Below are positions 1 through 64,000 of a stretch of DNA of 64,000 bases, one piece after another (within the stretch, counting starts at the first letter, position 1; each line of letters starts with the position of its first letter). Both the position numbers and the translations under genes were made by a program. The notes below the pieces were generated by a model. It was not told the DNA's origin. It saw nothing but the letters and a program-made list of their open reading frames with translations, and did no database searches. This DNA is from Leptospiraceae bacterium (GTDB lineage Bacteria; Spirochaetota; Leptospiria; Leptospirales; Leptospiraceae), in the NCBI GenBank assembly GCA_015075105.1, contig JABTUZ010000001.1, positions 1,561,001 through 1,625,000 on the forward strand. The letters are read 5' to 3'.

Positions 1-2003
1 TCGGTTAACTGCCCGCCTTCTTCGTAACCAACATAGCCGGGAGGGGCTCCAATTAGTCTTGCCACAGAATGAGGCTCCATGTATTCACTCATGTCTATTC
101 TTTCCATCGCAGAATCGTCATCGAATAAAAACTCTGCAAGCGCTTTTGCAGTTTCGGTTTTACCTACACCTGTCGGACCTAAAAATAAAAATACACCTGT
201 AGGTCTATTCGGATCGCTCATCCCTGCCCTAGATCTTCTAACTGACTCAGCGAGTAAAGTGATTGCGTGGTCTTGTCCAATGACTCTGGACTTTAGCGCA
301 TCTTCCATCATTAAAAGTTTTGCTTTTTCTCCTTGAAGCATTTTTGATACAGGGATACCGGTCCAACGAGATACGATATTTGCAATGTCCTCTTCGGATA
401 CTTCTTCTTTTAAAAGTCTTGACTCTCCACTGATTTTTTTTAACTCTTCATTTGCCGATTGCAATTTTTTATCCAAGTCAACCAATTTCCCATAACGTAT
501 CTCTGCTACTAAATTCAAATTCCCGTTTCGTTCGGCTTCTTTCTCTAAGTTTTTGAATTTTTCGACTTCTTCTTTTATTTCTTTAATCTTAGAAATTTTT
601 TCTTTTTCGTTATCCCACTTTCCTTTAAGTAGTGTAAACTTTTCTTCAAATCCTTTTAACTCTTTTTCGAGCTCTTTCAATCTTGACTCAGAAATCGAGT
701 CTTTCTCTTTTTTTAAAGCCTCTCTTTCTACTTTTAAAGAATGGATTTTTTTAAATAATCTATCCATTTCTTCTGGCATACTATCCATCTCAATCCTTAG
801 CTTACTCGATGCTTCATCAATTAAGTCAACTGCCTTGTCGGGCAAAAATCGATCAGTAATATACCGATTAGATAAATTGGCAGCCGCAATTAAAGCCGCA
901 TCTTGAATCCTAATACCGTGGTGTAGCTCGTAGTTGTCTTTTAAGCCCCTCAAAATTGTAATTGTCTCTTCAATACTCGGCTCTTTTGCATAGACAGGCT
1001 GAAATCTTCTTTCGAGGGCAGCGTCTTTTTCGATATATTTTTGGTATTCTTTTAGAGTAGTTGCTCCAATACAACGAAGTTCCCCTCTAGCAAGCGCAGG
1101 CTTCAACATATTGGATGCATCTAACGCTCCCTCAGTCGCACCCGCACCCACTAAAGTATGAATCTCGTCAATAAATAAAATTATATTTCCTTCACTACTC
1201 TTCACTTCATCTAAAAGTGCCTTTAGACGATCTTCAAATTCACCCCTGTACTTAGCGCCCGCAATCATTGAGCCAAGGTCTAAAGCAAAAATAGATTTAT
1301 TTTTTATTCCCTCAGGCACATCCCCCGAAACAATTTTTCCGGCAAGACCTTCTACGATTGCAGTTTTTCCAACACCAGGCTCACCTATTAAGAGAGGGTT
1401 ATTTTTAGTCCTTCTTGTGAGAACTTGTACGATTCTTCTGATCTCTTCGTCTCTTCCAATCACCGGGTCTAACTTCCCTTGCTTGGCTAATGCGTTTAAA
1501 TCTTTGGCGTATTTTTTTAATGCTTCTGCTTTTCCTTCTGGTGCATCGTCCATAATTGGTTTTCCTTTTCTTAAATCTAATACTGCTTTTAATAAATTCG
1601 GATGAGTTAACCCTAATTTTAAAAATTCGTCTCTTAATTGGCTTTTACTGTCCTTCACAAAAGAGACTAAGACGTGATCTGTGGAAAGGTACTCGTCTTT
1701 CATTTCCACTCTAAGCGATTCGGATTTTTTTAACAATTCTACAAAAGCACGAGAAGGGTATTTTTCATCTGACCCACCACTTACTCTGGGAAATTTAGAC
1801 AAAACTTCTTCTGCTCTTTGTAAAAAATTAGAAATTTTTAAATTTAGCTTTGAAAATAAAATAGGCGCAAGCCCATCCGGCTGAGAAAGAATCGCCAAAA
1901 TTAAGTGCTCTTCAGTTGCTTCAGAATAGTTTTGCTTAGAAGCCATATCCAAAGCGTCCGTGTAGGCTTCTGTCATTTTTTGAGTTAATTTATCTAATTT
2001 CAT
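1..2003 (-). CDS. clpB: ATP-dependent chaperone ClpB, N-terminal two thirds (cut by window edge)
   Basis: ClpB is a Hsp100 AAA+ disaggregase that threads aggregated proteins through its hexameric ring, working with DnaK. Reading leftward from ATG at 2001-2003, about 667 residues are visible and the C-terminus lies outside the window. The order is Clp-N repeats, AAA1 with Walker A GEPGVGKT (plus strand about 1362-1386) and Walker [11 protein letters not shown], a long Lys/Glu-rich coiled-coil M-domain (about 500-800), then AAA2 with [10 protein letters not shown] (about 157-180). The M-domain separates ClpB from ClpA and ClpC. A TATAAT-like -10 lies just upstream; I see no CIRCE element. The gene reads toward the window edge, so its downstream partner is unknown. 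Confidence 0.96.
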
Positions 2004-2037
2004 AATATAGTTTAGACGAGTTATTCCCTATTTTGCT

Positions 2038-2043
2038 ATTATA
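2038..2043 (-). promoter_or_regulatory. candidate -10 box for clpB
   Basis: On the minus strand a perfect TATAAT sits 34 nt upstream of the clpB start. A 17-nt spacer would put the -35 at 2061-2066 (AAGTGG), a poor match, so only the -10 is convincing. The leader would be about 25-30 nt. Confidence 0.35.
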
Positions 2044-2275
2044 CTAACAATATTTCATTACCACTTTTTTTTCATTCCAAAAAAATAGAAATACAAAAAT
2101 CTATTACCCCAACCCTATAATCCCCAATTTCTTCAAAGCCTTTCAGGCAATATTTTTTCAATAAAGAAATTTATTTTTCTATATACAAAAAAAGCTCCTC
2201 TAAAACTAACACCTTTTTAGTTAATAATTTTTTAATAAAATTTTTTTAGGGTTCCAACTAACGTATTAATTTCAA

Positions 2276-2298
2276 ATTTTGCACACAGTGTGCAAAAT
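2276..2298. repeat. perfect 23-bp inverted repeat (11-bp arms, 1-nt centre)
   Basis: The arms ATTTTGCACAC and GTGTGCAAAAT flank a single A at 2287 and are fully complementary. A one-base centre is too tight for a good RNA hairpin, so a DNA operator for a dimeric regulator, or a recombination site, fits better than a terminator. It lies between the clpB promoter and the hsd remnant. No regulator gene is adjacent. Confidence 0.6.
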
Positions 2299-2429
2299 CA
2301 TAAAAAAATTTTCTAAGACAGGGGGTTTGACAGTTAAGTAAAAAGAGGCATTTTTAAACTCTTTGAACAGTTACTAGTTTATAGCTAATTTAACAATGTG
2401 CCTACAAGTAGCTCTGGTATTTCGTTTTA

Positions 2430-3125
2430 TTATATTGGCGGAAGCCCCAATTCTTTCAAAAATTTATTATGCGTCTCCCTGACTTTGTTAATGTCTTTGT
2501 CAAGGTCAACGAGTTTTTTGTTTACTTCTTTCAAGTCAATTAGCTCTTCGTCCAAGGATGTACTCACATACCGTGAAATATTCAGGTTGAATTCGTTCTT
2601 CTCAATTTCGTCCATTGATACTCTACGAGCGTAACGAGTTTCTTCTGTTCGGTTTTTGTAGGTGCTAACTATCTTGTCAATGTTCTCAGGCTGAAAGGTG
2701 CTTTCAAAAGATTCGTTTACTATGTATTTAAAACCATCTTGAAGTGTTCTCAGTAACTCTTTACTTTGGGTTTTAGCCAACTCTGCAATGCTGTTCCATA
2801 AATGCGATGGCTCAATCACATAGTGAACTTTTCTACGCATTTGCTTTTCAAATTCCGTTACATCGTCTTTGTTTTGCTCATACCAAACGGAAAGCGGAGT
2901 TCTTTTGTCATTGTCTTTTAAAACAGGGTAATCTTTACCCAATTCCTTTATGGCTGCTGTTTCGTAGTTATCGCTTAGATAACGCAAGAACAAAAACGAA
3001 AGCATATAATCACGGAACTGGTCAGCGTTCATTGCACCTCGCAATTCGTCTGCAATTTTCCAAAGGGTGTTGCCTAAATTGTTGTGACCGGGCATGCCTA
3101 GTCTGTACTGATTATTTTCTGTCAT
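2430..3125 (-). pseudogene. hsdM: HsdM, type I methyltransferase subunit with internal deletion
   Basis: Intact HsdM (about 500 aa) methylates adenine as part of HsdM2S. This 231-aa ORF keeps only both ends. Residues 1-145 are the N-terminal helical domain (NTLWKIADELRGAMNADQFRDYMLSFLFLRYL). From about residue 146 it continues in frame into the HsdM C-terminus (DEIEKNEFNLNISRY, then KFLKELGLPPI). The whole Rossmann methylase core, including the SAM site and the NPPY/F catalytic motif, is absent, so it cannot methylate. The junction is near 2690. The N-terminal peptide RLGMPGHNN is unusual for the family and is encoded by a palindrome resembling the one in the neighbouring transposase gene. 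The gene starts 3 nt after the transposase stop. Confidence 0.88.
3086..3103. repeat. degenerate copy of RAYT-associated palindrome inside hsdM'
   Basis: The 18-bp sequence GACCGGGCATGCCTAGTC matches the core of the perfect palindrome at 3353-3380 (GACAGGGCATGCCCTGTC) at 15 of 18 positions. It encodes the odd peptide near the HsdM N-terminus. Shared descent is an inference; coincidence cannot be excluded from two copies. Confidence 0.45.
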
Positions 3126-3128
3126 GTT

Positions 3129-3665
3129 CTATTCATTAAAAAATTTAACTTCCTGCCAATTCACAGGATTGTTGATGATATAATTGGATATTTTTTGAAA
3201 CGATGCCCCATCGCGAATGATATGGTCGCGAAAACGGGTTTGCCATTCAAATTCAAACCCCAAACGATGGGCGTGTTTGGTAACGGCAGATTTGTAGGAA
3301 CCAATAATAGACGAAACAGAATTTTTGCCGATATTTTGAAATCGTTGTTGCCGTGGAGACAGGGCATGCCCTGTCTCCACATCATTCCCCGTCAAAATCA
3401 AAACCCCATGCACATGATTGGGCATTACCACAAACGCCCCCAATTCCACATTTTGTGCATGGTTTTTAATTTCATACCAAAATACATCTGCCAAAACCCC
3501 AACATTCGATAAAATCATTTTCCCGTTTTCAATGTCCCCAAAATAATGGATACGGTGCTGGGTGCATATCGTAATAAAATACGCCCCTGCCCAACGGTAA
3601 TCCCAATGTTGCAGGCGGGCAGACGGTATGCGGTATTTATTTTGAAATTTATCCATTTTCTTCAT
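3129..3665 (-). CDS. REP-associated tyrosine transposase (RAYT, Y1/HUH family)
   Basis: RAYTs are single-domain relatives of IS200/IS605 TnpA that nick and join single-stranded DNA at REP-type palindromes. This 178-aa ORF looks complete. It has the N-terminal RIPSARLQHWDYRWAGAYFITICTQ strand region in shortened form, the metal-binding HUH-type motif MPNHVHGVLIL, a GSYKSAVTK helix, and the C-terminal helix with candidate catalytic Tyr in KISNYIINNPVNW. Between the HUH strand and FQNIGKNSVSSIIG lies a linker encoded by a 28-bp perfect palindrome. The ATG at 3665 overlaps the hsdS' 3' end; ATG at 3656 is an alternative. GC content is higher than in the flanking housekeeping genes, consistent with transfer, and the family is common in Bacteroidetes. 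Confidence 0.88.
   Translation of the reverse strand: MKKMDKFQNKYRIPSARLQHWDYRWAGAYFITICTQHRIHYFGDIENGKMILSNVGVLADVFWYEIKNHAQNVELGAFVVMPNHVHGVLILTGNDVETGHALSPRQQRFQNIGKNSVSSIIGSYKSAVTKHAHRLGFEFEWQTRFRDHIIRDGASFQKISNYIINNPVNWQEVKFFNE
3353..3380. repeat. 28-bp perfect palindrome (REP-like) inside the RAYT gene
   Basis: The left arm GTGGAGACAGGGCA is followed immediately by its exact complement TGCCCTGTCTCCAC. In the RAYT frame it encodes roughly VETGHALSPR, a loop inserted after the HUH strand. It has the size and GAGAC...GTCTC character of palindromes associated with RAYT genes. Confidence 0.85.
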
Positions 3666-3846
3666 TGATATTTGGAAACAAACCTTGCAACAATCCTTTT
3701 TTATGTTGTTTTAATAATTCTATTTTTTCTGCCTGTGCCTGTATTATTTCATCTAAAGAAGAAAGACAGGAGGCGATTTTTTGTTGTTCTTCAAGGGATG
3801 AAGGAAAAAACAACTCGAGATTTTTTAATTGTCCACCCGTAATCAA
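3649..3846 (-). pseudogene. hsdS: HsdS, C-terminal fragment of type I specificity subunit
   Basis: HsdS recognises the DNA target of a type I system. Only the last 65 residues remain: the end of a target-recognition domain (GGQLKNLELFFPSS) followed by the conserved helix EEQQKIASCLSSLDEII and KIELLKQHKKGLLQGLFP. Everything upstream, including the first recognition domain and central conserved region, is gone. The fragment starts at the junction with hsdR', with an in-frame stop just upstream of the listed TTG. Its 3' end overlaps the RAYT start. Confidence 0.85.
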
Positions 3847-4135
3847 AGGCTAACCTGATATTTACCAAACTGTAATGCAACGGCGTTCCGTCTTCACGTG
3901 TAAAGGTGTTTATTTCTCTAAGTCGTTTTGACGATGCAAAAACGTCCGGATTGATGATTTCCTTAAAAAGTCTATCAAATTCTGTATCAGTCAGGTTCAC
4001 TCTATTCAAGGCTTGAAACTTCTCACGGAAATTCTTTTCAAGTGAAGCCTTGTCCAGAATGTCTGCCCTGTGAGTGTATTTCAGGTCAGTCAATTTGGCA
4101 ATCAAACTATCTTCTATTTGTTTTTCTTTTGTCAT
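3791..4135 (-). pseudogene. hsdR: HsdR, N-terminal fragment of type I restriction endonuclease
   Basis: HsdR is normally a roughly 1000-aa nuclease/translocase. Residues 1 to about 92 match the family N-terminus (QIEDSLIAKLTDLKYTHRADI, EFDRLFKEIINPD, TFTREDGTPLHYSLVNI). The match stops at about 3860. The last 22 or so residues are hsdS sequence read in the wrong frame. The nuclease motif PD-ExK and the helicase domains are missing, so the product is non-functional as a restriction enzyme. It is the first gene of the remnant in the direction of transcription. Confidence 0.85.
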
Positions 4136-4226
4136 CTAAAAATTCTATGATTCAAAGCACTTTTATAAAGAACTAAATCGTCAATACAATATTTATTTTC
4201 TTCATAGCATTCAAAATAGGAAACTC

Positions 4227-4237
4227 GTAAAAAGAGG
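4227..4237. repeat. 11-bp direct repeat, right copy (left copy at 2338-2348)
   Basis: GTAAAAAGAGG occurs at 2338-2348 and 4227-4237, on either side of the hsd/RAYT remnant. It might mark an insertion or a deletion endpoint. The sequence is A-rich, so chance is possible. Confidence 0.35.
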
Positions 4238-4365
4238 ATCCCAAAAATCGTTTTGGTTTGTATTCTATATTTTCTTTTAATAAAAATTTGTTTCAAAATC
4301 CACACTAAGTAAAATATAAAAAAACAGAATTGACCAATCTATTTCATTCAAAAACCCTACCCATT

Positions 4366-5976
4366 ATGCAAGATCAAGAGAAAGAAAGATGGACATCCAA
4401 GTTAGGGATCATCTTAGCGGTAGCGAGTAGCGCCATAGGTCTTGGAAATTTTCTTAGGTTTCCCGGGCAAGCAGTTCAAAATGGTGGTGGAGCATTTATG
4501 GTTCCCTATATTATAAGCTTCATTCTACTTGGAATCCCTGTTTGTCTTTCAGAATGGATCATGGGTAGAATGGGTGGGGTTCATGGACACAGCTCTCCAA
4601 ATATTTTTAGAAATTTTTTAACAGGAGTGCCTCTACGGTTTGTAAGCTCAATAGGTATTCTTGTTCCTATTTTAATTTATGTATATTATGTTTTTGTGGA
4701 AGCGTGGTGTCTGGCTTATGCAATAGATTTTCTTAGAGGGGCAATCAACTTGCATCCGGCAGGACTGATAAAAGGCACTCCAGAATACACAGAGGCTGTA
4801 GTGAAAAACGCCAACATCCATTTTTCCACTCTTACAGGCTCTACAGGGAACGGAGATTCTTTTTCTGGAAATATTTTACTATTTACAACAATTTGTTTTA
4901 TGTTGAATTTTTATCTTGTTTATAGAGGAATATCCAAGGGACTCGAAGCATTCGCAAAAATTGCAGTACCTGTTTTACTCGTATTGTCTTTAATTATTTT
5001 AGGCAGGGTTCTTACGTTAGACGGAATCGAGAAAGGTTTAGGAAAAATGTGGAATCCTGACTGGTCGAGCCTTCTTCGTGCAGAGGTTTGGATTGCAGCC
5101 GCTGGACAAATCTTTTTTTCTTTATCTGTAGGGTTTGGGATTGTACTAATATTTTCGAGCTACCTATCAAAAAAAGACGACGTTACACTATCTGGACTAT
5201 CGGCTGCATCACTGAACGAATTTGTGGAGATTGGATTTGGTGGAATGATTACCATCCCTATTGCATTTATTTTTCTTGGTGCAAGCGTCGCTTCCTTTAG
5301 TACATTCGGTATGGGATTTGTGGCGATGCCTGTAGTCTTTTCTTTAATGCCTCTCGGTCAAATATTCGGTGCAACTTGGTTTTTTGTATTATTTATAGCC
5401 GCTGTTACATCGAGTGTAACCATGATTCAACCCGGGATCACTTTTTTAGAAGAGGGGTTTGGATTCAAAAGAAGAAAATCTGTACCTGTTCTTTTTTTTG
5501 TAACATTTTGTTTGACCCTGCTTATTGTTTACTTTAATAAAGATTTTACCGCACTCGATCAAACCGATTTTTGGGTAGGTACATTTTTAATCTATGTATT
5601 GGCTACTTTTCAAGTAATCATTTACGGCTGGGTAATAGGAGTAGAAAAAGGCTATGAATCAGGACACGAAGGCTCTTTACTCAAACTTCCAAAAATTTTT
5701 AACTTTGTAGTAAAATTTATAACACCGACTTTTTTGATTTGTATTTTTGTATTTTTCTTATTTCAAAACGCCCCCGATTATATTAGAAAAATGAATGTGA
5801 GTTCTATGGTAGAAGAGGCAATTCAAACAGGTAAGTCAGTGGTCGATGCAGAGAATAAAGCCAAAGTAGCTCTTGGGGTATTCCTTTCGATTTTTGGAAT
5901 TTTTATATTCACATATTTTTTAGTTGACAGAAGCCTTAGAAACATACACAGAAAAGAAGAAGGTTTAGACAATTGA
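4366..5976 (+). CDS. neurotransmitter:sodium symporter (SNF/NSS) family transporter, large subunit
   Basis: This is a LeuT-fold Na+-coupled amino acid transporter in the inner membrane. The first membrane helix carries the NSS signature ([20 protein letters not shown]) with the unwound substrate and sodium site. About eleven or twelve hydrophobic segments follow over 536 residues. I chose ATG 4366 because a TTG at 4330 adds only a non-hydrophobic tail without family resemblance. Its stop overlaps a 47-aa one-helix ORF resembling MetS small subunits, which suggests a MetP/MetS-type transporter for methionine or small neutral amino acids. The substrate cannot be read from sequence alone. It lies just right of the accessory hsd island. 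Confidence 0.9.
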
Positions 5977-6116
5977 TTTCTATTTTAGGAAACTCTTTCA
6001 ATCACTCAGAGTCCTTAAACGGAGAAGGCTTTTTAATAATGGTGTTTTCTCTTTTTTTGGTGATCTCTCTTAGTCTATTCTGTGTGTACAAACTTTTAAG
6101 AAATAAAAGTGATTAA
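5973..6116 (+). CDS. MetS-like small subunit of the NSS transporter (47 aa)
   Basis: A TTG start overlaps the large-subunit stop by 4 nt (TTGA), the arrangement expected for translational coupling. The product is a short polar N-terminus ([14 protein letters not shown]), one strongly hydrophobic helix ([20 protein letters not shown]) and a basic tail YKLLRNKSD. This matches the architecture of MetS, the roughly 60-aa single-pass partner of MetP in Corynebacterium. The assignment rests on position and topology, not on alignment. It could instead be an unrelated small membrane protein, but the overlap makes a functional link likely. Confidence 0.7.
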
Positions 6117-6173
6117 TTTTTTATTCGATCTTGAAAATGAAAAAACCACTGACGTGAATAGTTGGATTTTATT

Positions 6174-6983
6174 TTGAAATCAATTCTGTTTTTATTTCTA
6201 ATCGTATTTTCCAATTGCGAAAGGATGGTGGATTCTATTTTTTCGGATAGAGACGATGTTTCTATGGGTCTCTCTATGGATAGAGAAATCCACACAAATA
6301 AAAGGCAATTCAAAATTTTACGAAACGAAGAGTTACAAACCTATGTTCAGAATATCGTAAAACAAATCTTACGCTCCCCACTCATAAAACGAAAAAATAT
6401 TTACCCATACAAAGTTACAATTCTTGATGACGACAATGTAGTGAACGCATTTTGTACACCCGGTGGGTTTATTTATGTATATACCGGTCTTTTGAAATTT
6501 TTAGAAAACGAGGCAAGCCTAGCATCTATTTTAGCCCACGAAATAGCCCACGCTGAAAAAAGACACGCAAGACAGAGAATGCTTTCTTCCACAGGAATTC
6601 AACTTATCGTAATCTTCATTATAAGCTATTTTAGTGGTTCAAGTCTTGCAGAATTTGGTGGGAGGCTTGCGGGAGACCTCGCCATTTTAACCAATAGTCG
6701 GGGAGATGAGATGGAGGCAGACGAAATGGGATTTCTGTATATGCGGTCAACTCCCTACTACCAAGGTGCAATGACCTTCTTTTTTGAAAAAATCGAAAGT
6801 TCCAAAAAAGGGAAATTAGGAATGGGAAGACCTTTGGAAAAGCTACTCTCCACCCACCCTCTCCCTGAAGACAGATTAAGAAGAAATCAAAAAAGAATCC
6901 AAGCCGCAAAAATCTCGCCTCCCACACCCGGCAACTTATTTACAGAAAGATACAAAAATAGAGTGACCCAATTACAAAGATAA
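6174..6983 (+). CDS. M48-family zinc metalloprotease, lipoprotein
   Basis: From TTG 6174 the protein begins MKSILFLFLIVFSNC, a lipoprotein signal with lipobox Cys, so it is likely membrane-anchored on the periplasmic side. An upstream TTG at 6162 would add four residues. The zinc site HEIAH lies in ILAHEIAHAEKRHA about residues 122-126. The third ligand is in the downstream SRGDEMEADEMG helix, as in M48C (BepA/LoiP-like) proteases. The C-terminal STHPLPEDRLRR motif is typical of this group. Likely role: envelope protein quality control. About 266 aa, no TPR tail. Confidence 0.88.
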   Translation: MKSILFLFLIVFSNCERMVDSIFSDRDDVSMGLSMDREIHTNKRQFKILRNEELQTYVQNIVKQILRSPLIKRKNIYPYKVTILDDDNVVNAFCTPGGFIYVYTGLLKFLENEASLASILAHEIAHAEKRHARQRMLSSTGIQLIVIFIISYFSGSSLAEFGGRLAGDLAILTNSRGDEMEADEMGFLYMRSTPYYQGAMTFFFEKIESSKKGKLGMGRPLEKLLSTHPLPEDRLRRNQKRIQAAKISPPTPGNLFTERYKNRVTQLQR

Positions 6984-7000
6984 TCTTTCTCAATCTGGCA

Positions 7001-7018
7001 ATTTAATTGTAATTAAAT
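7001..7018. promoter_or_regulatory. AT-only palindrome upstream of pyrB
   Basis: The arms ATTTAATT and AATTAAAT are perfectly complementary around GT, 22 nt before the pyrB ATG. It could be an operator or a chance AT palindrome. I see no pyrimidine attenuator hairpin or PyrR-type site. Confidence 0.3.
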
Positions 7019-7040
7019 ATATAAAAAAAAATCTGTCAGT

Positions 7041-7979
7041 ATGAATTCATTCCCACACAAACATATCTTGGATACCGATCAGTTTACCAAACCAGACTTA
7101 GATTTTATCGTCTCCCAAACCAACAATATGATGAAACTCCAAGAAAGAGGAAAGGCTTACGGAATTCTTCACGGGAGGTTACTTGCGTCTCTATTTTTTG
7201 AAGCCTCCACCAGAACAAAACTCTCTTTTGAATCAGCAATGGAAAGGCTCGGTGGAAGGGTGATTTCTACAGTCGGGTTTCAATTCTCTTCTATATCCAA
7301 AGGAGAGACCTTGTTCGATACAATGAAAATGATCGAGGCTTACGCAGACATAGCCGTTATACGCCACCCTGTAGAAGGCTCTTCCAGAATTGCCGCAGGT
7401 GCAGTTTCTATTCCTGTAATCAATGCAGGAGACGGTGCAGGCCAGCACCCCACCCAAGCACTACTCGACATGTACACAATTATTTGTGAGAAAGGGAATT
7501 TAGACAACCTGACCATTGCATTTATAGGCGACTTAAAATACGGTAGAACGATACACTCACTCATCAATCTACTCAGACACTACAAGGTACACTTATTTTT
7601 AATTTCTCCAAATGAATTAAAACTTCCAGAAAGCTATAAAAAAGACCTTTCTGGTTACCCGATCACTTACGAAGAAACAGATAATATCAAATCAATTTGG
7701 AATTGTGACATTGCCTATGTAACTCGTATTCAAGAAGAAAGATTCGCAGACTATAGGGAATACGACAGACTAAAAGAAACTTACAAGGTAAATAAAGAGC
7801 TTATCTTAGCTTCTAAAAAACATACTACAGTGTTGCACCCTCTACCCAGAGTAAATGAATTATCGACCGATGTGGATGATCTGCCAAACGCAGCCTATTT
7901 CAGGCAGGTAAAAAATGGGGTCATTGTCAGAATGGTACTACTTTGTCTTTCTTTGGGTGTTAAGATACCGGAAATTTAA
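7041..7979 (+). CDS. pyrB: aspartate carbamoyltransferase catalytic subunit
   Basis: PyrB condenses aspartate with carbamoyl phosphate, the committed step of pyrimidine synthesis. The 312-aa length fits. The carbamoyl-phosphate loop is [15 protein letters not shown] (S56-T57-R58-T59). The motif [12 protein letters not shown] and the [10 protein letters not shown] segment that contacts aspartate are present. No pyrI regulatory subunit is adjacent. It is followed 20 nt later by dapL, so the two may be cotranscribed. Confidence 0.96.
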
Positions 7980-7999
7980 ACAATATAAGGATTACAAAA

Positions 8000-9226
8000 A
8001 TGGCAAAAATCAACGACAACTATTTAAAACTAAAAGCTGGTTACCTTTTTCCTGAAATTTCTAGAAGGGTAAAAACATTTAGCGAGAAAAACCCTAATAA
8101 AAAAATTATCCGTCTCGGAATAGGAGATGTCACTCTTCCACTTCCAAAAAGTATTGTGAAGGCAATGACAGACGCATCTATAGAAATGGGAACTGTAGAT
8201 GGCTTTAGAGGGTATGGACCGGAGCAAGGTTACTCTTTCCTTATTCAGGAAATCATAAAAAACGACTATGCTACTAGGGGTGTGAATATTTCTGAAGATG
8301 AGGTTTTCATTTCAGATGGCTCAAAATGCGACACCGGAAATATTCAAGAAATTTTTTCACAAGATTCAAAAATTGCAATCGTAGATCCGGTTTATCCTGT
8401 TTATGTTGACACAAATGTAATGGCTGGTAGGTCTGGAAATATTTTAGAAAACGGCAGGTATTCCAATTTCGTTTATCTTCCTGCTACAAAAGAAAATAAT
8501 TTTATTCCAGAATTACCAAAAGAAAAAGTAGATGTAATCTATCTCTGTTTTCCGAATAACCCTACCGGAATGGTAGCACAAAAAGCTGACCTCGAAAAAT
8601 TTGTGCGTTATGCGAAACAGAACGACTCACTGATTTTATTTGATGCAGCTTATGAAGCATTTATTACAGAAGAATCCATCCCCCATTCTATTTATGAAAT
8701 TGATGGCGCAAAAGAAGTGGCTATGGAATTTCGATCCTTCTCAAAAACCGCCGGATTTACCGGAACAAGGTGTGCGTTCTTAGTGATTCCAAAAGAATTA
8801 CAAGGTACATCGAGCACAGGGGAAAAAGTAAGTTTCAATTCTCTTTGGAATAGAAGACACACTACAAAATTCAATGGAGTTTCCTATCCGATTCAAAAAG
8901 CAGCTGCGGCTTGCTACAGCGAAGTCGGTAAAAAAGAGGTTCGAGAAAATATCACCTATTATATGGAAAATGCAAAACTCATCCGAGAAGGATTGAAGTC
9001 TTTCGGTTATGAGGTATTTGGAGGAGTGAACGCTCCTTATATTTGGATGAAAACCCCAGGAACAACTTCTTGGGATTTTTTCGATAAACTTTTAAACGAA
9101 ATTCAGGTAGTCGGAACGCCGGGATCCGGGTTTGGTCCATCCGGTGAAGGATATTTTAGACTGAGCGCTTTCGGAAATAGAGAATCTACAATAGAGGCAA
9201 TCGAAAGAATAAAAAGTTTAAGCTGA
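8000..9226 (+). CDS. dapL: LL-diaminopimelate aminotransferase
   Basis: DapL converts tetrahydrodipicolinate directly to LL-diaminopimelate with glutamate as amino donor, bypassing the succinylase route to lysine and peptidoglycan. The 408-aa fold-type I PLP enzyme shows PNNPTG (185-190), the pyridoxal region FDAAYEAFI, and the Schiff-base lysine K249 in [16 protein letters not shown]. DapL is known from Leptospira, Chlamydia and plants, so it supports the lineage call. An AAGGATTACAAAA leader provides a Shine-Dalgarno. Confidence 0.96.
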
Positions 9227-9264
9227 TTTTTTTACTTGCAGTTTTTTCATGGGTGTGAAAACTT

Positions 9265-10149
9265 ATGCCCATGCAATTGACAGATGTTGGGAAATTACTT
9301 CTACCGGTAATGCTATTTTTAGTAATGTTTGGTATGGGTCTCGGACTGCAAGTTCGTGACTTTAAACGAGTGCTTGTTACTCCTTGGCAGGTTGCGATTG
9401 GGAGCTTTGGTCATTTTGTAATCATGCCTATTGCAGCCATAGTTGTAATTAAACTACTTAAAATAGAAGACCCTAAAATTGCGATTGGAATCATATTAGT
9501 AGGAGCCTCTCCAAGCGGTGCAACTTCCAATTTAGTCAACGCACTTGCCAAAACTGACGTAGCCTTAGCCATTGTAATCACAGCACTCTCTACTCTACTT
9601 TGTCCATTTCTGACCCCACTCGCAGTAAAAGTATTCGGCGGGTTTTTAGGATACGAAAAAGAAATCGTTATACCTTTTCTCGATATGTTGAAATTTGTAA
9701 TTGTGATTATTGCCCTGCCCGTCCTTACGGGAATGTTTCTACGTTGGAAATTTCCAAAGTTGGCAAACAAAATGGAAAAGCCTTTTAAAATATTCGGACT
9801 ACTCGTATTAATTTTTATTATAGTATATGTAATCTACCAAAACAGATTAAACTTTTTAAATATAGTAGCTACAGTAGGGGTAGCAGTTGTACTTCACAAT
9901 ACTTTTGGTTTGATGTTCGGGTATTTTGCTTCCAGAGGTTTGCGGGTACCTAAAAAACAAAGTCGGACTATTTCTATTGAAATGGGGATACAAAACACTA
10001 CACTTTCTCTAACTCTTGCAGTAAACTTCTTCGATGAAATTGTAGCCATGCCACCTGCCCTTTTCAGTCTTTGGATGTATATTGCAGGAATTGCACTTGC
10101 TTTCTATTGGGCAAAATTTCGTCCCTTAAAAGAAGAAGTTGAAACTTGA
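9265..10149 (+). CDS. bile acid:sodium symporter (BASS) family transporter
   Basis: This 294-aa protein is almost entirely hydrophobic, with nine or ten membrane segments. The motif VGASPSGATSNLVNALAK is the sodium-site crossover helix typical of BASS proteins, and the second repeat contains EMGIQNTTLSLTLA. The family carries organic anions such as bile acids, pantoate or keto acids with Na+; the substrate here is unknown. A hairpin followed by T residues overlaps the stop codon, so transcription probably ends before the GH32 gene. Confidence 0.9.
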   Translation: MPMQLTDVGKLLLPVMLFLVMFGMGLGLQVRDFKRVLVTPWQVAIGSFGHFVIMPIAAIVVIKLLKIEDPKIAIGIILVGASPSGATSNLVNALAKTDVALAIVITALSTLLCPFLTPLAVKVFGGFLGYEKEIVIPFLDMLKFVIVIIALPVLTGMFLRWKFPKLANKMEKPFKIFGLLVLIFIIVYVIYQNRLNFLNIVATVGVAVVLHNTFGLMFGYFASRGLRVPKKQSRTISIEMGIQNTTLSLTLAVNFFDEIVAMPPALFSLWMYIAGIALAFYWAKFRPLKEEVET

Positions 10150-10180
10150 ATTAGTTTTATTATTTTGTTTCAACTTTTTT
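10136..10180 (+). terminator. rho-independent terminator after the BASS transporter gene
   Basis: The 10-bp arms AAGTTGAAAC (10136-10145) and GTTTCAACTT (10167-10176) pair perfectly across a 21-nt loop and run into a T tract. The left arm overlaps the last codons and stop of the transporter gene. The AT-rich stem is weak but well placed. Confidence 0.6.
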
Positions 10181-10215
10181 ATAGAAGAGTTTTCAACTGA
10201 TTTTGATGAGGTTAT

Positions 10216-11754
10216 ATGTATCTTGGAAACTTTGTAAAATTCACTCACATCCTATTCATAGCTATTCTTTCTATTCAATGCTATAGAATAGAAACTCCAA
10301 CTGAGCACTATCGACCCAATATTCATTTTACAAGTTTAAAAAACTGGATTAACGACCCAAATGGGTTAATTTTTGTTGATGGAATTTTTCACCTTTACTT
10401 TCAGCATAATCCTTTTGGAAACAACTGGGGTAGTATGAGCTGGGGACATGCAATAAGTAAAGATTTGTTTCAATGGAAAGAGTTACCTGTTGCAATGAAA
10501 GAAGATGGATTTTTTTTCTATCCAAAAATGAAATTTTCAGGGAGTATTGTTTTAGATAAAAATAATTCAAGCGGTCTCTGCCATAATTCTAAGGAATGCA
10601 TGATTGCGATTTTCACAGAGTGGACACTACTCAATCAAACACAAAATATATCAATTAGCAATGACAGTGGACTCAGTTTTCAAGAATATGAAAAAAATCC
10701 GATCATACAAGAACGTTCTTTTTCCTTTCGTGACCCAAAAGTATTTTGGCACGAAGCAATGTCTCGATTTGTTATGGTAGTATCAAGACCCTCAAAACAA
10801 AAGTTAGAAATTTATACTTCTAAAAATTTAAAGTCTTGGAATAAAGAAAGCGAAATTACAGAAGTCGATTTTAGAGATGGAATTTGGGAATGCCCTGACT
10901 TATTTTTCTTAACTGAAGAAAAAAACTCAGAAATAGGAAAGTGGGTATTACTAATTTCAGTTGCAGAAACAAAAAGGGGATCCTATATGAAATATTTATT
11001 AGGAAACTTTGACGGTAAAAAATTCGAGAAAGACAAAAATTTTTCAAAGTCAAAAATATTAGATCATGGTTTTGATTTTTACGCAGCAATTTCTTGGGAA
11101 AACCTACCTAATAATGAAAGAACAATTATAGGCTGGATGAATAATTGGGAGTATGCAAACCACTTGCCAACTTTTCCTTGGAAGGGAGCAATGTCGCTAC
11201 CCAGAAAATTAATTTTAAGAAAAATACATAATGAGTATATTTTAGCCCAAGTTCCAAGAGAGGAAATAGAAAACTATAAAACGAGTAGAAAAAAATTGAA
11301 CCCAATTCAGTTAAATAATAACTCAAAGTCCATCCCATTAGTAGACGATAGCTTTGAACTAAAATTTACACTTACTAAACATTCATCTAAAAAATCTGGA
11401 GTAAAAATCGAAAATGAAAATGAATCCTTTGTTATAGACATAGATTTTGTAAATCACTCCATTTCTTTTGATAGAAGCACAATTCAAAACCCAATGTATT
11501 CAAATTATCAAAAACTAAATCACTCAAAATTCAATTTCTCAAGAAATAATGAAGAATTTGATTTTAAAATCATTTTTGACAAGTCAAGTATTGAAGTATT
11601 TTTTCTCAATGGTGAAGTTGTAATTACAAATTTAGTTTTTCCAAAAAATAAGTTAACAAAATTGACTTTCTATTCAAAGGAAGGCACTAGCCAATTTCAA
11701 GATACGACCTTAGATTTTTTTAGAAAAATAGAAAAGATAAATTCTCTTAAATAA
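10216..11754 (+). CDS. glycoside hydrolase family 32 (beta-fructosidase/levanase-like) lipoprotein
   Basis: GH32 enzymes hydrolyse sucrose, levan or inulin. All three catalytic signatures are present: NDPNG (46-50, nucleophile D47), RDPK (172-175, transition-state stabiliser) and ECPD (225-228, acid/base E225). The N-terminal five-bladed propeller is followed by a C-terminal beta-sandwich ending FDKSSIEVFFLNGEVVITN. Residues 1-22 form a signal with a Cys in AILSIQC, so it is probably a lipoprotein facing the periplasm or outside. A GAGG lies 5-6 nt before ATG. No PTS, fructokinase or sugar transporter gene adjoins. The gene is very AT-rich, hinting at transfer. Exact specificity is unknown. 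Confidence 0.92.
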   Translation: MYLGNFVKFTHILFIAILSIQCYRIETPTEHYRPNIHFTSLKNWINDPNGLIFVDGIFHLYFQHNPFGNNWGSMSWGHAISKDLFQWKELPVAMKEDGFFFYPKMKFSGSIVLDKNNSSGLCHNSKECMIAIFTEWTLLNQTQNISISNDSGLSFQEYEKNPIIQERSFSFRDPKVFWHEAMSRFVMVVSRPSKQKLEIYTSKNLKSWNKESEITEVDFRDGIWECPDLFFLTEEKNSEIGKWVLLISVAETKRGSYMKYLLGNFDGKKFEKDKNFSKSKILDHGFDFYAAISWENLPNNERTIIGWMNNWEYANHLPTFPWKGAMSLPRKLILRKIHNEYILAQVPREEIENYKTSRKKLNPIQLNNNSKSIPLVDDSFELKFTLTKHSSKKSGVKIENENESFVIDIDFVNHSISFDRSTIQNPMYSNYQKLNHSKFNFSRNNEEFDFKIIFDKSSIEVFFLNGEVVITNLVFPKNKLTKLTFYSKEGTSQFQDTTLDFFRKIEKINSLK

Positions 11755-11763
11755 AATTATTTT

Positions 11764-13866
11764 CTAAAAGCTTGAGCTACGATCTATACTATCCTCATAA
11801 GAAGCACGAGCTGCGCGTTTATTTTCATAAGCCTCTGTAAGAGAAGGGTCCAAGTCAATAGAATTCTGAAACTCTCTCAAAGCTCTTTTGTATTCGCCAT
11901 TTTTATAATAGCATAGACCTAAGTAGTTGTAAGCAAGGGCTGCAATTTTCGGTTTCACTTCAGATCGAACAATAATGGAAAGCTCATCAATTGCCTTTTC
12001 TCTATCCATGAGAGAGCCGGAATCTATGAGTACTTTTGCGAGTATTAGCTTACTCTCCATATCATCCGGGTCAATGTGTGCTCCTCTATACGCCTCGTCC
12101 TTTGCCTTAGCCTTAAATCGGGTGTCGCCTGACGCATATACAAGAGCCAATTTTCTATGCGCAATTTTTAAATCGTTTGCGTCTTTGGAATTATTCAAAA
12201 CATCTAGAAGTTCTTTTTCGGCAGATTCAAAACTTTTTAAATTCATGTACGCATCCGACAACTTCAACTTTATTTTATATTCGGAATTGTTAGTCCTTAA
12301 AATATCAGAATATTCTTTTACAGCTTCTTGATAAAATCTATTTTCAAGATAATAGTCTGCAATCGCTTCTCTGTTTCTGCTAACCTCAGGATTTAAAGAA
12401 TTGGCTTTTCTCCAATTCTCGATTGCTTTTGTTGGCTCACCAGAATTTTTATATGCAAGACCGAGATTGTAGTAAGCGTTTTCATTTTTTGGATTCAGTG
12501 AAATCGCCTGCTCCAATGCACTAATTGCCTCTGAGTGCCTATCCATATCGTCAAGAATAATTCCAAGGTTAATTAGTGCAGTTTCAGTGTTAGAATCTCC
12601 AGGACTATTTTTTATAATTCTCCTAAACATTTCCTCTGCTTGCCCCATATCTCCGGTTGAATAATAAATATCTGCCAATTGAAACATGGAGTCTAAATCA
12701 TTAGGCTTAATCTGCAATGCTTTTTCCAAAGCTCGAATAGCAAGAGAGGATTGTCTCAAGTCATAAAAAGCCTCGGCTATATACCTATACACCTCAGGTT
12801 CATTTGCGCCAGCGTCTAACGCTTTTTGAAATAGAGAAATTGCTTCTTCATTCTTTTTCTGCTTTAAAAGTATAGTCCCTAAATTATATAGATATTTTGC
12901 ATCGCTTGGTTTCAACCTCAACGCCTCACGAAAATGGTGCTCTGCACCTTCAAAGTCCCCTCTATTAAAATAAATTGAACCAAGATGACCATGAGAAAGA
13001 ACTGCCACCTGCCCTGTTCCACTGGCTATTACAGCTTTTCTGAAATTTTCAATTGCCTCAGGAATACTCCCTTGTCGAAATTGACTCACTGCAAGATTGT
13101 AGATTAAATACGGGTCATTTGGATTGGCTGCGATTCCCTCTTCATACATTTTCATAGCAAGCCTTGGATCATTCGCATCATTCAATATATTTCCGGCAAG
13201 TAAGCTAACCCTTGGATCATTTGGAGCCAACTCTTTTGCCTTCATTACGGATTGTCTTGCTTCATTGAACATCCCAGAGTGCCTATACGCTAAGGTAAGA
13301 TTATAGTATGCGTGAAAATTTTTTGGATCATACTGAATCGCTTTTTTAAATCTCTCTATAGATAGCGGATAACGTCCTGCGTCATCAAACATAACTCCCA
13401 TTACAGTGAGAGCAACAGATTTTTCTTCATCGGTTGCCGGTGTATTTAGAAATTCTTCACAATGAACAAAGGCTCTTTTGATATAGGTATCTCTGTAGAG
13501 GTTTATACATTTTGCAAGTCCGGGATTTAAAGATGAGTCTGGAAGGTAGGGGTTTTCAATTATCTTATCTAAATTTTTTTTATCAAGCAATAGATCATTT
13601 TTATAATTGAATTCAGGCTTATTTTTATTATTGTAATAAAATTGGTACCATACACCAAAAGAAATCGCACCGATAAGCAAAAAGAAAAACCCGATCCAAA
13701 GATAAAAAGTTACAGGAAATTTATTGTAAACCCTATGGGTTTCAAAAGACTCCCCATTCTGCCAACTTTCAAAAGAAGGGCTATTCGTTTCTGCATTAGG
13801 TAACGGATCATCGAATCTTAACCGATTTTTAACTACATTAGAATCTTTTAGATTATTCTCAGGCAT
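11764..13866 (-). CDS. membrane-anchored tetratricopeptide repeat protein (700 aa)
   Basis: A short acidic cytoplasmic N-terminus is followed by one membrane helix (residues about 54-76, FYLWIGFFFLLIGAISFGVW). More than a dozen TPR units then run to the end, with typical signatures such as AYYNLGLAYKNSGEPTKAIENW and KYLYNLGTILLKQKKNEEAI. TPRs make protein-protein scaffolds; the partner is unknown. The ATG overlaps the nusB stop by 8 nt, so it is translationally coupled to nusB. The convergent GH32 gene ends 9 nt away with no terminator between. Confidence 0.9.
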   Translation of the reverse strand: MPENNLKDSNVVKNRLRFDDPLPNAETNSPSFESWQNGESFETHRVYNKFPVTFYLWIGFFFLLIGAISFGVWYQFYYNNKNKPEFNYKNDLLLDKKNLDKIIENPYLPDSSLNPGLAKCINLYRDTYIKRAFVHCEEFLNTPATDEEKSVALTVMGVMFDDAGRYPLSIERFKKAIQYDPKNFHAYYNLTLAYRHSGMFNEARQSVMKAKELAPNDPRVSLLAGNILNDANDPRLAMKMYEEGIAANPNDPYLIYNLAVSQFRQGSIPEAIENFRKAVIASGTGQVAVLSHGHLGSIYFNRGDFEGAEHHFREALRLKPSDAKYLYNLGTILLKQKKNEEAISLFQKALDAGANEPEVYRYIAEAFYDLRQSSLAIRALEKALQIKPNDLDSMFQLADIYYSTGDMGQAEEMFRRIIKNSPGDSNTETALINLGIILDDMDRHSEAISALEQAISLNPKNENAYYNLGLAYKNSGEPTKAIENWRKANSLNPEVSRNREAIADYYLENRFYQEAVKEYSDILRTNNSEYKIKLKLSDAYMNLKSFESAEKELLDVLNNSKDANDLKIAHRKLALVYASGDTRFKAKAKDEAYRGAHIDPDDMESKLILAKVLIDSGSLMDREKAIDELSIIVRSEVKPKIAALAYNYLGLCYYKNGEYKRALREFQNSIDLDPSLTEAYENKRAARASYEDSIDRSSSF

Positions 13867-14278
13867 TTTCTTTTGAAATCTCGTCTCTATAAATAGTGTC
13901 GAGTATTCCGTTTATAAACGGGACAGATTCTTCTTTTTCAAATTCTCTCGTAAGCTCTATTGCCTCGTTTATTACAACCTTAGCCGAAATATTTTTTTGA
14001 TTGATAAGACTATAAATTGACAATCGCAAAATACATCGGTTCACGACAGAAATTCTGGAAAACTCCCAGTTTTTGGAATACGCTTTTATTATATTGTCGA
14101 GTGTTTCCCAATTTTCTACAACACCATTTATGATTTCTTTTGCGAATTTTCTTTCAGACTCTTCTGTTTTTTTGTCATACCACTGAAATGACAAAACTTC
14201 CTGCAAAGGAGATTTTACTAAATCCAATTGATAAAGCGCTTGAAGAGCGAGTATTCTGCCTGTGTGTCTAGCTGGCAT
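13859..14278 (-). CDS. nusB: transcription antitermination factor NusB
   Basis: NusB binds boxA RNA with S10 (NusE) to support antitermination of rRNA transcription. At 139 aa it has the family length and N-terminal signature (ARHTGRILALQALYQLD) and the conserved segment VVNRCILRLSIYSLI, with the late motif VVINEAIELTREF. It starts directly after the ribH stop and overlaps the TPR gene. The ribH-nusB order is very common in bacteria. Confidence 0.96.
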   Translation of the reverse strand: MPARHTGRILALQALYQLDLVKSPLQEVLSFQWYDKKTEESERKFAKEIINGVVENWETLDNIIKAYSKNWEFSRISVVNRCILRLSIYSLINQKNISAKVVINEAIELTREFEKEESVPFINGILDTIYRDEISKENA

Positions 14279-14743
14279 CTATATTTGTTTTACAATATTA
14301 GACATTTCAATTGCTGTAATAGCAGCTTCAGCTCCCTTGTTTCCGGCTTTCGTTCCGGATCTTTCAATAGCCTCTTCGATTGTATTTGTTGTCAGGACTC
14401 CAAATATAACCGGGAGGTTGAATTCTTTGCCGATTTGACCGACCTTGGCTGCCTCTCCCGCTACATAATCAAAATGCGCTGTTGAACCTCGAATCACTGC
14501 CCCAAGGCAAACAATAGAATCGTATTTTTTTGTTTTCGCAAGTAGAGATGCGATAAAAGGAAATTCATAGGCGCCGGGAATTTTTATTACCGTAATGTCT
14601 TTTTCTGACACACCATGCCGAATAAAAGCATCTACTGCACCTTTCAGAAGGCTCTCTGTAATAAACTCATTAAACCTAGATACGATGATTGCCGGTTTTT
14701 GCCCATTTGCATTTAAACTGCCCGTAATTTCTATATATCCCAT
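14279..14743 (-). CDS. ribH: 6,7-dimethyl-8-ribityllumazine synthase
   Basis: RibH makes the riboflavin precursor lumazine from ribitylaminouracil and dihydroxybutanone phosphate, as an icosahedral or pentameric shell. The 154-aa protein has [17 protein letters not shown], the [14 protein letters not shown] segment, [16 protein letters not shown] with catalytic His, and [18 protein letters not shown] Shine-Dalgarno AAAGGAA is squeezed into the 10 nt between tRNA-Thr and the ATG. No FMN riboswitch fits in that space. The other riboflavin genes are not in the window. Confidence 0.97.
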
Positions 14744-14753
14744 ATTTCCTTTT

Positions 14754-14826
14754 AGCCCACTGCCAGAATCGAACTGGCGACCTTTTCGTTACGAGGGAAA
14801 CGCTCTACCAACTGAGCTAAGCGGGC
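14754..14826 (-). tRNA. tRNA-Thr (anticodon CGT)
   Basis: The cloverleaf folds with acceptor GCCCGCT/AGTGGGC, D-stem GCTC/GAGC, T-stem GCCAG/CTGGC with TTCGATT loop, and anticodon loop CTCGTAA, reading ACG. The bottom pair of the anticodon stem is a C-C mismatch (31-39). CCA is not encoded. It ends 10 nt before ribH. Confidence 0.93.
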
Positions 14827-14870
14827 ACGAAATTTTTGACAACATTGATAGATTTTCCATTGTGTCTAAA

Positions 14871-15605
14871 ATGACAACCTTAAAAGTATTTTGCCCATTC
14901 CTTCTTATTCTATTATCGGCTTTCAGTTTTACTTTTTGCAATAAGGAAATTAAAAAAAAATCTTCTGCTTTGGCTTTAGAACTACCCTCATGGGTAATGA
15001 CCGATTCAGAAAATTTACGAGAAATTACAGTTCCAATAATCTCTATACAAAAAAAAATAAACCCAAACGATTCACTCCCAGAAAGCACAATCGTTGCAAT
15101 TCAAAAAGATAGGAGATTTGTATTGTCCGGCTCTCCCTATTCTATGAAAGAAATCTTTTTTCAATCTGGTTGTATCCACGGAAGTAGTTTAGTTAAAATC
15201 ACTAACTCAAAAGTTGTAGATAATAGAATTGATGTCTGGACAGGAATTTGTTCGGACAAGACTTTTGATACAATTGAATTTCGTGTTTTTGGTTTTGGGA
15301 ATAGAGAGAGTTATAATTTTTTTAAGCAAACCTTAATCGAAAAAACTTCACTTGCAAAAAAATATTTTTACTCAAAAAATGAACATAGGTTGATACAGAC
15401 ATTAGAAGAAATTTTAGAAATTGAGCCAGCCTACCCTTATGCGAGGCTCAATCTTGGAAATTATTATCTTGCAAGAAAAAACTGTAAAAAAGCGATCCGA
15501 AATTTTAGGATATTTTTCAGACTGACTCCAAGATTCAAAGACAGGGATAATATATTTCATTCTGTAAATTTGAACTGCAAAGAAAATTTATCACAAAATT
15601 TTTGA
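14871..15605 (+). CDS. hypothetical lipoprotein with C-terminal TPR-like helices
   Basis: I do not recognise the family. From ATG 14871 the 244-aa protein starts with a lipoprotein signal ending SFTFC, so it is probably membrane-anchored outside the cytoplasm. The middle (about 60-160) looks like a beta-rich domain with a Cys pair (SGCIHG, WTGICSD). The C-terminus resembles one or two TPR helices (YPYARLNLGNYYLARKNCKKA). The reading frame is open further upstream, but that part is antisense to tRNA-Thr and is not coding. It diverges from the tRNA-Thr/ribH unit. Confidence 0.75.
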   Translation: MTTLKVFCPFLLILLSAFSFTFCNKEIKKKSSALALELPSWVMTDSENLREITVPIISIQKKINPNDSLPESTIVAIQKDRRFVLSGSPYSMKEIFFQSGCIHGSSLVKITNSKVVDNRIDVWTGICSDKTFDTIEFRVFGFGNRESYNFFKQTLIEKTSLAKKYFYSKNEHRLIQTLEEILEIEPAYPYARLNLGNYYLARKNCKKAIRNFRIFFRLTPRFKDRDNIFHSVNLNCKENLSQNF

Positions 15606-15607
15606 TC

Positions 15608-15793
15608 CTACTTTGCAACACGGATGACCAGAGTGATTTTGCCATCAGGATTTTCTACCACTTCAAAACCCTCGTTCAATAATGATTTCTTTATTTTATA
15701 CATTCCAAGATTGACTACTTTTTGATCAGTTTTTAATACGGGTTTTGGTAAGTTTTCCATAGTAATATAATTTTCGACATTGAAAAACTTCAT
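15608..15793 (-). CDS. small hypothetical protein (61 aa)
   Basis: I do not recognise it. The sequence is mixed charged and hydrophobic, with a compact core KIKKSLLNEGFEVVENPDGKITLVIRVAK that looks like a helix followed by a beta hairpin, so it is probably a folded protein. ATG 15793 is taken as start, with internal ATG 15760 as alternative. It converges with the lipoprotein gene, only 2 nt apart. It lies downstream of tRNA-Leu on the same strand. Confidence 0.55.
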   Translation of the reverse strand: MKFFNVENYITMENLPKPVLKTDQKVVNLGMYKIKKSLLNEGFEVVENPDGKITLVIRVAK

Positions 15794-15887
15794 CTTTAAC
15801 GTGAGTTCAAATTAAAAAAATTCTATTTGCGACATAGATTGAAATAAATGAAAGTGATTTTTAATATGATTTAATGTTCGACCTCAT

Positions 15888-15971
15888 TACCTGGAGCGGG
15901 GGTCGAACCCGCACGTCCTTACGGACACAGGATTTTAAGTCCTGTGTGTCTACCAATTCCACCATCCAGGC
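15888..15971 (-). tRNA. tRNA-Leu (anticodon TAA)
   Basis: An 84-nt class II tRNA with a long variable arm (TGTCCGTAAGGACGT), anticodon stem CAGGA/TCCTG around CTTAAAA, and T-stem GCGGG/CCCGC. The acceptor closes with a G1-U72 wobble and discriminator A73. CCA is not encoded. Confidence 0.95.
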
Positions 15972-16181
15972 AATTAGATGTGATGATGACAGAAAATGAC
16001 AGTTAGGTTTTCTGTCAATTTTTTAAATTTTTGTGTCTCTTACTAAAATCTTCGGTACCGATTTTTTTTCCGGCATATAATTTTTTTTTATTATTTTCTA
16101 CATTTATTTGAAAATAAATTTTGTATAGGTGGGCTTATATTGGGTCTTGAATTTTTTCTACAAAGATAAGATGGAAATTTC

Positions 16182-16222
16182 AAAAATAAAAAACCCCGAC
16201 TTCACTTGGATAAAAGTCGAGG
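16182..16222 (-). terminator. rho-independent terminator at the end of the ribosomal superlocus
   Basis: On the minus strand, CCTCGACTT pairs with AAGTCGGGG over an 11-nt loop and is followed by TTTTTTATTTTT. It sits about 30 nt after the rplQ stop, closing the long minus-strand transcription block. Confidence 0.85.
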
Positions 16223-16252
16223 TCATTTGCACTAAAAATAATTAGAAAACTA

Positions 16253-16768
16253 CTATTCTTTTTTTTCTTTGTTTCTAGAGAAAAAAGACCTTTTTTTCTT
16301 AGTTTCTTTATCTGCAGCTTTAGTCTCAACACTTTTTGATTTCTTTGGTTTAGTCTGAGTTTTTTCTTCAATTAACTGATCTCTATTTTTTCGATCTACT
16401 AACTCCAATAAAGCCATTTCAGAATTATCAGATTTTCTATTTACAATCTTTAAAATTCTTGTGTAACCACCGGGACGTGTTTGGTATCTTGGGGCTATAT
16501 CGCTAAATAATTTTGCAACTACATCACGATTTTTAATAGACTTCATTACCTCTCTCTTATTATGCAAAATTACTTCTGGCTTAACATCTCCGAGAGAGTT
16601 CTTTGCTTTGGTAATCAATTTATCAGCGAAGCCTCTGGCAACTTTTACCTTTGCTAAAGTTGATTCAATTCTTTCATGTAAAAACAAACTAGTTAGCATG
16701 TTGTCTAACATTGCTTTCCTATGCTTAGAATTTTTATTTAAATGTTTTACTTTATTTGCTTTTATCAT
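16253..16768 (-). CDS. rplQ: 50S ribosomal protein L17
   Basis: L17 lies near the peptide exit tunnel. Residues 1 to about 120 are the family domain, starting with KHLNKNSKHRKAMLDNMLTSLF. After about residue 128 there is a Lys/Glu-rich tail (EEKTQTKPKKSKS to RNKEKKE) of about 45 residues, so the protein is 171 aa against 127 in E. coli. It is the last gene of the superlocus, 1 nt after rpoA, and is followed by a strong terminator. Confidence 0.97.
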   Translation of the reverse strand: MIKANKVKHLNKNSKHRKAMLDNMLTSLFLHERIESTLAKVKVARGFADKLITKAKNSLGDVKPEVILHNKREVMKSIKNRDVVAKLFSDIAPRYQTRPGGYTRILKIVNRKSDNSEMALLELVDRKNRDQLIEEKTQTKPKKSKSVETKAADKETKKKRSFFSRNKEKKE

Positions 16769-16769
16769 A

Positions 16770-17747
16770 TTAGAAATCCCTCATACCAAACGATAATCCA
16801 CTCTGTGCAAGTTTAGATTTCATTTCATTCAAGCAGGCATCGCTATAATGACGAGACTTGGTAAGCTCTTCTTCATTGCGTTTTACTAAATCACCTACAA
16901 AATCAATCTCCAAACTTCTTAAAATATTTAAAGCTCTAACAGAGAGTTCTAACTCTTCTACGTGCTTAGATAAGGACGCTTTGAACTTTTGGTCTGATTC
17001 ATCCATTTCATCAGATTCTTCTTCTGTTTCTTCCTCAAAATTAATAAATACTGATAAATGATCTTTTAAAATTTTAGCTGCCTGGGCAACTGCGTCCTCA
17101 GGTGCAATAGACCCATCAGTCCAAACATCAAGGGTTAATTTTTCATAGTCAGATCTTTGAGCAACACGAGTTTCTCCTATTTCAAACAAAACTTTTTGAA
17201 TAGGAGAAAAAAGTGAGTCTATAGGAAGAGTCCCAAGAACTTCAATGTCTTTTCTTTTTTCTTCTGCCGGAATATACCCTTTCCCTCGCATAATTTCTAG
17301 ATCGAGTATTAAATTTGCATCTTCGTTTAAAGTAGCAATTAATAGATCAGGGTTCATGATTTCTATTGAAGAATCTACCGCCAAATCTCCAGCCTTAAAA
17401 TACCCTGCCCCTTTCAATTCGAGGTGAATTATCTTACTCATATCTCTATCTTCAGGTTCGTATTTGATTCGAACTTGCTTAAGATTCAAAATAATACGAC
17501 TAACGTCCTCTGTGATCCCTTCAATATAAGAAAATTCATGAGTGATGCCCTCTATACGAATAGCAGAAATTGCAGCACCTTCAATTGAAGACATGAGTGT
17601 CCTACGAATTGAATTTCCAATTGTTGTGCCAAATCCTCTTTCAAAAGGCTCTGCGATAAATTTTCCATAATTTGGAGTATTTGTTTCAGTTACAAATTCA
17701 ATCTTTTTCGGTCTCTTAAAACCTTTTAACAAATTCTTTGGTGCCAT
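16770..17747 (-). CDS. rpoA: DNA-directed RNA polymerase subunit alpha
   Basis: Alpha dimerises to nucleate the core polymerase and its C-terminal domain binds UP elements and activators. The N-terminal domain (about 1-235) has [22 protein letters not shown]. An acidic linker ([15 protein letters not shown]) leads to the C-terminal helix-hairpin-helix domain with [21 protein letters not shown]. Length 325 aa is normal. It lies between rpsD and rplQ as in most alpha operons. Confidence 0.98.
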
Positions 17748-17771
17748 TCTTACCTTTCCGTAAAATAAAAT

Positions 17772-18407
17772 CTATTTAGAATACAATTCTATGATCACTT
17801 GCTCTTTAATCGGCATATCAATATGCTCTCTTGTAGGTAGAGCAATAATCTCACCCGATAAATTCACATAATCAGGTGTAAGCCAAGAAGGATGACGATT
17901 CAGAGATTGTGCATATTTTATATTTTGATCCAGTAAACTGGACTTTTTGAATTTTTCTCGAATTTCTATCTTATCGCCTATTTTAATCTGATAGCTTGCA
18001 ATATCGACCCTATTTCCATTTACATTGATATGTCCCTGAGAAATAAAAGATCTAGATTGTGCTCTTGATGTTGCAAGACCTAACCTATAAACTACGTTGT
18101 CTAGCCTTCTTTCTAACAATTGCAGAAGTATATCACCTGTAATCCCTGTTTGAGATTTATGGGCTTTCGCAAAATATTCTCTGAACTGCTTTTCAAGCAC
18201 TCCATATATTCTTTTTACTTTTTGCTTTTCACGTAATTGTAAAGAATATTCCGATACCTTTCCTTTTTTCTTAGGAGGAAGTCCAGGTGGATTTTTTCTG
18301 TCTTCAAAACTACATTTATCCTTATTTAAGCACCGACTACCTTTTAAATAAAGTTTTAAACCTTCTCTTCTGCATAGTTTACAAGCTGGTCCTGTATATC
18401 TCGCCAT
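17772..18407 (-). CDS. rpsD: 30S ribosomal protein S4
   Basis: S4 nucleates 16S 5'-domain assembly. The N-terminus keeps four cysteines (C9, C12, C26, C32), so this is the zinc-binding form, unlike E. coli-type proteins that lost them. The S4 RNA-binding domain is at about 100-160 (LLERRLDNVVYRLGLATSRAQSRSFISQGHI). At 211 aa it is slightly longer than usual. S4 is the classical repressor of the alpha operon, but no such site was identified. Confidence 0.98.
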   Translation of the reverse strand: MARYTGPACKLCRREGLKLYLKGSRCLNKDKCSFEDRKNPPGLPPKKKGKVSEYSLQLREKQKVKRIYGVLEKQFREYFAKAHKSQTGITGDILLQLLERRLDNVVYRLGLATSRAQSRSFISQGHINVNGNRVDIASYQIKIGDKIEIREKFKKSSLLDQNIKYAQSLNRHPSWLTPDYVNLSGEIIALPTREHIDMPIKEQVIIELYSK

Positions 18408-18415
18408 ATTCTAAC

Positions 18416-18823
18416 TCACACTCTTCTTCTTTTTCTCGGTCTGCATCCGTTATGAGGCAGAGGAGTAATATCTTTTATAATTTTTATTGCTAATCCTTTT
18501 GCTGCAAGAGATCGAATTGCTGACTCTCGTCCAATTCCGGGCCCCGAAACCAATACATCAACTTCACGAATTCCTGATGCTTCAATTGCCTTATCTGCAG
18601 CATTTCCAGCAGCAATTTGAGCTGCATAAGGAGTAGATTTCTTAGACCCTCTAAATGCCATAGCTCCAGATGTTGACCAAGATATTACATTTCCGGCCAT
18701 ATCAGTAACAGATACAATTGTGTTATTAAAAGAAGCTTGTATATATACCTTGCCTTTAGGGATATTTTTCTTTTCTTTTTTCTTAACTTTTTTTTCTTTT
18801 TTATTTTTCTGATTTTTTTCCAT
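18416..18823 (-). CDS. rpsK: 30S ribosomal protein S11
   Basis: S11 sits on the 30S platform next to the Shine-Dalgarno helix. The 135-aa protein has a Lys-rich N-terminal tail, then [18 protein letters not shown] and the conserved C-terminus [18 protein letters not shown]. It lies between rpsM and rpsD. Confidence 0.98.
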
Positions 18824-18837
18824 GATTAGTCCGTATT

Positions 18838-19215
18838 TTACTTAGTCACTTTCTTTTTATTTGCTACAGTTTTCTTTCCGCCCTTTCTGGTTCGGGCGTT
18901 GGTTTTCGTTCTTTGTCCTCGAACAGGTAAACCTCTTCTATGACGAAGCCCACGATAACAACCTATATCCATAAGCCTTTTGATATTTAGGTTAGTTTCA
19001 GAGCGAAGATCACCTTCAACAGTTTTTTCTTCTTCAATAACTTTTCTAATTGCAGCTTCTTGTTGATCGTTCAAGTCTTTTACTCGAACACTAAAATCAA
19101 CACCTGCCTTATTCAAAATCTTTTCAGATGAAGACCTGCCTATTCCAAATATATAGGTCAGCCCAACTACTATTCTTTTATCTTTAGGAAGATCAATTCC
19201 AGCAATCCTCGCCAT
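18838..19215 (-). CDS. rpsM: 30S ribosomal protein S13
   Basis: S13 is in the 30S head and contacts the P-site tRNA and L5. The sequence starts [21 protein letters not shown] and has [25 protein letters not shown] near the C-terminus; 125 aa. Its ATG shares one base with the rpmJ stop (TAATG), which implies translational coupling. Confidence 0.98.
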
Positions 19216-19328
19216 TATCTCTGCCTCTGTTTGTGTTTAGGATTTGCACAAATCACACGAATCACACCTTTTCGTCTGATAACTTTACAACTGCTACATA
19301 TTTTTTTAACTGATGTTCTAACTTTCAT
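19215..19328 (-). CDS. rpmJ: 50S ribosomal protein L36
   Basis: A 37-aa zinc-ribbon protein starting [20 protein letters not shown] and ending NPKHKQRQR. The zinc ligands C11, C14, C27 and H32 are all present, so this is the zinc-dependent form. It lies between infA and rpsM, the usual place, and its stop overlaps the rpsM ATG by one base. Confidence 0.96.
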
Positions 19329-19334
19329 ATTTCC

Positions 19335-19553
19335 CTACTTCTTACGATAAGTAATTCTACCCTTGGTTAAATCATAAGGTGAAAGCTCAACCGTCACCTT
19401 GTCCCCAGGTAAAATCCTGATATAATGCATCCGCATTTTTCCAGAGATATGGGCTAAAATCTTATGCCCATTTTCTAACTCAACACGAAACATAGCATTT
19501 GGAAGAGGCTCTGTAACAGTACCGTCCACTACAATCGCTTCTTCTTTTGCCAA
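19335..19553 (-). CDS. infA: translation initiation factor IF-1
   Basis: IF-1 is a single OB-fold that occupies the A site during initiation. The 72-aa product begins [19 protein letters not shown] and has the conserved [23 protein letters not shown]; its length equals that of E. coli IF-1. It lies 4 nt after adk and 6 nt before rpmJ. Confidence 0.98.
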
Positions 19554-19557
19554 TCTT

Positions 19558-20121
19558 TTACCCTAACTCCTTTTTGATCCTATCTGCAATCTCTTCCACA
19601 GTTCCAAGTCCATTCACTTCGCTTAAAATACCTTTTTTGCGATAATAATCCAAAAGTGGAAAGGTTTTTGAATTATAATTTTCAAGACGATTTTTGATAG
19701 TTTCCTCGTTATCGTCTGAACGACCTTCTTTTTTCGCTCGTTCTAAAAGGCGAGTAATAAGCTCTGAGTCTGGCACGGATAGATTAATAGCTGAGTCTAA
19801 TTTCAAACCAAGCTCACCCAAAATTTTTCCAAGAGAATCGGCTTGCTCTATAGTTCTGGGAAAACCATCTAACAGGAATCCGGTAGTGCAATCTTCCTCT
19901 CTTAGCCTATCTTTAATAATTCCTACTACAACTTCATCCGGTACTAAATCTCCGGCTTCCATAAATTTTTTTGCTAAAAGCCCCATCTCGGTCCCTTTTT
20001 TAACAGATTCACGTAAAATATCGCCTGTAGAAATCTGAGGAATTTTAAAATTTGCACAGATAGTCTTTGCCTGTGTTCCTTTTCCGGCACCGGGCGGTCC
20101 CATAAATACTAAACGCTTCAT
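19558..20121 (-). CDS. adk: adenylate kinase
   Basis: Adk interconverts AMP, ADP and ATP. The P-loop [11 protein letters not shown] is at about residues 8-18, with the AMP-site motif TGDILRESV and [12 protein letters not shown]. At 187 aa it is the short form: the LID is reduced to [19 protein letters not shown] with no zinc-binding cysteines. It follows secY by 3 nt; the map gene often found next to adk is absent. Confidence 0.98.
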
Positions 20122-20124
20122 CGT

Positions 20125-21504
20125 TTAATTTCGACCCTTGATCTTGGATTTTTTCATAAATCCTTCATAATTTCTCATTAGAAGTTGAGATTCTATTTGC
20201 TTTAGTGTCTCAAGAGCTACACCCACCATAATAAGTAGAGAAGTGCCCCCAAAAGTATAAACTAAGGCACCACCTCCGGTGTTACTTCCTAAATTTAAAA
20301 ACTTAATTAAAATATAAGGGGAAAGTGCAAGACCAGCGAGAAAAATTGCACCAGGTAGTGTAATCCGATTCAATACCTTTTCTATATATTCTTTAGTTTG
20401 AGTTCCGGGACGAATTCCAGGAACAAAACCGCCGTATTTTTTTAAGTTTTCTGCCAATTCTGCTGGGTTAAACTGGATTGCAGTATAAAAATAAGCAAAA
20501 AATATAATTAAACCAGTGTATAAAATATAATACACAATAGATCGATACCAAATTTGAGAAAATGGATTGAAAAAATCCATAATGATCGCCCAGCCAGCCC
20601 ATTGTCCACTATTGGAAGACAACCATTGAACTACAGTTTGAGGAAATAAAATCAAAGAAGAAGCAAAGATAATAGGCATTACGTTTGCACCATTCACCTT
20701 AAATGGAATGCTTTGGCTTTTTGCCTGAACCATTCTTCTTCCCACCATCTGCTTTCCGTATTGAAGTGGGACTTTCCGAACTCCTTGGGTCAATATAACA
20801 GTAAACGCTATAAGTAAAATAAAAATTATAAACAATATTAAAATAGATAGTGCATCCGAAGAATCTGTAGTCAATAATTGCACGACCGCTTCCGGCATAC
20901 GACCTATAATACCCGCAAAAATTATTAAGGATATACCGTTTCCGATTCCTCTTTCAGTAATTTGCTCCCCCATCCACATAAGTAAAATCGTACCGGAGGT
21001 GATTGTAAGAATCCCGAGTGGGATAAAAAAAGAATCAACCGCAGGACTAATAAGACCAGGATACCTCGCAGGGCTGACACCTGTTCCGGTTGACCAGCTT
21101 TTTGCAAGATAAATAACCGCAAGACTTTGAACAGAGCACAAAACAATAGTTCCATATTTAGTGTATTGGTTAATCTTTTTTCTTCCTTCCTCGCCTTCTT
21201 TTTGAAGTTTTTGTAATTGAGGAATTAGCACCATTACAAGCTGCATAATGATTGAAGATGAAATATATGGCATAATTCCTAAAGCAAAAATAGAAAATTT
21301 TAATAAAGCTCCACCCGCAAACAAATCTACCATACCTAGAAATCCTTCAGTTGGGTCAGAAGAAATACCGGAAACTACTAAGCTATTGATACCGGGAATG
21401 GTAACATGAGTTCCCATTCTGAATATAAGGAGCATAGCCAAAGTATAAGCAATTTTATTCCTTAATTCTGGTATCTTAAAAATATTTATAATTGTAGAAA
21501 TCAT
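20125..21504 (-). CDS. secY: protein translocase subunit SecY
   Basis: SecY is the channel of the SecYEG translocon in the inner membrane. The 459-aa protein has ten predicted membrane helices, the N-terminal signature [20 protein letters not shown], a plug-region [31 protein letters not shown] in shortened form, and the cytosolic loop [15 protein letters not shown]. It lies between rplO and adk as in standard spc operons. SecE is encoded in the same superlocus. Confidence 0.98.
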
Positions 21505-21514
21505 AGTATGCTAT

Positions 21515-22060
21515 TTATTTTTTAGCCTTTTTTGGGAATGTAAGTTTCTTGCGAAACTGTACAGAGCCACCCGATTTTTGAACTTTTTCAAGAGCTGACT
21601 TAGAGCATTTATCCACAGTTATTTTTACAGGTGAAGTAATACTACCCGTGCCTAATAGCTTGACTAAACCGCTTTCTTCTTTTATCAATCCTTGTTTTAC
21701 CATGATTTTGGGATCAACCTCACCGGTCAAGTTCAATCGTGCTATATCACGCAAATTTATTGCTTGATAAGAATTATGAAATATAGAAGTAAAGCCTCGC
21801 TTAGGTAGTCTCTTGTGGATTGGCATCTGCCCACCCTCAAATCCTCTTTTCATACTTGAAGCACGAGCTTTTTGCCCTTTCTGCCCTCTGGTAGAAGTCT
21901 TGCCCATCCCGGATCCGGGCCCCTGCCCAATTCTCTTTCTTTCTCTTTTTGCACCCTTTGGAACAGGAATTAGATTAGAAGTATTTAACTTTTTTTCTAC
22001 TTCTCCTCTTTTTTTTCCAAATGCAAAAGATTGCTTTATTCTATCTTTAATACCAGGCAT
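21515..22060 (-). CDS. rplO: 50S ribosomal protein L15
   Basis: L15 organises 23S domain II during late assembly. The conserved region starts about residue 29 (NLIPVPKGAKRERKRIGQG) and includes GSGMGKTSTRGQKGQKAR. The first 28 residues form a basic N-terminal extension that E. coli lacks, giving 181 aa against 144. It sits between rpmD and secY. Confidence 0.97.
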   Translation of the reverse strand: MPGIKDRIKQSFAFGKKRGEVEKKLNTSNLIPVPKGAKRERKRIGQGPGSGMGKTSTRGQKGQKARASSMKRGFEGGQMPIHKRLPKRGFTSIFHNSYQAINLRDIARLNLTGEVDPKIMVKQGLIKEESGLVKLLGTGSITSPVKITVDKCSKSALEKVQKSGGSVQFRKKLTFPKKAKK

Positions 22061-22061
22061 A

Positions 22062-22241
22062 TCACACTTTCTCCACTTTTAAGAGATACTCAACAGCTTT
22101 AATCATTCCTAAGACAGCAGGATTTTGTTTATGAACCCTTACTTGACCTATTTTTTTTAAACCTAAAGCTTTCAGTGTTTTTCTGTGCTCAGGAATAGTG
22201 CCTATTGAACTTTTTACTTGAGTTATTTTAATCTCTTCCAT
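22062..22241 (-). CDS. rpmD: 50S ribosomal protein L30
   Basis: The 59-aa protein reads [21 protein letters not shown] and contains the L30 core [29 protein letters not shown] 22241 is preferred over TTG 22247, which adds two residues and overlaps the rpsE stop. It sits in the normal rpsE-rpmD-rplO order. Confidence 0.97.
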
Positions 22242-22243
22242 AA

Positions 22244-22747
22244 TCAATCATTTCCGAATAATTTTTTTAAACTGATTCCCCTTTTGCTTGCAGCCATAAC
22301 AGGAGTTTCTAATTTTTTTAATGCGTCAAAAGTAGCTTTTACGATATTGAGTGAATTTCCTGATCCATAAGATTTAGAAAGTAAATCTTGAATTCCGATT
22401 TTTTCTACAACAGAGCGCACTGCCTCTCCGGCAATAATTCCTGTACCTGGGGCACCGGGCTTTAAAATAACTTTTGCAGATTTAAACTGCCCCTTCACTT
22501 CATGTGGAATTGTGTGACCAATAATATGAATCTGGACTAAATGTTTTTTTGCAGCATCAATAGATTTTCTTATTGCATCAGGGACTTCATTGGCTTTTCC
22601 AAACCCAATCCCTACTCTTCGCTTAGAATCTCCTACGACAGTCAAGGCGTTAAATGAAAATCTTCTTCCACCCTTAACTACTTTAGCAACTCTATCTATT
22701 TTGACGACTTTCTCGGTAAATTCTTTTGCTTCTTCTTCAAAATTCAT
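22244..22747 (-). CDS. rpsE: 30S ribosomal protein S5
   Basis: S5 lines the mRNA entry channel and affects fidelity. It has the double-stranded RNA-binding N-domain ([21 protein letters not shown] and [17 protein letters not shown]) and the C-domain [19 protein letters not shown]. Length 167 aa equals E. coli. Confidence 0.98.
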
Positions 22748-22752
22748 AACAG

Positions 22753-23121
22753 TTAAAACTCCAATCCTTCTTCTCTTGCGGAATCCGCAAAAGCGGCTAC
22801 CTTACCATGATAAATCATTCCTGATCGATCTAACACTACCTGCTTGACACCATTTGAAATTGCACGCTTAGCAATAATTTTACCAAGCTCGGATGCTGAT
22901 TTTTTATTCTTTCTGACATCACCCTTCAAAGGAAAATCTTTTTCGGATGAGATTGCAAACGCAAGTGTCTTTCCAATTTTATCATCAATTATCTGAGCAA
23001 TCAAAAATTTATTTGATTTATTAAAAACAAGCCTCGGTCTGTCCGAATTTGCTTTAATTTTATAACGAATTCTTTTTGTTCGTTTAATACTTCTTAAGGT
23101 TTTTTTCTCTTTATTTATCAT
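22753..23121 (-). CDS. rplR: 50S ribosomal protein L18
   Basis: L18 binds 5S rRNA with L5. The 122-aa protein shows [38 protein letters not shown] and the conserved C-terminal FDRSG-like motif as [20 protein letters not shown]. It is in the usual rplF-rplR-rpsE order. Confidence 0.97.
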
Positions 23122-23129
23122 GGCTATTT

Positions 23130-23669
23130 TTATTTTTTACCTGTTTTTCCGGCTTTGCGTTTTATATATTCGGTAGAATACTTAATGCCCTTTCCTTTGT
23201 ATGGTTCAGGTTCTCTTTTTGCTCGAATATTGGCAGCAACTTGCCCTACCAACTGACGATCAATTCCGCTCACCTTTATTTTTAACTGATCTACTACATC
23301 AATTTTAATACCTTTTGGCTCAGGAAACACAACTTCATGAGAAAAACCTAAGTTCATAACTAAGCTATTCCCTTTTTTTTGTGCTCTAAAACCCACTCCA
23401 AAAATTTCGAGATTTTTTTCCCAACCTGTACTGACACCTTTCACACAATTATTAAAAAGCGCTCGAACTAAACCGTGCAATGCTACAATATTTTGATCTT
23501 CACTATTTCTAAGGAAAGATACGTTTTTGCCATCAACAGACAAACTAATCCCTTTATACAAAGGAGTTTTTAATTCACCAAGAGGCCCCTTCACTACCAA
23601 TTCCTCTCCCATCTGTTTTACTTCTACCTTATCCGGGAGAGTAACAAGATTTTTACCTATTCTAGACAT
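23130..23669 (-). CDS. rplF: 50S ribosomal protein L6
   Basis: L6 lies near the factor-binding site and supports EF-G and EF-Tu function. It starts [17 protein letters not shown] and has the C-terminal signature [25 protein letters not shown] in shortened form. 179 aa, normal length. Confidence 0.98.
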
Positions 23670-23690
23670 TATCCGGTCTCCAATATTTCC

Positions 23691-24089
23691 TTAGTAAATT
23701 AAGCAGAGAAATTCTCCGCCAATGTTTAGCTTTTTTGCCTTTTTTCCAGTCATGATGCCTTTTGAAGTAGAAAGAATAGAAATCCCAAGATTGCTTCGGA
23801 TTGGTTTTATGCTTTCATGGTCGATATAAATCCTTCGACCTGGCTTAGAAACCCTTTCAATCTTATTGATTACAGGAACTCTCAAAGCACTATACTTCAA
23901 TTGAATTTCATAGTCCGAAAATTCTCCATTTTTAATAACCTGAAAGTTTGAAATAAAACCCTCTTCTTTCAAGATCTCTAAAATAGATTTTTTAATTTTG
24001 CTACTAGTGACTATACACTTTTCGTGACCCGCACGACCTGCATTTCTAATTCGAGTCAACATATCTGCTATTGGATCTGATATATTCAT
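23691..24089 (-). CDS. rpsH: 30S ribosomal protein S8
   Basis: S8 binds the central 16S domain and in E. coli represses the spc operon. The 132-aa protein has SDPIADMLTRIRNAGRAGHE at the start and the conserved ISILSTSKGIMTGKKAKKLNIGGE at the end in shortened form. I did not find an obvious S8 target-site mimic in the short upstream gap. Confidence 0.98.
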   Translation of the reverse strand: MNISDPIADMLTRIRNAGRAGHEKCIVTSSKIKKSILEILKEEGFISNFQVIKNGEFSDYEIQLKYSALRVPVINKIERVSKPGRRIYIDHESIKPIRSNLGISILSTSKGIMTGKKAKKLNIGGEFLCLIY

Positions 24090-24099
24090 ATTTTTCCGC

Positions 24100-24285
24100 C
24101 TACCAAGATGCTTTTCTTACACCAGGAAGTTGACCAGCACTCGCCAATTTCCTGAAACACATTCTGCACATTCCAAATCTACGAACATAAGCTCTTGGTC
24201 TTCCACATAGAGGACATCTGTTGTATTCTCTTACCTTAAATTTTTTTTCTTTTGCATGCCGTGCTACAAGTGAATTTTTAGCCAT
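24100..24285 (-). CDS. rpsN: 30S ribosomal protein S14, zinc-binding type
   Basis: At 61 aa this is the short S14 (type Z), with cysteines C24, C27, C40 and C43 forming a zinc knuckle ([20 protein letters not shown]). It starts [20 protein letters not shown]. It replaces the 101-aa zinc-free form of E. coli and sits between rplE and rpsH. Confidence 0.98.
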
Positions 24286-24308
24286 TTATTCTATTTAGCT
24301 CCTGATCT

Positions 24309-24857
24309 CTATTTAGTTCTATACGGCATTCCAAAAGCCGCAAACATTTCATACGCTTCTTCATCGTTTGTAGTACTTGTAACAAACGAAATATTAATTC
24401 CGTGAATTTTATTGATTTTATCGAATTGTATTTCAGGAAAAATGATCTGTTCTTTTACGCTGATATTATAATTTCCCCTTCCATCAAACCCCTTAGGATT
24501 AACACCCTTAAAGTCCCTTACACGAGGGAGAGCCACGTTTATAAGTCTATCTAAAAACTCATACATTCTTGTCCCTCGTAAAGTAACCATGCAACCGATA
24601 TTCATACCTTCTCTAAGTTTAAACCCAGCAATAGAAATTCTCGCTTTTGTTTTTACTGCTTTTTGTCCAGTAATCAGTCCAAGAGTTTCTAAGGCAGATT
24701 CCATTGCTTTAGGATTTTGGTGGGCATCCCCCATTCCAACGTTTAGAACAATTTTTTCTAACCTTGGAACCTGCATGATAGACTTGAAATTGTATTTTTT
24801 CAAGAGATTCTGTCTAATTTCTTTTTCGTATTTCGTTTTTAATCTTGCTTTTGCCAT
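24309..24857 (-). CDS. rplE: 50S ribosomal protein L5
   Basis: L5 binds 5S rRNA and bridges to S13. The 182-aa protein has [20 protein letters not shown], the tRNA-loop region [20 protein letters not shown] and the end [19 protein letters not shown]. Normal length and order (rplX-rplE-rpsN). Confidence 0.98.
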
Positions 24858-24859
24858 AA

Positions 24860-25216
24860 TTAGATTTCTTTACCTTCTGGACGTGTCACTCTAATCTTTT
24901 TCCCTTTATTTTCAGTAAAACCGATACGAACACCTTTTTTCTTTTTTGTATCGTATAGCATCACATTGGAAATATGAATAGATGCTTCAACTTCTACAAC
25001 CCCACCCTGAGGATTTTCTTGAGTAGGTCGCATAAATCTTACTCTCTTATTCAATCCTTCCACATAAACTCGATCTCTACGTTTATCTACAGATAGAATT
25101 TTTCCTTTTTTTCCGTTGTCTTTCCCTGCAATACAAATCACTTCATCATCTTTTCTTAATTTGATTTTTTTGAACTTTGTATTTTCTGATCCTCTATAAG
25201 GTAATTTTTTTCCCAT
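24860..25216 (-). CDS. rplX: 50S ribosomal protein L24
   Basis: L24 is an assembly-initiating protein near the tunnel exit. The KOW motif is [22 protein letters not shown]. The product is 118 aa, slightly longer than E. coli (104). Its ATG overlaps the rplN stop by one base. Confidence 0.97.
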
Positions 25217-25608
25217 TAGAGTACCTCCGGTGCAAGCGATATTATTTTCATGTATTTCTTATCTCTAAGCTCACGAGCTACAGGCCCAAAAATCCTTGTT
25301 CCTCTCGGATTTCCTTTCTCATCAATAATAGCTACTGCATTATCATCAAACCGAATGTAAGTCCCGTCAACTCTGCGTATTTCTTTTTTTGTTCTGACTA
25401 CAACTGCTCTTTGTACAGCCTTTGCATGAACTTTTTTCCCAGTTGCATCTCTAAGACCATAACCTGGTTGAGAGTCCTTGACCGCTACAATGATTTCATC
25501 CCCAACGGAAGCGTATCTTCTCTTGGAACCGCCAAGAACTTTGATACATTCTACCCATTTAATTCCGGAGTTATCTGCAACTTGCAGTTCTGTCGCTACT
25601 TGAATCAT
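25216..25608 (-). CDS. rplN: 50S ribosomal protein L14
   Basis: L14 contacts 16S h14 at the subunit interface. It begins [19 protein letters not shown] and ends [25 protein letters not shown] in shortened form. It is 130 aa against 123 in E. coli, with a small expansion around the [16 protein letters not shown] loop. Confidence 0.98.
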
Positions 25609-25609
25609 A

Positions 25610-25873
25610 TTATTTTGCCTTTTCTACAATTTTTAAGAGTTTATGTCTTTTCTCTTTAGAGAGCGGTATTGTTTCTTGTGCGATGATCCTATCGCCTTCC
25701 CTGCATTCTCTTTTTTCATCGTGCACTTTTAAACGATGTGTTTTTCTAGTAATTTTTTTAAAGAGAGGGTGAGTTTGCATGGTTTCGATCTCTATTACAA
25801 CCGTTTTGTCCATTTTTGCAGAAACAACCTTTCCTTGCACTGTCTTTTGATTTTTGGGCTTAGTATCTTTCAT
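25610..25873 (-). CDS. rpsQ: 30S ribosomal protein S17
   Basis: S17 is an OB-fold primary 16S-binding protein. It has [19 protein letters not shown] and [27 protein letters not shown] in shortened form; 87 aa. It is in the rpmC-rpsQ-rplN order. Confidence 0.97.
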
Positions 25874-25886
25874 TTATCCCTCTAAA

Positions 25887-26108
25887 TTATTTCTTCTTTT
25901 TATCCAAATTTGTATTTATGCCCAATTCTCTTTCTCTTGCAATTGTAAGAAGTCTTGCTATTTTCTTTTTCAAATTTCTGATGATTTTAGGATTTTCCAG
26001 AGACCTTGCGGTAACGTATTGAAATCGAAAATTTTTTACTTCTTTTCTTGCCTTGAGAATTTCAGTTTTGATGTCATTATCTTTCATTTCTCTTAGTTTT
26101 GTTTTCAT
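25887..26108 (-). CDS. rpmC: 50S ribosomal protein L29
   Basis: L29 is a helical hairpin near the exit tunnel, part of the SRP and trigger factor docking site. It has the [14 protein letters not shown] first helix and the second helix [23 protein letters not shown]. 73 aa with a lysine tail. Its ATG overlaps the rplP stop by 4 nt. Confidence 0.96.
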
Positions 26109-26518
26109 ACGAGAGTCCTTTTTACAAATTCGGTAGCGATAGGCAATTTATACGCTGCCATAGTTAGAGCCTTTTTAGCTGATTCTTCATCAATCCCACT
26201 CATTTCAAATAATACTCTTCCAGGGCGAATTTCGCTGATCCAATATTCTGGATTTCCCTTTCCTTTTCCCATACGAGTTTCTGCTGGTTTTTTTGTAACC
26301 GGAGTTTGAGGAAATACCCTAATCCATAATTTGCCGCCTCGTTTTACTCTACGGTTAATAGATACACGGGCTGCTTCGATTTGTCTTGCAGTTATTCTAC
26401 CTGAATCTACTGCCATAAGACCAAAATCTCCAAAGGAGACCTTGTTCCCTCTTTCATCATTGCCTTTGAGTCTTCCTCTCTGGCGTTTTCTAAATTTAAC
26501 TCTTTTTGGGGCTAACAT
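26105..26518 (-). CDS. rplP: 50S ribosomal protein L16
   Basis: L16 helps position A-site tRNA. It begins [19 protein letters not shown] and has [21 protein letters not shown] and the [25 protein letters not shown] end in shortened form. 137 aa, normal length. Confidence 0.98.
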
Positions 26519-26545
26519 AACTTTATCTCACGTTTGTAAAAACAA

Positions 26546-27223
26546 TCAATTTGTTCTTCTTTTTACTGTATATTTATCTTCAACTTCTTCTTCTTTGTTA
26601 CCTATGAAATCACCACTATAAGTCCAAACCTTGACTCCGATTTGACCAAATGTAGTTAGAGCTTCTTTAAACCCTAAATCAATTTTCGCTCTCAATGTAT
26701 GAAGTGGAATTCTTCCATCCATATATTTTTCTGTTCGAGCCATATCCGCACCATTAAGTCGTCCGGAAATTGAAATCTTGATTCCTTCTACTCCACCTCG
26801 CATGGCTCTACGAAGTTCTGCTTTCATTACTCTTCTAAAAGGCATACGTTGTTCAATTTGTTGAGCTATTGTTTCTGCTACTGCTTGAGCTACAGTTTCC
26901 GGTTTTTTTACCTCTACTATATTTAGGTGGATTGGCTTATCAGAAAGTTTTTTGATCTCATTTTTTATGCTATCAATATTTGCGCCCTTTTGTCCAATCA
27001 CTACACCGGGTTTAGCTGTATGAATATTTACATTAATTTTTTCAGGAAACCTTTCGATGATAATCTTTACAAGCGCAGCTTGCTTAATTCTATTGATTAA
27101 AAATTTTCGGATTTTTATATCTTCGTGGAGATTCTTAGTATAACTTTCCTTAGAAAACCATATAGAATCCCAAGTTCTTGTTATTCCTAATCTTAAACCG
27201 TTTGGATTTACTTTTTGTCCCAT
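26546..27223 (-). CDS. rpsC: 30S ribosomal protein S3
   Basis: S3 forms part of the mRNA entry helicase. It begins [20 protein letters not shown], contains a KH domain with [18 protein letters not shown], and the C-domain [25 protein letters not shown] in shortened form. 225 aa. Confidence 0.98.
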
Positions 27224-27238
27224 CTTTTTTCCTTTAAC

Positions 27239-27571
27239 CTAATCCGATAAAACTACAGTTATATGACTTAATTTCTTTCTGATTCTTGCAGCTCGACCCC
27301 TTGCTCTTGCACGAAATCTTTTCATAATAGGCCCTTCATCAACATATATTTTTTTTACATACAGGCTTGCTTCGTTTAATTTCTTGTCTGCGTGTATAGC
27401 ATTTGCCTTTGCAGAATTCATTACATTTAAAACTAAGTCCGCTGCCTTTTTATTTGTAAATTTTAATATATCAACGGCCTCAAGATAATCAAATCCCCTC
27501 ACCTCATCGGCTACAAGCCTTGCTTTTCTTGCTGATATTCTTACAAAACGAGCGACTGCCTTGGCTTCCAT
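27239..27571 (-). CDS. rplV: 50S ribosomal protein L22
   Basis: L22 extends a hairpin into the exit tunnel, where macrolides act. It has [20 protein letters not shown], the [15 protein letters not shown] helix and the tunnel hairpin [21 protein letters not shown]. 110 aa, equal to E. coli. The hairpin looks wild type. Confidence 0.98.
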
Positions 27572-27849
27572 TATTTCTTAACCTTCTTATCTTGATTGCT
27601 ATGCCCTCTATAGGTTCTTGTAGGTGAAAATTCTCCTAATTTGTGACCAACCATATTATCATTAATATATACAGGAATAAATTTATTCCCATTATGAATC
27701 ATTACAGTATGTCCTACCATGTCAGGAAAAATCGTACTTCTTCTTGACCATGTTTTAAATGGTTTTTTTACATTATCTGCGTTCATCTTTGTGATTTTTT
27801 GCATCAGATGATCGTCGATAAATGGCCCTTTTTTTAAGCTTCTAGACAT
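27571..27849 (-). CDS. rpsS: 30S ribosomal protein S19
   Basis: S19 is in the 30S head near the A site. From ATG 27849 the protein is 92 aa, [19 protein letters not shown], equal to the family length. TTG 27858 would add three residues and overlap the rplB stop, so I reject it. It contains [23 protein letters not shown]. Confidence 0.97.
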
Positions 27850-27854
27850 AGTAA

Positions 27855-28700
27855 TCAATTACCTCTATTTCGATTTCTTTTTCTGCCCTGAACTATAAAC
27901 TTGGAACTGGTCTTTGCCTTCTTCCTTGTTTTATAACCCTTAGTAGGCTGACCCCATGGTGAAACAGGGTGTCTTCCACCGGAAGTTTTTCCTTCTCCAC
28001 CACCATGCGGGTGATCGACCGGATTCATCACCACCCCTCTTACCTTTGGTCTTTTACCAAGCCATCTAGATCTACCGGCCTTACCGATAGAGATTAGAAT
28101 CCGATCCTTATTGCCAATGGCACCAATTGTAGCGTAGCATTCTTTTCTAATTTTTCTTACTTCAGAAGAAGGTAGTTTCAAAGTTACAAAATCTCCATCT
28201 TTTGCAGCAATAGTAGCAAATCCACCTGCGGTTCTCGCAATCTGTCCACCCTTTCCATAGCTCATTTCTATATTATGAACGATTGTTCCGGGTGGGATTT
28301 TATCGAGAGGTAGAGAATTCCCTAATTTGATTTCTGCAGTTTCTCCAGAGGAAATCTTGTCTCCGACTTGTAAACCTTCAGGTGCCAATATATAAGAATA
28401 GACTCCGTCCTGATAGCAAATCAATGCAATAAAGCAAGTTCTGTTTGGATCGTATTCGATTGATTTAACAATTGCTGGAATATTTCTTTTGCTTCTTTTA
28501 AAATCAATTTCTCTATATTTTCTCTTTACTCTTCCACCCTTTCTTCGGACAGAAATTTTACCGCCATCCCCACGTCCTGCCTTATAATTTAGCATAGTAG
28601 TTAGAGATTTATACGGTTTAGATTCAGTTACCTCTGCAAAATCAAGAACAGATTTGTATCGGGTAGATGAAGTCACCGGTTTGTATTTTCTTATCCCCAT
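27855..28700 (-). CDS. rplB: 50S ribosomal protein L2
   Basis: L2 is needed for subunit association and peptidyl transfer. It begins [20 protein letters not shown] and has the key C-terminal loop [20 protein letters not shown] with the functionally important His. From ATG 28700 it is 281 aa. A TTG at 28706 only adds two residues and overlaps rplW. Confidence 0.98.
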
Positions 28701-28702
28701 TA

Positions 28703-29011
28703 TCAACCACCCTTAGTAAAATCCAAAACTGAACCATTGGAAAAAGTTACGATGGCCTTTTTCCAATGAGGGCGAACAGAAATAGAATTTCTAAATTTTT
28801 TATTTTTACCTTTATATACCATAATGCTTATTGAAGAAGGAGAAACATTATAGGTTTTTTTAATAAATTCTTTAATCAAAGTTTTATTCGCACGAGGATG
28901 AACTTTAAAAGAATACTTTATTGTTCTTTTACCGGTCTTAGTTCCGATTTTTTCTAAATCCTGTGCTTTTTCTGTAAGCAAAGGAGCAATAACTACATTT
29001 TCAATATTCAT
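28703..29011 (-). CDS. rplW: 50S ribosomal protein L23
   Basis: L23 is the trigger factor and SRP dock at the tunnel exit. It has [40 protein letters not shown] in shortened form and [11 protein letters not shown]. 102 aa, normal length. Confidence 0.97.
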
Positions 29012-29020
29012 AATCTTCTT

Positions 29021-29650
29021 TTATGCCCCGTACTTAGCTTCTAACTCTTTCATTGCACTATCAGTAATCACCAAATTGTTGTTGTATAACAACTCGCGAC
29101 AAGCGATTCTTTTTGCATTGATAAACTGTAGATTTTTAATATTTCTGGCAGAATTTTTTAAGTGAAGACTATCGTTTGCAACAATCAGACTAAATCTACC
29201 CTTGTCTTCAATATTCATATTTTTAAATATTTGAAAAACTGCTTTCGTGTTAAATTCATTCAAACTAATGTCTTCTAACAATTTCAACTTTTCTTCATAG
29301 GCTTTTTTCTGTAAGATAGAAACTACTGCTCGATTCTTAACATTTCGTGAAAGCCGAATAGAGTAATCTCTTTTCTTAGGTCCATGGATTACACCTCCAC
29401 CAACCCAATGAGGTGCTCTGGAAGATCCTTGTCTTGCGCGACCAGTACCTTTTTGGGACCAAGGCTTCTTACCACCACCACGAACTTCTCCTCTATCTTT
29501 TGTAGAATGGTTTCCCGATCTCATATTAGCGTTTTCAGCTTTAATCGCATCAAAGATAGCACCTTTACTGAGTTTTTCTTTGAATAAGAATTCAGGTAGC
29601 TCTACATCTTTTAAAAATTTTCCTGAATTTGAAAATTTCTGTGCTTTCAT
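29021..29650 (-). CDS. rplD: 50S ribosomal protein L4
   Basis: L4 extends a loop into the exit tunnel and in E. coli autoregulates the S10 operon. ATG 29650 gives 209 aa (MKAQKFSNSGKFLKDVELPE). The open frame runs 20 codons further up but overlaps rplC, so it is rejected. The tunnel loop TKDRGEVRGGGKKPWSQKG and the motif GGGVIHGPKKRDYSIRL are intact. Confidence 0.97.
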   Translation of the reverse strand: MKAQKFSNSGKFLKDVELPEFLFKEKLSKGAIFDAIKAENANMRSGNHSTKDRGEVRGGGKKPWSQKGTGRARQGSSRAPHWVGGGVIHGPKKRDYSIRLSRNVKNRAVVSILQKKAYEEKLKLLEDISLNEFNTKAVFQIFKNMNIEDKGRFSLIVANDSLHLKNSARNIKNLQFINAKRIACRELLYNNNLVITDSAMKELEAKYGA

Positions 29651-29651
29651 A

Positions 29652-30272
29652 CTATATTTTCTCCACTGTAACAAGAGACTTTGATGGGCCGGGAATGCAC
29701 CCAGAAACAAAAATAAGATTGCTTTCAGGAATAATCTTCACTATCTTCAAATTAGATACAGCAGTTTTTAAGCCACCGGCTCTACCCGGAAGCTTTAGCC
29801 CCTTAAACACCCTGGAAGGAGTCGCACAAGCACCGATCGAACCTGGAAGTCTATGATTTCTAGAACCGTGAGCCATTGGACCACCATGGTGTCCGTGTCT
29901 TTTTACTACCCCTTGGAATCCCTTTCCTTTGCTGACTCCGGTAACTTTTACCTTATCAGAAATTGCAAAAATATCAGCTACTTGAAGAGTATCTCCAGCT
30001 TTAGGTCCTTCCTCTCCAAATCGAAATTCTTTTAAAAATCTCTTTGGTTCAATCTGATTTTTACTTAAATGCTTTAACTCCGGTGAAGAAATCTGCTCAG
30101 GCTTTACTTCTCCGTAACTCAACTGAATCGCAGAATAACCATCTTTTTCAAGAGTTTTCACTTGTGATACGCTACAAGGACCCAATTCTAAAGCTGTAAC
30201 AGGGAGCATGTCACCTGCCTCAGTAAAGATTTGTGTCATTCCGATTTTTTTTCCTATCAATCCCTTTGCCAT
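29652..30272 (-). CDS. rplC: 50S ribosomal protein L3
   Basis: L3 is an early assembly protein whose loop reaches the peptidyl transferase centre. It begins [20 protein letters not shown] and has [20 protein letters not shown], which includes the Gln methylated by PrmB in other bacteria. 206 aa. Confidence 0.98.
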
Positions 30273-30283
30273 GCCAAAAACCC

Positions 30284-30595
30284 CTAAGATTTAATATCCA
30301 CTGAAACACCGGCGGGCAATTGAAGCTTCATGAGAGCTTCTACTGTATCTTCATTCGTATTCAGAATATCAATTAGCCTTTTATGAGTTCTCATTTCAAA
30401 TTGCTCTCTCGATTTCTTATTCACATGAGGAGAACGCAGCACAGTGTATCTCTCAATTCTGGTTGGTAAAGGAATTGGACCAGACACTACTGCACCTGTT
30501 CTTTTTGCTGTTGCAACAATCTCATAGGTTGATTGATCAATCAACCTATGGTCGAATGCACGTAACTTAACTCGTATTCTTTGCCCGTTTGTCAT
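30284..30595 (-). CDS. rpsJ: 30S ribosomal protein S10 (NusE)
   Basis: S10 works both in the 30S head and, as NusE, with NusB in antitermination. 103 aa, equal to E. coli; begins [20 protein letters not shown] and has the tip loop [21 protein letters not shown] in shortened form. It follows tuf by 9 nt, which joins the str and S10 operons. Confidence 0.98.
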
Positions 30596-30604
30596 TTTCT
30601 AAAA

Positions 30605-31819
30605 CTACTCAATGATGTCTGCAACTACACCAGACCCGATTGTTTTACCACCTTCACGAATCGCGAAGTTCAAACCCTTATCCATAGCAATTGGGTGAAT
30701 CAATTCTATCGTAACAGAAACGTTATCTCCCGGCATCACCATTTCCATTCCAGCAGGAAGCATACATACCCCTGTTATATCTGTAGTTCTGAAATAGAAC
30801 TGAGGACGATAATTATTGAAGAATGGCTTATGACGGCCTCCCTCATCTTTTGTTAGTACATAAACCTCAGCAGCAAACTTCTTGTGAGGGGTAATGGAAC
30901 CCGGCTTAGCGAGAACTTGACCTCTCTCAATGTCTTCTTTTTTAGTACCACGAAGAAGTGCACCGATATTGTCTCCGGCTTCTGCCTGATCCAATAACTT
31001 TCTGAACATTTCGATACCAGTAACAACAGTTTTCTGCGTATCTCTAATACCGATGATTTCCAATTCTTCGTTAATTTTTAGGACACCTTGCTCTACTCTA
31101 CCGGTGGCAACAGTTCCTCGCCCAGTAATGGAGAATACGTCTTCTACAGGCATAAGGAAAGGCTTGTCAGTAATACGCTTAGGGTTCGGAACGTAAGTGT
31201 CTAACGCTTCCATTAATTTTTCAATGGATTTCATTCCAAGTTCACTCTCGTCACCTTCAAGGGCTTTTAATGCAGAGCCGTAAACGATAGGGATTTCACC
31301 TTGTCCTTCTTTGGGGAAATTGTATTTTTTCAAAAGATCGCGAATTTCTTCTTCGACCATTGCGATCATTTCAGCTCTTTCGTCTTCCTTTAACTGATCT
31401 GCTTTATTCAAATAGACTACAATATAAGGAACACCAACCTGTCTTGCAAGCAAGATGTGCTCTTTTGTTTGAGGCATAGCACCATCTGTAGCAGACACCA
31501 CTAGAATCGCTGCGTCCATCTGTGCGGCACCTGTAATCATGTTCTTCACATAGTCAGCGTGACCTGGACAATCGACGTGAGCATAATGTCTGTTTGCAGT
31601 TTCATATTCTTGATGAGAAGTTGCAATAGTAATACCCCTGGCTTTTTCTTCAGGAGCGTTATCGATTTCGTCATAACGCACGGCCTTATTTTTTCCGCCG
31701 AATTTTCTTGCAAGTGTAGTAGTAATCGCCGCAGTAAGAGTTGTTTTACCGTGGTCAACGTGACCAATTGTTCCAACGTTTAAGTGCGGCTTACTCCGAT
31801 CAAATTTTTCTTTAGCCAT
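30605..31819 (-). CDS. tuf: elongation factor Tu
   Basis: EF-Tu delivers aminoacyl-tRNA to the ribosome. The G motifs are GHVDHGKT (residues 19-26), [13 protein letters not shown] (NKCD in many bacteria) and SALKALEG; the switch I region is EEKARGITI. Domains II and III are complete; 404 aa. The neighbouring upstream gene encodes an EF-G-like GTPase. No second tuf copy is in the window. Confidence 0.98.
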
Positions 31820-31856
31820 TTCCTAACTCCTAATACTTTTTGCGGGTTTTACCCGA

Positions 31857-33761
31857 TTATTTTATTTCAATAACACTATATTGAGAAATGGAGAAATTCA
31901 CTTTCGAATGAAAAATTCCTTTCCCTTTTGTCATATTTCTAAGAGAGGCTGTAAAGCCAAGTAAGTTTTCAGTACTTACCTCTCCAGTCACACGACACAC
32001 CTGAAAATCTTCCTCACAGATTTTTAGAATCTTAGCCGACCTTGAGCCCAATTCAGCCAACACTTTTCCAAGGCTAAAATCTGGCACAACAATCTCAAAT
32101 GAAGACAAAGAGCCTATAAGCTCAGTTTTTCCTTTGATACAAGATTTCAACCCGCTAATAACGGCTACTTTCAAAAGTGAAAGTATAGGATTGTTGAATT
32201 CACTCGGCTTGTCGTAAGAAATAACTCGAAGTTTCACTCCAAGTATCTCTTCTCCAAAATTCCCGTGAGACATAATCTCTTCAAATCCGTCCCGAATAGG
32301 CTCACGGATTTCTTCAGGAACATTTTCTTCAAAAAAAACAGAACGAATCAGATCGTTTGACTTTTCTAAAAAAACTGTTATTTCTCCGCTACTTTCCATC
32401 CCTTCTTTTATGGAATGAAAAAAAACGTGCTTTTCTGCCACATTTTTCCATATCTCATATCTTGCAACTTTTAATTCACCTGTAGAGAAAATTTCACCAA
32501 TTCTTTTACGGAGTCTAGACAAACCAATTTCAAGGTGCAATTCTCCCTGTCCCCACAACTCGATTTGACTTGTAATTCTTTGAAATTTCAATGAGAAAGA
32601 GTCGTCTTCCCATGTAAGCTCTTTTAATGAATTGTTTAGATCGAAAGAGTTATTTGTAGATTTCGGCTCGACCACAATTCCAAATTGCCCCGCAGATTCC
32701 CTATCTTTCTGTTTGTTTTCGAGATTCTTTTTTTCTTTGTTGTAGAGAATTATATTTTTCGGAACATCAATAGAAAGGATAGCTAAAAAAATATCTCCCT
32801 CCTCCACTTCACTTTCCTCTTCAATAGAAAGAGATTGAATAAAAAAAATCTGATTAAAGCCAATTTCTCCATACGAGGAATACAGAACATCGTTTCTGTG
32901 AATTTCCTTAATAGCTTTTAAATAATAGATTTTTCCAAATTCCGGATGAATTTGTTTTTTAAAAATTATAGCCGACTCATCTTCATTTTTTTTGGCTCTG
33001 TGAAATACTTCTCCAAGAAAACACACTAAATCAATCAGATCGCCCACTCCATTTCCGGTTTTTGCGCTACCTATTAACAAAGGAAAAACTTCTCTTATAT
33101 GAAAACCTTTTTGAAGCCCTTCCAATGCAATTGACTGTATATTCTCCGGTGATTGTAAATATTTTTCAGATAGTTTCTCATTCCACTCAATAAATGGAAT
33201 CAGAATATTCTCGTCTGCCTTTTTGGCTTTTAGTATTGATTCCATTTTTTGGTTGGAGTTTTGTTTCAGAAAGAACGCAGGATAGATTTTTTTACTTAGC
33301 CCTTTTTTTATTTCCGATATTTTTTTTAATAAATCAAATTCTGTAGAATCTATTTTGTTGATAAAAATAATAATCGGGATATTTTTTCGATTTAATTTTT
33401 CCCATAAAACTTCTGTTTGCGATTGAATCGTATTGTTTACATCTACTACAAGAATGGCAATGTCTATAACCTCTAAGGCTTCTTCTACTTGCTCATCAAA
33501 ATCTAAATGACCCGGAGTATCTATTAAATTGCATAGAATTTTTGTGTTTTGGAATTTTTTTTCAAATCTAACTACAACAGATTGAATAGAAATTCCTCTG
33601 GAGATTTCCTCTTCCAAAAAATCAGTTTCCGTTGTACCGCTTTCAACATCCCCTAATGAAGAAATTACTTTTTCTTGGAATAAGATTCTTTCGGTAAGAG
33701 TAGTCTTGCCTGCATCGATATGGGCGAAAATTCCAAAATTTATGATTTGCCTGTATTTCAT
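31857..33761 (-). CDS. divergent EF-G / TetM-like translational GTPase at the fusA position
   Basis: This 634-aa protein lies between rpsG and tuf, where fusA normally is, but it is not a typical EF-G (about 700 aa). The G domain has AHIDAGKT (14-21), the switch RGISIQS, DTPGH (81-85), NKID (135-138) and GSAKTGNG. Details such as SGTTETDFLEEEISRGISIQ and a compressed region before domain II resemble TetM-type ribosome protection proteins as much as EF-G. Domains III-V are present, including GELHLEIGLSRLRKRI and VTGEVSTENLLGFTASLRNMTKGKG. ATG 33761 is chosen; the open frame extends 14 codons upstream (33803) without family resemblance. Possible roles: spirochaete EF-G2-like recycling factor, tetracycline-resistance-like factor, or main translocase. 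A canonical EF-G would have to be encoded elsewhere. Confidence 0.85.
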   Translation of the reverse strand: MKYRQIINFGIFAHIDAGKTTLTERILFQEKVISSLGDVESGTTETDFLEEEISRGISIQSVVVRFEKKFQNTKILCNLIDTPGHLDFDEQVEEALEVIDIAILVVDVNNTIQSQTEVLWEKLNRKNIPIIIFINKIDSTEFDLLKKISEIKKGLSKKIYPAFFLKQNSNQKMESILKAKKADENILIPFIEWNEKLSEKYLQSPENIQSIALEGLQKGFHIREVFPLLIGSAKTGNGVGDLIDLVCFLGEVFHRAKKNEDESAIIFKKQIHPEFGKIYYLKAIKEIHRNDVLYSSYGEIGFNQIFFIQSLSIEEESEVEEGDIFLAILSIDVPKNIILYNKEKKNLENKQKDRESAGQFGIVVEPKSTNNSFDLNNSLKELTWEDDSFSLKFQRITSQIELWGQGELHLEIGLSRLRKRIGEIFSTGELKVARYEIWKNVAEKHVFFHSIKEGMESSGEITVFLEKSNDLIRSVFFEENVPEEIREPIRDGFEEIMSHGNFGEEILGVKLRVISYDKPSEFNNPILSLLKVAVISGLKSCIKGKTELIGSLSSFEIVVPDFSLGKVLAELGSRSAKILKICEEDFQVCRVTGEVSTENLLGFTASLRNMTKGKGIFHSKVNFSISQYSVIEIK

Positions 33762-33889
33762 AATTGCAAATACTACAACCTCGACATGTATCGAATAAGC
33801 CAAGGTTGATATTCTATTTTAAATATTCATTTTATAATGAGCCACATTACTTTTTGTGGATAAAAGGTATTCAACATATAAACAGAATC

Positions 33890-33948
33890 GCCATTTACAA
33901 GCGGCTAAAAACTCGGTTTAGAGTTTTTATTGACACTCCATAAATGGC
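33890..33948. promoter_or_regulatory. nested inverted repeats between rpsG and the EF-G-like gene
   Basis: An outer pair GCCATTTA (33890-33897) and TAAATGGC (33941-33948) encloses a perfect inner hairpin AAAAACTC (33907-33914) / GAGTTTTT (33921-33928) with a 6-nt loop. On the minus strand the inner stem ends in a T run, so it could be a weak terminator or attenuator after rpsG. The 238-nt gap is exceptional in this tightly packed cluster. Confidence 0.5.
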
Positions 33949-33999
33949 AATTAAAATCAAATTTTACGAGAAAATATATTTTTAAAGGTTTTTAAAATA

Positions 34000-34473
34000 C
34001 TACCAACGATAGTGACTGAAAGCCTTGTTTGCTTCTGCCATTTTCCTAATATCTTCTTTCTTTTTAATAGAAGCTCCCGTTCCTTTTTGTGCTTCCATAA
34101 ACTCACCTGCAAGTTTAGAACTCATAGATTTTTCATTTCTCTCTCTGGAATAACGAATTAGCCATTTGATTCCAAGCGAAAGTCTTCTTTCAGGACGAAC
34201 TTCAATGGGAACTTGATAAGTTGCACCACCGACTCTTCTCGATTTTACTTCTACTTCTGGTTTTACATTTTCTAATGCTTGATTAAAAACTTCGTAAGGG
34301 TTACTTCCTGTCTTGGTCTGGATTGTATCCATAGCATCATAAAATATTTTTTCTGCTACATTTCTTTCCCCAGAATACATAAGGCAATTGATGAATTTAG
34401 CTACAATTTTATCGTTATACCTTGGATCGGGTTTAATTTCCCTTGGTTCTGATTTTCCTCTTCTTCTTGACAT
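34000..34473 (-). CDS. rpsG: 30S ribosomal protein S7
   Basis: S7 nucleates the 30S head. It begins MSRRRGKSEPREIKPDPRYN and has FINCLMYSGERNVAEKIFYDA and ALENVKPEVEVKSRRVGGATYQVP in shortened form. 157 aa. S7 represses the str operon in E. coli through the rpsL-rpsG gap; here that gap is only 9 nt. Confidence 0.98.
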   Translation of the reverse strand: MSRRRGKSEPREIKPDPRYNDKIVAKFINCLMYSGERNVAEKIFYDAMDTIQTKTGSNPYEVFNQALENVKPEVEVKSRRVGGATYQVPIEVRPERRLSLGIKWLIRYSRERNEKSMSSKLAGEFMEAQKGTGASIKKKEDIRKMAEANKAFSHYRW

Positions 34474-34482
34474 GTATAACTC

Positions 34483-34857
34483 CTAAGCCTTTGGCTTTTT
34501 CGCTCCGTATTTAGATCTTCCTCTTCTTCTCTTATCAACACCTAAGGTGTCTAACGTTCCTCGAATTATATGATAACGCACCCCCGGTAAATCCTTTACC
34601 CTTCCACCACGAATCATTACAACATTATGCTCTTGCAAGTTGTGTCCTTCGCCCGGAATATAAGCAGTCACTTCGACTCCTGTAGATAGCCTAACCCTTG
34701 CTACTTTTCGTAAGGCAGAGTTTGGTTTTTTAGGAGTAAAAGTCATTACTCTTGTACATACTCCTCTTTTCTGGGGGCAGGCTTTTAAAGCGGGAGATTT
34801 TGTTTTTTTCTTTTGCCCTTTTCTTCCAAATCTTATAAGTTGATTAATTGTTGGCAT
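34483..34857 (-). CDS. rpsL: 30S ribosomal protein S12
   Basis: S12 controls decoding fidelity. 124 aa, beginning [19 protein letters not shown]. The streptomycin-contact loop [19 protein letters not shown] and the loop [13 protein letters not shown] look wild type, so no ribosomal streptomycin resistance is indicated. The leader contains a small hairpin next to its GGAGG. Confidence 0.98.
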
Positions 34858-34937
34858 GTAAACCCTTTTTCCTCCGGCAATTTCCGGATATTTTCTTCGT
34901 AATTGTCAAATTGAAAAACTCACAAAAAAAGTAAAGT

Positions 34938-37900
34938 CTATTCATCTTCTTCTTCCTCGTCTATAATAGGTTTCGTTGAAGCTGGGATAATATTCACTGC
35001 TCCTGAATCATCAGGAACTGGATTTTGAATTTTCTCCAAGTCTCCGTAATAATCTTTATAAACGTCTATTTCCTGATACTTTTTCATACCAGTACCAGCC
35101 GGGATCATGTGTCCTATGATCACATTTTCTTTTAAGCCGATGAGTTTGTCTGTTTTTCCTTTAATTGCAGCGTCTGTTAAAACCTTTGTAGTTTCCTGAA
35201 AAGAAGCAGCAGAGAAGAAGGACTCGGTATTCAAAGATGCTTTAGTCAACCCCAATAATACCGGTTGTGACTGTGCAGAACTTCCCCCTTCCTTTTCAAC
35301 TCTTTGGTTTTCTTCTTTGAATGCAAATTTGTCAACCTGTTGCTGGGTAACAAATGAAGTATCTCCGCTATCGGAAATAATAACCTTTCTAAGCATTTGA
35401 CGAACAACTACTTCTATATGCTTATCGTTTATATGAACTCCCTGAAGACGATAAACTTCCTGTACTTCTTTTACTAAATACGCATACAAAGCATCCGGTC
35501 CCTTGATTTTTAATATATCGTGCGGGTCCAAGCTCCCGTCGTCTAACTGATCCCCTTGCTTGACATATTCACCGTTTTGAACTCTAAGCTGTTTCCCTAC
35601 TGGAATTTGTACTTTGATTTTTTCCATTTCAGGGTTGTCAGGAATGATGTAGAATACTCGTTTCTCTTTTACTATATCCCCCCTATCTTCAATTTTACCG
35701 TCCACTTCTGCGAGTGTAGTTGCATCTTTTGGTCTTCTTGCTTCAAAAAGCTCGTCAACCCTTGGAAGACCTCCGGTAATGTCCCTTGTCTTTTCCGCAA
35801 CAGATGGGATTTTGTAAAGAGTGTCTCCTTTTTTAACTTTGTCTCCATTTTTTAAGACTAAAATTGCATCTACAGGAACAATGTATTCTTCGCTTCCAAC
35901 TATCAATCTTGGTTTTAATTTCTCTCTTTTTTGCTCAATTACCTTGTAAGTAATATTTAGAGTTTTAGCGTCTTCATCTCTACGCAAATTTTTTCCGACT
36001 TCAAGATCAACCCAAGACACAGTTCCGTCTATGTCAGAAATACACAATTCATTGAATGGATCAAATTCCGCTAACGACTTATTTGCTTCAACTATATCTC
36101 CACTGTTTACGTTTACTATTGTTCCCACTTTTATAGGGATTACAATTTCTTGCCCTAAAATTCTTAATCTGGAAGAATCTATCTCAATTTTACCACTCAT
36201 TTCAGCAGTAACCATGTCGCCTTTCAAGGAAGTAGCAAAAACTTCTCCCTTGTCAACTTCTTGGTCTGGTTGAACTCTTAGATTTTGAAGTTCACTAAGA
36301 GCATAATCAGAAATCAAATGTTGAATTACGATAGAACCTCTTCTGCTAAATACTTTTTGACCGGACGAGTTATTTATTGTTCTTCCATTAATAGATCGAA
36401 CAACACTTCTAAAGGACACCTTGTGGTCTTTTTCCTGAATTTTTGCAGATGCAGCTCCACCGATATGGAATGTACGCATTGTCAACTGAGTTCCGGGTTG
36501 TCCGATTGATTGAGCTGCAATAGTCCCTACGGCTTCCCCTATCTCTGCCGGAACCAATCTTGCCATATCCATTCCATAGCAAGTTGTACAAATTCCTTGT
36601 CTGGACTCACATGTTAATGGAGACCTTACATTGATTTTTGTATAGCCTAAATTTTCTATTTTCTGCCCGACAGTTCGAGAGATCAAAGTGTTTTTTGGAA
36701 ATACAACTGTTTCCGTAACAGGATCGATAATCTCTTCTGCTGTGTATCTTCCAAACACCCTATCAGCAAGAGATACAATTACATTTTCACCTTCTTTTAC
36801 AGTTCCAAGTGTAATGAAGTCAGACGTACCGCAATCTATTTCGTTGATAATCACATCTTGAGAAATATCCACAAGTCTTCTTGTCAAATAACCAGCATCG
36901 GCAGTTTTTAAAGCAGTATCTGCAAGACCTTTTCTTGCACCGTGTGTAGAAATAAAAAATTCTAAGATACCAAGACCTTCACGGAAATTGGATCGAATTG
37001 CAAGCTCTATAATCTCCCCTGATGGTTTTGCCATAAGCCCCCTCATCCCGGCAAGCTGACGAATTTGAGCCTTAGAACCCCTTGCACCGGATGCAGCCAT
37101 AACATAAACCGGATTAAACCCTCCCTTGTCTTTTTCTAATTCTTTAAACATACTATCTGTGATATGATCGTTTGCTTTAGTCCAGATTTCGATTACCTTT
37201 TTCTTTCTTTCTTCATTTGTGATAATCCCTCTTCTGTACTCCATATCCGCCTTTTCCACTTCTTTATTTGCTTCGGATACCAGAATCGGCTTTTGAGGAG
37301 ACACTCGAATATCTTCTATCGAGATGGTTGGTGCAAATATTGTAGCGTATTTGTAACCCAGCCTTTTAATATCGTCCAGCATTACAACGGTTGGTCCTGG
37401 CCCATAAATATCATATATCTCTGCAATGATCTTATTGGTTTCCTTGTCCCCAAGAGTTCGGTTGATATAATTGTAACCCTTTGGAAACGCAGTGTTAAAA
37501 ATCATTCTTCCGGGTGTAGTCTCGATGATTTTATCTTGATACAATACGCTGATTTTTGCCCTTAGCTCCAAAGACTTAGTATCTAAAGCATAGTTGATCT
37601 CGTCTAGACCTGTAAAAAATCTTCCATGCCCAAGACCATTTTGAATTTCACTCGTAAGGTAATAAATTCCGAGCACTATATCCTGAGTAGGACCACAAAT
37701 CGGGTTACCGTTTGCAGGGTTCAAGATATTGTGAGGGCTTAGCATGAGCATCCAAGTTTCTAATTGTGCTTTTGGAGAAAGTGGAACGTGAATCGCCATC
37801 TGGTCTCCGTCAAAGTCAGCGTTAAATGCGTGGCACACAAGTGGGTGGAGTTTGATTGCCTTACCTTCTACTAAAATAGGTAAAAATGCTTGTATTCCCA

Positions 37901-39161
37901 ATCTGTGTAGAGTAGGTGCACGATTCAATAAAACAGGGTGCTCTCTTACTACTGTTTCAAGCGCCTCGAATACATCTTTATCTTCTGCTTCTACTTTTTT
38001 CTTTGCACTTTTAATATTTGGAGCTAACTCAAGGTCAACCAATCTTTTCATAATAAAAGGTTTGAATAATTCCAAAGCCATTTTTTTAGGAAGACCCATC
38101 TGGTGAAATTTTAACTCAGGACCGACTACAATCACAGATCGCCCGGAGTAGTCAACACGCTTACCAAGTAAATTCTGTCTAAACCTTCCTTGCTTTCCTT
38201 TCAACATATCGGAAATAGATTTTAAAGGACGATTCCCCTTCCCTTTGACAGTCCTTTTTCTTCTGGAATTATCAAAGAGTGCATCTACTGCTTCTTGGAG
38301 CATTCTTTTCTCATTTCTTACAATGATTTCAGGAGCTTTGAGAGCCAAAAGTCTTTTCAATCTATTGTTACGGTTGATAACTCTTCTGTATAAGTCATTC
38401 AAATCGGATGTAGCAAATCTTCCTCCATCCAATTGCACCATTGGTCGAAGTTCAGGAGGAATCACAGGTAAAATATCCAATACCATCCATTCAGGACGGT
38501 TATTGGAATCTCGAAAGGCTTCTAAAACTTCCAACCTCTTCAATAATCTTTTATCGGAAGTTTTATTCTTATCTTGTATTTTTTGTCGAATAGCCCTTGC
38601 CTCTGCGTCCACATCAATTCTCGCAAGAATTTCTTTAATTGCATCGGCACCAATACCTGCGATAAATTTATCCCCATATTCATCGAGATAGGTATGGTAT
38701 TCCTCTTCGTCCAACAGCTCTCCTTTCAATCTTCCTGAGTCTGCCGGTTCAATAATCACATATTTTTCAAAATACAAAATAGTTTTTAGAGCGTTTATAG
38801 TCATATCCAACAGTAGCCCCATACGAGAAGGTACAGACCTATAATACCAAATATGAGATACAGGAGCCGCAAGCTCAATATGCCCCATTCTTTCTCTTCT
38901 AACTTTCGAGTGGGTGACTTCTACGCCACATTTATCACAAACTACTCCCTTGTAACGAATAGATTTGAATTTACCACAATAGCATTCCCAGTCCTTAGTC
39001 GTTCCGAAAATTTTCTCACAAAAAAGTCCTTCCCTTTCCGGTTTCAGAGTTCTGTAATTTATAGTCTCCGGTTTTTTTACTTCACCGTGTGACCATTCTT
39101 TGATTCTCTCAGGAGATGCGAGTCGGATGGTAATGGATTCAAAACTTGTGTAATTTTTCAT
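34938..39161 (-). CDS. rpoC: DNA-directed RNA polymerase subunit beta'
   Basis: Beta' carries the catalytic Mg-binding loop [10 protein letters not shown] and the clamp. The N-terminal zinc ribbon ([20 protein letters not shown]) and the second zinc site ([13 protein letters not shown]) are complete, as are the bridge helix and trigger loop region ([11 protein letters not shown]). At 1407 aa it matches E. coli without large lineage insertions, and ends in an acidic tail DEEEEDE. It starts 2 nt after rpoB. Confidence 0.98.
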
Positions 39162-39163
39162 GG

Positions 39164-42100
39164 TTAGTTATTCTCAATTGTCTCAATTTTGATATTCTTT
39201 TTACTTCTTGTGTATTCATCATCTAAATCGGCTATATCTACAGTCTGCCCTGCCGTATCTGTGATAACAATATCCAGTGCAAGACCTCTTAACTCTTGAA
39301 CAAGAACGTTAAACGATTCAGGAATTCCAGGCTTAATTGCGTGGATACCTTTTACGATTGCTTCATAGATTCTTGCCCTTCCGAGCATATCGTCAGACTT
39401 GATTGTGAGTAGCTCTTGAAGTGTATGGCTTGCACCATAAGCCTCGAGTGCCCACACTTCCATTTCTCCGAGTCTTTGCCCTCCGAATTGTGCCTTTCCC
39501 CCAAGAGGTTGTTGTGTCACAAGTGAGTATGGTCCGGTCGATCTTGCGTGAATTTTATCATCCACCAAGTGGGCTAATTTCAATAAATAAATGTACCCGC
39601 AGAAAACTTCATTAATGAAAGGTTCTCCAGTCCTACCATCAAATAACTTAAACTTGGAGTTGAGTGGTAGCCCAGCTTCTTTGCAATACTCTGCAATATC
39701 GGATTCTGATGCCCCATCAAATACAGGAGTCTCAAAATTGATATTTAATTTCTTGGCTGCAAACCCAAGTTGAGTTTCAAAAATCTGCCCAAGATTCATA
39801 CGAGAAGGTACACCAAGTGGATTGAGTACAACATCCAATGGAGTCCCATCTGCCATGTAAGGCATATCTTCTTCAGCGAGTACTCTAGAAACAACTCCCT
39901 TGTTTCCGTGTCTCCCTGCCATTTTATCTCCCACAAGCAGTTTTCTTTTTCTTGCAACATAAACTTTTACAAGCTCTTCTACTCCTGCTGCAAGATCATC
40001 TCCTTTATCTCTGGAGTAACGTTTAATATCAATTACAGTTCCCTCATTTCCATTTGGGAGTCTGAGAGATGAATCTCTCACTTCTTTTGCCTTTTCTCCA
40101 AATATAGAATGGAGCAACTTGTACTCTGGAGTTAAATCAGTTTCACCTTTCGGTGTAACCATCCCGACCAAAATATCTCCGGCTTTTACCTCAGCGCCAA
40201 TTCGAATCACCCCGGTTTCGTCTAAATCACGAAAAGCCTTGTCGGAAAGATTGGGAATATCACGAGTGATTTGCTCTTGACCGAGCTTTGTCTCTCTCGC
40301 TTGGATTTCAAATTCCTCTATATGAATAGAAGTGAATACATCATCTTTTACGACTTTTTCACTAATTAGAATAGCGTCCTCAAAGTTAAATCCTTCCCAC
40401 GGCATAAACCCGACCAATACATTTCTTCCGAGTGCTAAATACCCGTCATCAACCGCAGGCCCGTCTGCAAGAATTGTTCCTTTTTGAACTAAATTCCCTT
40501 CATCGTCAAATCTTTCTCCATAAACAATCTGACCCGCTAAATTAGCGCCTTTGACAACATTTGCACCTTCTTTGACAGTTGGAGTAAACTCTTTGCCGCT
40601 ACTTGTTAAATTGTAGTTGAACTTTTCGCCATCTACTGAAGTTAATTCAATTTTTTCTTTTGTAACTTTTGTAATCTTTCCGGCTTCGTCTGCCAAGATA
40701 CATGACACTGAGGGTCTTTGATTAAAACAAGTACCTTGGTTTGTCTTCTTATATTTTACATAAGGATAATATACCGGATCCTTGTTTCCATCTTCCTTGA
40801 CTGTGACCCCGGAGGAATCAACCTTCATCACTACTCCATCTTTTTTAGCTACGACACAAATTCTGGAATCGTAAGCGGTTCTACCTTCCATCCCTGTTCC
40901 TACGAAAGGACACTCCTCTACAAGTAGTGGAACAGCTTGACGCTGCATATTCGATCCCATTAACGCACGGTTTGCATCGTCGTGCTCTAAGAATGGAATT
41001 AGCGCGGTAGAAACAGCCACCACTTGCATTGGAGCCAAGTCCATGTATTGGATCTCGTTTGGATTTCTAAAAGGGAAGTCCGACCTATGCCTAGTTGAAA
41101 TTAATTTATTCTTAAAATCACCCTTCTCATCTGTTTGGGCAGAGGCTTGCGCAATGTAATAATACTCTTCCTTGTCCGCAGTTAAAAATTCGATTTGCTT
41201 TTGAGGTTTCCCACTTTTTACCAATCTATATGGAGTTTCTAAAAATCCGTAATCATTCACTCTTGCAAATGAAGACATAGATAAAATCAAACCGATGTTT
41301 GGACCCTCAGGAGTTTCAATCGGACACATTCTACCGTAATGACTATAATGCACGTCACGCACTTCAAAACCAGCTCTGTCTCTGGAAAGTCCACCGGGAC
41401 CGAGCGCATTCAGCCTTCTCTTGTGGGTCAACTCTGCCAATGGATTTGTTTGATCCATAAATTGAGAAAGTTGAGAAGAGCCAAAAAACTCATTAATCAC
41501 AGCAGTAATCGGTTTAATAGAAATTAATAATTGTGGAGTCTGCTGCTCAATTTCTTGTACAGTCATCCTTTCTTTTATCACCCTTTCCATTCTTGTAAAG
41601 CCAAGCTTTATCTGATTGCTTAATAACTCACCGATAGATCGAATTCTTCTATTGCCGAGATGATCAATATCATCCGGGTAATAATTTTCAGCTTCAGAGA
41701 TAAGCATCACAAGATAACGAATGGCTTCCTTTATATCCTCAGGTCTAAGTACTCTATCTGTGCAGTTTTTAAAATCTTTTGGATTGTTAAATTCAAACTT
41801 ACTGTTGATTTTATATCTACCGACTTTTCCGAGATCAAAAGTCTTCGGGCTAAAAAATAATCTCTTTAATTCAGCTTGGGCGTTTTCGATAGTAGAAGGC
41901 TCGCCCGGTCTCATAATCAGATGGAACTTTTTAATCGCATCCTCGTAATCGTTTACCCCGTCTTTTTCGAGACAGTTGATTATCGTTACATTGTCCTTCC
42001 CAGCCGGAAATTCAATAAGGTCAACTTCCTTGACTTTCATTTCCTTTAAAATATCAATATTGTCTTCATTGATTTTAGAGCCGGCTTCGAGCATAATCTC

Positions 42101-42844
42101 GCCGTTCTCGTAGTTAATCACATCTGCAATAGCTCTTCGTCCAAGAATTTTTTTCAACTCTTTAGGGGTAGCACCTGCAATCCTATACTTGGAGGATGTA
42201 TAAAATAATCTTAGAACTTCTTCATTTGTCCCTACACCTAATGCTTTTATGAGAAGAGTAGCCGGAAATTTCTTTTTTCTGTCAATTTTTGCGACAAGGA
42301 TATTCTTGTTGTCCATTTCAAATTCAAGCCATGACCCTCTATACGGAATCACTCTCGCAGAAAATACACTCTTTAAAGGATCAAAAGAGAAAAATATACC
42401 AGGAGAACGGTGCAACTGACTTACAACTACTCTTTCTGCTCCATTGATGATGAATGTCCCTTGCTCTGTCATTATTGGGAGATCGCCCAAATACACTACT
42501 TGCTCTCGAATCTCACCTGTTTCTTTTATGATAAGGCGAATGACCGCCTTCAAAGGGACAGCGTAAGAAGAATCGGTGTCCTTGCATTCTTGAGGATTAC
42601 GTCTAACGTCCCCAAGTATATAATGCCCATACTCCATAACTATATCATTATTAGGGCTTTCTATAGGAAATGTTTCACGAAGGACTGCTTCAAGTCCTTG
42701 ATTTTTTCTTTTAGAAGGGTCTTTTACATCAGCCTGTATAAACCAATCAAAAGATTTTTGTTGAATTTGTATGAGATTGGGTAGATAGTCTAAATTGGTT
42801 ATTTTCCCAAAATTGACTCTTTTTCTTTCAGTATGTGCACTCAT
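39164..42844 (-). CDS. rpoB: DNA-directed RNA polymerase subunit beta
   Basis: Beta forms the other half of the active cleft and the rifampicin pocket. The pocket region is [20 protein letters not shown] followed by [19 protein letters not shown]. The residue matching E. coli Ser531 is Asn (N479 here, codon at 41408-41410), the substitution described for naturally rifampicin-resistant spirochaetes. The [15 protein letters not shown] catalytic region is intact. 1226 aa. It is preceded by a 250-nt gap with a hairpin after rplL. Confidence 0.98.
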
Positions 42845-43019
42845 TCCGTGACACTCCTAATTGTAAAAATAATTTATGACACTACAATTCATTCCATGAG
42901 AACTCAAAGAATTGAACAATATACTAGTCAATGGTATTTACACCATAGTTTTTAAGTTGAAAAAACGAATCTGCGACTATAGGTATCAATGCCATTTGTA
43001 TAAGATGAAAAACCACTAA

Positions 43020-43050
43020 TACGACGAAATGAAAATTCCATTTCGCCGTA
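43020..43050 (-). promoter_or_regulatory. strong hairpin in the rplL-rpoB gap
   Basis: On the minus strand TACGGCGAAATG pairs with CATTTCGTCGTA (12 bp, one G-T) across a 7-nt loop. It lies 45 nt after the rplL stop. In E. coli this same gap holds a partial terminator and an RNase III site, so attenuation or processing is likely here too. A weak T stretch (GGTTTTT) follows at a distance of a few bases. Confidence 0.6.
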
Positions 43051-43094
43051 TCAAAAAATATTTGTAAGTGAGTCAATAGTCTTTGTAAAAACTA

Positions 43095-43478
43095 TTATTT
43101 TACTTCTATCGATGCACCAACTGCTTCAAGTTTTTTCTTGATGTCATTGGCTTCATCTTTGGAAATATTTTCTTTAACAGGTTTTCCACCAGCTTCTACA
43201 AGGTCTTTCGCTTCTTTCAATCCGAGGCCTGTAATCTCACGAACAACCTTAATCACATCAATTTTTTTATCTCCGTGGGCTTTCAAGATAACACTAACTT
43301 GAGCTTCTTCTTCTGCTGCTGCCGCACTTCCCCCACCCGCCGCAACCGCTGCAACTGCAACCGGTGCTGCTGCAGAAATTCCAAATTTAGTTTCCATTGC
43401 CTTAACAAGGTCTGCTGCCTGAACTAATGTAAGATTCCCGATTTGCTCGAGTAAATTTTCTGTTGATACTGCTGACAT
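43095..43478 (-). CDS. rplL: 50S ribosomal protein L7/L12
   Basis: L12 dimers form the flexible stalk that recruits translational GTPases. The N-terminal dimer domain, an Ala/Gly hinge ([20 protein letters not shown]) and the C-terminal domain [20 protein letters not shown] are present. 127 aa. It is followed by a hairpin and a 250-nt gap before rpoB, consistent with its higher demand. Confidence 0.98.
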
Positions 43479-43513
43479 TTTTTTCTCCTTAATTTCCCTT
43501 TAAAAATGATTAC

Positions 43514-44044
43514 TTATTTTCCGTTTTTTTCTGCTACAGCTCGAATTCCTCTTGCAAGCGAAGCCATAATTTGATTGATTCCAACCGCAATAGACCTCGC
43601 AGGTGCATTGAGTCCTCCTGCAATTTGAGCCAAAATTTCTTCCTTGGAAGGAAGACCCGCTATACTTTGAACACCTTTCGCATCGAGTAATTCCCCGTCA
43701 ATAAACCCTGCCTTGACTACAAGATTTTCATTCGTTTTTGAAAAATCTTTACAAACCTTTGCAACTTCCGGCAATTTTTCATCAGAAAAAACTGCTGCAA
43801 TCGGACCCTTGTAGCTTTCTCCAAAATCAATATTTCTTTCTTTATGTTTAGAGGATTCTTTTAGAGCACGAAGGAATAGGTTATTTTTGACAACCTTCAA
43901 CTCCGATCCGATAGATCGAAATTGTCTTCGTAAACCCTCCATATCCTCAACTGTCAATCCACTATAGGAAACTAAAATAAAGTTCCCTTTATCTTCAAGC
44001 CTTTCTTTTAAATAAGCTACTTGAGTTTTCTTCTCTGCATTCAT
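43514..44044 (-). CDS. rplJ: 50S ribosomal protein L10
   Basis: L10 anchors L12 dimers to the ribosome. It has [20 protein letters not shown], the [13 protein letters not shown] segment and a C-terminal L12-binding helix ([32 protein letters not shown] region). 176 aa. Only 11 nt separate it from rplA, so no long L10 leader exists. Confidence 0.97.
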
Positions 44045-44055
44045 AATTTTCTCTT

Positions 44056-44748
44056 CTAACTAACCGTATTCACTATTTCTTTAACATCTACTTTTACACC
44101 ATGACCCATAGTGGCAGAGACTGAAAAAGATTTCAAGTATTCTCCCTTGGCATCAGACGGCTTATCTTTTTGGATTGCAGCAATTACTGATTTTACATTA
44201 TCCAAAAGTTTAGAGCTATCAAAGGAAATTTTCCCAACTCCAAGATGAATCACTCCACCCTTATCGGGTCTGTATTCTACTCGCCCGCTTTTTAATTCAT
44301 TCACAGCTTTTACTACATCTGTTGTCACTGTTCCTGCTTTGGGCTTTGGCATTAGTCCTTTTCTACCGAGAACCGGACCCAATTTACCTACATCTTTCAT
44401 CATATCAGGTGTTGCAACACAAGCATCAAAATCTGTCCAACCACCGGAAACTTTTTCAATTAAATCCATGTCCCCCACAAAATCTGCACCGGCAGACTTG
44501 GCTTCATTTTGTTTTTCACCTTTACAGAAAACAAGAACCCTTACTTTTTTTCCTGTTCCGTGAGGAAGAGAAATTGTTCCTCTTACATTTTGAAGGCTCT
44601 TGTAATTGATTTTTGTAGCTACTTCTAAACTACCGTCAAATTTTGAATAGGAGGTAGCCTTCGCAAGATCAATTGCCTCTGAAAGTGGATATACTTTTGT
44701 CTTATCCACCTTATCTTTTAGAGCTTTGTATTTCTTTCCGCGTTTCAT
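44056..44748 (-). CDS. rplA: 50S ribosomal protein L1
   Basis: L1 forms the mobile stalk near the E site. ATG 44748 gives 230 aa, [20 protein letters not shown]. The open frame extends 15 codons upstream into rplK and is rejected. It has [22 protein letters not shown] and [19 protein letters not shown]1 usually represses its own operon. Confidence 0.97.
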
Positions 44749-44753
44749 AATTT

Positions 44754-45188
44754 CTAATTTACTCCTTCTACAGATACACCCATAGACTGACATGTTCCTG
44801 CAATAATTTTTATAGCTGCATTTACATCGTTTGCATTCAAATCTTTCATTTTCATTTGAGCAATTTCTTCCAATTGTTTTTTGGTAATACTCCCAACTTT
44901 TGCTTTATGAGGAGTGCCTGATCCAGATTCAATACCGAGTGCTTTTTTTACCAATAAGGCAGCCGGTGGAGATTTAGTAATAAAAGTAAAACTTCTGTCA
45001 CTAAATACCGTAATCACTACAGGTAGCTTGTATCCGATCTGCCCTTGAGTTTTAGCATTGAACTGTTTGCAAAACTCCATTATATTTAAACCCGCCTGTC
45101 CAAGTGCAGGTCCCACAGGTGGAGCCGGATTTGCCTTCCCTGCTTCTACTTGAAGTTTAATCTGCTTTATTACTTTTTTTGCCGCCAT
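44754..45188 (-). CDS. rplK: 50S ribosomal protein L11
   Basis: L11 forms the base of the L12 stalk and is the thiostrepton target. It begins [20 protein letters not shown], then [20 protein letters not shown] and the C-terminal RNA-binding domain [28 protein letters not shown] in shortened form. 144 aa. Confidence 0.98.
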
Positions 45189-45223
45189 GTATATTGTCCT
45201 TTTAATTTCCCATAGTATTGATT

Positions 45224-45763
45224 TTAAATTTTACTAACCTGCAAATAATCTAATTCGACAGGAGTTGACCTTCCAAAAATTTCTACCTTGACTCTCAGCC
45301 TTCCTTTATCTGGAAATATTTCATCCACTAAACCGTTAAAGTTCGCAAAGGGCCCGTCTATAATTTTTAAATTATCACCTACATTGAATAGTAGTCTTGG
45401 CTTAACAGGCTCTTCAGACTGAACATCCCCCATCTCCGCAAAAAGATTTTTCACTTCTTCTAAAGTCAGTGCTTCAGGCCCTTTTAATCTCGGCCCAACA
45501 AAAGTAGATACAGAAGGTAAACTCTGAATCATAAATTGCAGATCGTCATCCATATCCATTTCAATTAAAACATACCCGGGCATTATCTTTTTTTTGGATA
45601 TTTTTTTCTTGCCATTTTTCATTTCGGCAACATCCATCGTAGGTATCTCGATTTGACTTATTTTTTCAGTCAGGTTATTCTGAGAGACTAACTTTTCAAT
45701 GTTAGCTTTCACTTTATTCTCATGCCCGGAATAAACCTGCAATACATACCATTTGAGTGCCAT
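45224..45763 (-). CDS. nusG: transcription termination/antitermination protein NusG
   Basis: NusG binds RNA polymerase and links it to Rho or to S10 of the leading ribosome. The N-terminal NGN domain starts [21 protein letters not shown] and the C-terminal KOW domain is [20 protein letters not shown]. 179 aa, the short form without inserted domains. Confidence 0.97.
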
Positions 45764-45797
45764 ATTTTTTATGCCATTTTCCGTTTATATAATCCGA

Positions 45798-45980
45798 TTA
45801 ACCTACAAAACTCCACATCCAGGTTAGAGCCTTGAGAAATATTGCATCCGTAAAAAATAAAAATAAAGAAAAAACGATAACCGTAAAAAGAACTACTATT
45901 GTAGAATTTACCACTTCCTCTCTTGTGGGCCATTGAACCTTATCCAATTCCACTTTGCACTCTTGCAAAAACGTTTTCAA
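45798..45980 (-). CDS. secE: preprotein translocase subunit SecE
   Basis: SecE clamps SecY. This 60-aa form has only the amphipathic helix [20 protein letters not shown] and one membrane helix, like most bacteria outside the enterics, where SecE has three helices. It is the first protein gene after the two tRNAs. No rpmG is present, although L33 often lies here. Confidence 0.96.
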
Positions 45981-46033
45981 ACTTACCCCCTTACTTACAC
46001 CTTTTGAATCATTAAAGATTCTTCTCTACTGTT

Positions 46034-46107
<74 letters not shown>

Positions 46108-46118
46108 GGATCCTATTT

Positions 46119-46195
<77 letters not shown>

Positions 46196-46232
46196 CACAC
46201 CTTCTTTTGGCAGGAAATGACCAGAAATTCTC

Positions 46233-46261
46233 ATTATTTTTATACCCCCCTTTGCAGTCAA
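46233..46261 (-). promoter_or_regulatory. sigma70-like promoter for tRNA-Thr, tRNA-Trp, secE and the ribosomal superlocus
   Basis: On the minus strand TTGACT (46256-46261) and AATAAT (46233-46238) are exactly 17 nt apart, each one mismatch from consensus in the key positions. Transcription would begin near 46226, about 36 nt before the tRNA. The spacer has an unusual run of six G. Confidence 0.6.
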
Positions 46262-46335
46262 TAATATAATCATAAAGAGACTCAAATATTCATGGAAAGT
46301 TGACGTTAATAGTCTAATAGAGGGAAATTTTTTCA

Positions 46336-47505
46336 ATGAAATTGAACGTGAAAGACATTAAAAACGGTACAATTTTAGACGGCAAGGTCACCGATCTTGA
46401 AGGAAATACATTGTCCCCTACAAAAATCGTCTTCACTAAAGAATTTAGGGAGAAACTGAACGATAATAAAATTTCAGAAATCCTATACGAGCCAGAAATT
46501 GCCGATAAAAAAGAAAAATTAAAAGAAGACGAAACTATCGACATCATCTTAGAAAACTACCATTTCGGTATAGTTTCCAGAGAATCGATTCAAAGCTCCA
46601 TAACCAGTTTACGAAAGGTGACATTTGATTTTTTAAGAAGTCAAAACTCTATTGATTTTTATTCATGTAGATTTGCAGTCAGAGACATTTACAGAGAAAT
46701 CAGAAACAACCCTTCTGCTTTGGTGAATCTCATGGATATTCGATCTCACGATTACTATACACTTTGCCATTCGATCAATGTAGGAATCATCGCTCTAAAC
46801 CTCGCCATAAAAATGGGCTACAACGATGAGGAAGTTCAGCTCATCGGTCTTGGAGGCTTCTTACACGATATAGGGAAGATCGCAATACCTGCCTCTCTCA
46901 TAAATAAGACTGGAGTTTTGAGTGAAGAAGAAAAAAGAATAATGAAAAGCCACCCATCCCATTCCAAAAGAATTATGGAGAACGATAAAAATATTAATAA
47001 AAGAATTGTAAACATGGCTTACGAGCACCACGAAAGATTTGACGGAAAAGGCTATCCGAGAGGAATTTCAGGAGATACCTTAGACGACTATTCTGTCATC
47101 GTTGCCCTTGCCGATGTGTATGACGCACTCACTACTGTTCGTTCTTACAAGCCTGCCTTTTCACCCGAAGAATCTATTCAGGTAATTGAAACTTATACCG
47201 GAACTCACTTTGCTCCAAGGATTGCAGAAAAGTTTATCCATGATATTCAGTCTTCCATCCAATCCAAAAATCAACTCTCTAAAGGATTCCTTGTTCTGTT
47301 GAATACAGGAGAAATCGGTCAAATTGTAGATATCGTCGAAAACCCTATAGGACCTGAATTCACTGTGAGTATTTTGTCTGATCCAAAAACAGGAAAAGTA
47401 AAAAACACAAAAATTATTCGATTGGCAGAAGATGAAAAAAGAAAAATTGAAAGAACACTAAATCCAAAAGAAATCAATTTAGAAAATTATTCACTGAAAA
47501 AATAG
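46336..47505 (+). CDS. HD-GYP domain protein, probable cyclic di-GMP phosphodiesterase
   Basis: HD-GYP proteins hydrolyse c-di-GMP. The metal site HDIGK (177-181) and the signature HHERFDGKGYP (231-241) are complete, and DVYDALTTVRSYK follows. The first 130 residues form an N-terminal domain without a recognisable sensor or membrane segment, so it is cytosolic. The last 80 residues (GFLVLLNTGEIGQIVDIVENP) look like a small beta domain. It diverges from the tRNA-Thr promoter; a TATAAT lies at 46265-46270. It converges with the PBP gene 7 nt apart. Confidence 0.92.
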   Translation: MKLNVKDIKNGTILDGKVTDLEGNTLSPTKIVFTKEFREKLNDNKISEILYEPEIADKKEKLKEDETIDIILENYHFGIVSRESIQSSITSLRKVTFDFLRSQNSIDFYSCRFAVRDIYREIRNNPSALVNLMDIRSHDYYTLCHSINVGIIALNLAIKMGYNDEEVQLIGLGGFLHDIGKIAIPASLINKTGVLSEEEKRIMKSHPSHSKRIMENDKNINKRIVNMAYEHHERFDGKGYPRGISGDTLDDYSVIVALADVYDALTTVRSYKPAFSPEESIQVIETYTGTHFAPRIAEKFIHDIQSSIQSKNQLSKGFLVLLNTGEIGQIVDIVENPIGPEFTVSILSDPKTGKVKNTKIIRLAEDEKRKIERTLNPKEINLENYSLKK

Positions 47506-47512
47506 AGTATTT

Positions 47513-49963
47513 TTATTCCGTATTCACCTTGTATTTATCCGTCCTTCCTTTTCCGATTTCATCATCAGAAATCTTGTATTCCTGTTGAAGAAATTCTCTG
47601 AAATCGAGGGACTTCATATGGTCTCTTTCTCCATCGCACATTCTGTTTGCCGGAACTCCTTTGTATTGACCTGCAATCATAATCGGTTTTAGAGAGAGAG
47701 AAGATATTAATGGACATACACCGGGTCTAGGAGTCAAACCATTGATTGCACAAGTAGCACCATTCACTACATCCGGTGGAGCCGGGTCATTTCCGTATTC
47801 ATCTCCAAACTTAGGGTAATTTTTTCCGTCATAAAACCCTCTATATATCCTTCCCCAAGGTGCAACCACAGTCCCTGATGCAGTCTGACTCCTTCCTAAG
47901 GAAATTGTACTCTTATCAAAACCCATCCAAAACACGGTAGTGTATTTTGGGTCAAACCCACAAAACCACGCATTCGTATAGGAAGAGGTAGAGCCGGTTT
48001 TCCCTGCGGCTACCCCGTGGTAATTCCCCATTTCTTTATCTCTAAGAGAGCTGGACGCTGTGCCGGCTACGGCTACTTCGGTCAACATCCTTCTTAAAAT
48101 ATACGCTGTAGCTTCGGGAATTACTTGGATACTTCCATCTTTTGTTTCCAAAGCAAGTTTTCTTTGGACTTCGATTTCTTTATTAATCACGGTATTGCCG
48201 CTTTGGTCTATCACATAACGCACCGAAAAAGGAATTACATCTCTTCCTTTATTGGCTATAATCGCATAGCCAAGAGCCATCTCGTACGGAGTAAGCTCTG
48301 GAACTCCAAGAGAAAGTGCAGGTCCTGCTGGGAGTCTATTCTTGTTGATTTTTGTAAGTTTAGAAACAAAGTCTATGATTGCATCCGGTCCAACCCGAAA
48401 ATACACTTGTACAGAAACAATATTTATAGATAATGCCAAAGCTCTCGAAAGTGGAATCATTCCTTTAAACCCGCCTTCTATATCCTCTGGTGCCCAGCCT
48501 TGCCCATCGTCTGTCAAAGTCATTAGAGGTGCATCCATTATACCTGTTCCACTGGCTACGGCTCTTTCGTTTATTGCAGCGCCATAAACAAATGGTTTGA
48601 AGGCAGAACCAGTTTGCCTTCTTGCTTGCATGGCTCTATTGAACTGATTCTTAGGGGTAAATTTCGACCCACCCACCATTACTTGAATATAACCTGTAGA
48701 TGGCTCAATCGTAATCACTGCACCTTCTACATGAAGGTTTTCACTAAATACTGCGGATTGTCTTCTAAACTCCATCATTGCAGCAGACTCATTTTCGGTT
48801 GGAGTCAGAATAGAAAGTATCTCTCCCGCATCAAATAGCTCTTTTTCAAATTGAGATCGAAAATTGGCACGCTCATCGAGTCTTGTAATATCTAGATCAG
48901 CTATAGGGAAGATTCTTCCCATAGAGCGATAGATATCCACCAACTCTCTATCCACCCCACCTACATAGCTTTTATTAGCACCGTAAGCAATTTTATCTTG
49001 TTTTACTAAGGCTGCGTGCAATTCCTTATCTGCTATTTCTTGTTTTCGAATATCGAGAGTAGTATAGATTTTTAGTCCTGCGGTATATAGTGTTTCTTCT
49101 CCAAGCTCTTTTTCTAATTGTTGGCGAACATACTCAGTGAAATAAGGTGCTCTATCCATACGGTTTCCCCAAGTAGAGCTCGAAGGAGACTGGGTAATAA
49201 CAATCGGCCAATACCTCGCCCAAAAGTCAGAGTGAATCTTTTGTACGGATTGTTTAGGCAAATAACCGTTTGCGGACATCTGCTTCAAAACTTCAAGATG
49301 AGCGTTTTTAGAAATTTCAGGATTTTTAAAAGGAGAATATTTCACTGGAGCCTTTGGCAATCTGGCAAGAAGCGCTCCCTCTGCAAGGTCTAAATCCCTA
49401 ACGTCCTTTTGAAAATATACGGAAGCCGCAGAAGATAATCCGGTAGAGCCATGCCCTAAATATATCAGATTAAAATATATTTCAAGTATTTCTTCTTTCG
49501 TATATTCTTCTTCTATTTGCAGCGTGAGTAAAGCCTCTATAAATTTTCTAGTAAAGTTTCTCTTGCTGTTTTGAAGTATGGCTTTTGATAATTGCTGTGT
49601 GAGAGTGGAGCCTCCCTGTTTAATCTTAAAATGAATAAGATTCACTAAAGCTGCTCTCGCTATCGCTACAAAATCAATTCCAAAATGATTGAAGAAATTA
49701 TTGTCTTCCACGGAAAGAAAAGCATTGATTACGTGAGGGGGAATATCCTGATATTTTAATAATTCTTGTTTGTGCCGAAATAATTCTGCAAAAGATATTC
49801 CATTGATGTCGTACAATCTGGTTGGGGTGGTAGGTTGGTATGTTGACAATCTTGCAAGCTCTTCTCCCTTATCCACCTCCGACAAAATATATCCGAAAAA
49901 TCCACCACCAAATAATGATATAAACAGAAATGTAATGATAAAAAATTTTTTAGAGTTATCCAT
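47513..49963 (-). CDS. penicillin-binding protein 1A-type (bifunctional glycosyltransferase/transpeptidase)
   Basis: Class A PBPs polymerise and crosslink peptidoglycan in the periplasm. One N-terminal membrane helix (about 7-28) is followed by the GT51 domain with [14 protein letters not shown] (catalytic E86) and [13 protein letters not shown]. The transpeptidase domain has SAFK (in [10 protein letters not shown]), SIN (in [11 protein letters not shown]) and KTGST. 816 aa. The region between the two domains is expanded as in PBP1a. It shares no operon sign with the upstream hydrolase gene, which starts its own reading frame 4 nt away. Confidence 0.95.
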
Positions 49964-49967
49964 AAAT

Positions 49968-50921
49968 TTATAATTGAAATTGAAGACCTTCTCTTGCTAA
50001 ATGTATATTCAATTTTGCACCACCAAGATTTTTTTTGTGTTCTATCGCATCTTCCAAAATTTCAAAAACCTTTTTGTCGTTGTACGCAGGCTCATGGTGA
50101 GTGAGTACAAGATTTTTCACTTCCCAGATTGTAGCACAATTCACCGCCATAGTGTAGGAAGTATGCCCCCAATCGAATTTAGCAAAAGACTCATCTAAAG
50201 TGTATTGTGAGTCTATTACCAATAAATCAGCACCACCGAAAAAATCAGATTTATTTTTGATATCAGGTAAATCTTCTCCTGTGAATTCTGCGTCAGTCGC
50301 AAACACAAAAAATTTACCGTGGTCTCTGAATCTATACGCATAAGAACCCCCTGGATGTTTTAGAGGATGAGCGTCCACTACGAGACCATCAGGAAAACGA
50401 ATCTCTTCATTTTCTTTAATCGTGATAAAATTCTTTTTTGAAGCCGTACCGTGGAAGGGCATAGGAAAGTATTCCTTTTCCTGCTGCTGGATAAGTCTCT
50501 GTTCTAAATCTGGATAAGGAGAATAGAAATTCAATACATTTCCAGGTATATACATGGGCTTAAAAAATGGGAACCCTTGGATATGATCCCAGTGGGTGTG
50601 GGTTATAAAAATATTCAGCTCGCCCTTTCCCTTTCCCAAATCTGTTTTCATTAGCTCATCGCCCAGTACCCTGCCACCCGTACCGCAATCTGCGACATAC
50701 GTATTTCCCGCTTTGGAAGTAACCGTAACACAAGTAGTGTCTCCACCCATTGTGTATTTCAAATTATCAGGGAGAGATTGATAAAAACTCGGAATTGTAT
50801 TTTTTGAAAATTCTGCGCTATCTACAAATTTCTCTAAAATTTCAATAACCTTAGATTTGTATTCCTGATTTCTAAGTGGAGCGGCCATAGAACCGCGAGT
50901 TCCGTACAATTTTATATTCAA
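49968..50921 (-). CDS. metallo-beta-lactamase-fold hydrolase
   Basis: The binuclear metal site HTHWDH (108-113) sits in [17 protein letters not shown], with later ligands in [15 protein letters not shown] and LTHHEPAY. The fold subtype resembles RNase Z/PhnP-like phosphodiesterases (GTRGSMAAP start, GGDTTCVTV strand). Such proteins in Leptospira are often annotated as class II cAMP phosphodiesterase-like, but the substrate cannot be derived here. 317 aa, cytosolic. It ends 4 nt before the PBP start, so the two may be cotranscribed. Confidence 0.88.
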
Positions 50922-51087
50922 TGTAGTTTGATGAGGGTTATTCCTTATATACTTGTGCCAATCTAAAAATCCTTGTACTTTTTACAACTTATTATAATTG
51001 AAATCCATTCTATAAATTGAGAAAAATAAAGACCTCCGCTATAAAATTTCGCTTTTTTATAAATGAGAACATAAAATTCATGGTATT

Positions 51088-51912
51088 GTGAGTTATACTG
51101 GAAATTCTTATGGCTATCAAGTTCGATTTGGTCCGCCTGCAACCCCTACCGTTAAGCTACTGATTATTTTTAATGTAGTGGTGTTCCTAATTCAAAGTTT
51201 CTTACATTTGTTTCAAAGTGCGGTAATGGAATCTGTTTTAGCACTTACTCCTGAGCTTGTGAGCCGGGGCTATGTCTGGCAATTATTGACCTACTCATTT
51301 TTACACGGAGATTTTTTTCATATTCTTTTTAATATGCTCACTCTTTGGATGTTTGGGAGCGAGTTAGAGGTACTTTGGGGCTCAAAAAGATTCTTACAAT
51401 TCTACTTATTCAGTTGCTTAACGGGGGGAGTCCTCACCTACCTTGTTGACAGTTTCACGAGTTATGACCAAGGAACAGTTCTTGGTGCGTCTGCCGGAAT
51501 TTACGGACTTCTAATTGCTTACGCTATTATTTGGCCGAACAGAGAAGTTCTTTTTATGATGTTTTTTCCGATCAAGATCAAATACATGGTGGCGATTCTT
51601 ATGCTGATGCTTGCTTTTTCTCAAGGAAAAAACATTGCTCATATAGCTCATCTGGGTGGGGTCTTAGGTGGGCTGCTATTTTTATATTTTATTAAAAAAA
51701 TCAACACCACTTCTAATTTCCAATTTTCTATAAAAGACTATTTCCATAAAAGAAAAATGAAAAGACTTCAAGAAGAAATTAACAAAAGAGTAAACGCTAA
51801 AGAAAGAGTCGATGAATTGTTAGAGAAGATTTCAAAACAAGGGATGAAATCTCTTTCCAGAAAAGAAAAGCAATTCTTAAACGAAGCATCCAATAAATAC
51901 TACAACGAATAA
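51088..51912 (+). CDS. rhomboid-family intramembrane serine protease
   Basis: Six hydrophobic segments carry the rhomboid dyad: Ser135 in GASAGIYG (133-140) and His188 in AHIAHLGG. The L1 loop motif WMFGSELEVLWGSKRF is also typical. The last 70 residues are a basic, probably coiled cytosolic tail (KRKMKRLQEEINKRVNAKER). GTG 51088 is used because the nearby ATG at 51080 runs into a stop. 274 aa. Substrate unknown. Confidence 0.92.
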   Translation: MSYTGNSYGYQVRFGPPATPTVKLLIIFNVVVFLIQSFLHLFQSAVMESVLALTPELVSRGYVWQLLTYSFLHGDFFHILFNMLTLWMFGSELEVLWGSKRFLQFYLFSCLTGGVLTYLVDSFTSYDQGTVLGASAGIYGLLIAYAIIWPNREVLFMMFFPIKIKYMVAILMLMLAFSQGKNIAHIAHLGGVLGGLLFLYFIKKINTTSNFQFSIKDYFHKRKMKRLQEEINKRVNAKERVDELLEKISKQGMKSLSRKEKQFLNEASNKYYNE

Positions 51913-51916
51913 TTCT

Positions 51917-52792
51917 TTGAATCTGTTTCTTTTTGATCAAAATTCAGACAGAAATATTTACTACAATCTTGCCTTAGAGGAATCAATTTCTATCAATCTA
52001 ACGAACTCTGAATTTTCAGGAGGGCTTCGATTTTGGAAAAATGAAAGCTCTATCGTGCTTGGTCTTTCTGAAAAAATTCAAGACTGTGTAAACAGTTCCT
52101 ATATTTCAGATTTCTTAAAAAAATTTTCAGATATTCATACGATAAAACACAACAAGAACTTGGAGCCTTTTATTGCCAGAAGAGCCTCCGGTGGGGGAAC
52201 TGTTTTTCACGATTTGAATTCTAACTTCAACTTTTCATTTTTTATTTCATTAGAAAAAAAACCAGAGCTTTACCCAATATCAAACTCCTACCAGATTCTA
52301 CTCTCTTTGGTTTCAGACTCACTTCATAAGCAAGGTATAAAAACTTCACACGAGGGAAAATCAGACTTAGCAATTGTGGAAAATGGGGTTAAAAAAAAGT
52401 TTTCCGGTAATGCCCAGTTCAGAAAAAAAAATTGCTTAGTTCATCATGGAACGATTCTTATCAATACAGATATTATTGAAAAAATAAAAAAATATCTTCC
52501 CCACCCAAAAAGTGAGCCGGACTACAGAGAAAAACGAGAGCATAAAGACTTTTTAACCTCACTCCCAAAGAGTTTTTCTGTAGAAAAATTTAAAACAGAC
52601 CTATTTTGGTTGTTTACCGAATACATGGGCGATAAAAATACAGAATATAGAAGAGAAAATTCTATTTCAAGAGAAAGAATTTTTTTAAAGTCTATTTTTC
52701 AAGATCGGAAAAGATTGTATTTAGAAAAGTATTTGAATAGAAATTTTATTTTTGGAGATTTACATGAAGTACATTCAAGCACAAGATATTGA
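51917..52792 (+). CDS. lipoate-protein ligase A family protein
   Basis: The BPL/LplA fold is clear: [21 protein letters not shown] (lipoyl-AMP site) and [21 protein letters not shown]. Members attach lipoate or octanoate to E2 and GcvH proteins. The TTG start follows the rhomboid stop by 4 nt. The reading frame overlaps the first 29 nt of glyA, an arrangement that ties it to one-carbon and glycine metabolism, for which GcvH is the lipoylated partner. Whether it is a scavenging ligase (LplA) or an octanoyl transferase (LipM) is open. 291 aa. Confidence 0.88.
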
Positions 52793-54017
52793 AGTATATA
52801 AAGCATTAAAAAAAGAAGACGAAAGGCAAGAGAATTCTTTAGAGCTGATTGCCTCAGAAAACTTTGTATCCAAGGCTGTACTGGAAGCCTACCATTCAAC
52901 CTTAACAAATAAATACGCCGAAGGCTATCCAAAAAAAAGATACTATAACGGTTGCGAAAACGCAGACACAATAGAACAAATTGCGATAGACCGAGCCAAA
53001 AAAATGTTCTCCTGTGAATACGCAAATGTTCAACCCCACAGTGGAGCCCAGGCTAATATGGCAGTTTTCCTTTCTTGCCTTGAACCGGGGGATACATTTA
53101 TGGGGATGAATTTGTCGCATGGAGGTCACCTAACGCACGGCTCCCCGGTAAATTTTAGTGGCAGGACATACAAGGTTGTTCCTTATGGAGTGACGAAAGA
53201 CTCTCACAGAATTGATTACAAAGAAGTAGAAAGACTCGCCAAAGAAACTCAACCCAAACTCATTGTGGTTGGGGCTTCGGCTTATCCGAGACAAATCGAC
53301 TTTAGTAAATTTTCTGAAATCGCAAAATCTGTCGGAGCCAAACTCATGGCAGATATTGCTCATATAGCCGGTCTTGTAGTTACAGGAGACCACCCTACCC
53401 CTATTGGTCATTGCGATTATATAACGACTACCACCCACAAAACTCTAAGAGGCCCAAGAGGCGGTCTAATCCTATCTTCCAATGAAAACGAAAAAATCCT
53501 TAATTCGAGAGTATTTCCCGGAGTTCAAGGAGGACCGCTTATGCACGTAATAGCGAGTAAAGCTATTGCATTTGGTGAGGCACTCCAACCTTCTTTTAAA
53601 ACCTACATACAAAATGTTGTGGCAAATGCAAAAACTATGGCAGATATTTTTATGAAAAGAGGCTTTAGAGTGATTAGTGGAGGGACAGACAACCACTTGA
53701 TCCTAGTTGATGTTTCCGTCAAAAATCTAACAGGAGCCGACGCTGCAAATGCGTTAGACGAAATAGGCATCACTGTTAATAAAAACGGAATCCCTTACGA
53801 CGAAAAACCGCCAGCCATCACCTCTGGTATTCGGCTCGGAACTCCGGCTCTTACCACAAGAGGGTTTGGAATTAAAGAAATCGAAATTGTAACAAATACA
53901 ATTTGCGACTTTTTAGAAGACCTAAGTAACCCTAAAATACAAGAAAAATGTAAACGTGTTGTGAAAGAAATCACCTCTCAATTTCCTATGAAAAATTTCA
54001 GACTTGGTGATGATTAG
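52764..54017 (+). CDS. glyA: serine hydroxymethyltransferase
   Basis: GlyA interconverts serine and glycine with tetrahydrofolate, the main one-carbon source. ATG 52764 has a GGAG 7 nt upstream and is preferred over the 52752 in-frame start. The PLP lysine is K226 in [14 protein letters not shown]. The N-terminal [17 protein letters not shown] and [12 protein letters not shown] motifs are intact. 417 aa. Confidence 0.97.
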
Positions 54018-54040
54018 AATTTTGTAAAAGTCTAAAATAT

Positions 54041-54433
54041 ATGAAAAATAATTCTTTGCATAAAGTAATGAGTGTCGGTCAATGTAACCCGGATCATTCT
54101 ACTTTAAAAAATTTTTTTGAAAGAAAATTCGACTGTGAGATTACAAGAATAGATACCACACAAGAAGCATTGATTGAACTAAAAAAATCGAAATACGACT
54201 TAGTTCTCGTAAACAGGAAAATTGATGCTGACTATACCGATGGCATAATACTTATCCAAGAAATGAAAAGAGAACAATCTATTTCTGATATTCCTGTAAT
54301 GATGATCTCCAACTACCCCGAAGCACAAGAAGAGTCTATACAAAATGGAGGAACCCTAGGATTCGGAAAATTGGAATACGGAAAAGAAGAGACTATGGAA
54401 AAATTAAAAAAAATTTTGAAAGTTAAATCTTAG
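54041..54433 (+). CDS. degenerate response-regulator receiver domain protein
   Basis: The 130-aa protein has the alternating pattern of a CheY-like receiver: strand YDLVLVN, strand IPVMMIS and the conserved Lys in GFGKLEYG (K110). The position of the phosphoryl-accepting Asp is Asn (N58 in DLVLVNRK). The usual acidic pair is reduced to CNPDH. So it is probably a pseudo-receiver that does not take a phosphate by the normal route. No kinase or output domain adjoins. Its 3' end overlaps the convergent TPR gene by 11 nt. Confidence 0.75.
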   Translation: MKNNSLHKVMSVGQCNPDHSTLKNFFERKFDCEITRIDTTQEALIELKKSKYDLVLVNRKIDADYTDGIILIQEMKREQSISDIPVMMISNYPEAQEESIQNGGTLGFGKLEYGKEETMEKLKKILKVKS

Positions 54434-54896
54434 ACAAAATTTCTGCTCTCAATCGGATCGCCTCTGAAAAATTCGGATTCAATTCGATTGCCTTGTGAAG
54501 GTATTGAAGAGACCTCTCCGGTCTATTCCAAATTTTATATAAGGTCGCTAAATTGTATAGAGGTATGTGAAGTGCTTCATTCGTTTTGCATCTAACTGAC
54601 TTCTTCAACCAGAAAATAGACTCTTTATCTTTTCCCATTCTCAGAAGTATAACACCGATTTCATTGCAAGGGCTTCCGTAATCAGGATTCTTTTCGACAG
54701 AGCGATAGAAATTTAAGAGGGCTTTTTCGTATTGTCTTTTTTGATTTGAGATAAGACCAAGATAAAAATACACTTCAGACTCTTCTGAATTTTCCAACAA
54801 GCTTAAAAAGAAGTATTCTGCTCGATCCAAGTCACCTGTTTGAAATAATATTTTTGCTTTTTTGAATGCTTTATCTTTGTCTAAATGAAATTCCAC
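54423..54896 (-). CDS. small tetratricopeptide repeat protein
   Basis: The 157-aa cytosolic protein consists of about four TPR units (KILFQTGDLDRAEYFFLSLL, VYFYLGLISNQKRQYEKALL, PCNEIGVILLRMGKDKESI, LYNLATLYKIWNRPERSLQYL in part). No signal peptide. It lies downstream of dxs on the same strand, 46 nt apart, and may be cotranscribed. Function unknown. Confidence 0.85.
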   Translation of the reverse strand: MEFHLDKDKAFKKAKILFQTGDLDRAEYFFLSLLENSEESEVYFYLGLISNQKRQYEKALLNFYRSVEKNPDYGSPCNEIGVILLRMGKDKESIFWLKKSVRCKTNEALHIPLYNLATLYKIWNRPERSLQYLHKAIELNPNFSEAIRLRAEILSKI

Positions 54897-54942
54897 AACA
54901 ATCCTCTAATACCTTTATTTTCGGATTAGGATTCTTAGCACT

Positions 54943-56835
54943 TTAGCAATTAGATAGAGACTCTTCGATTTGTGGAGAAATTATTTCAGCGTTTAAACCA
55001 TAGTGTTTCAGTATTTTTGAACGCTCTCCGTGAATGATGGGCAGAGAAGGGAATGCAAAAGTTTTTATAAATCTATTCAAGAACTTAGAATCAACCCTAT
55101 TCAAGATATATCCAGAAACGCCACTGTCTAAATAATTTTCATCCAGAATGAGAAATCGTTTTGTTTTAGAAATTTCTTTTTCAATCGTATCTATATCGAG
55201 GGGGCGAATCCATAGCAAGTCAAGAATAGTACAGGAAATATTTTTTTTGTCCAATATAGATCGTATTTCTACGGCAAGTTCTAAGGTCGAACCACAACTA
55301 AGAATAGTCACATCTTTTCCTGAATAAATTATTTTTGACTTACCTATTTCTTGTTCTGAAAATTCTTTTTCATAGTTTAAATTTTCTGAGTTCACAGTTG
55401 ATTTCGGATAACGCACTGCAATAGGACCTGAATTGAATTTCTCCATGTAGCGAATAGAAGAAATTAAATCTTCCCCTGTTGATGGAGTCAAAATACTCAT
55501 ATTGGGGAGTGAGCAAAGATACCCTAAATCAAATAGACCTTGATGAGTTTCTCCATCTGGTCCGACACAACCTGCCCGATCAATCAAAAACCTCACAGGT
55601 AAATTCATGAGTGAAATTTCTTCCACAATCTGATCCAAGGCTCTTGTTAAAAATGTAGAATAAATACTTAAATAAGGAATAATTCCCGCAGATACTAGAC
55701 CTGCTGCCAGCCCTATAGAGTGCTGCTCTGCAATTCCTACATCAATCGTGTGCTTCTGGAATTTCTCCGAATATTCTTTTAAACCACTCCCTTCGATCAT
55801 AGCAGGTGTGATCACCACAATTTTAGAATTCTTTTCTGTTAAAAGACCAAGCACTTTTCCCACCAATTGACTGAACCCGATCTTATAAGAAGGAGAAGAC
55901 TCCATATTCCCGTCGGACTTGTTGAATGGGGTCACTCCGTGGTATTTGATCGGATCATTTTCCGCAGGGATATACCCTTTTCCTTTCTGGGTGATTACAT
56001 GGAGTAAAATAGGCCCTTCGATTTTTTTGATTTTTTTTAGTATAGTTACGAGTCTTTCTATATCGTGTCCGTCTATGGGTCCGATGTAATGAAACCCCAA
56101 GTCTTCAAATAAAGCACCCGGCATAAGTGCGTCTTTAATTCCCTTTTCCACTCTTTTAAAAAAGCTCTCTAAGGCAGGACCGATGATCGGGAGCCACTTC
56201 AGAAAAGTATAAGACAACTTTCTGTAGTGGTTGTAAAAGTGAGAGCTGATTATATTATTCAAGTAAGTAGAGATTGAACCTACATTTTTTGAAATCGACA
56301 TATAGTTGTCGTTTAAGACTACCAAACAATCCGGTCTAACGTGTCCACCGTGGTTTAGAGCCTCAAGAGCCATTCCTGTTGCAATAGATGCATCCCCTAT
56401 TACCGCTATGCACTTATAGTCTTTCCCAAGCATGTCTCTCGCCATGGCTTCTCCAAGGAGCTGAGAAATAGAAGTTCCGGCATGGCCTGTATTGTACAAA
56501 TCGTACTCGGACTCTTCTCTTTTTGGAAACCCGGAAATCCCACCAAACTTACGCACAGTTCTCAACAATTCTTTTCTGCCTGTTAAAATTTTGTGAGGAT
56601 AGGTCTGATGTCCAACATCCCAAATCAGCCTGTCTATTGGAGTCTCAAAAACATAGTGCAGTGCAACCGTTAGCTCAACGACTCCAAGGTTACTCGAAAA
56701 ATGCCCCCCTATTCCGGACAGGGTGTCTATAATGTATTCACGAATTTCTTTGCTAAGGACTTGCAGCTCTTTGATATTAAGGCTTCGTATGTCTTTTGGA
56801 AAATTGACCTTGCTTAGATTTGGATAATCATTCAT
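54943..56835 (-). CDS. dxs: 1-deoxy-D-xylulose-5-phosphate synthase
   Basis: Dxs joins pyruvate and glyceraldehyde 3-phosphate to start the MEP isoprenoid pathway. ATG 56835 gives 630 aa; the open frame runs nine codons further but lacks similarity. Motifs: WDVGHQTYPHKILTGR, the thiamine diphosphate site GDASIATGMALEALNHGG with VVLNDNYMSIS, and the transketolase region DRAGCVGPDGETHQGLFDLG in part. Downstream MEP genes are not in the window. Confidence 0.96.
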   Translation of the reverse strand: MNDYPNLSKVNFPKDIRSLNIKELQVLSKEIREYIIDTLSGIGGHFSSNLGVVELTVALHYVFETPIDRLIWDVGHQTYPHKILTGRKELLRTVRKFGGISGFPKREESEYDLYNTGHAGTSISQLLGEAMARDMLGKDYKCIAVIGDASIATGMALEALNHGGHVRPDCLVVLNDNYMSISKNVGSISTYLNNIISSHFYNHYRKLSYTFLKWLPIIGPALESFFKRVEKGIKDALMPGALFEDLGFHYIGPIDGHDIERLVTILKKIKKIEGPILLHVITQKGKGYIPAENDPIKYHGVTPFNKSDGNMESSPSYKIGFSQLVGKVLGLLTEKNSKIVVITPAMIEGSGLKEYSEKFQKHTIDVGIAEQHSIGLAAGLVSAGIIPYLSIYSTFLTRALDQIVEEISLMNLPVRFLIDRAGCVGPDGETHQGLFDLGYLCSLPNMSILTPSTGEDLISSIRYMEKFNSGPIAVRYPKSTVNSENLNYEKEFSEQEIGKSKIIYSGKDVTILSCGSTLELAVEIRSILDKKNISCTILDLLWIRPLDIDTIEKEISKTKRFLILDENYLDSGVSGYILNRVDSKFLNRFIKTFAFPSLPIIHGERSKILKHYGLNAEIISPQIEESLSNC

Positions 56836-56918
56836 AAAAAGTATTATTAAAATACCAATCAATTACCACTTTGATTTTTTGCAAACAAATTGGTTAATAA
56901 TGGTAAAAGACTATCTTA

Positions 56919-59237
56919 CTACTGCAATGGTCTTTTGAATTTCTCGAAATCAGCGTCATTTACAAGACCTATAAGTTCGTAAATTCTAACTGGTTGAGTT
57001 TTTCCTTTTACTTGAACTAAATCCAGCTCGCGTGCATATACCCTATCTTTTACTTTTTCATAAGTGTATTCGCTCATAATGATGTTTGTACCATAAGCCT
57101 TGTTTGATCCTTCCAAGCGAGATCCAAGATTAATCGTATCTCCCATACAAGTGTAATCCATCCTATGAGAACTTCCCATGTTCCCTACAACTGCGCTACC
57201 GGTATTTAGACCAATCCCTATATCAATAGACGGAACTTTTCTTTTTTTCCAATCTTCTTGCAATTTATTCAAGTGTTGCATCTGGTATAACGATGCAAGA
57301 CATGAGTAATATGCGTGGTCTTCGAGAGGAACAGGAGCACCCCAAAAAGCCATAATCGCATCTCCCATATACTTATCTATAGTGCCCTTGTATTCGATAA
57401 TGATTTCAGTCATTGCGGAAAGGTACTCATTGAGTAGTGTTACTAAATCTTCAGGACCAAGTGCTTCTGAAATTGTTGTAAACCCGCGTATGTCCGAAAA
57501 GAAAATAGTGATTTCTCGTTTTGCACCACCGAGGGCGATACTCTCTGGATTTTTTAAAAGCTCATCTACCACGTCTTTTGAAACGAACTTAGAAAATGTA
57601 TTACGAATATATTTTACATTTTCTTCTTCGGTTAAAATTTTAAATCCGATGATCCCTACAAATATTACTAATTGTTCAAATAGAACTGTAGGAAAAATAT
57701 TTATAAAATTAAAGTAATAAAAATTTACGAGGGTCATCGAAAAATAAATTAGGGCTATAACCACAATCAAAATAAAGCCAAGCCATGTTTTCACCCTTGG
57801 TTGAACAAAACCAATTAAAATCCCCATAAATACATAAATCAAAAAACTCATCCATACCGGCTGGGTTTTTAAGAAATTTTGATTTAGAATCGTATTCAAG
57901 GCGTGCGCGTGGTGCTCTATCCCACTCATCTCACCAAACGGGGAAAGATGAGAATCCTTGGAAGCCCCTCTGCCAGTCGCATAATACATTGCTACAAGAA
58001 AAATCGTATTGTTGAACTGAGAGGCTGTTTCATTATTCCATTCTGTTGCAACCTCAAACAATTCGTGAGAACGAAAAGAATACCTGCCGCCTACAAAATT
58101 AATTTCCATTTGACCGTCTTGATCTATCGGGATGATAATTTCTCTTTTTTCGTTTGGAATGTGCATTACGTCCTTAGTCTCATTTTTTAGAGTTTGCCTG
58201 TTAAATGTAGTAATTTCTTTTTTAGGAATATTTTTAATCTTTATATATTCACCGAGAACAACCTCTGTATCGTTTACTACATCCACTCCAAAATATTTGC
58301 AAGCCAGTAAAAAATCTATCGAAGGGAAATACTCAACTTCCTTATTCGGACCGTGGCTATTCAATTTTACCAACATAGGCATCTTACGATTTAAACCACT
58401 TTCGTCTTTTTTAATATTTGCAAAACCCAGACCTGCGGAAAGAGAAGAAATTTGTTCTATTGGAGGAACAGGAAATTTTACCCACTCAGACAAATCTTCT
58501 GATTTCCCTGCTACATTCTTTAGTCTGAATTTTCTTAGAATAGAAATTCTTTCTTCTAAATTAATTACCTCGTCTCTTGACTCTGCACTTGTTTCCATCG
58601 GATAGTCAAAAAGAACTCCCTTGTTTCCCTTCAAGGCAGAAACCATTGGCTCGACTTGACCTTTTTTATAATCAACAAAAAAAATATCAAACATCAAAAG
58701 ATTGTTATTCGTGTTTTGAAAATGTTTAATGATACTTGAATAATTTTCCCAAGGGAGAGGCCAAGTTCCCTGCAACTTTTCCAAAGTGTTTGTAGTGATA
58801 CCGATAATCTGAATGTCCTGCCTCGCTCCCTGTGGAGGACTGTATCTGGTGTATTCTATTTTACCGGAATCAGATTCTTTTTCCGTCTTGGTTGCTCCAC
58901 CTTTTAGAAGTGTGAATCTCCATGATATAGAATTCTCTTCTAGTGCACTCATAGGAGTAAAAAAATTCGTCAGAACAAAAATAGAAACTGAAATCACATA
59001 GCCTATTAAAATAGCTCCGTAGTATTGCTTGGTCTTAGGGAAAATTCTTTCAAAAAGTTTGTATAGAGTGTAAGACGACAAAATAAGTAGGATAGAGCCA
59101 ATTCCTGCAAATAGAGAAAAATTCTCGGATTGAGGGATAAAAGAAGAATACACAACCAAGGCAGAAGAAATCCCTGCCACCGCAATACTCAAAATATCTA
59201 TAATTGTCAATTTTACCGGTTTTTTTTCTGAACTCAC
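56919..59237 (-). CDS. CHASE2-type membrane adenylate cyclase
   Basis: This 772-aa sensor has N-terminal membrane helices (about 10-100), an extracytoplasmic CHASE2-like domain (IQIIGITTNTLEKLQGTWPLPW, LLMFDIFFVDYKKG), a second set of membrane helices (about 450-530) and a class III cyclase domain (about 560-740). Metal-binding Asp residues are in FFSDIRGFT and KYMGDAIMAFWGAP. Adenine-selecting Lys (in IDKYMGD) and Asp (in CMGDTINLGSR) favour cAMP over cGMP. Such cyclases are numerous in Leptospira. It follows trpA with a hairpin in the gap. Confidence 0.93.
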   Translation of the reverse strand: MSSEKKPVKLTIIDILSIAVAGISSALVVYSSFIPQSENFSLFAGIGSILLILSSYTLYKLFERIFPKTKQYYGAILIGYVISVSIFVLTNFFTPMSALEENSISWRFTLLKGGATKTEKESDSGKIEYTRYSPPQGARQDIQIIGITTNTLEKLQGTWPLPWENYSSIIKHFQNTNNNLLMFDIFFVDYKKGQVEPMVSALKGNKGVLFDYPMETSAESRDEVINLEERISILRKFRLKNVAGKSEDLSEWVKFPVPPIEQISSLSAGLGFANIKKDESGLNRKMPMLVKLNSHGPNKEVEYFPSIDFLLACKYFGVDVVNDTEVVLGEYIKIKNIPKKEITTFNRQTLKNETKDVMHIPNEKREIIIPIDQDGQMEINFVGGRYSFRSHELFEVATEWNNETASQFNNTIFLVAMYYATGRGASKDSHLSPFGEMSGIEHHAHALNTILNQNFLKTQPVWMSFLIYVFMGILIGFVQPRVKTWLGFILIVVIALIYFSMTLVNFYYFNFINIFPTVLFEQLVIFVGIIGFKILTEEENVKYIRNTFSKFVSKDVVDELLKNPESIALGGAKREITIFFSDIRGFTTISEALGPEDLVTLLNEYLSAMTEIIIEYKGTIDKYMGDAIMAFWGAPVPLEDHAYYSCLASLYQMQHLNKLQEDWKKRKVPSIDIGIGLNTGSAVVGNMGSSHRMDYTCMGDTINLGSRLEGSNKAYGTNIIMSEYTYEKVKDRVYARELDLVQVKGKTQPVRIYELIGLVNDADFEKFKRPLQ

Positions 59238-59260
59238 TTTTCTCTCCCTCTAAAAGCACC

Positions 59261-59282
59261 AAAATACGCAAATTCGTATTTT
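59261..59282. terminator. hairpin between trpA and the cyclase gene
   Basis: AAAATACG (59261-59268) and CGTATTTT (59275-59282) pair perfectly across a 6-nt loop. On the minus strand the second arm ends in TTTT. It may end the proS-trpBA transcript or act as an operator 25 nt before the cyclase ATG. Confidence 0.4.
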
Positions 59283-59335
59283 CTATCTTTTCGTAAAAAT
59301 CAAATTACTATAGGCTCAAAACTAAGTCAAGAAAT

Positions 59336-60148
59336 TCAGAAAATTTCTACTTTCATGGAATTACGAATCATGGAAATATAGGCATTCAGTTTGCGTTTAC
59401 ACTCTTCCATATTTGCAGAATTTTCTTCAATTATCCTTTGTATGGCAGAGCCTATGATAACCCCATCGCTGTATTCGGAGATTTCTCCGGCTTGCTCTTT
59501 TGTGGAAATCCCAAAACCTGAGCAAATCGGCAACCCAATTTCTTTTTTCAAGAGCAATACCCTTGCTTTCAAGTTCTTGGAAATGGATGTCCTCTCTCCG
59601 GTAACTCCAAAAGAGGTAACGTAGTAAATAAACCCTGAGCTATTTTTTTTTATTTCGCGAATTCTTGCAAGCGAGGTAGAAGGAGTAATGAGTTGGATAA
59701 TATCTATTCCGTATTTTTTTCCAAGGGAAAAATACACTTTTGAGTCCATTGAATCGTAAGGTAGGTCAGGGATAACAACTCCTAAAACCCCTTCACTTTT
59801 ACACTTTTTAAAAAATTTTTCTGCACCATAAGCATGGATCGGATTCAGGTAGGTTAAAAACACAATCGGAAAACCTTTTCTGTGTTCCTGAATTTTTTTC
59901 ACTACACCAAAAACTTTTTCCATAGAGAAAGGATTTTCTAAGGCTCTCTTGTAAGATTTTTGAATCACCCCACCATCTGCAACTGGGTCAGAAAAAGGAA
60001 TCCCAAGCTCTAATATGTCCGACCCGGAATCTATAATTGTCTTTGCCCACTCCAAACTCAAATCAAAACTTGGATCACCCAAAGACATATAGGTAATAAA
60101 TTTTGACTTAGGGTTAGGGTTAGAAAAAACTTCTTTTAAGCTTGTCAA
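59336..60148 (-). CDS. trpA: tryptophan synthase alpha chain
   Basis: TrpA cleaves indole-3-glycerol phosphate and passes indole to TrpB. Catalytic E48 ([10 protein letters not shown]) and D58 (ADGG) are present, with [14 protein letters not shown] and the phosphate loop GFGISTKEQ. 270 aa. Its ATG overlaps the trpB stop by 4 nt, fitting stoichiometric synthesis of the complex. No other trp genes are near. Confidence 0.97.
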
Positions 60149-61335
60149 ATTTCTCCTCCCTTCAATCGAAACACCTCAGCCACATCCTTATCCCCTCTTC
60201 CGGAAAGCGTAATAACTAAATCTTTATTTTTTCCAAGTTTTTTAGCGAGTTTTTTAGCGAATGCAAAAGCGTGGGCAGTCTCAAGAGCTGGAATGATTCC
60301 TTCCAATTTTGATACTTCGAGGAAAGCGTCTAACGCACTTTTATCTGACTCACTCACATAACTCACTCTGCCGATCTTGGCAAGATACGCATGCTCAGGT
60401 CCTACTCCCGGATAGTCTAAGCCCGCCGAAACAGAATGGGCTGGAACAATCTGTCCTGAGCTATCTTGGATCACAAGAGTTTTTGTCCCGTGTAAAAATC
60501 CAGTTTTACCAAAACCTAAGGTAGCAGAGTGATCCCCCGGGTTTTTTCCCTTCCCTCCTGCTTCGACACCAAACAATTGTACTTTTTTGTCTTGTAAAAA
60601 TCCGTAAAACATCCCGATTGCATTGGAGCCTCCACCTACACAGGCAACTACTGCATCGGGCAATTTCTTTTTTAGAGTTTTTAATTGAAGTTTTGTTTCC
60701 TTTCCAATCACACTTTGAAAATCTCTCACAATTGTAGGAAACGGATGGGGACCGATTGACGAGCCTACTATGTAATGAGTAGAGTCAACATTCAATGCCC
60801 AGTCTCTCATAGCTTCACTCGTTGCATCTTTTAGAGTTTTCGTTCCACTCTTTACTCCAATTACACTTGCACCCAGCATTTTCATACGAATTGCATTTAG
60901 CTCTTGTCGTCTGAGGTCTTCTTCTCCCATATACACAACTGTCTTCAACTCAAATAGGGCACCCACTGTTGCAGTTGCTACCCCGTGCTGCCCTGCTCCT
61001 GTTTCAGCGATGATTCTTTTTTTTCCCATTGCTTTGGTAATTAGCGCCTGTCCTATCGTATTATTGATCTTATGAGCACCTGTATGGTTTAAATCTTCTC
61101 TTTTCAACCAAATATTGGCTCCATTCCAGTTTTTAGTCAGCCTTTCCGCAAAGGTTAAAAGAGAAGGTCTTCCTATGTAATTTTTTCTGTAGTATTCAAG
61201 CTCTTTTTTAAACTTAGGGTCTTTTTTTAGTTTATTATAAATGCTTTCTAATTTAGTCAAGGCTTCAATCAAGACCTCAGGCGCATAACGTCCCCCAAAC
61301 TCTCCGAAATAGCCAATCCCTTCTTTACTTCCCAT
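60145..61335 (-). CDS. trpB: tryptophan synthase beta chain
   Basis: TrpB joins indole and serine. The PLP lysine is K89 in [14 protein letters not shown]; the phosphate loop is [13 protein letters not shown]. Length 396 aa identifies the standard TrpB1 that partners TrpA. The start overlaps the proS end by 11 nt. No leader peptide, TRAP site or T-box precedes it. Confidence 0.97.
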
Positions 61336-63082
61336 GAATCTCTCCTTCCAATTCTTTGGACAAGGAATCCCTTAAACCCTTTAGAATTGTAATAATATCT
61401 TCATTAGAAGTAAATTTATATTTGTTTTCTTCCATAGATTTTCTGTTCAATATAGAAAACTCTCCACTCGAAAAAAAATCTTTGCCAAGTGTGAGTCGTA
61501 TAGGAAAGCCAATCAATTCCGAATCTTTGAATTTATAGCCGGGACTCAAATCTCTATCGTCCCAAAAAACTTCCAATCCTGAATCAACCAAAGATGTATA
61601 AATCGAATGAACTTTGTCTATATCCGATTTTTCTTTTGCAATACTCACTATAGAAATTTCATAAGGAGCGACACTAATCGGCCATATTATCCCACCTGAA
61701 TCGTTTGACTGCTCTAATATAGTAGCCATTGTTCTATTGACTCCAATTCCATAACAGCCCATTGTAGGAGTCTTGGGCTTGCCATTTTTATCAGATACTT
61801 TTAGATCAAAGGCTTTAGTGTATTTATCACCCAATTTAAAAATATGGCCGACTTCGATTCCTTTTTCTGTAATTAGAGGTTTCCCGCAAGAAGGACACTC
61901 ATCTCCAGCTTCACTTTTTGAAAGATCCAGAAATGAAATCGGATTGGAAAACTCTCTCGAAAAAATAAAATTTTTCTTATGGTAGCCTTTTTCATTTCCA
62001 CCGACTATATAGGATTTATTTTCATCTATACTATTGTCATACAATACTATAAGCCCATCTTTTTCTTCGAGTCCGGGGCCAGTAAAACCCGCCTCGATAG
62101 AAAGCTCCTTGCATTCATTCAGGCTCATTTGACGAACTGCGAGTAAAGAAAGATGATTGAGTAGTTTTACCTCGTTTAGCTCTCTGTCCCCTCGAATAAA
62201 TACCACAATTTTTCTTCCGTCGTTTCCAACCAATAGAATGGCTTTTACTGTGTCTTTCGTTTCACAACTAAGGTAGCTTGCAACTTCCTGAATTGTTTTT
62301 ATGTCTGGTGTAGAAACCTTTTCCACTGCTATCGGATTTTTTTGTATTTCTGACTTATCGGAAAATTTAACAGGAGTTTTTTCTACATTTCCAGAATACC
62401 CGCAAGAATTGCACAAGGTCAAAGTTTCCTCTCCTATCGGAGAGACTACCATAAACTCTTCAGAACCCGAACCACCCATAGTGCCTGAGTCTGCTTGAAC
62501 AGAAATTGTTTTTAACCCACACCTCTGAAAAATTTTACGGTAGGTCTTTCTCATAACTTCATAAGTTTCGTTCAAGGACTCAATGTCTAAATGAAAAGAG
62601 TAAGCATCCTTCATAGTAAATTCTCTGGATCGAATCACTCCAAACCTTGGTCGAATCTCATCTCTGAATTTTGTGTGGATTTGATACACATTGATAGGAA
62701 GGTCTTTGTACGATTTCAAAATAGGTTTTAATAAATTTGTAAACCCTTCTTCGTGAGTGGGTCCGAGACAATACTCTACCTCGTGACGATCTTTCAAACG
62801 AAACATTTCCTTCCCCATTCTTTCCCAACGTCCACTAATCGACCAAATCTCTTCTGGGGTCAAAATAGGTAATTCAAATTCTAAAGCACCCGAATTGTCC
62901 ATTTCTTCTCGAACAATTTTTTCTATTTTTTTAATCACCCTTAATCCCATGGGTAGATAATTGTACAAACCAGATGAAGCCTTTCTGACAAGACCGGCTC
63001 GAATCATAAGTTTATGAGACACGACTACTGCATCCGAAGGGTCTTCTTTTGTGGTTGGAATAAAATACTTACTTGCTCTCAT
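61325..63082 (-). CDS. proS: prolyl-tRNA synthetase (bacterial type with editing insertion)
   Basis: ProS charges tRNA-Pro. Class II motifs are present: motif 2 [23 protein letters not shown] and motif 3 [17 protein letters not shown]. The editing insertion domain lies between them (about 240-390; [28 protein letters not shown] in part). A C-terminal anticodon domain follows. 585 aa. It starts 3 nt after the protease gene and overlaps trpB. Confidence 0.97.
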
Positions 63083-63085
63083 AAA

Positions 63086-64000
63086 TTAAAAAAACCTTGC
63101 TATATCATTAAAGGAAACAAATATTCCGACTGCGAGTAAAAAAAGAAAACCCAATCTGAAAATTATATCTATTGCCCGACTCGGTAATGGCCTCCCGGTG
63201 ATTGCCTCATACAAATACAAAACTAAGTGCCCGCCGTCTGCAACCGGAATCGGAAGCAAATTCATAATCATAAGCGCAATAGAAATCTTTGCCACAAAAT
63301 CTAAATACATCTCCCAACCGTATTCTAAACTAATTCCTGCAAACTGAACAATACCTATAGGGCCGGAAAGATTTTCTTTTGCTGAAATAAGTCCCGTAAA
63401 AAGCATCTTGATTCCCTGCAAAGTAGTGCCTATATACTGCACAACTTTGTCTATGGATTTCAAAAATGCCTCAACAATTCCAACTGACTTCTCATCTACT
63501 TCAGGAGTGAATTTTACAGACGGACGAAACCCAAGTAGCCCAACTTCCCTAAGTTCATAGTCAACTTTAAACTCATCTTCTCCGACTTGAATCAATAAAT
63601 CCTTTCCTTGAGAAACACCTAAATATTTTTTTAGATCAGAAAATTCAGTAAAGTGATGTCCTCGTATTTTTATATTGGAAAGTTTTGTTGAAATTTTTGG
63701 ATCAAAACTGGATAAAGAATAATTTTTAAATATGAAATCTTCAGTCTTAGAATCTCGAACATTTTTCAATTCTAAAATATCTGCCCCTAAAACTGGAATC
63801 TCTACGGTTAGGTTTTCGGTTGTCCAAGGATTTACAAGAGGATAAACTTTTCTATCCAAATTTACTTTAACCGTTTTGTTTTGAAATTTTCCTAGAGTCT
63901 TTTGTAAATCTGTAACTGTATAGACCTCGACTCCTTCCACAGTTTTAATCACATCCCCATCTTTCAAATAGGTGATTGCACGAGACCTTAGTTTTTTTTC
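63086..64000 (-). CDS. rseP: RseP-type site-2 (M50) zinc metalloprotease, C-terminal part (cut by window edge)
   Basis: Intramembrane proteases of this family cut anti-sigma factors. Visible are a PDZ domain end (LKDGDVIKTVEGVEVYTVTDL), a second PDZ-like region, GPIGIVQFAG, and the membrane motif MNLLPIPVADGGHL, which carries the third zinc ligand; the family usually has LDGGH, here ADGGH. The HExxH helix is outside the window. The frame is open to 64000. The order rseP-proS is seen in other Leptospiraceae as I recall. Confidence 0.92.
   Translation of the reverse strand, partial: EKKLRSRAITYLKDGDVIKTVEGVEVYTVTDLQKTLGKFQNKTVKVNLDRKVYPLVNPWTTENLTVEIPVLGADILELKNVRDSKTEDFIFKNYSLSSFDPKISTKLSNIKIRGHHFTEFSDLKKYLGVSQGKDLLIQVGEDEFKVDYELREVGLLGFRPSVKFTPEVDEKSVGIVEAFLKSIDKVVQYIGTTLQGIKMLFTGLISAKENLSGPIGIVQFAGISLEYGWEMYLDFVAKISIALMIMNLLPIPVADGGHLVLYLYEAITGRPLPSRAIDIIFRLGFLFLLAVGIFVSFNDIARFF

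Follow-up and report, generated by a model that had tools for sequence, protein, structure and literature searches.

The window analysed here, a stretch of 64,000 nucleotides from a Leptospiraceae bacterium (contig JABTUZ010000001.1), carries on its reverse strand the gene order rpoC, rpsL, rpsG, lEFG, tuf, rpsJ, rplC, rplD and rplW, in which the neighbours were named from their own sequences and lEFG denotes the open reading frame of a 634-aa translational GTPase flanked by rpsG and tuf (Table 1), just as a preliminary description of the locus had reported. We prefer the ATG at position 33761 as the lEFG start over a TTG further upstream (33803), because the family homologues begin at the equivalent methionine in the alignment and none supports the longer form. 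Promoter and terminator scans of the lEFG region returned counts at about chance level, and the terminator scan showed no terminator-like site between lEFG and tuf on the reverse strand. The frr gene for RRF lies on the same strand (G000:C1:1628654-1629175), 3.6 kb past the window end and ~34 kb from lEFG.

Table 1. Features of the lEFG gene and its immediate neighbours (window coordinates).
Feature	Position	Strand	Basis
lEFG CDS, divergent EF-G-like GTPase, 634 aa	31857..33761	-	ORF, profile matches, alignment
rpsG (S7), upstream neighbour of lEFG	34000..34473	-	sequence
tuf (EF-Tu), 37 bp downstream of lEFG	30605..31819	-	sequence
G1/P-loop AHIDAGKT, residues 13-20	33702..33725	-	conserved in alignment
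Switch I RGISI, residues 55-59; Ser in place of the usual Thr	33585..33599	-	alignment
G3/switch II DTPGH with catalytic His, residues 81-85	33507..33521	-	alignment
G4 NKID, residues 135-138	33348..33359	-	alignment
Shortened G' region through G5 GSA, residues 139-233	33063..33347	-	G4-G5 = 93 residues
Domain III GQGELHLE, residues 404-411; typical of EF-G, lacking in Tet proteins	32529..32552	-	alignment
Domain IV loop 1, residues 449-460; EG in place of Gly-Gly, loss of the translocation motif	32382..32417	-	alignment
Domain IV His583 loop, residues 515-524; Pro for His, loss of the DGSYH-VDSSE motif	32190..32219	-	alignment
Truncated C-terminus without its helix, 6 residues past the last anchor of domain V	31857..31877	-	alignment

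The order rpsL-rpsG-lEFG-tuf is found in the window and in a second genome of the same family (G002), and lEFG adjoins tuf in seven of the eight family genomes (G003-G007 complete the seven). Location in the str operon, one of the marks by which EFG I is recognised, is therefore a property that lEFG shares. In the eighth genome (G001, L198:5283-7175) lEFG lies outside the operon, its start overlapping the end of a gene for a beta-lactamase-fold protein (PF00144). The str operon of genus g4 (L195, L196) is broken upstream of lEFG, with tuf and rpsJ adjacent and rpsL/rpsG not adjacent.

Among 41 NCBIfam families the best match to the protein is NF009892, 'elongation factor G-like protein' (529 bits, residues 4-631), compared with 254 bits for the tetracycline-protection model and 222 bits for the EF-G model TIGR00484, whose cut-off of 659 bits is not reached; the Gly-Gly pair and His583 that also characterise EFG I are missing as well. 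The eight family genomes match NF009892 at 458-580 bits; as the curated cut-off is 640, the window protein and the other seven are more distant members. A family profile built for lEFG (A1) was searched against 393 Spirochaetota genomes and scores 860-1032 bits in eight, which belong to a single family; the next-best match is an ordinary EF-G at 314 bits. A group termed lEFG/lEFG2 has been named in Leptospira and guessed to be the missing spdEFG2 (Atkinson et al. 2015, PMC4342817), and the second EF-Gs of L. interrogans, 'with large deletions', had been left out of earlier trees (Margus et al. 2011, PMC3150367). We infer that NF009892 and the Leptospira lEFG are the same group, and on the NF009892 match and the one-family distribution we identify the window protein as lEFG, the second EF-G of the Leptospira-type family. 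Among the 80 loci retained from a contig scan with general EF-G motifs there is no Leptospira record. In the literature searched, which lay mostly outside subscription journals, the term lEFG2 is used only by Atkinson et al. 2015, and we found no functional study of a Leptospira fusA/EF-G or translational GTPase.

The preliminary description had expected a second EF-G in the genome, and one is indeed present: a search with TIGR00484, which also matches RF3-type, LepA/TypA-type, EF-Tu and lEFG proteins, detected a single other EF-G of 702 aa on contig C2 (G000:C2:269300-271360, ~1000 bits). Its switch I reads RGKDGVGAKMD and thus carries the three-residue KDG insertion that marks spdEFG1 (Margus et al. 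2011, PMC3150367), and in the tree it groups with the spdEFG1 proteins of Borrelia-type and Treponema-type genomes (type labels assigned by inference) with a support of 100. By these marks the contig-C2 protein is a typical spdEFG1, and the suggestion that a canonical fusA had moved elsewhere is not borne out. All eight family genomes examined encode the window-type protein and seven encode a detected spdEFG1, the eighth being a draft, while neither EFG I nor spdEFG2 was found in any of the eight. RRF was found in seven of them, the window's genome included. The rule that spdEFG2 co-occurs with spdEFG1 in genomes lacking EFG I (PMC3150367) thus describes the occurrence of lEFG as well. Elsewhere in the survey, strong EF-G matches in three genomes of family f18 (G053, G062, G075) and one of family f20 (G072) contain one in-frame TAG or TAA, for which an end effect, a frameshift or recoding might account.

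The domain architecture of lEFG agrees with the claim that all G motifs and domains III-V are retained: the Pfam models GTP_EFTU, EFG_III and EFG_C match above their cut-offs and EFG_IV falls just under (20.7 bits vs 24), and every GTPase motif, including the catalytic His of DTPGH, is conserved in the seven family members aligned. The Ser of switch I also occurs in RF3, EFGII and chromosomal Tet-like proteins. The shortening that had been noticed in the N-terminal part lies between G4 and G5, which are separated by 84-93 residues in lEFG and by 117-123 in the other EF-Gs examined, except for one Spirochaetota MAG locus (L056, 114); in TetM-type proteins the spacing is 75-107 residues. The tip of domain IV, to which the preliminary description had drawn attention, departs from translocating EF-Gs in both loops. 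The loop-1 Gly-Gly pair is present in none of seven lEFG proteins, compared with 3/8 for spdEFG2, 11/11 for EFG I and 9/9 for spdEFG1, and His583 is likewise missing from all seven and from all eight spdEFG2 proteins, compared with 10/11 for EFG I and 9/9 for spdEFG1. Domain V is followed by only 3-10 residues in lEFG (7/7) and in spdEFG2, by 14-24 in EFG I, by 20-25 in spdEFG1 and by 26-40 in Tet-type proteins (13/13). Domain IV as a whole is 11-16% identical to every group compared. An AlphaFold model of moderate confidence (pLDDT 69), used for a fold search alone, gave mitochondrial EF-G2 with RRF (7nsh) as the top Foldseek PDB match by a small margin.

We considered lEFG as a member of EFGII and rejected this assignment, as lEFG keeps AHIDAGKT where EFGII has GH in place of AH, and EFGII forms a separate clade (support 100). 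In spirochaetal EFGII proteins from several Spirochaetota families (L183-L188) the His of DTPGH is replaced by Y, I, A, S or K, and loop-1 Gly-Gly and His583 are kept. The EF-G-like query also retrieved chromosomal Tet-like GTPases from Paenibacillus, Bacillus, Clostridia and Bacteroidota (L041, L075, L057, L089, L051, L058, L087) that combine RGIS(I/V) with a loop-1 Pro, a retained His583 equivalent and a long C-terminal tail.

In Borrelia, elongation (EF-G1) and recycling (EF-G2) are split between two EF-Gs (PMC9067457), the elongation-only EF-G1 being an spdEFG1. Structural work on mitochondrial recycling links translocation to the loop-1 glycines, which are replaced in EF-G2mt and in Borrelia EF-G2; the shorter C-terminal helix of mitochondrial EF-G2 leaves room for RRF, and altering loop 1 reportedly impairs translocation with scarcely any effect on recycling (PMC8203779). 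Three features, the altered loop-1 Gly-Gly pair, the lack of the domain IV His583 and the truncated C-terminal helix, are common to lEFG and these recycling-only EF-G2s, and it is mainly because of this anatomical match that we call lEFG recycling-type. The window protein is not the translocase, and it is probably a dedicated ribosome-recycling factor acting with RRF. The pairing with spdEFG1, the RRF gene in the genome, the profile match of domains III-V to spdEFG2 and the purifying selection (both below) point the same way. In the mechanism we propose, lEFG would bind the post-termination ribosome together with RRF, its domains III-V would press domain II of RRF onto bridge B2a, and it would thereby help to split the subunits, with GTP hydrolysis serving splitting or release, while translocation would be done by the separate spdEFG1. 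The recycling activity of lEFG is what we infer from its anatomy, and the reason for its upkeep may be that the spdEFG1 partner, like the EF-G1 of Borrelia, serves elongation only. Domain IV is too diverged, at the identity given above, for RRF contacts to be predicted. Loss of translocation features can also be convergent, as in the str-slot EF-G of another spirochaetal family (f50, see below), which occurs beside an spdEFG2-type protein.

The different parts of lEFG point to different relatives. Profiles of domains III-V score lEFG highest with spdEFG2 (209), followed by EFG I (176), spdEFG1 (133), Tet-like proteins (91) and TetM (63), whereas G-domain profiles score highest with chromosomal Tet-like proteins (424) and lower with spdEFG2 (333). 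The TetM-like look reported previously therefore holds for the G domain and fails for domains III-V. Full-length trees recover lEFG as monophyletic on a stem of 1.4-1.7 with no agreed sister, and AU tests on full-length alignments leave its union with spdEFG2 (p-AU 0.36), Tet (0.35) or spdEFG1 (0.39) all acceptable; because long-branch warnings apply to these trees, we claim no sister group. The tree of domains III-V places lEFG in no supported group and accepts a clade with spdEFG2 (p-AU 0.30), which the G-domain tree rejects (p-AU 0.012). Of the proposal of a recycling-type EF-G2, the domain IV and C-terminal likeness stands, and a common clade with spdEFG2 is accepted by the full-length and domain III-V tests and rejected by the G domain. 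The protein falls outside EF-G1, an outcome that the preliminary description had named as support.

In two G-domain-only trees lEFG falls among Tet-type proteins (support 100/99), and this placement, together with the higher G-domain score and a G' region shortened as in TetM, is what one would predict if lEFG descended from the ribosomal-protection (Tet/OtrA-like) group, or were chimeric with it, and then dislodged tetracycline-like ligands or acted as a housekeeping protection factor. We consider that account improbable, given that the C-terminal extension of TetM/TetO and the TetM domain IV loops are absent, domain III carries the EF-G-type GxGELHLE missing from Tet proteins, domains III-V score lowest with TetM, and the gene sits in a core ribosomal operon; moreover, the f50 str-slot EF-G is also Tet-like in its G core though its domains III and V are EF-G-like, so part of the signal may be convergent. 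For the same anatomical reasons TetM-like resistance was discarded as the main reading, and the ribosome-protection-like role put forward earlier finds no counterpart in the protein; to go by the G-domain trees, it may still have protection-like ancestry, by descent or as a chimera. We read lEFG as an EF-G whose G domain converged on, or retained, a Tet-like form.

Synteny raises a further question of ancestry. In the sister families of the class a canonical EFG I lies behind rpsG in all three neighbourhoods examined (L121, L122, L126; tuf is also in view in one of them), the same slot that lEFG occupies in the window and G002, with adjacency to tuf kept across most of the family. lEFG might accordingly be a direct descendant of the str-operon fusA (EFG I), which kept its place when translocation passed to spdEFG1 and degenerated to a partial function, recycling or some other niche, and so an in-situ remnant and not an spdEFG2 orthologue. 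The AU test speaks against uniting lEFG with EFG I of the sister families (p-AU 0.027, delta lnL 30), a result weakened by the long branches, and another EF-G could have displaced EFG I in situ. Because of the synteny we retain this descent as a rival despite the AU test, though we think it rather unlikely; being a matter of ancestry, it can hold alongside the recycling role that we predict for lEFG.

A parallel to such descent is provided by a second fast-evolving EF-G that adjoins tuf in family f50 (L250, L251, L252) and at the Spirochaetota MAG locus L056, with rpsL-rpsG upstream in L250-L252, so that it lies between rpsG and tuf. This protein has also lost His583 (scored in L056, read by eye from the translations of L250-L252) and has a short C-terminus. 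The genome of L056 encodes one spdEFG1 and one spdEFG2 by tree placement, the three f50 genomes have spdEFG1-/spdEFG2-type matches of the same strengths encoded elsewhere, and all four also have EFGII-type matches. Its G core is slightly more similar to Tet-like proteins than to EFG I, but the tree does not place it within the Tet group. The f50 str-slot EF-G apparently arose independently of lEFG, which suggests that, in the presence of spdEFG1, the EF-G of the str slot can degenerate where it stands. It is conceivable, and we offer it as speculation that we hold unlikely, that spdEFG1 takeover in spirochaetes repeatedly led the str-operon EF-G to decay in place to a fast-evolving GTPase without translocation parts, once as lEFG and independently in f50 and L056, and that lEFG then became the sole recycling EF-G of the Leptospira-type family, along a path distinct from that of the spdEFG1/spdEFG2 pair.

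The window protein is about 35-43% identical to lEFG of other genera, compared with 80-88% for spdEFG1, and such fast evolution would be expected of a non-essential, decaying paralogue without fixed function. Such a paralogue is nevertheless very improbable in view of the intact GTPase motifs and the presence of lEFG in 8/8 genomes, and because dN/dS between congeners of genus g4 is 0.14-0.16, lEFG is maintained under purifying selection.

Translation factors are textbook slow-evolving genes, and a location flanked by rpsG and tuf commonly serves to identify the canonical EF-G. Both expectations fail for lEFG, and position-based annotation would misname it as the translocase and as the expected target of fusidic acid. 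The group was already known from Leptospira (PMC4342817), and its recycling function is predicted here from anatomy. If lEFG is the recycling factor, the family offers a naturally occurring case of a recycling-only EF-G that manages with a shortened G' region, no loop-1 motif and hardly any sequence conservation in domain IV, and it would reveal how small a part of EF-G is required for splitting ribosomes.

Compared with known systems, the window protein shares with the Leptospira lEFG/lEFG2 proteins its standing as a divergent second EF-G of Leptospira-type spirochaetes, but it and its relatives score under the curated NF009892 cut-off. With spdEFG2 and mitochondrial EF-G2 (e.g. Borrelia EF-G2) it has in common the spdEFG1 partner, the altered loop-1 Gly pair, the loss of His583, the missing C-terminal helix and the best profile match of domains III-V, and it differs in the shortened G' region, much faster evolution, the str slot and the lack of a supported common clade, although the full-length AU test accepts such a clade (p-AU 0.36). 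TetM/TetO and the chromosomal Tet-like proteins resemble it in length, shortened G' region and G-domain affinity, whereas lEFG lacks their C-terminal extension and domain IV loops and has an EF-G-type domain III. With canonical fusA (EFG I) it shares the operon slot occupied in the sister families, yet it is without the translocation-specific domain IV features that were scored, and a common clade with the EFG I of those families is disfavoured.
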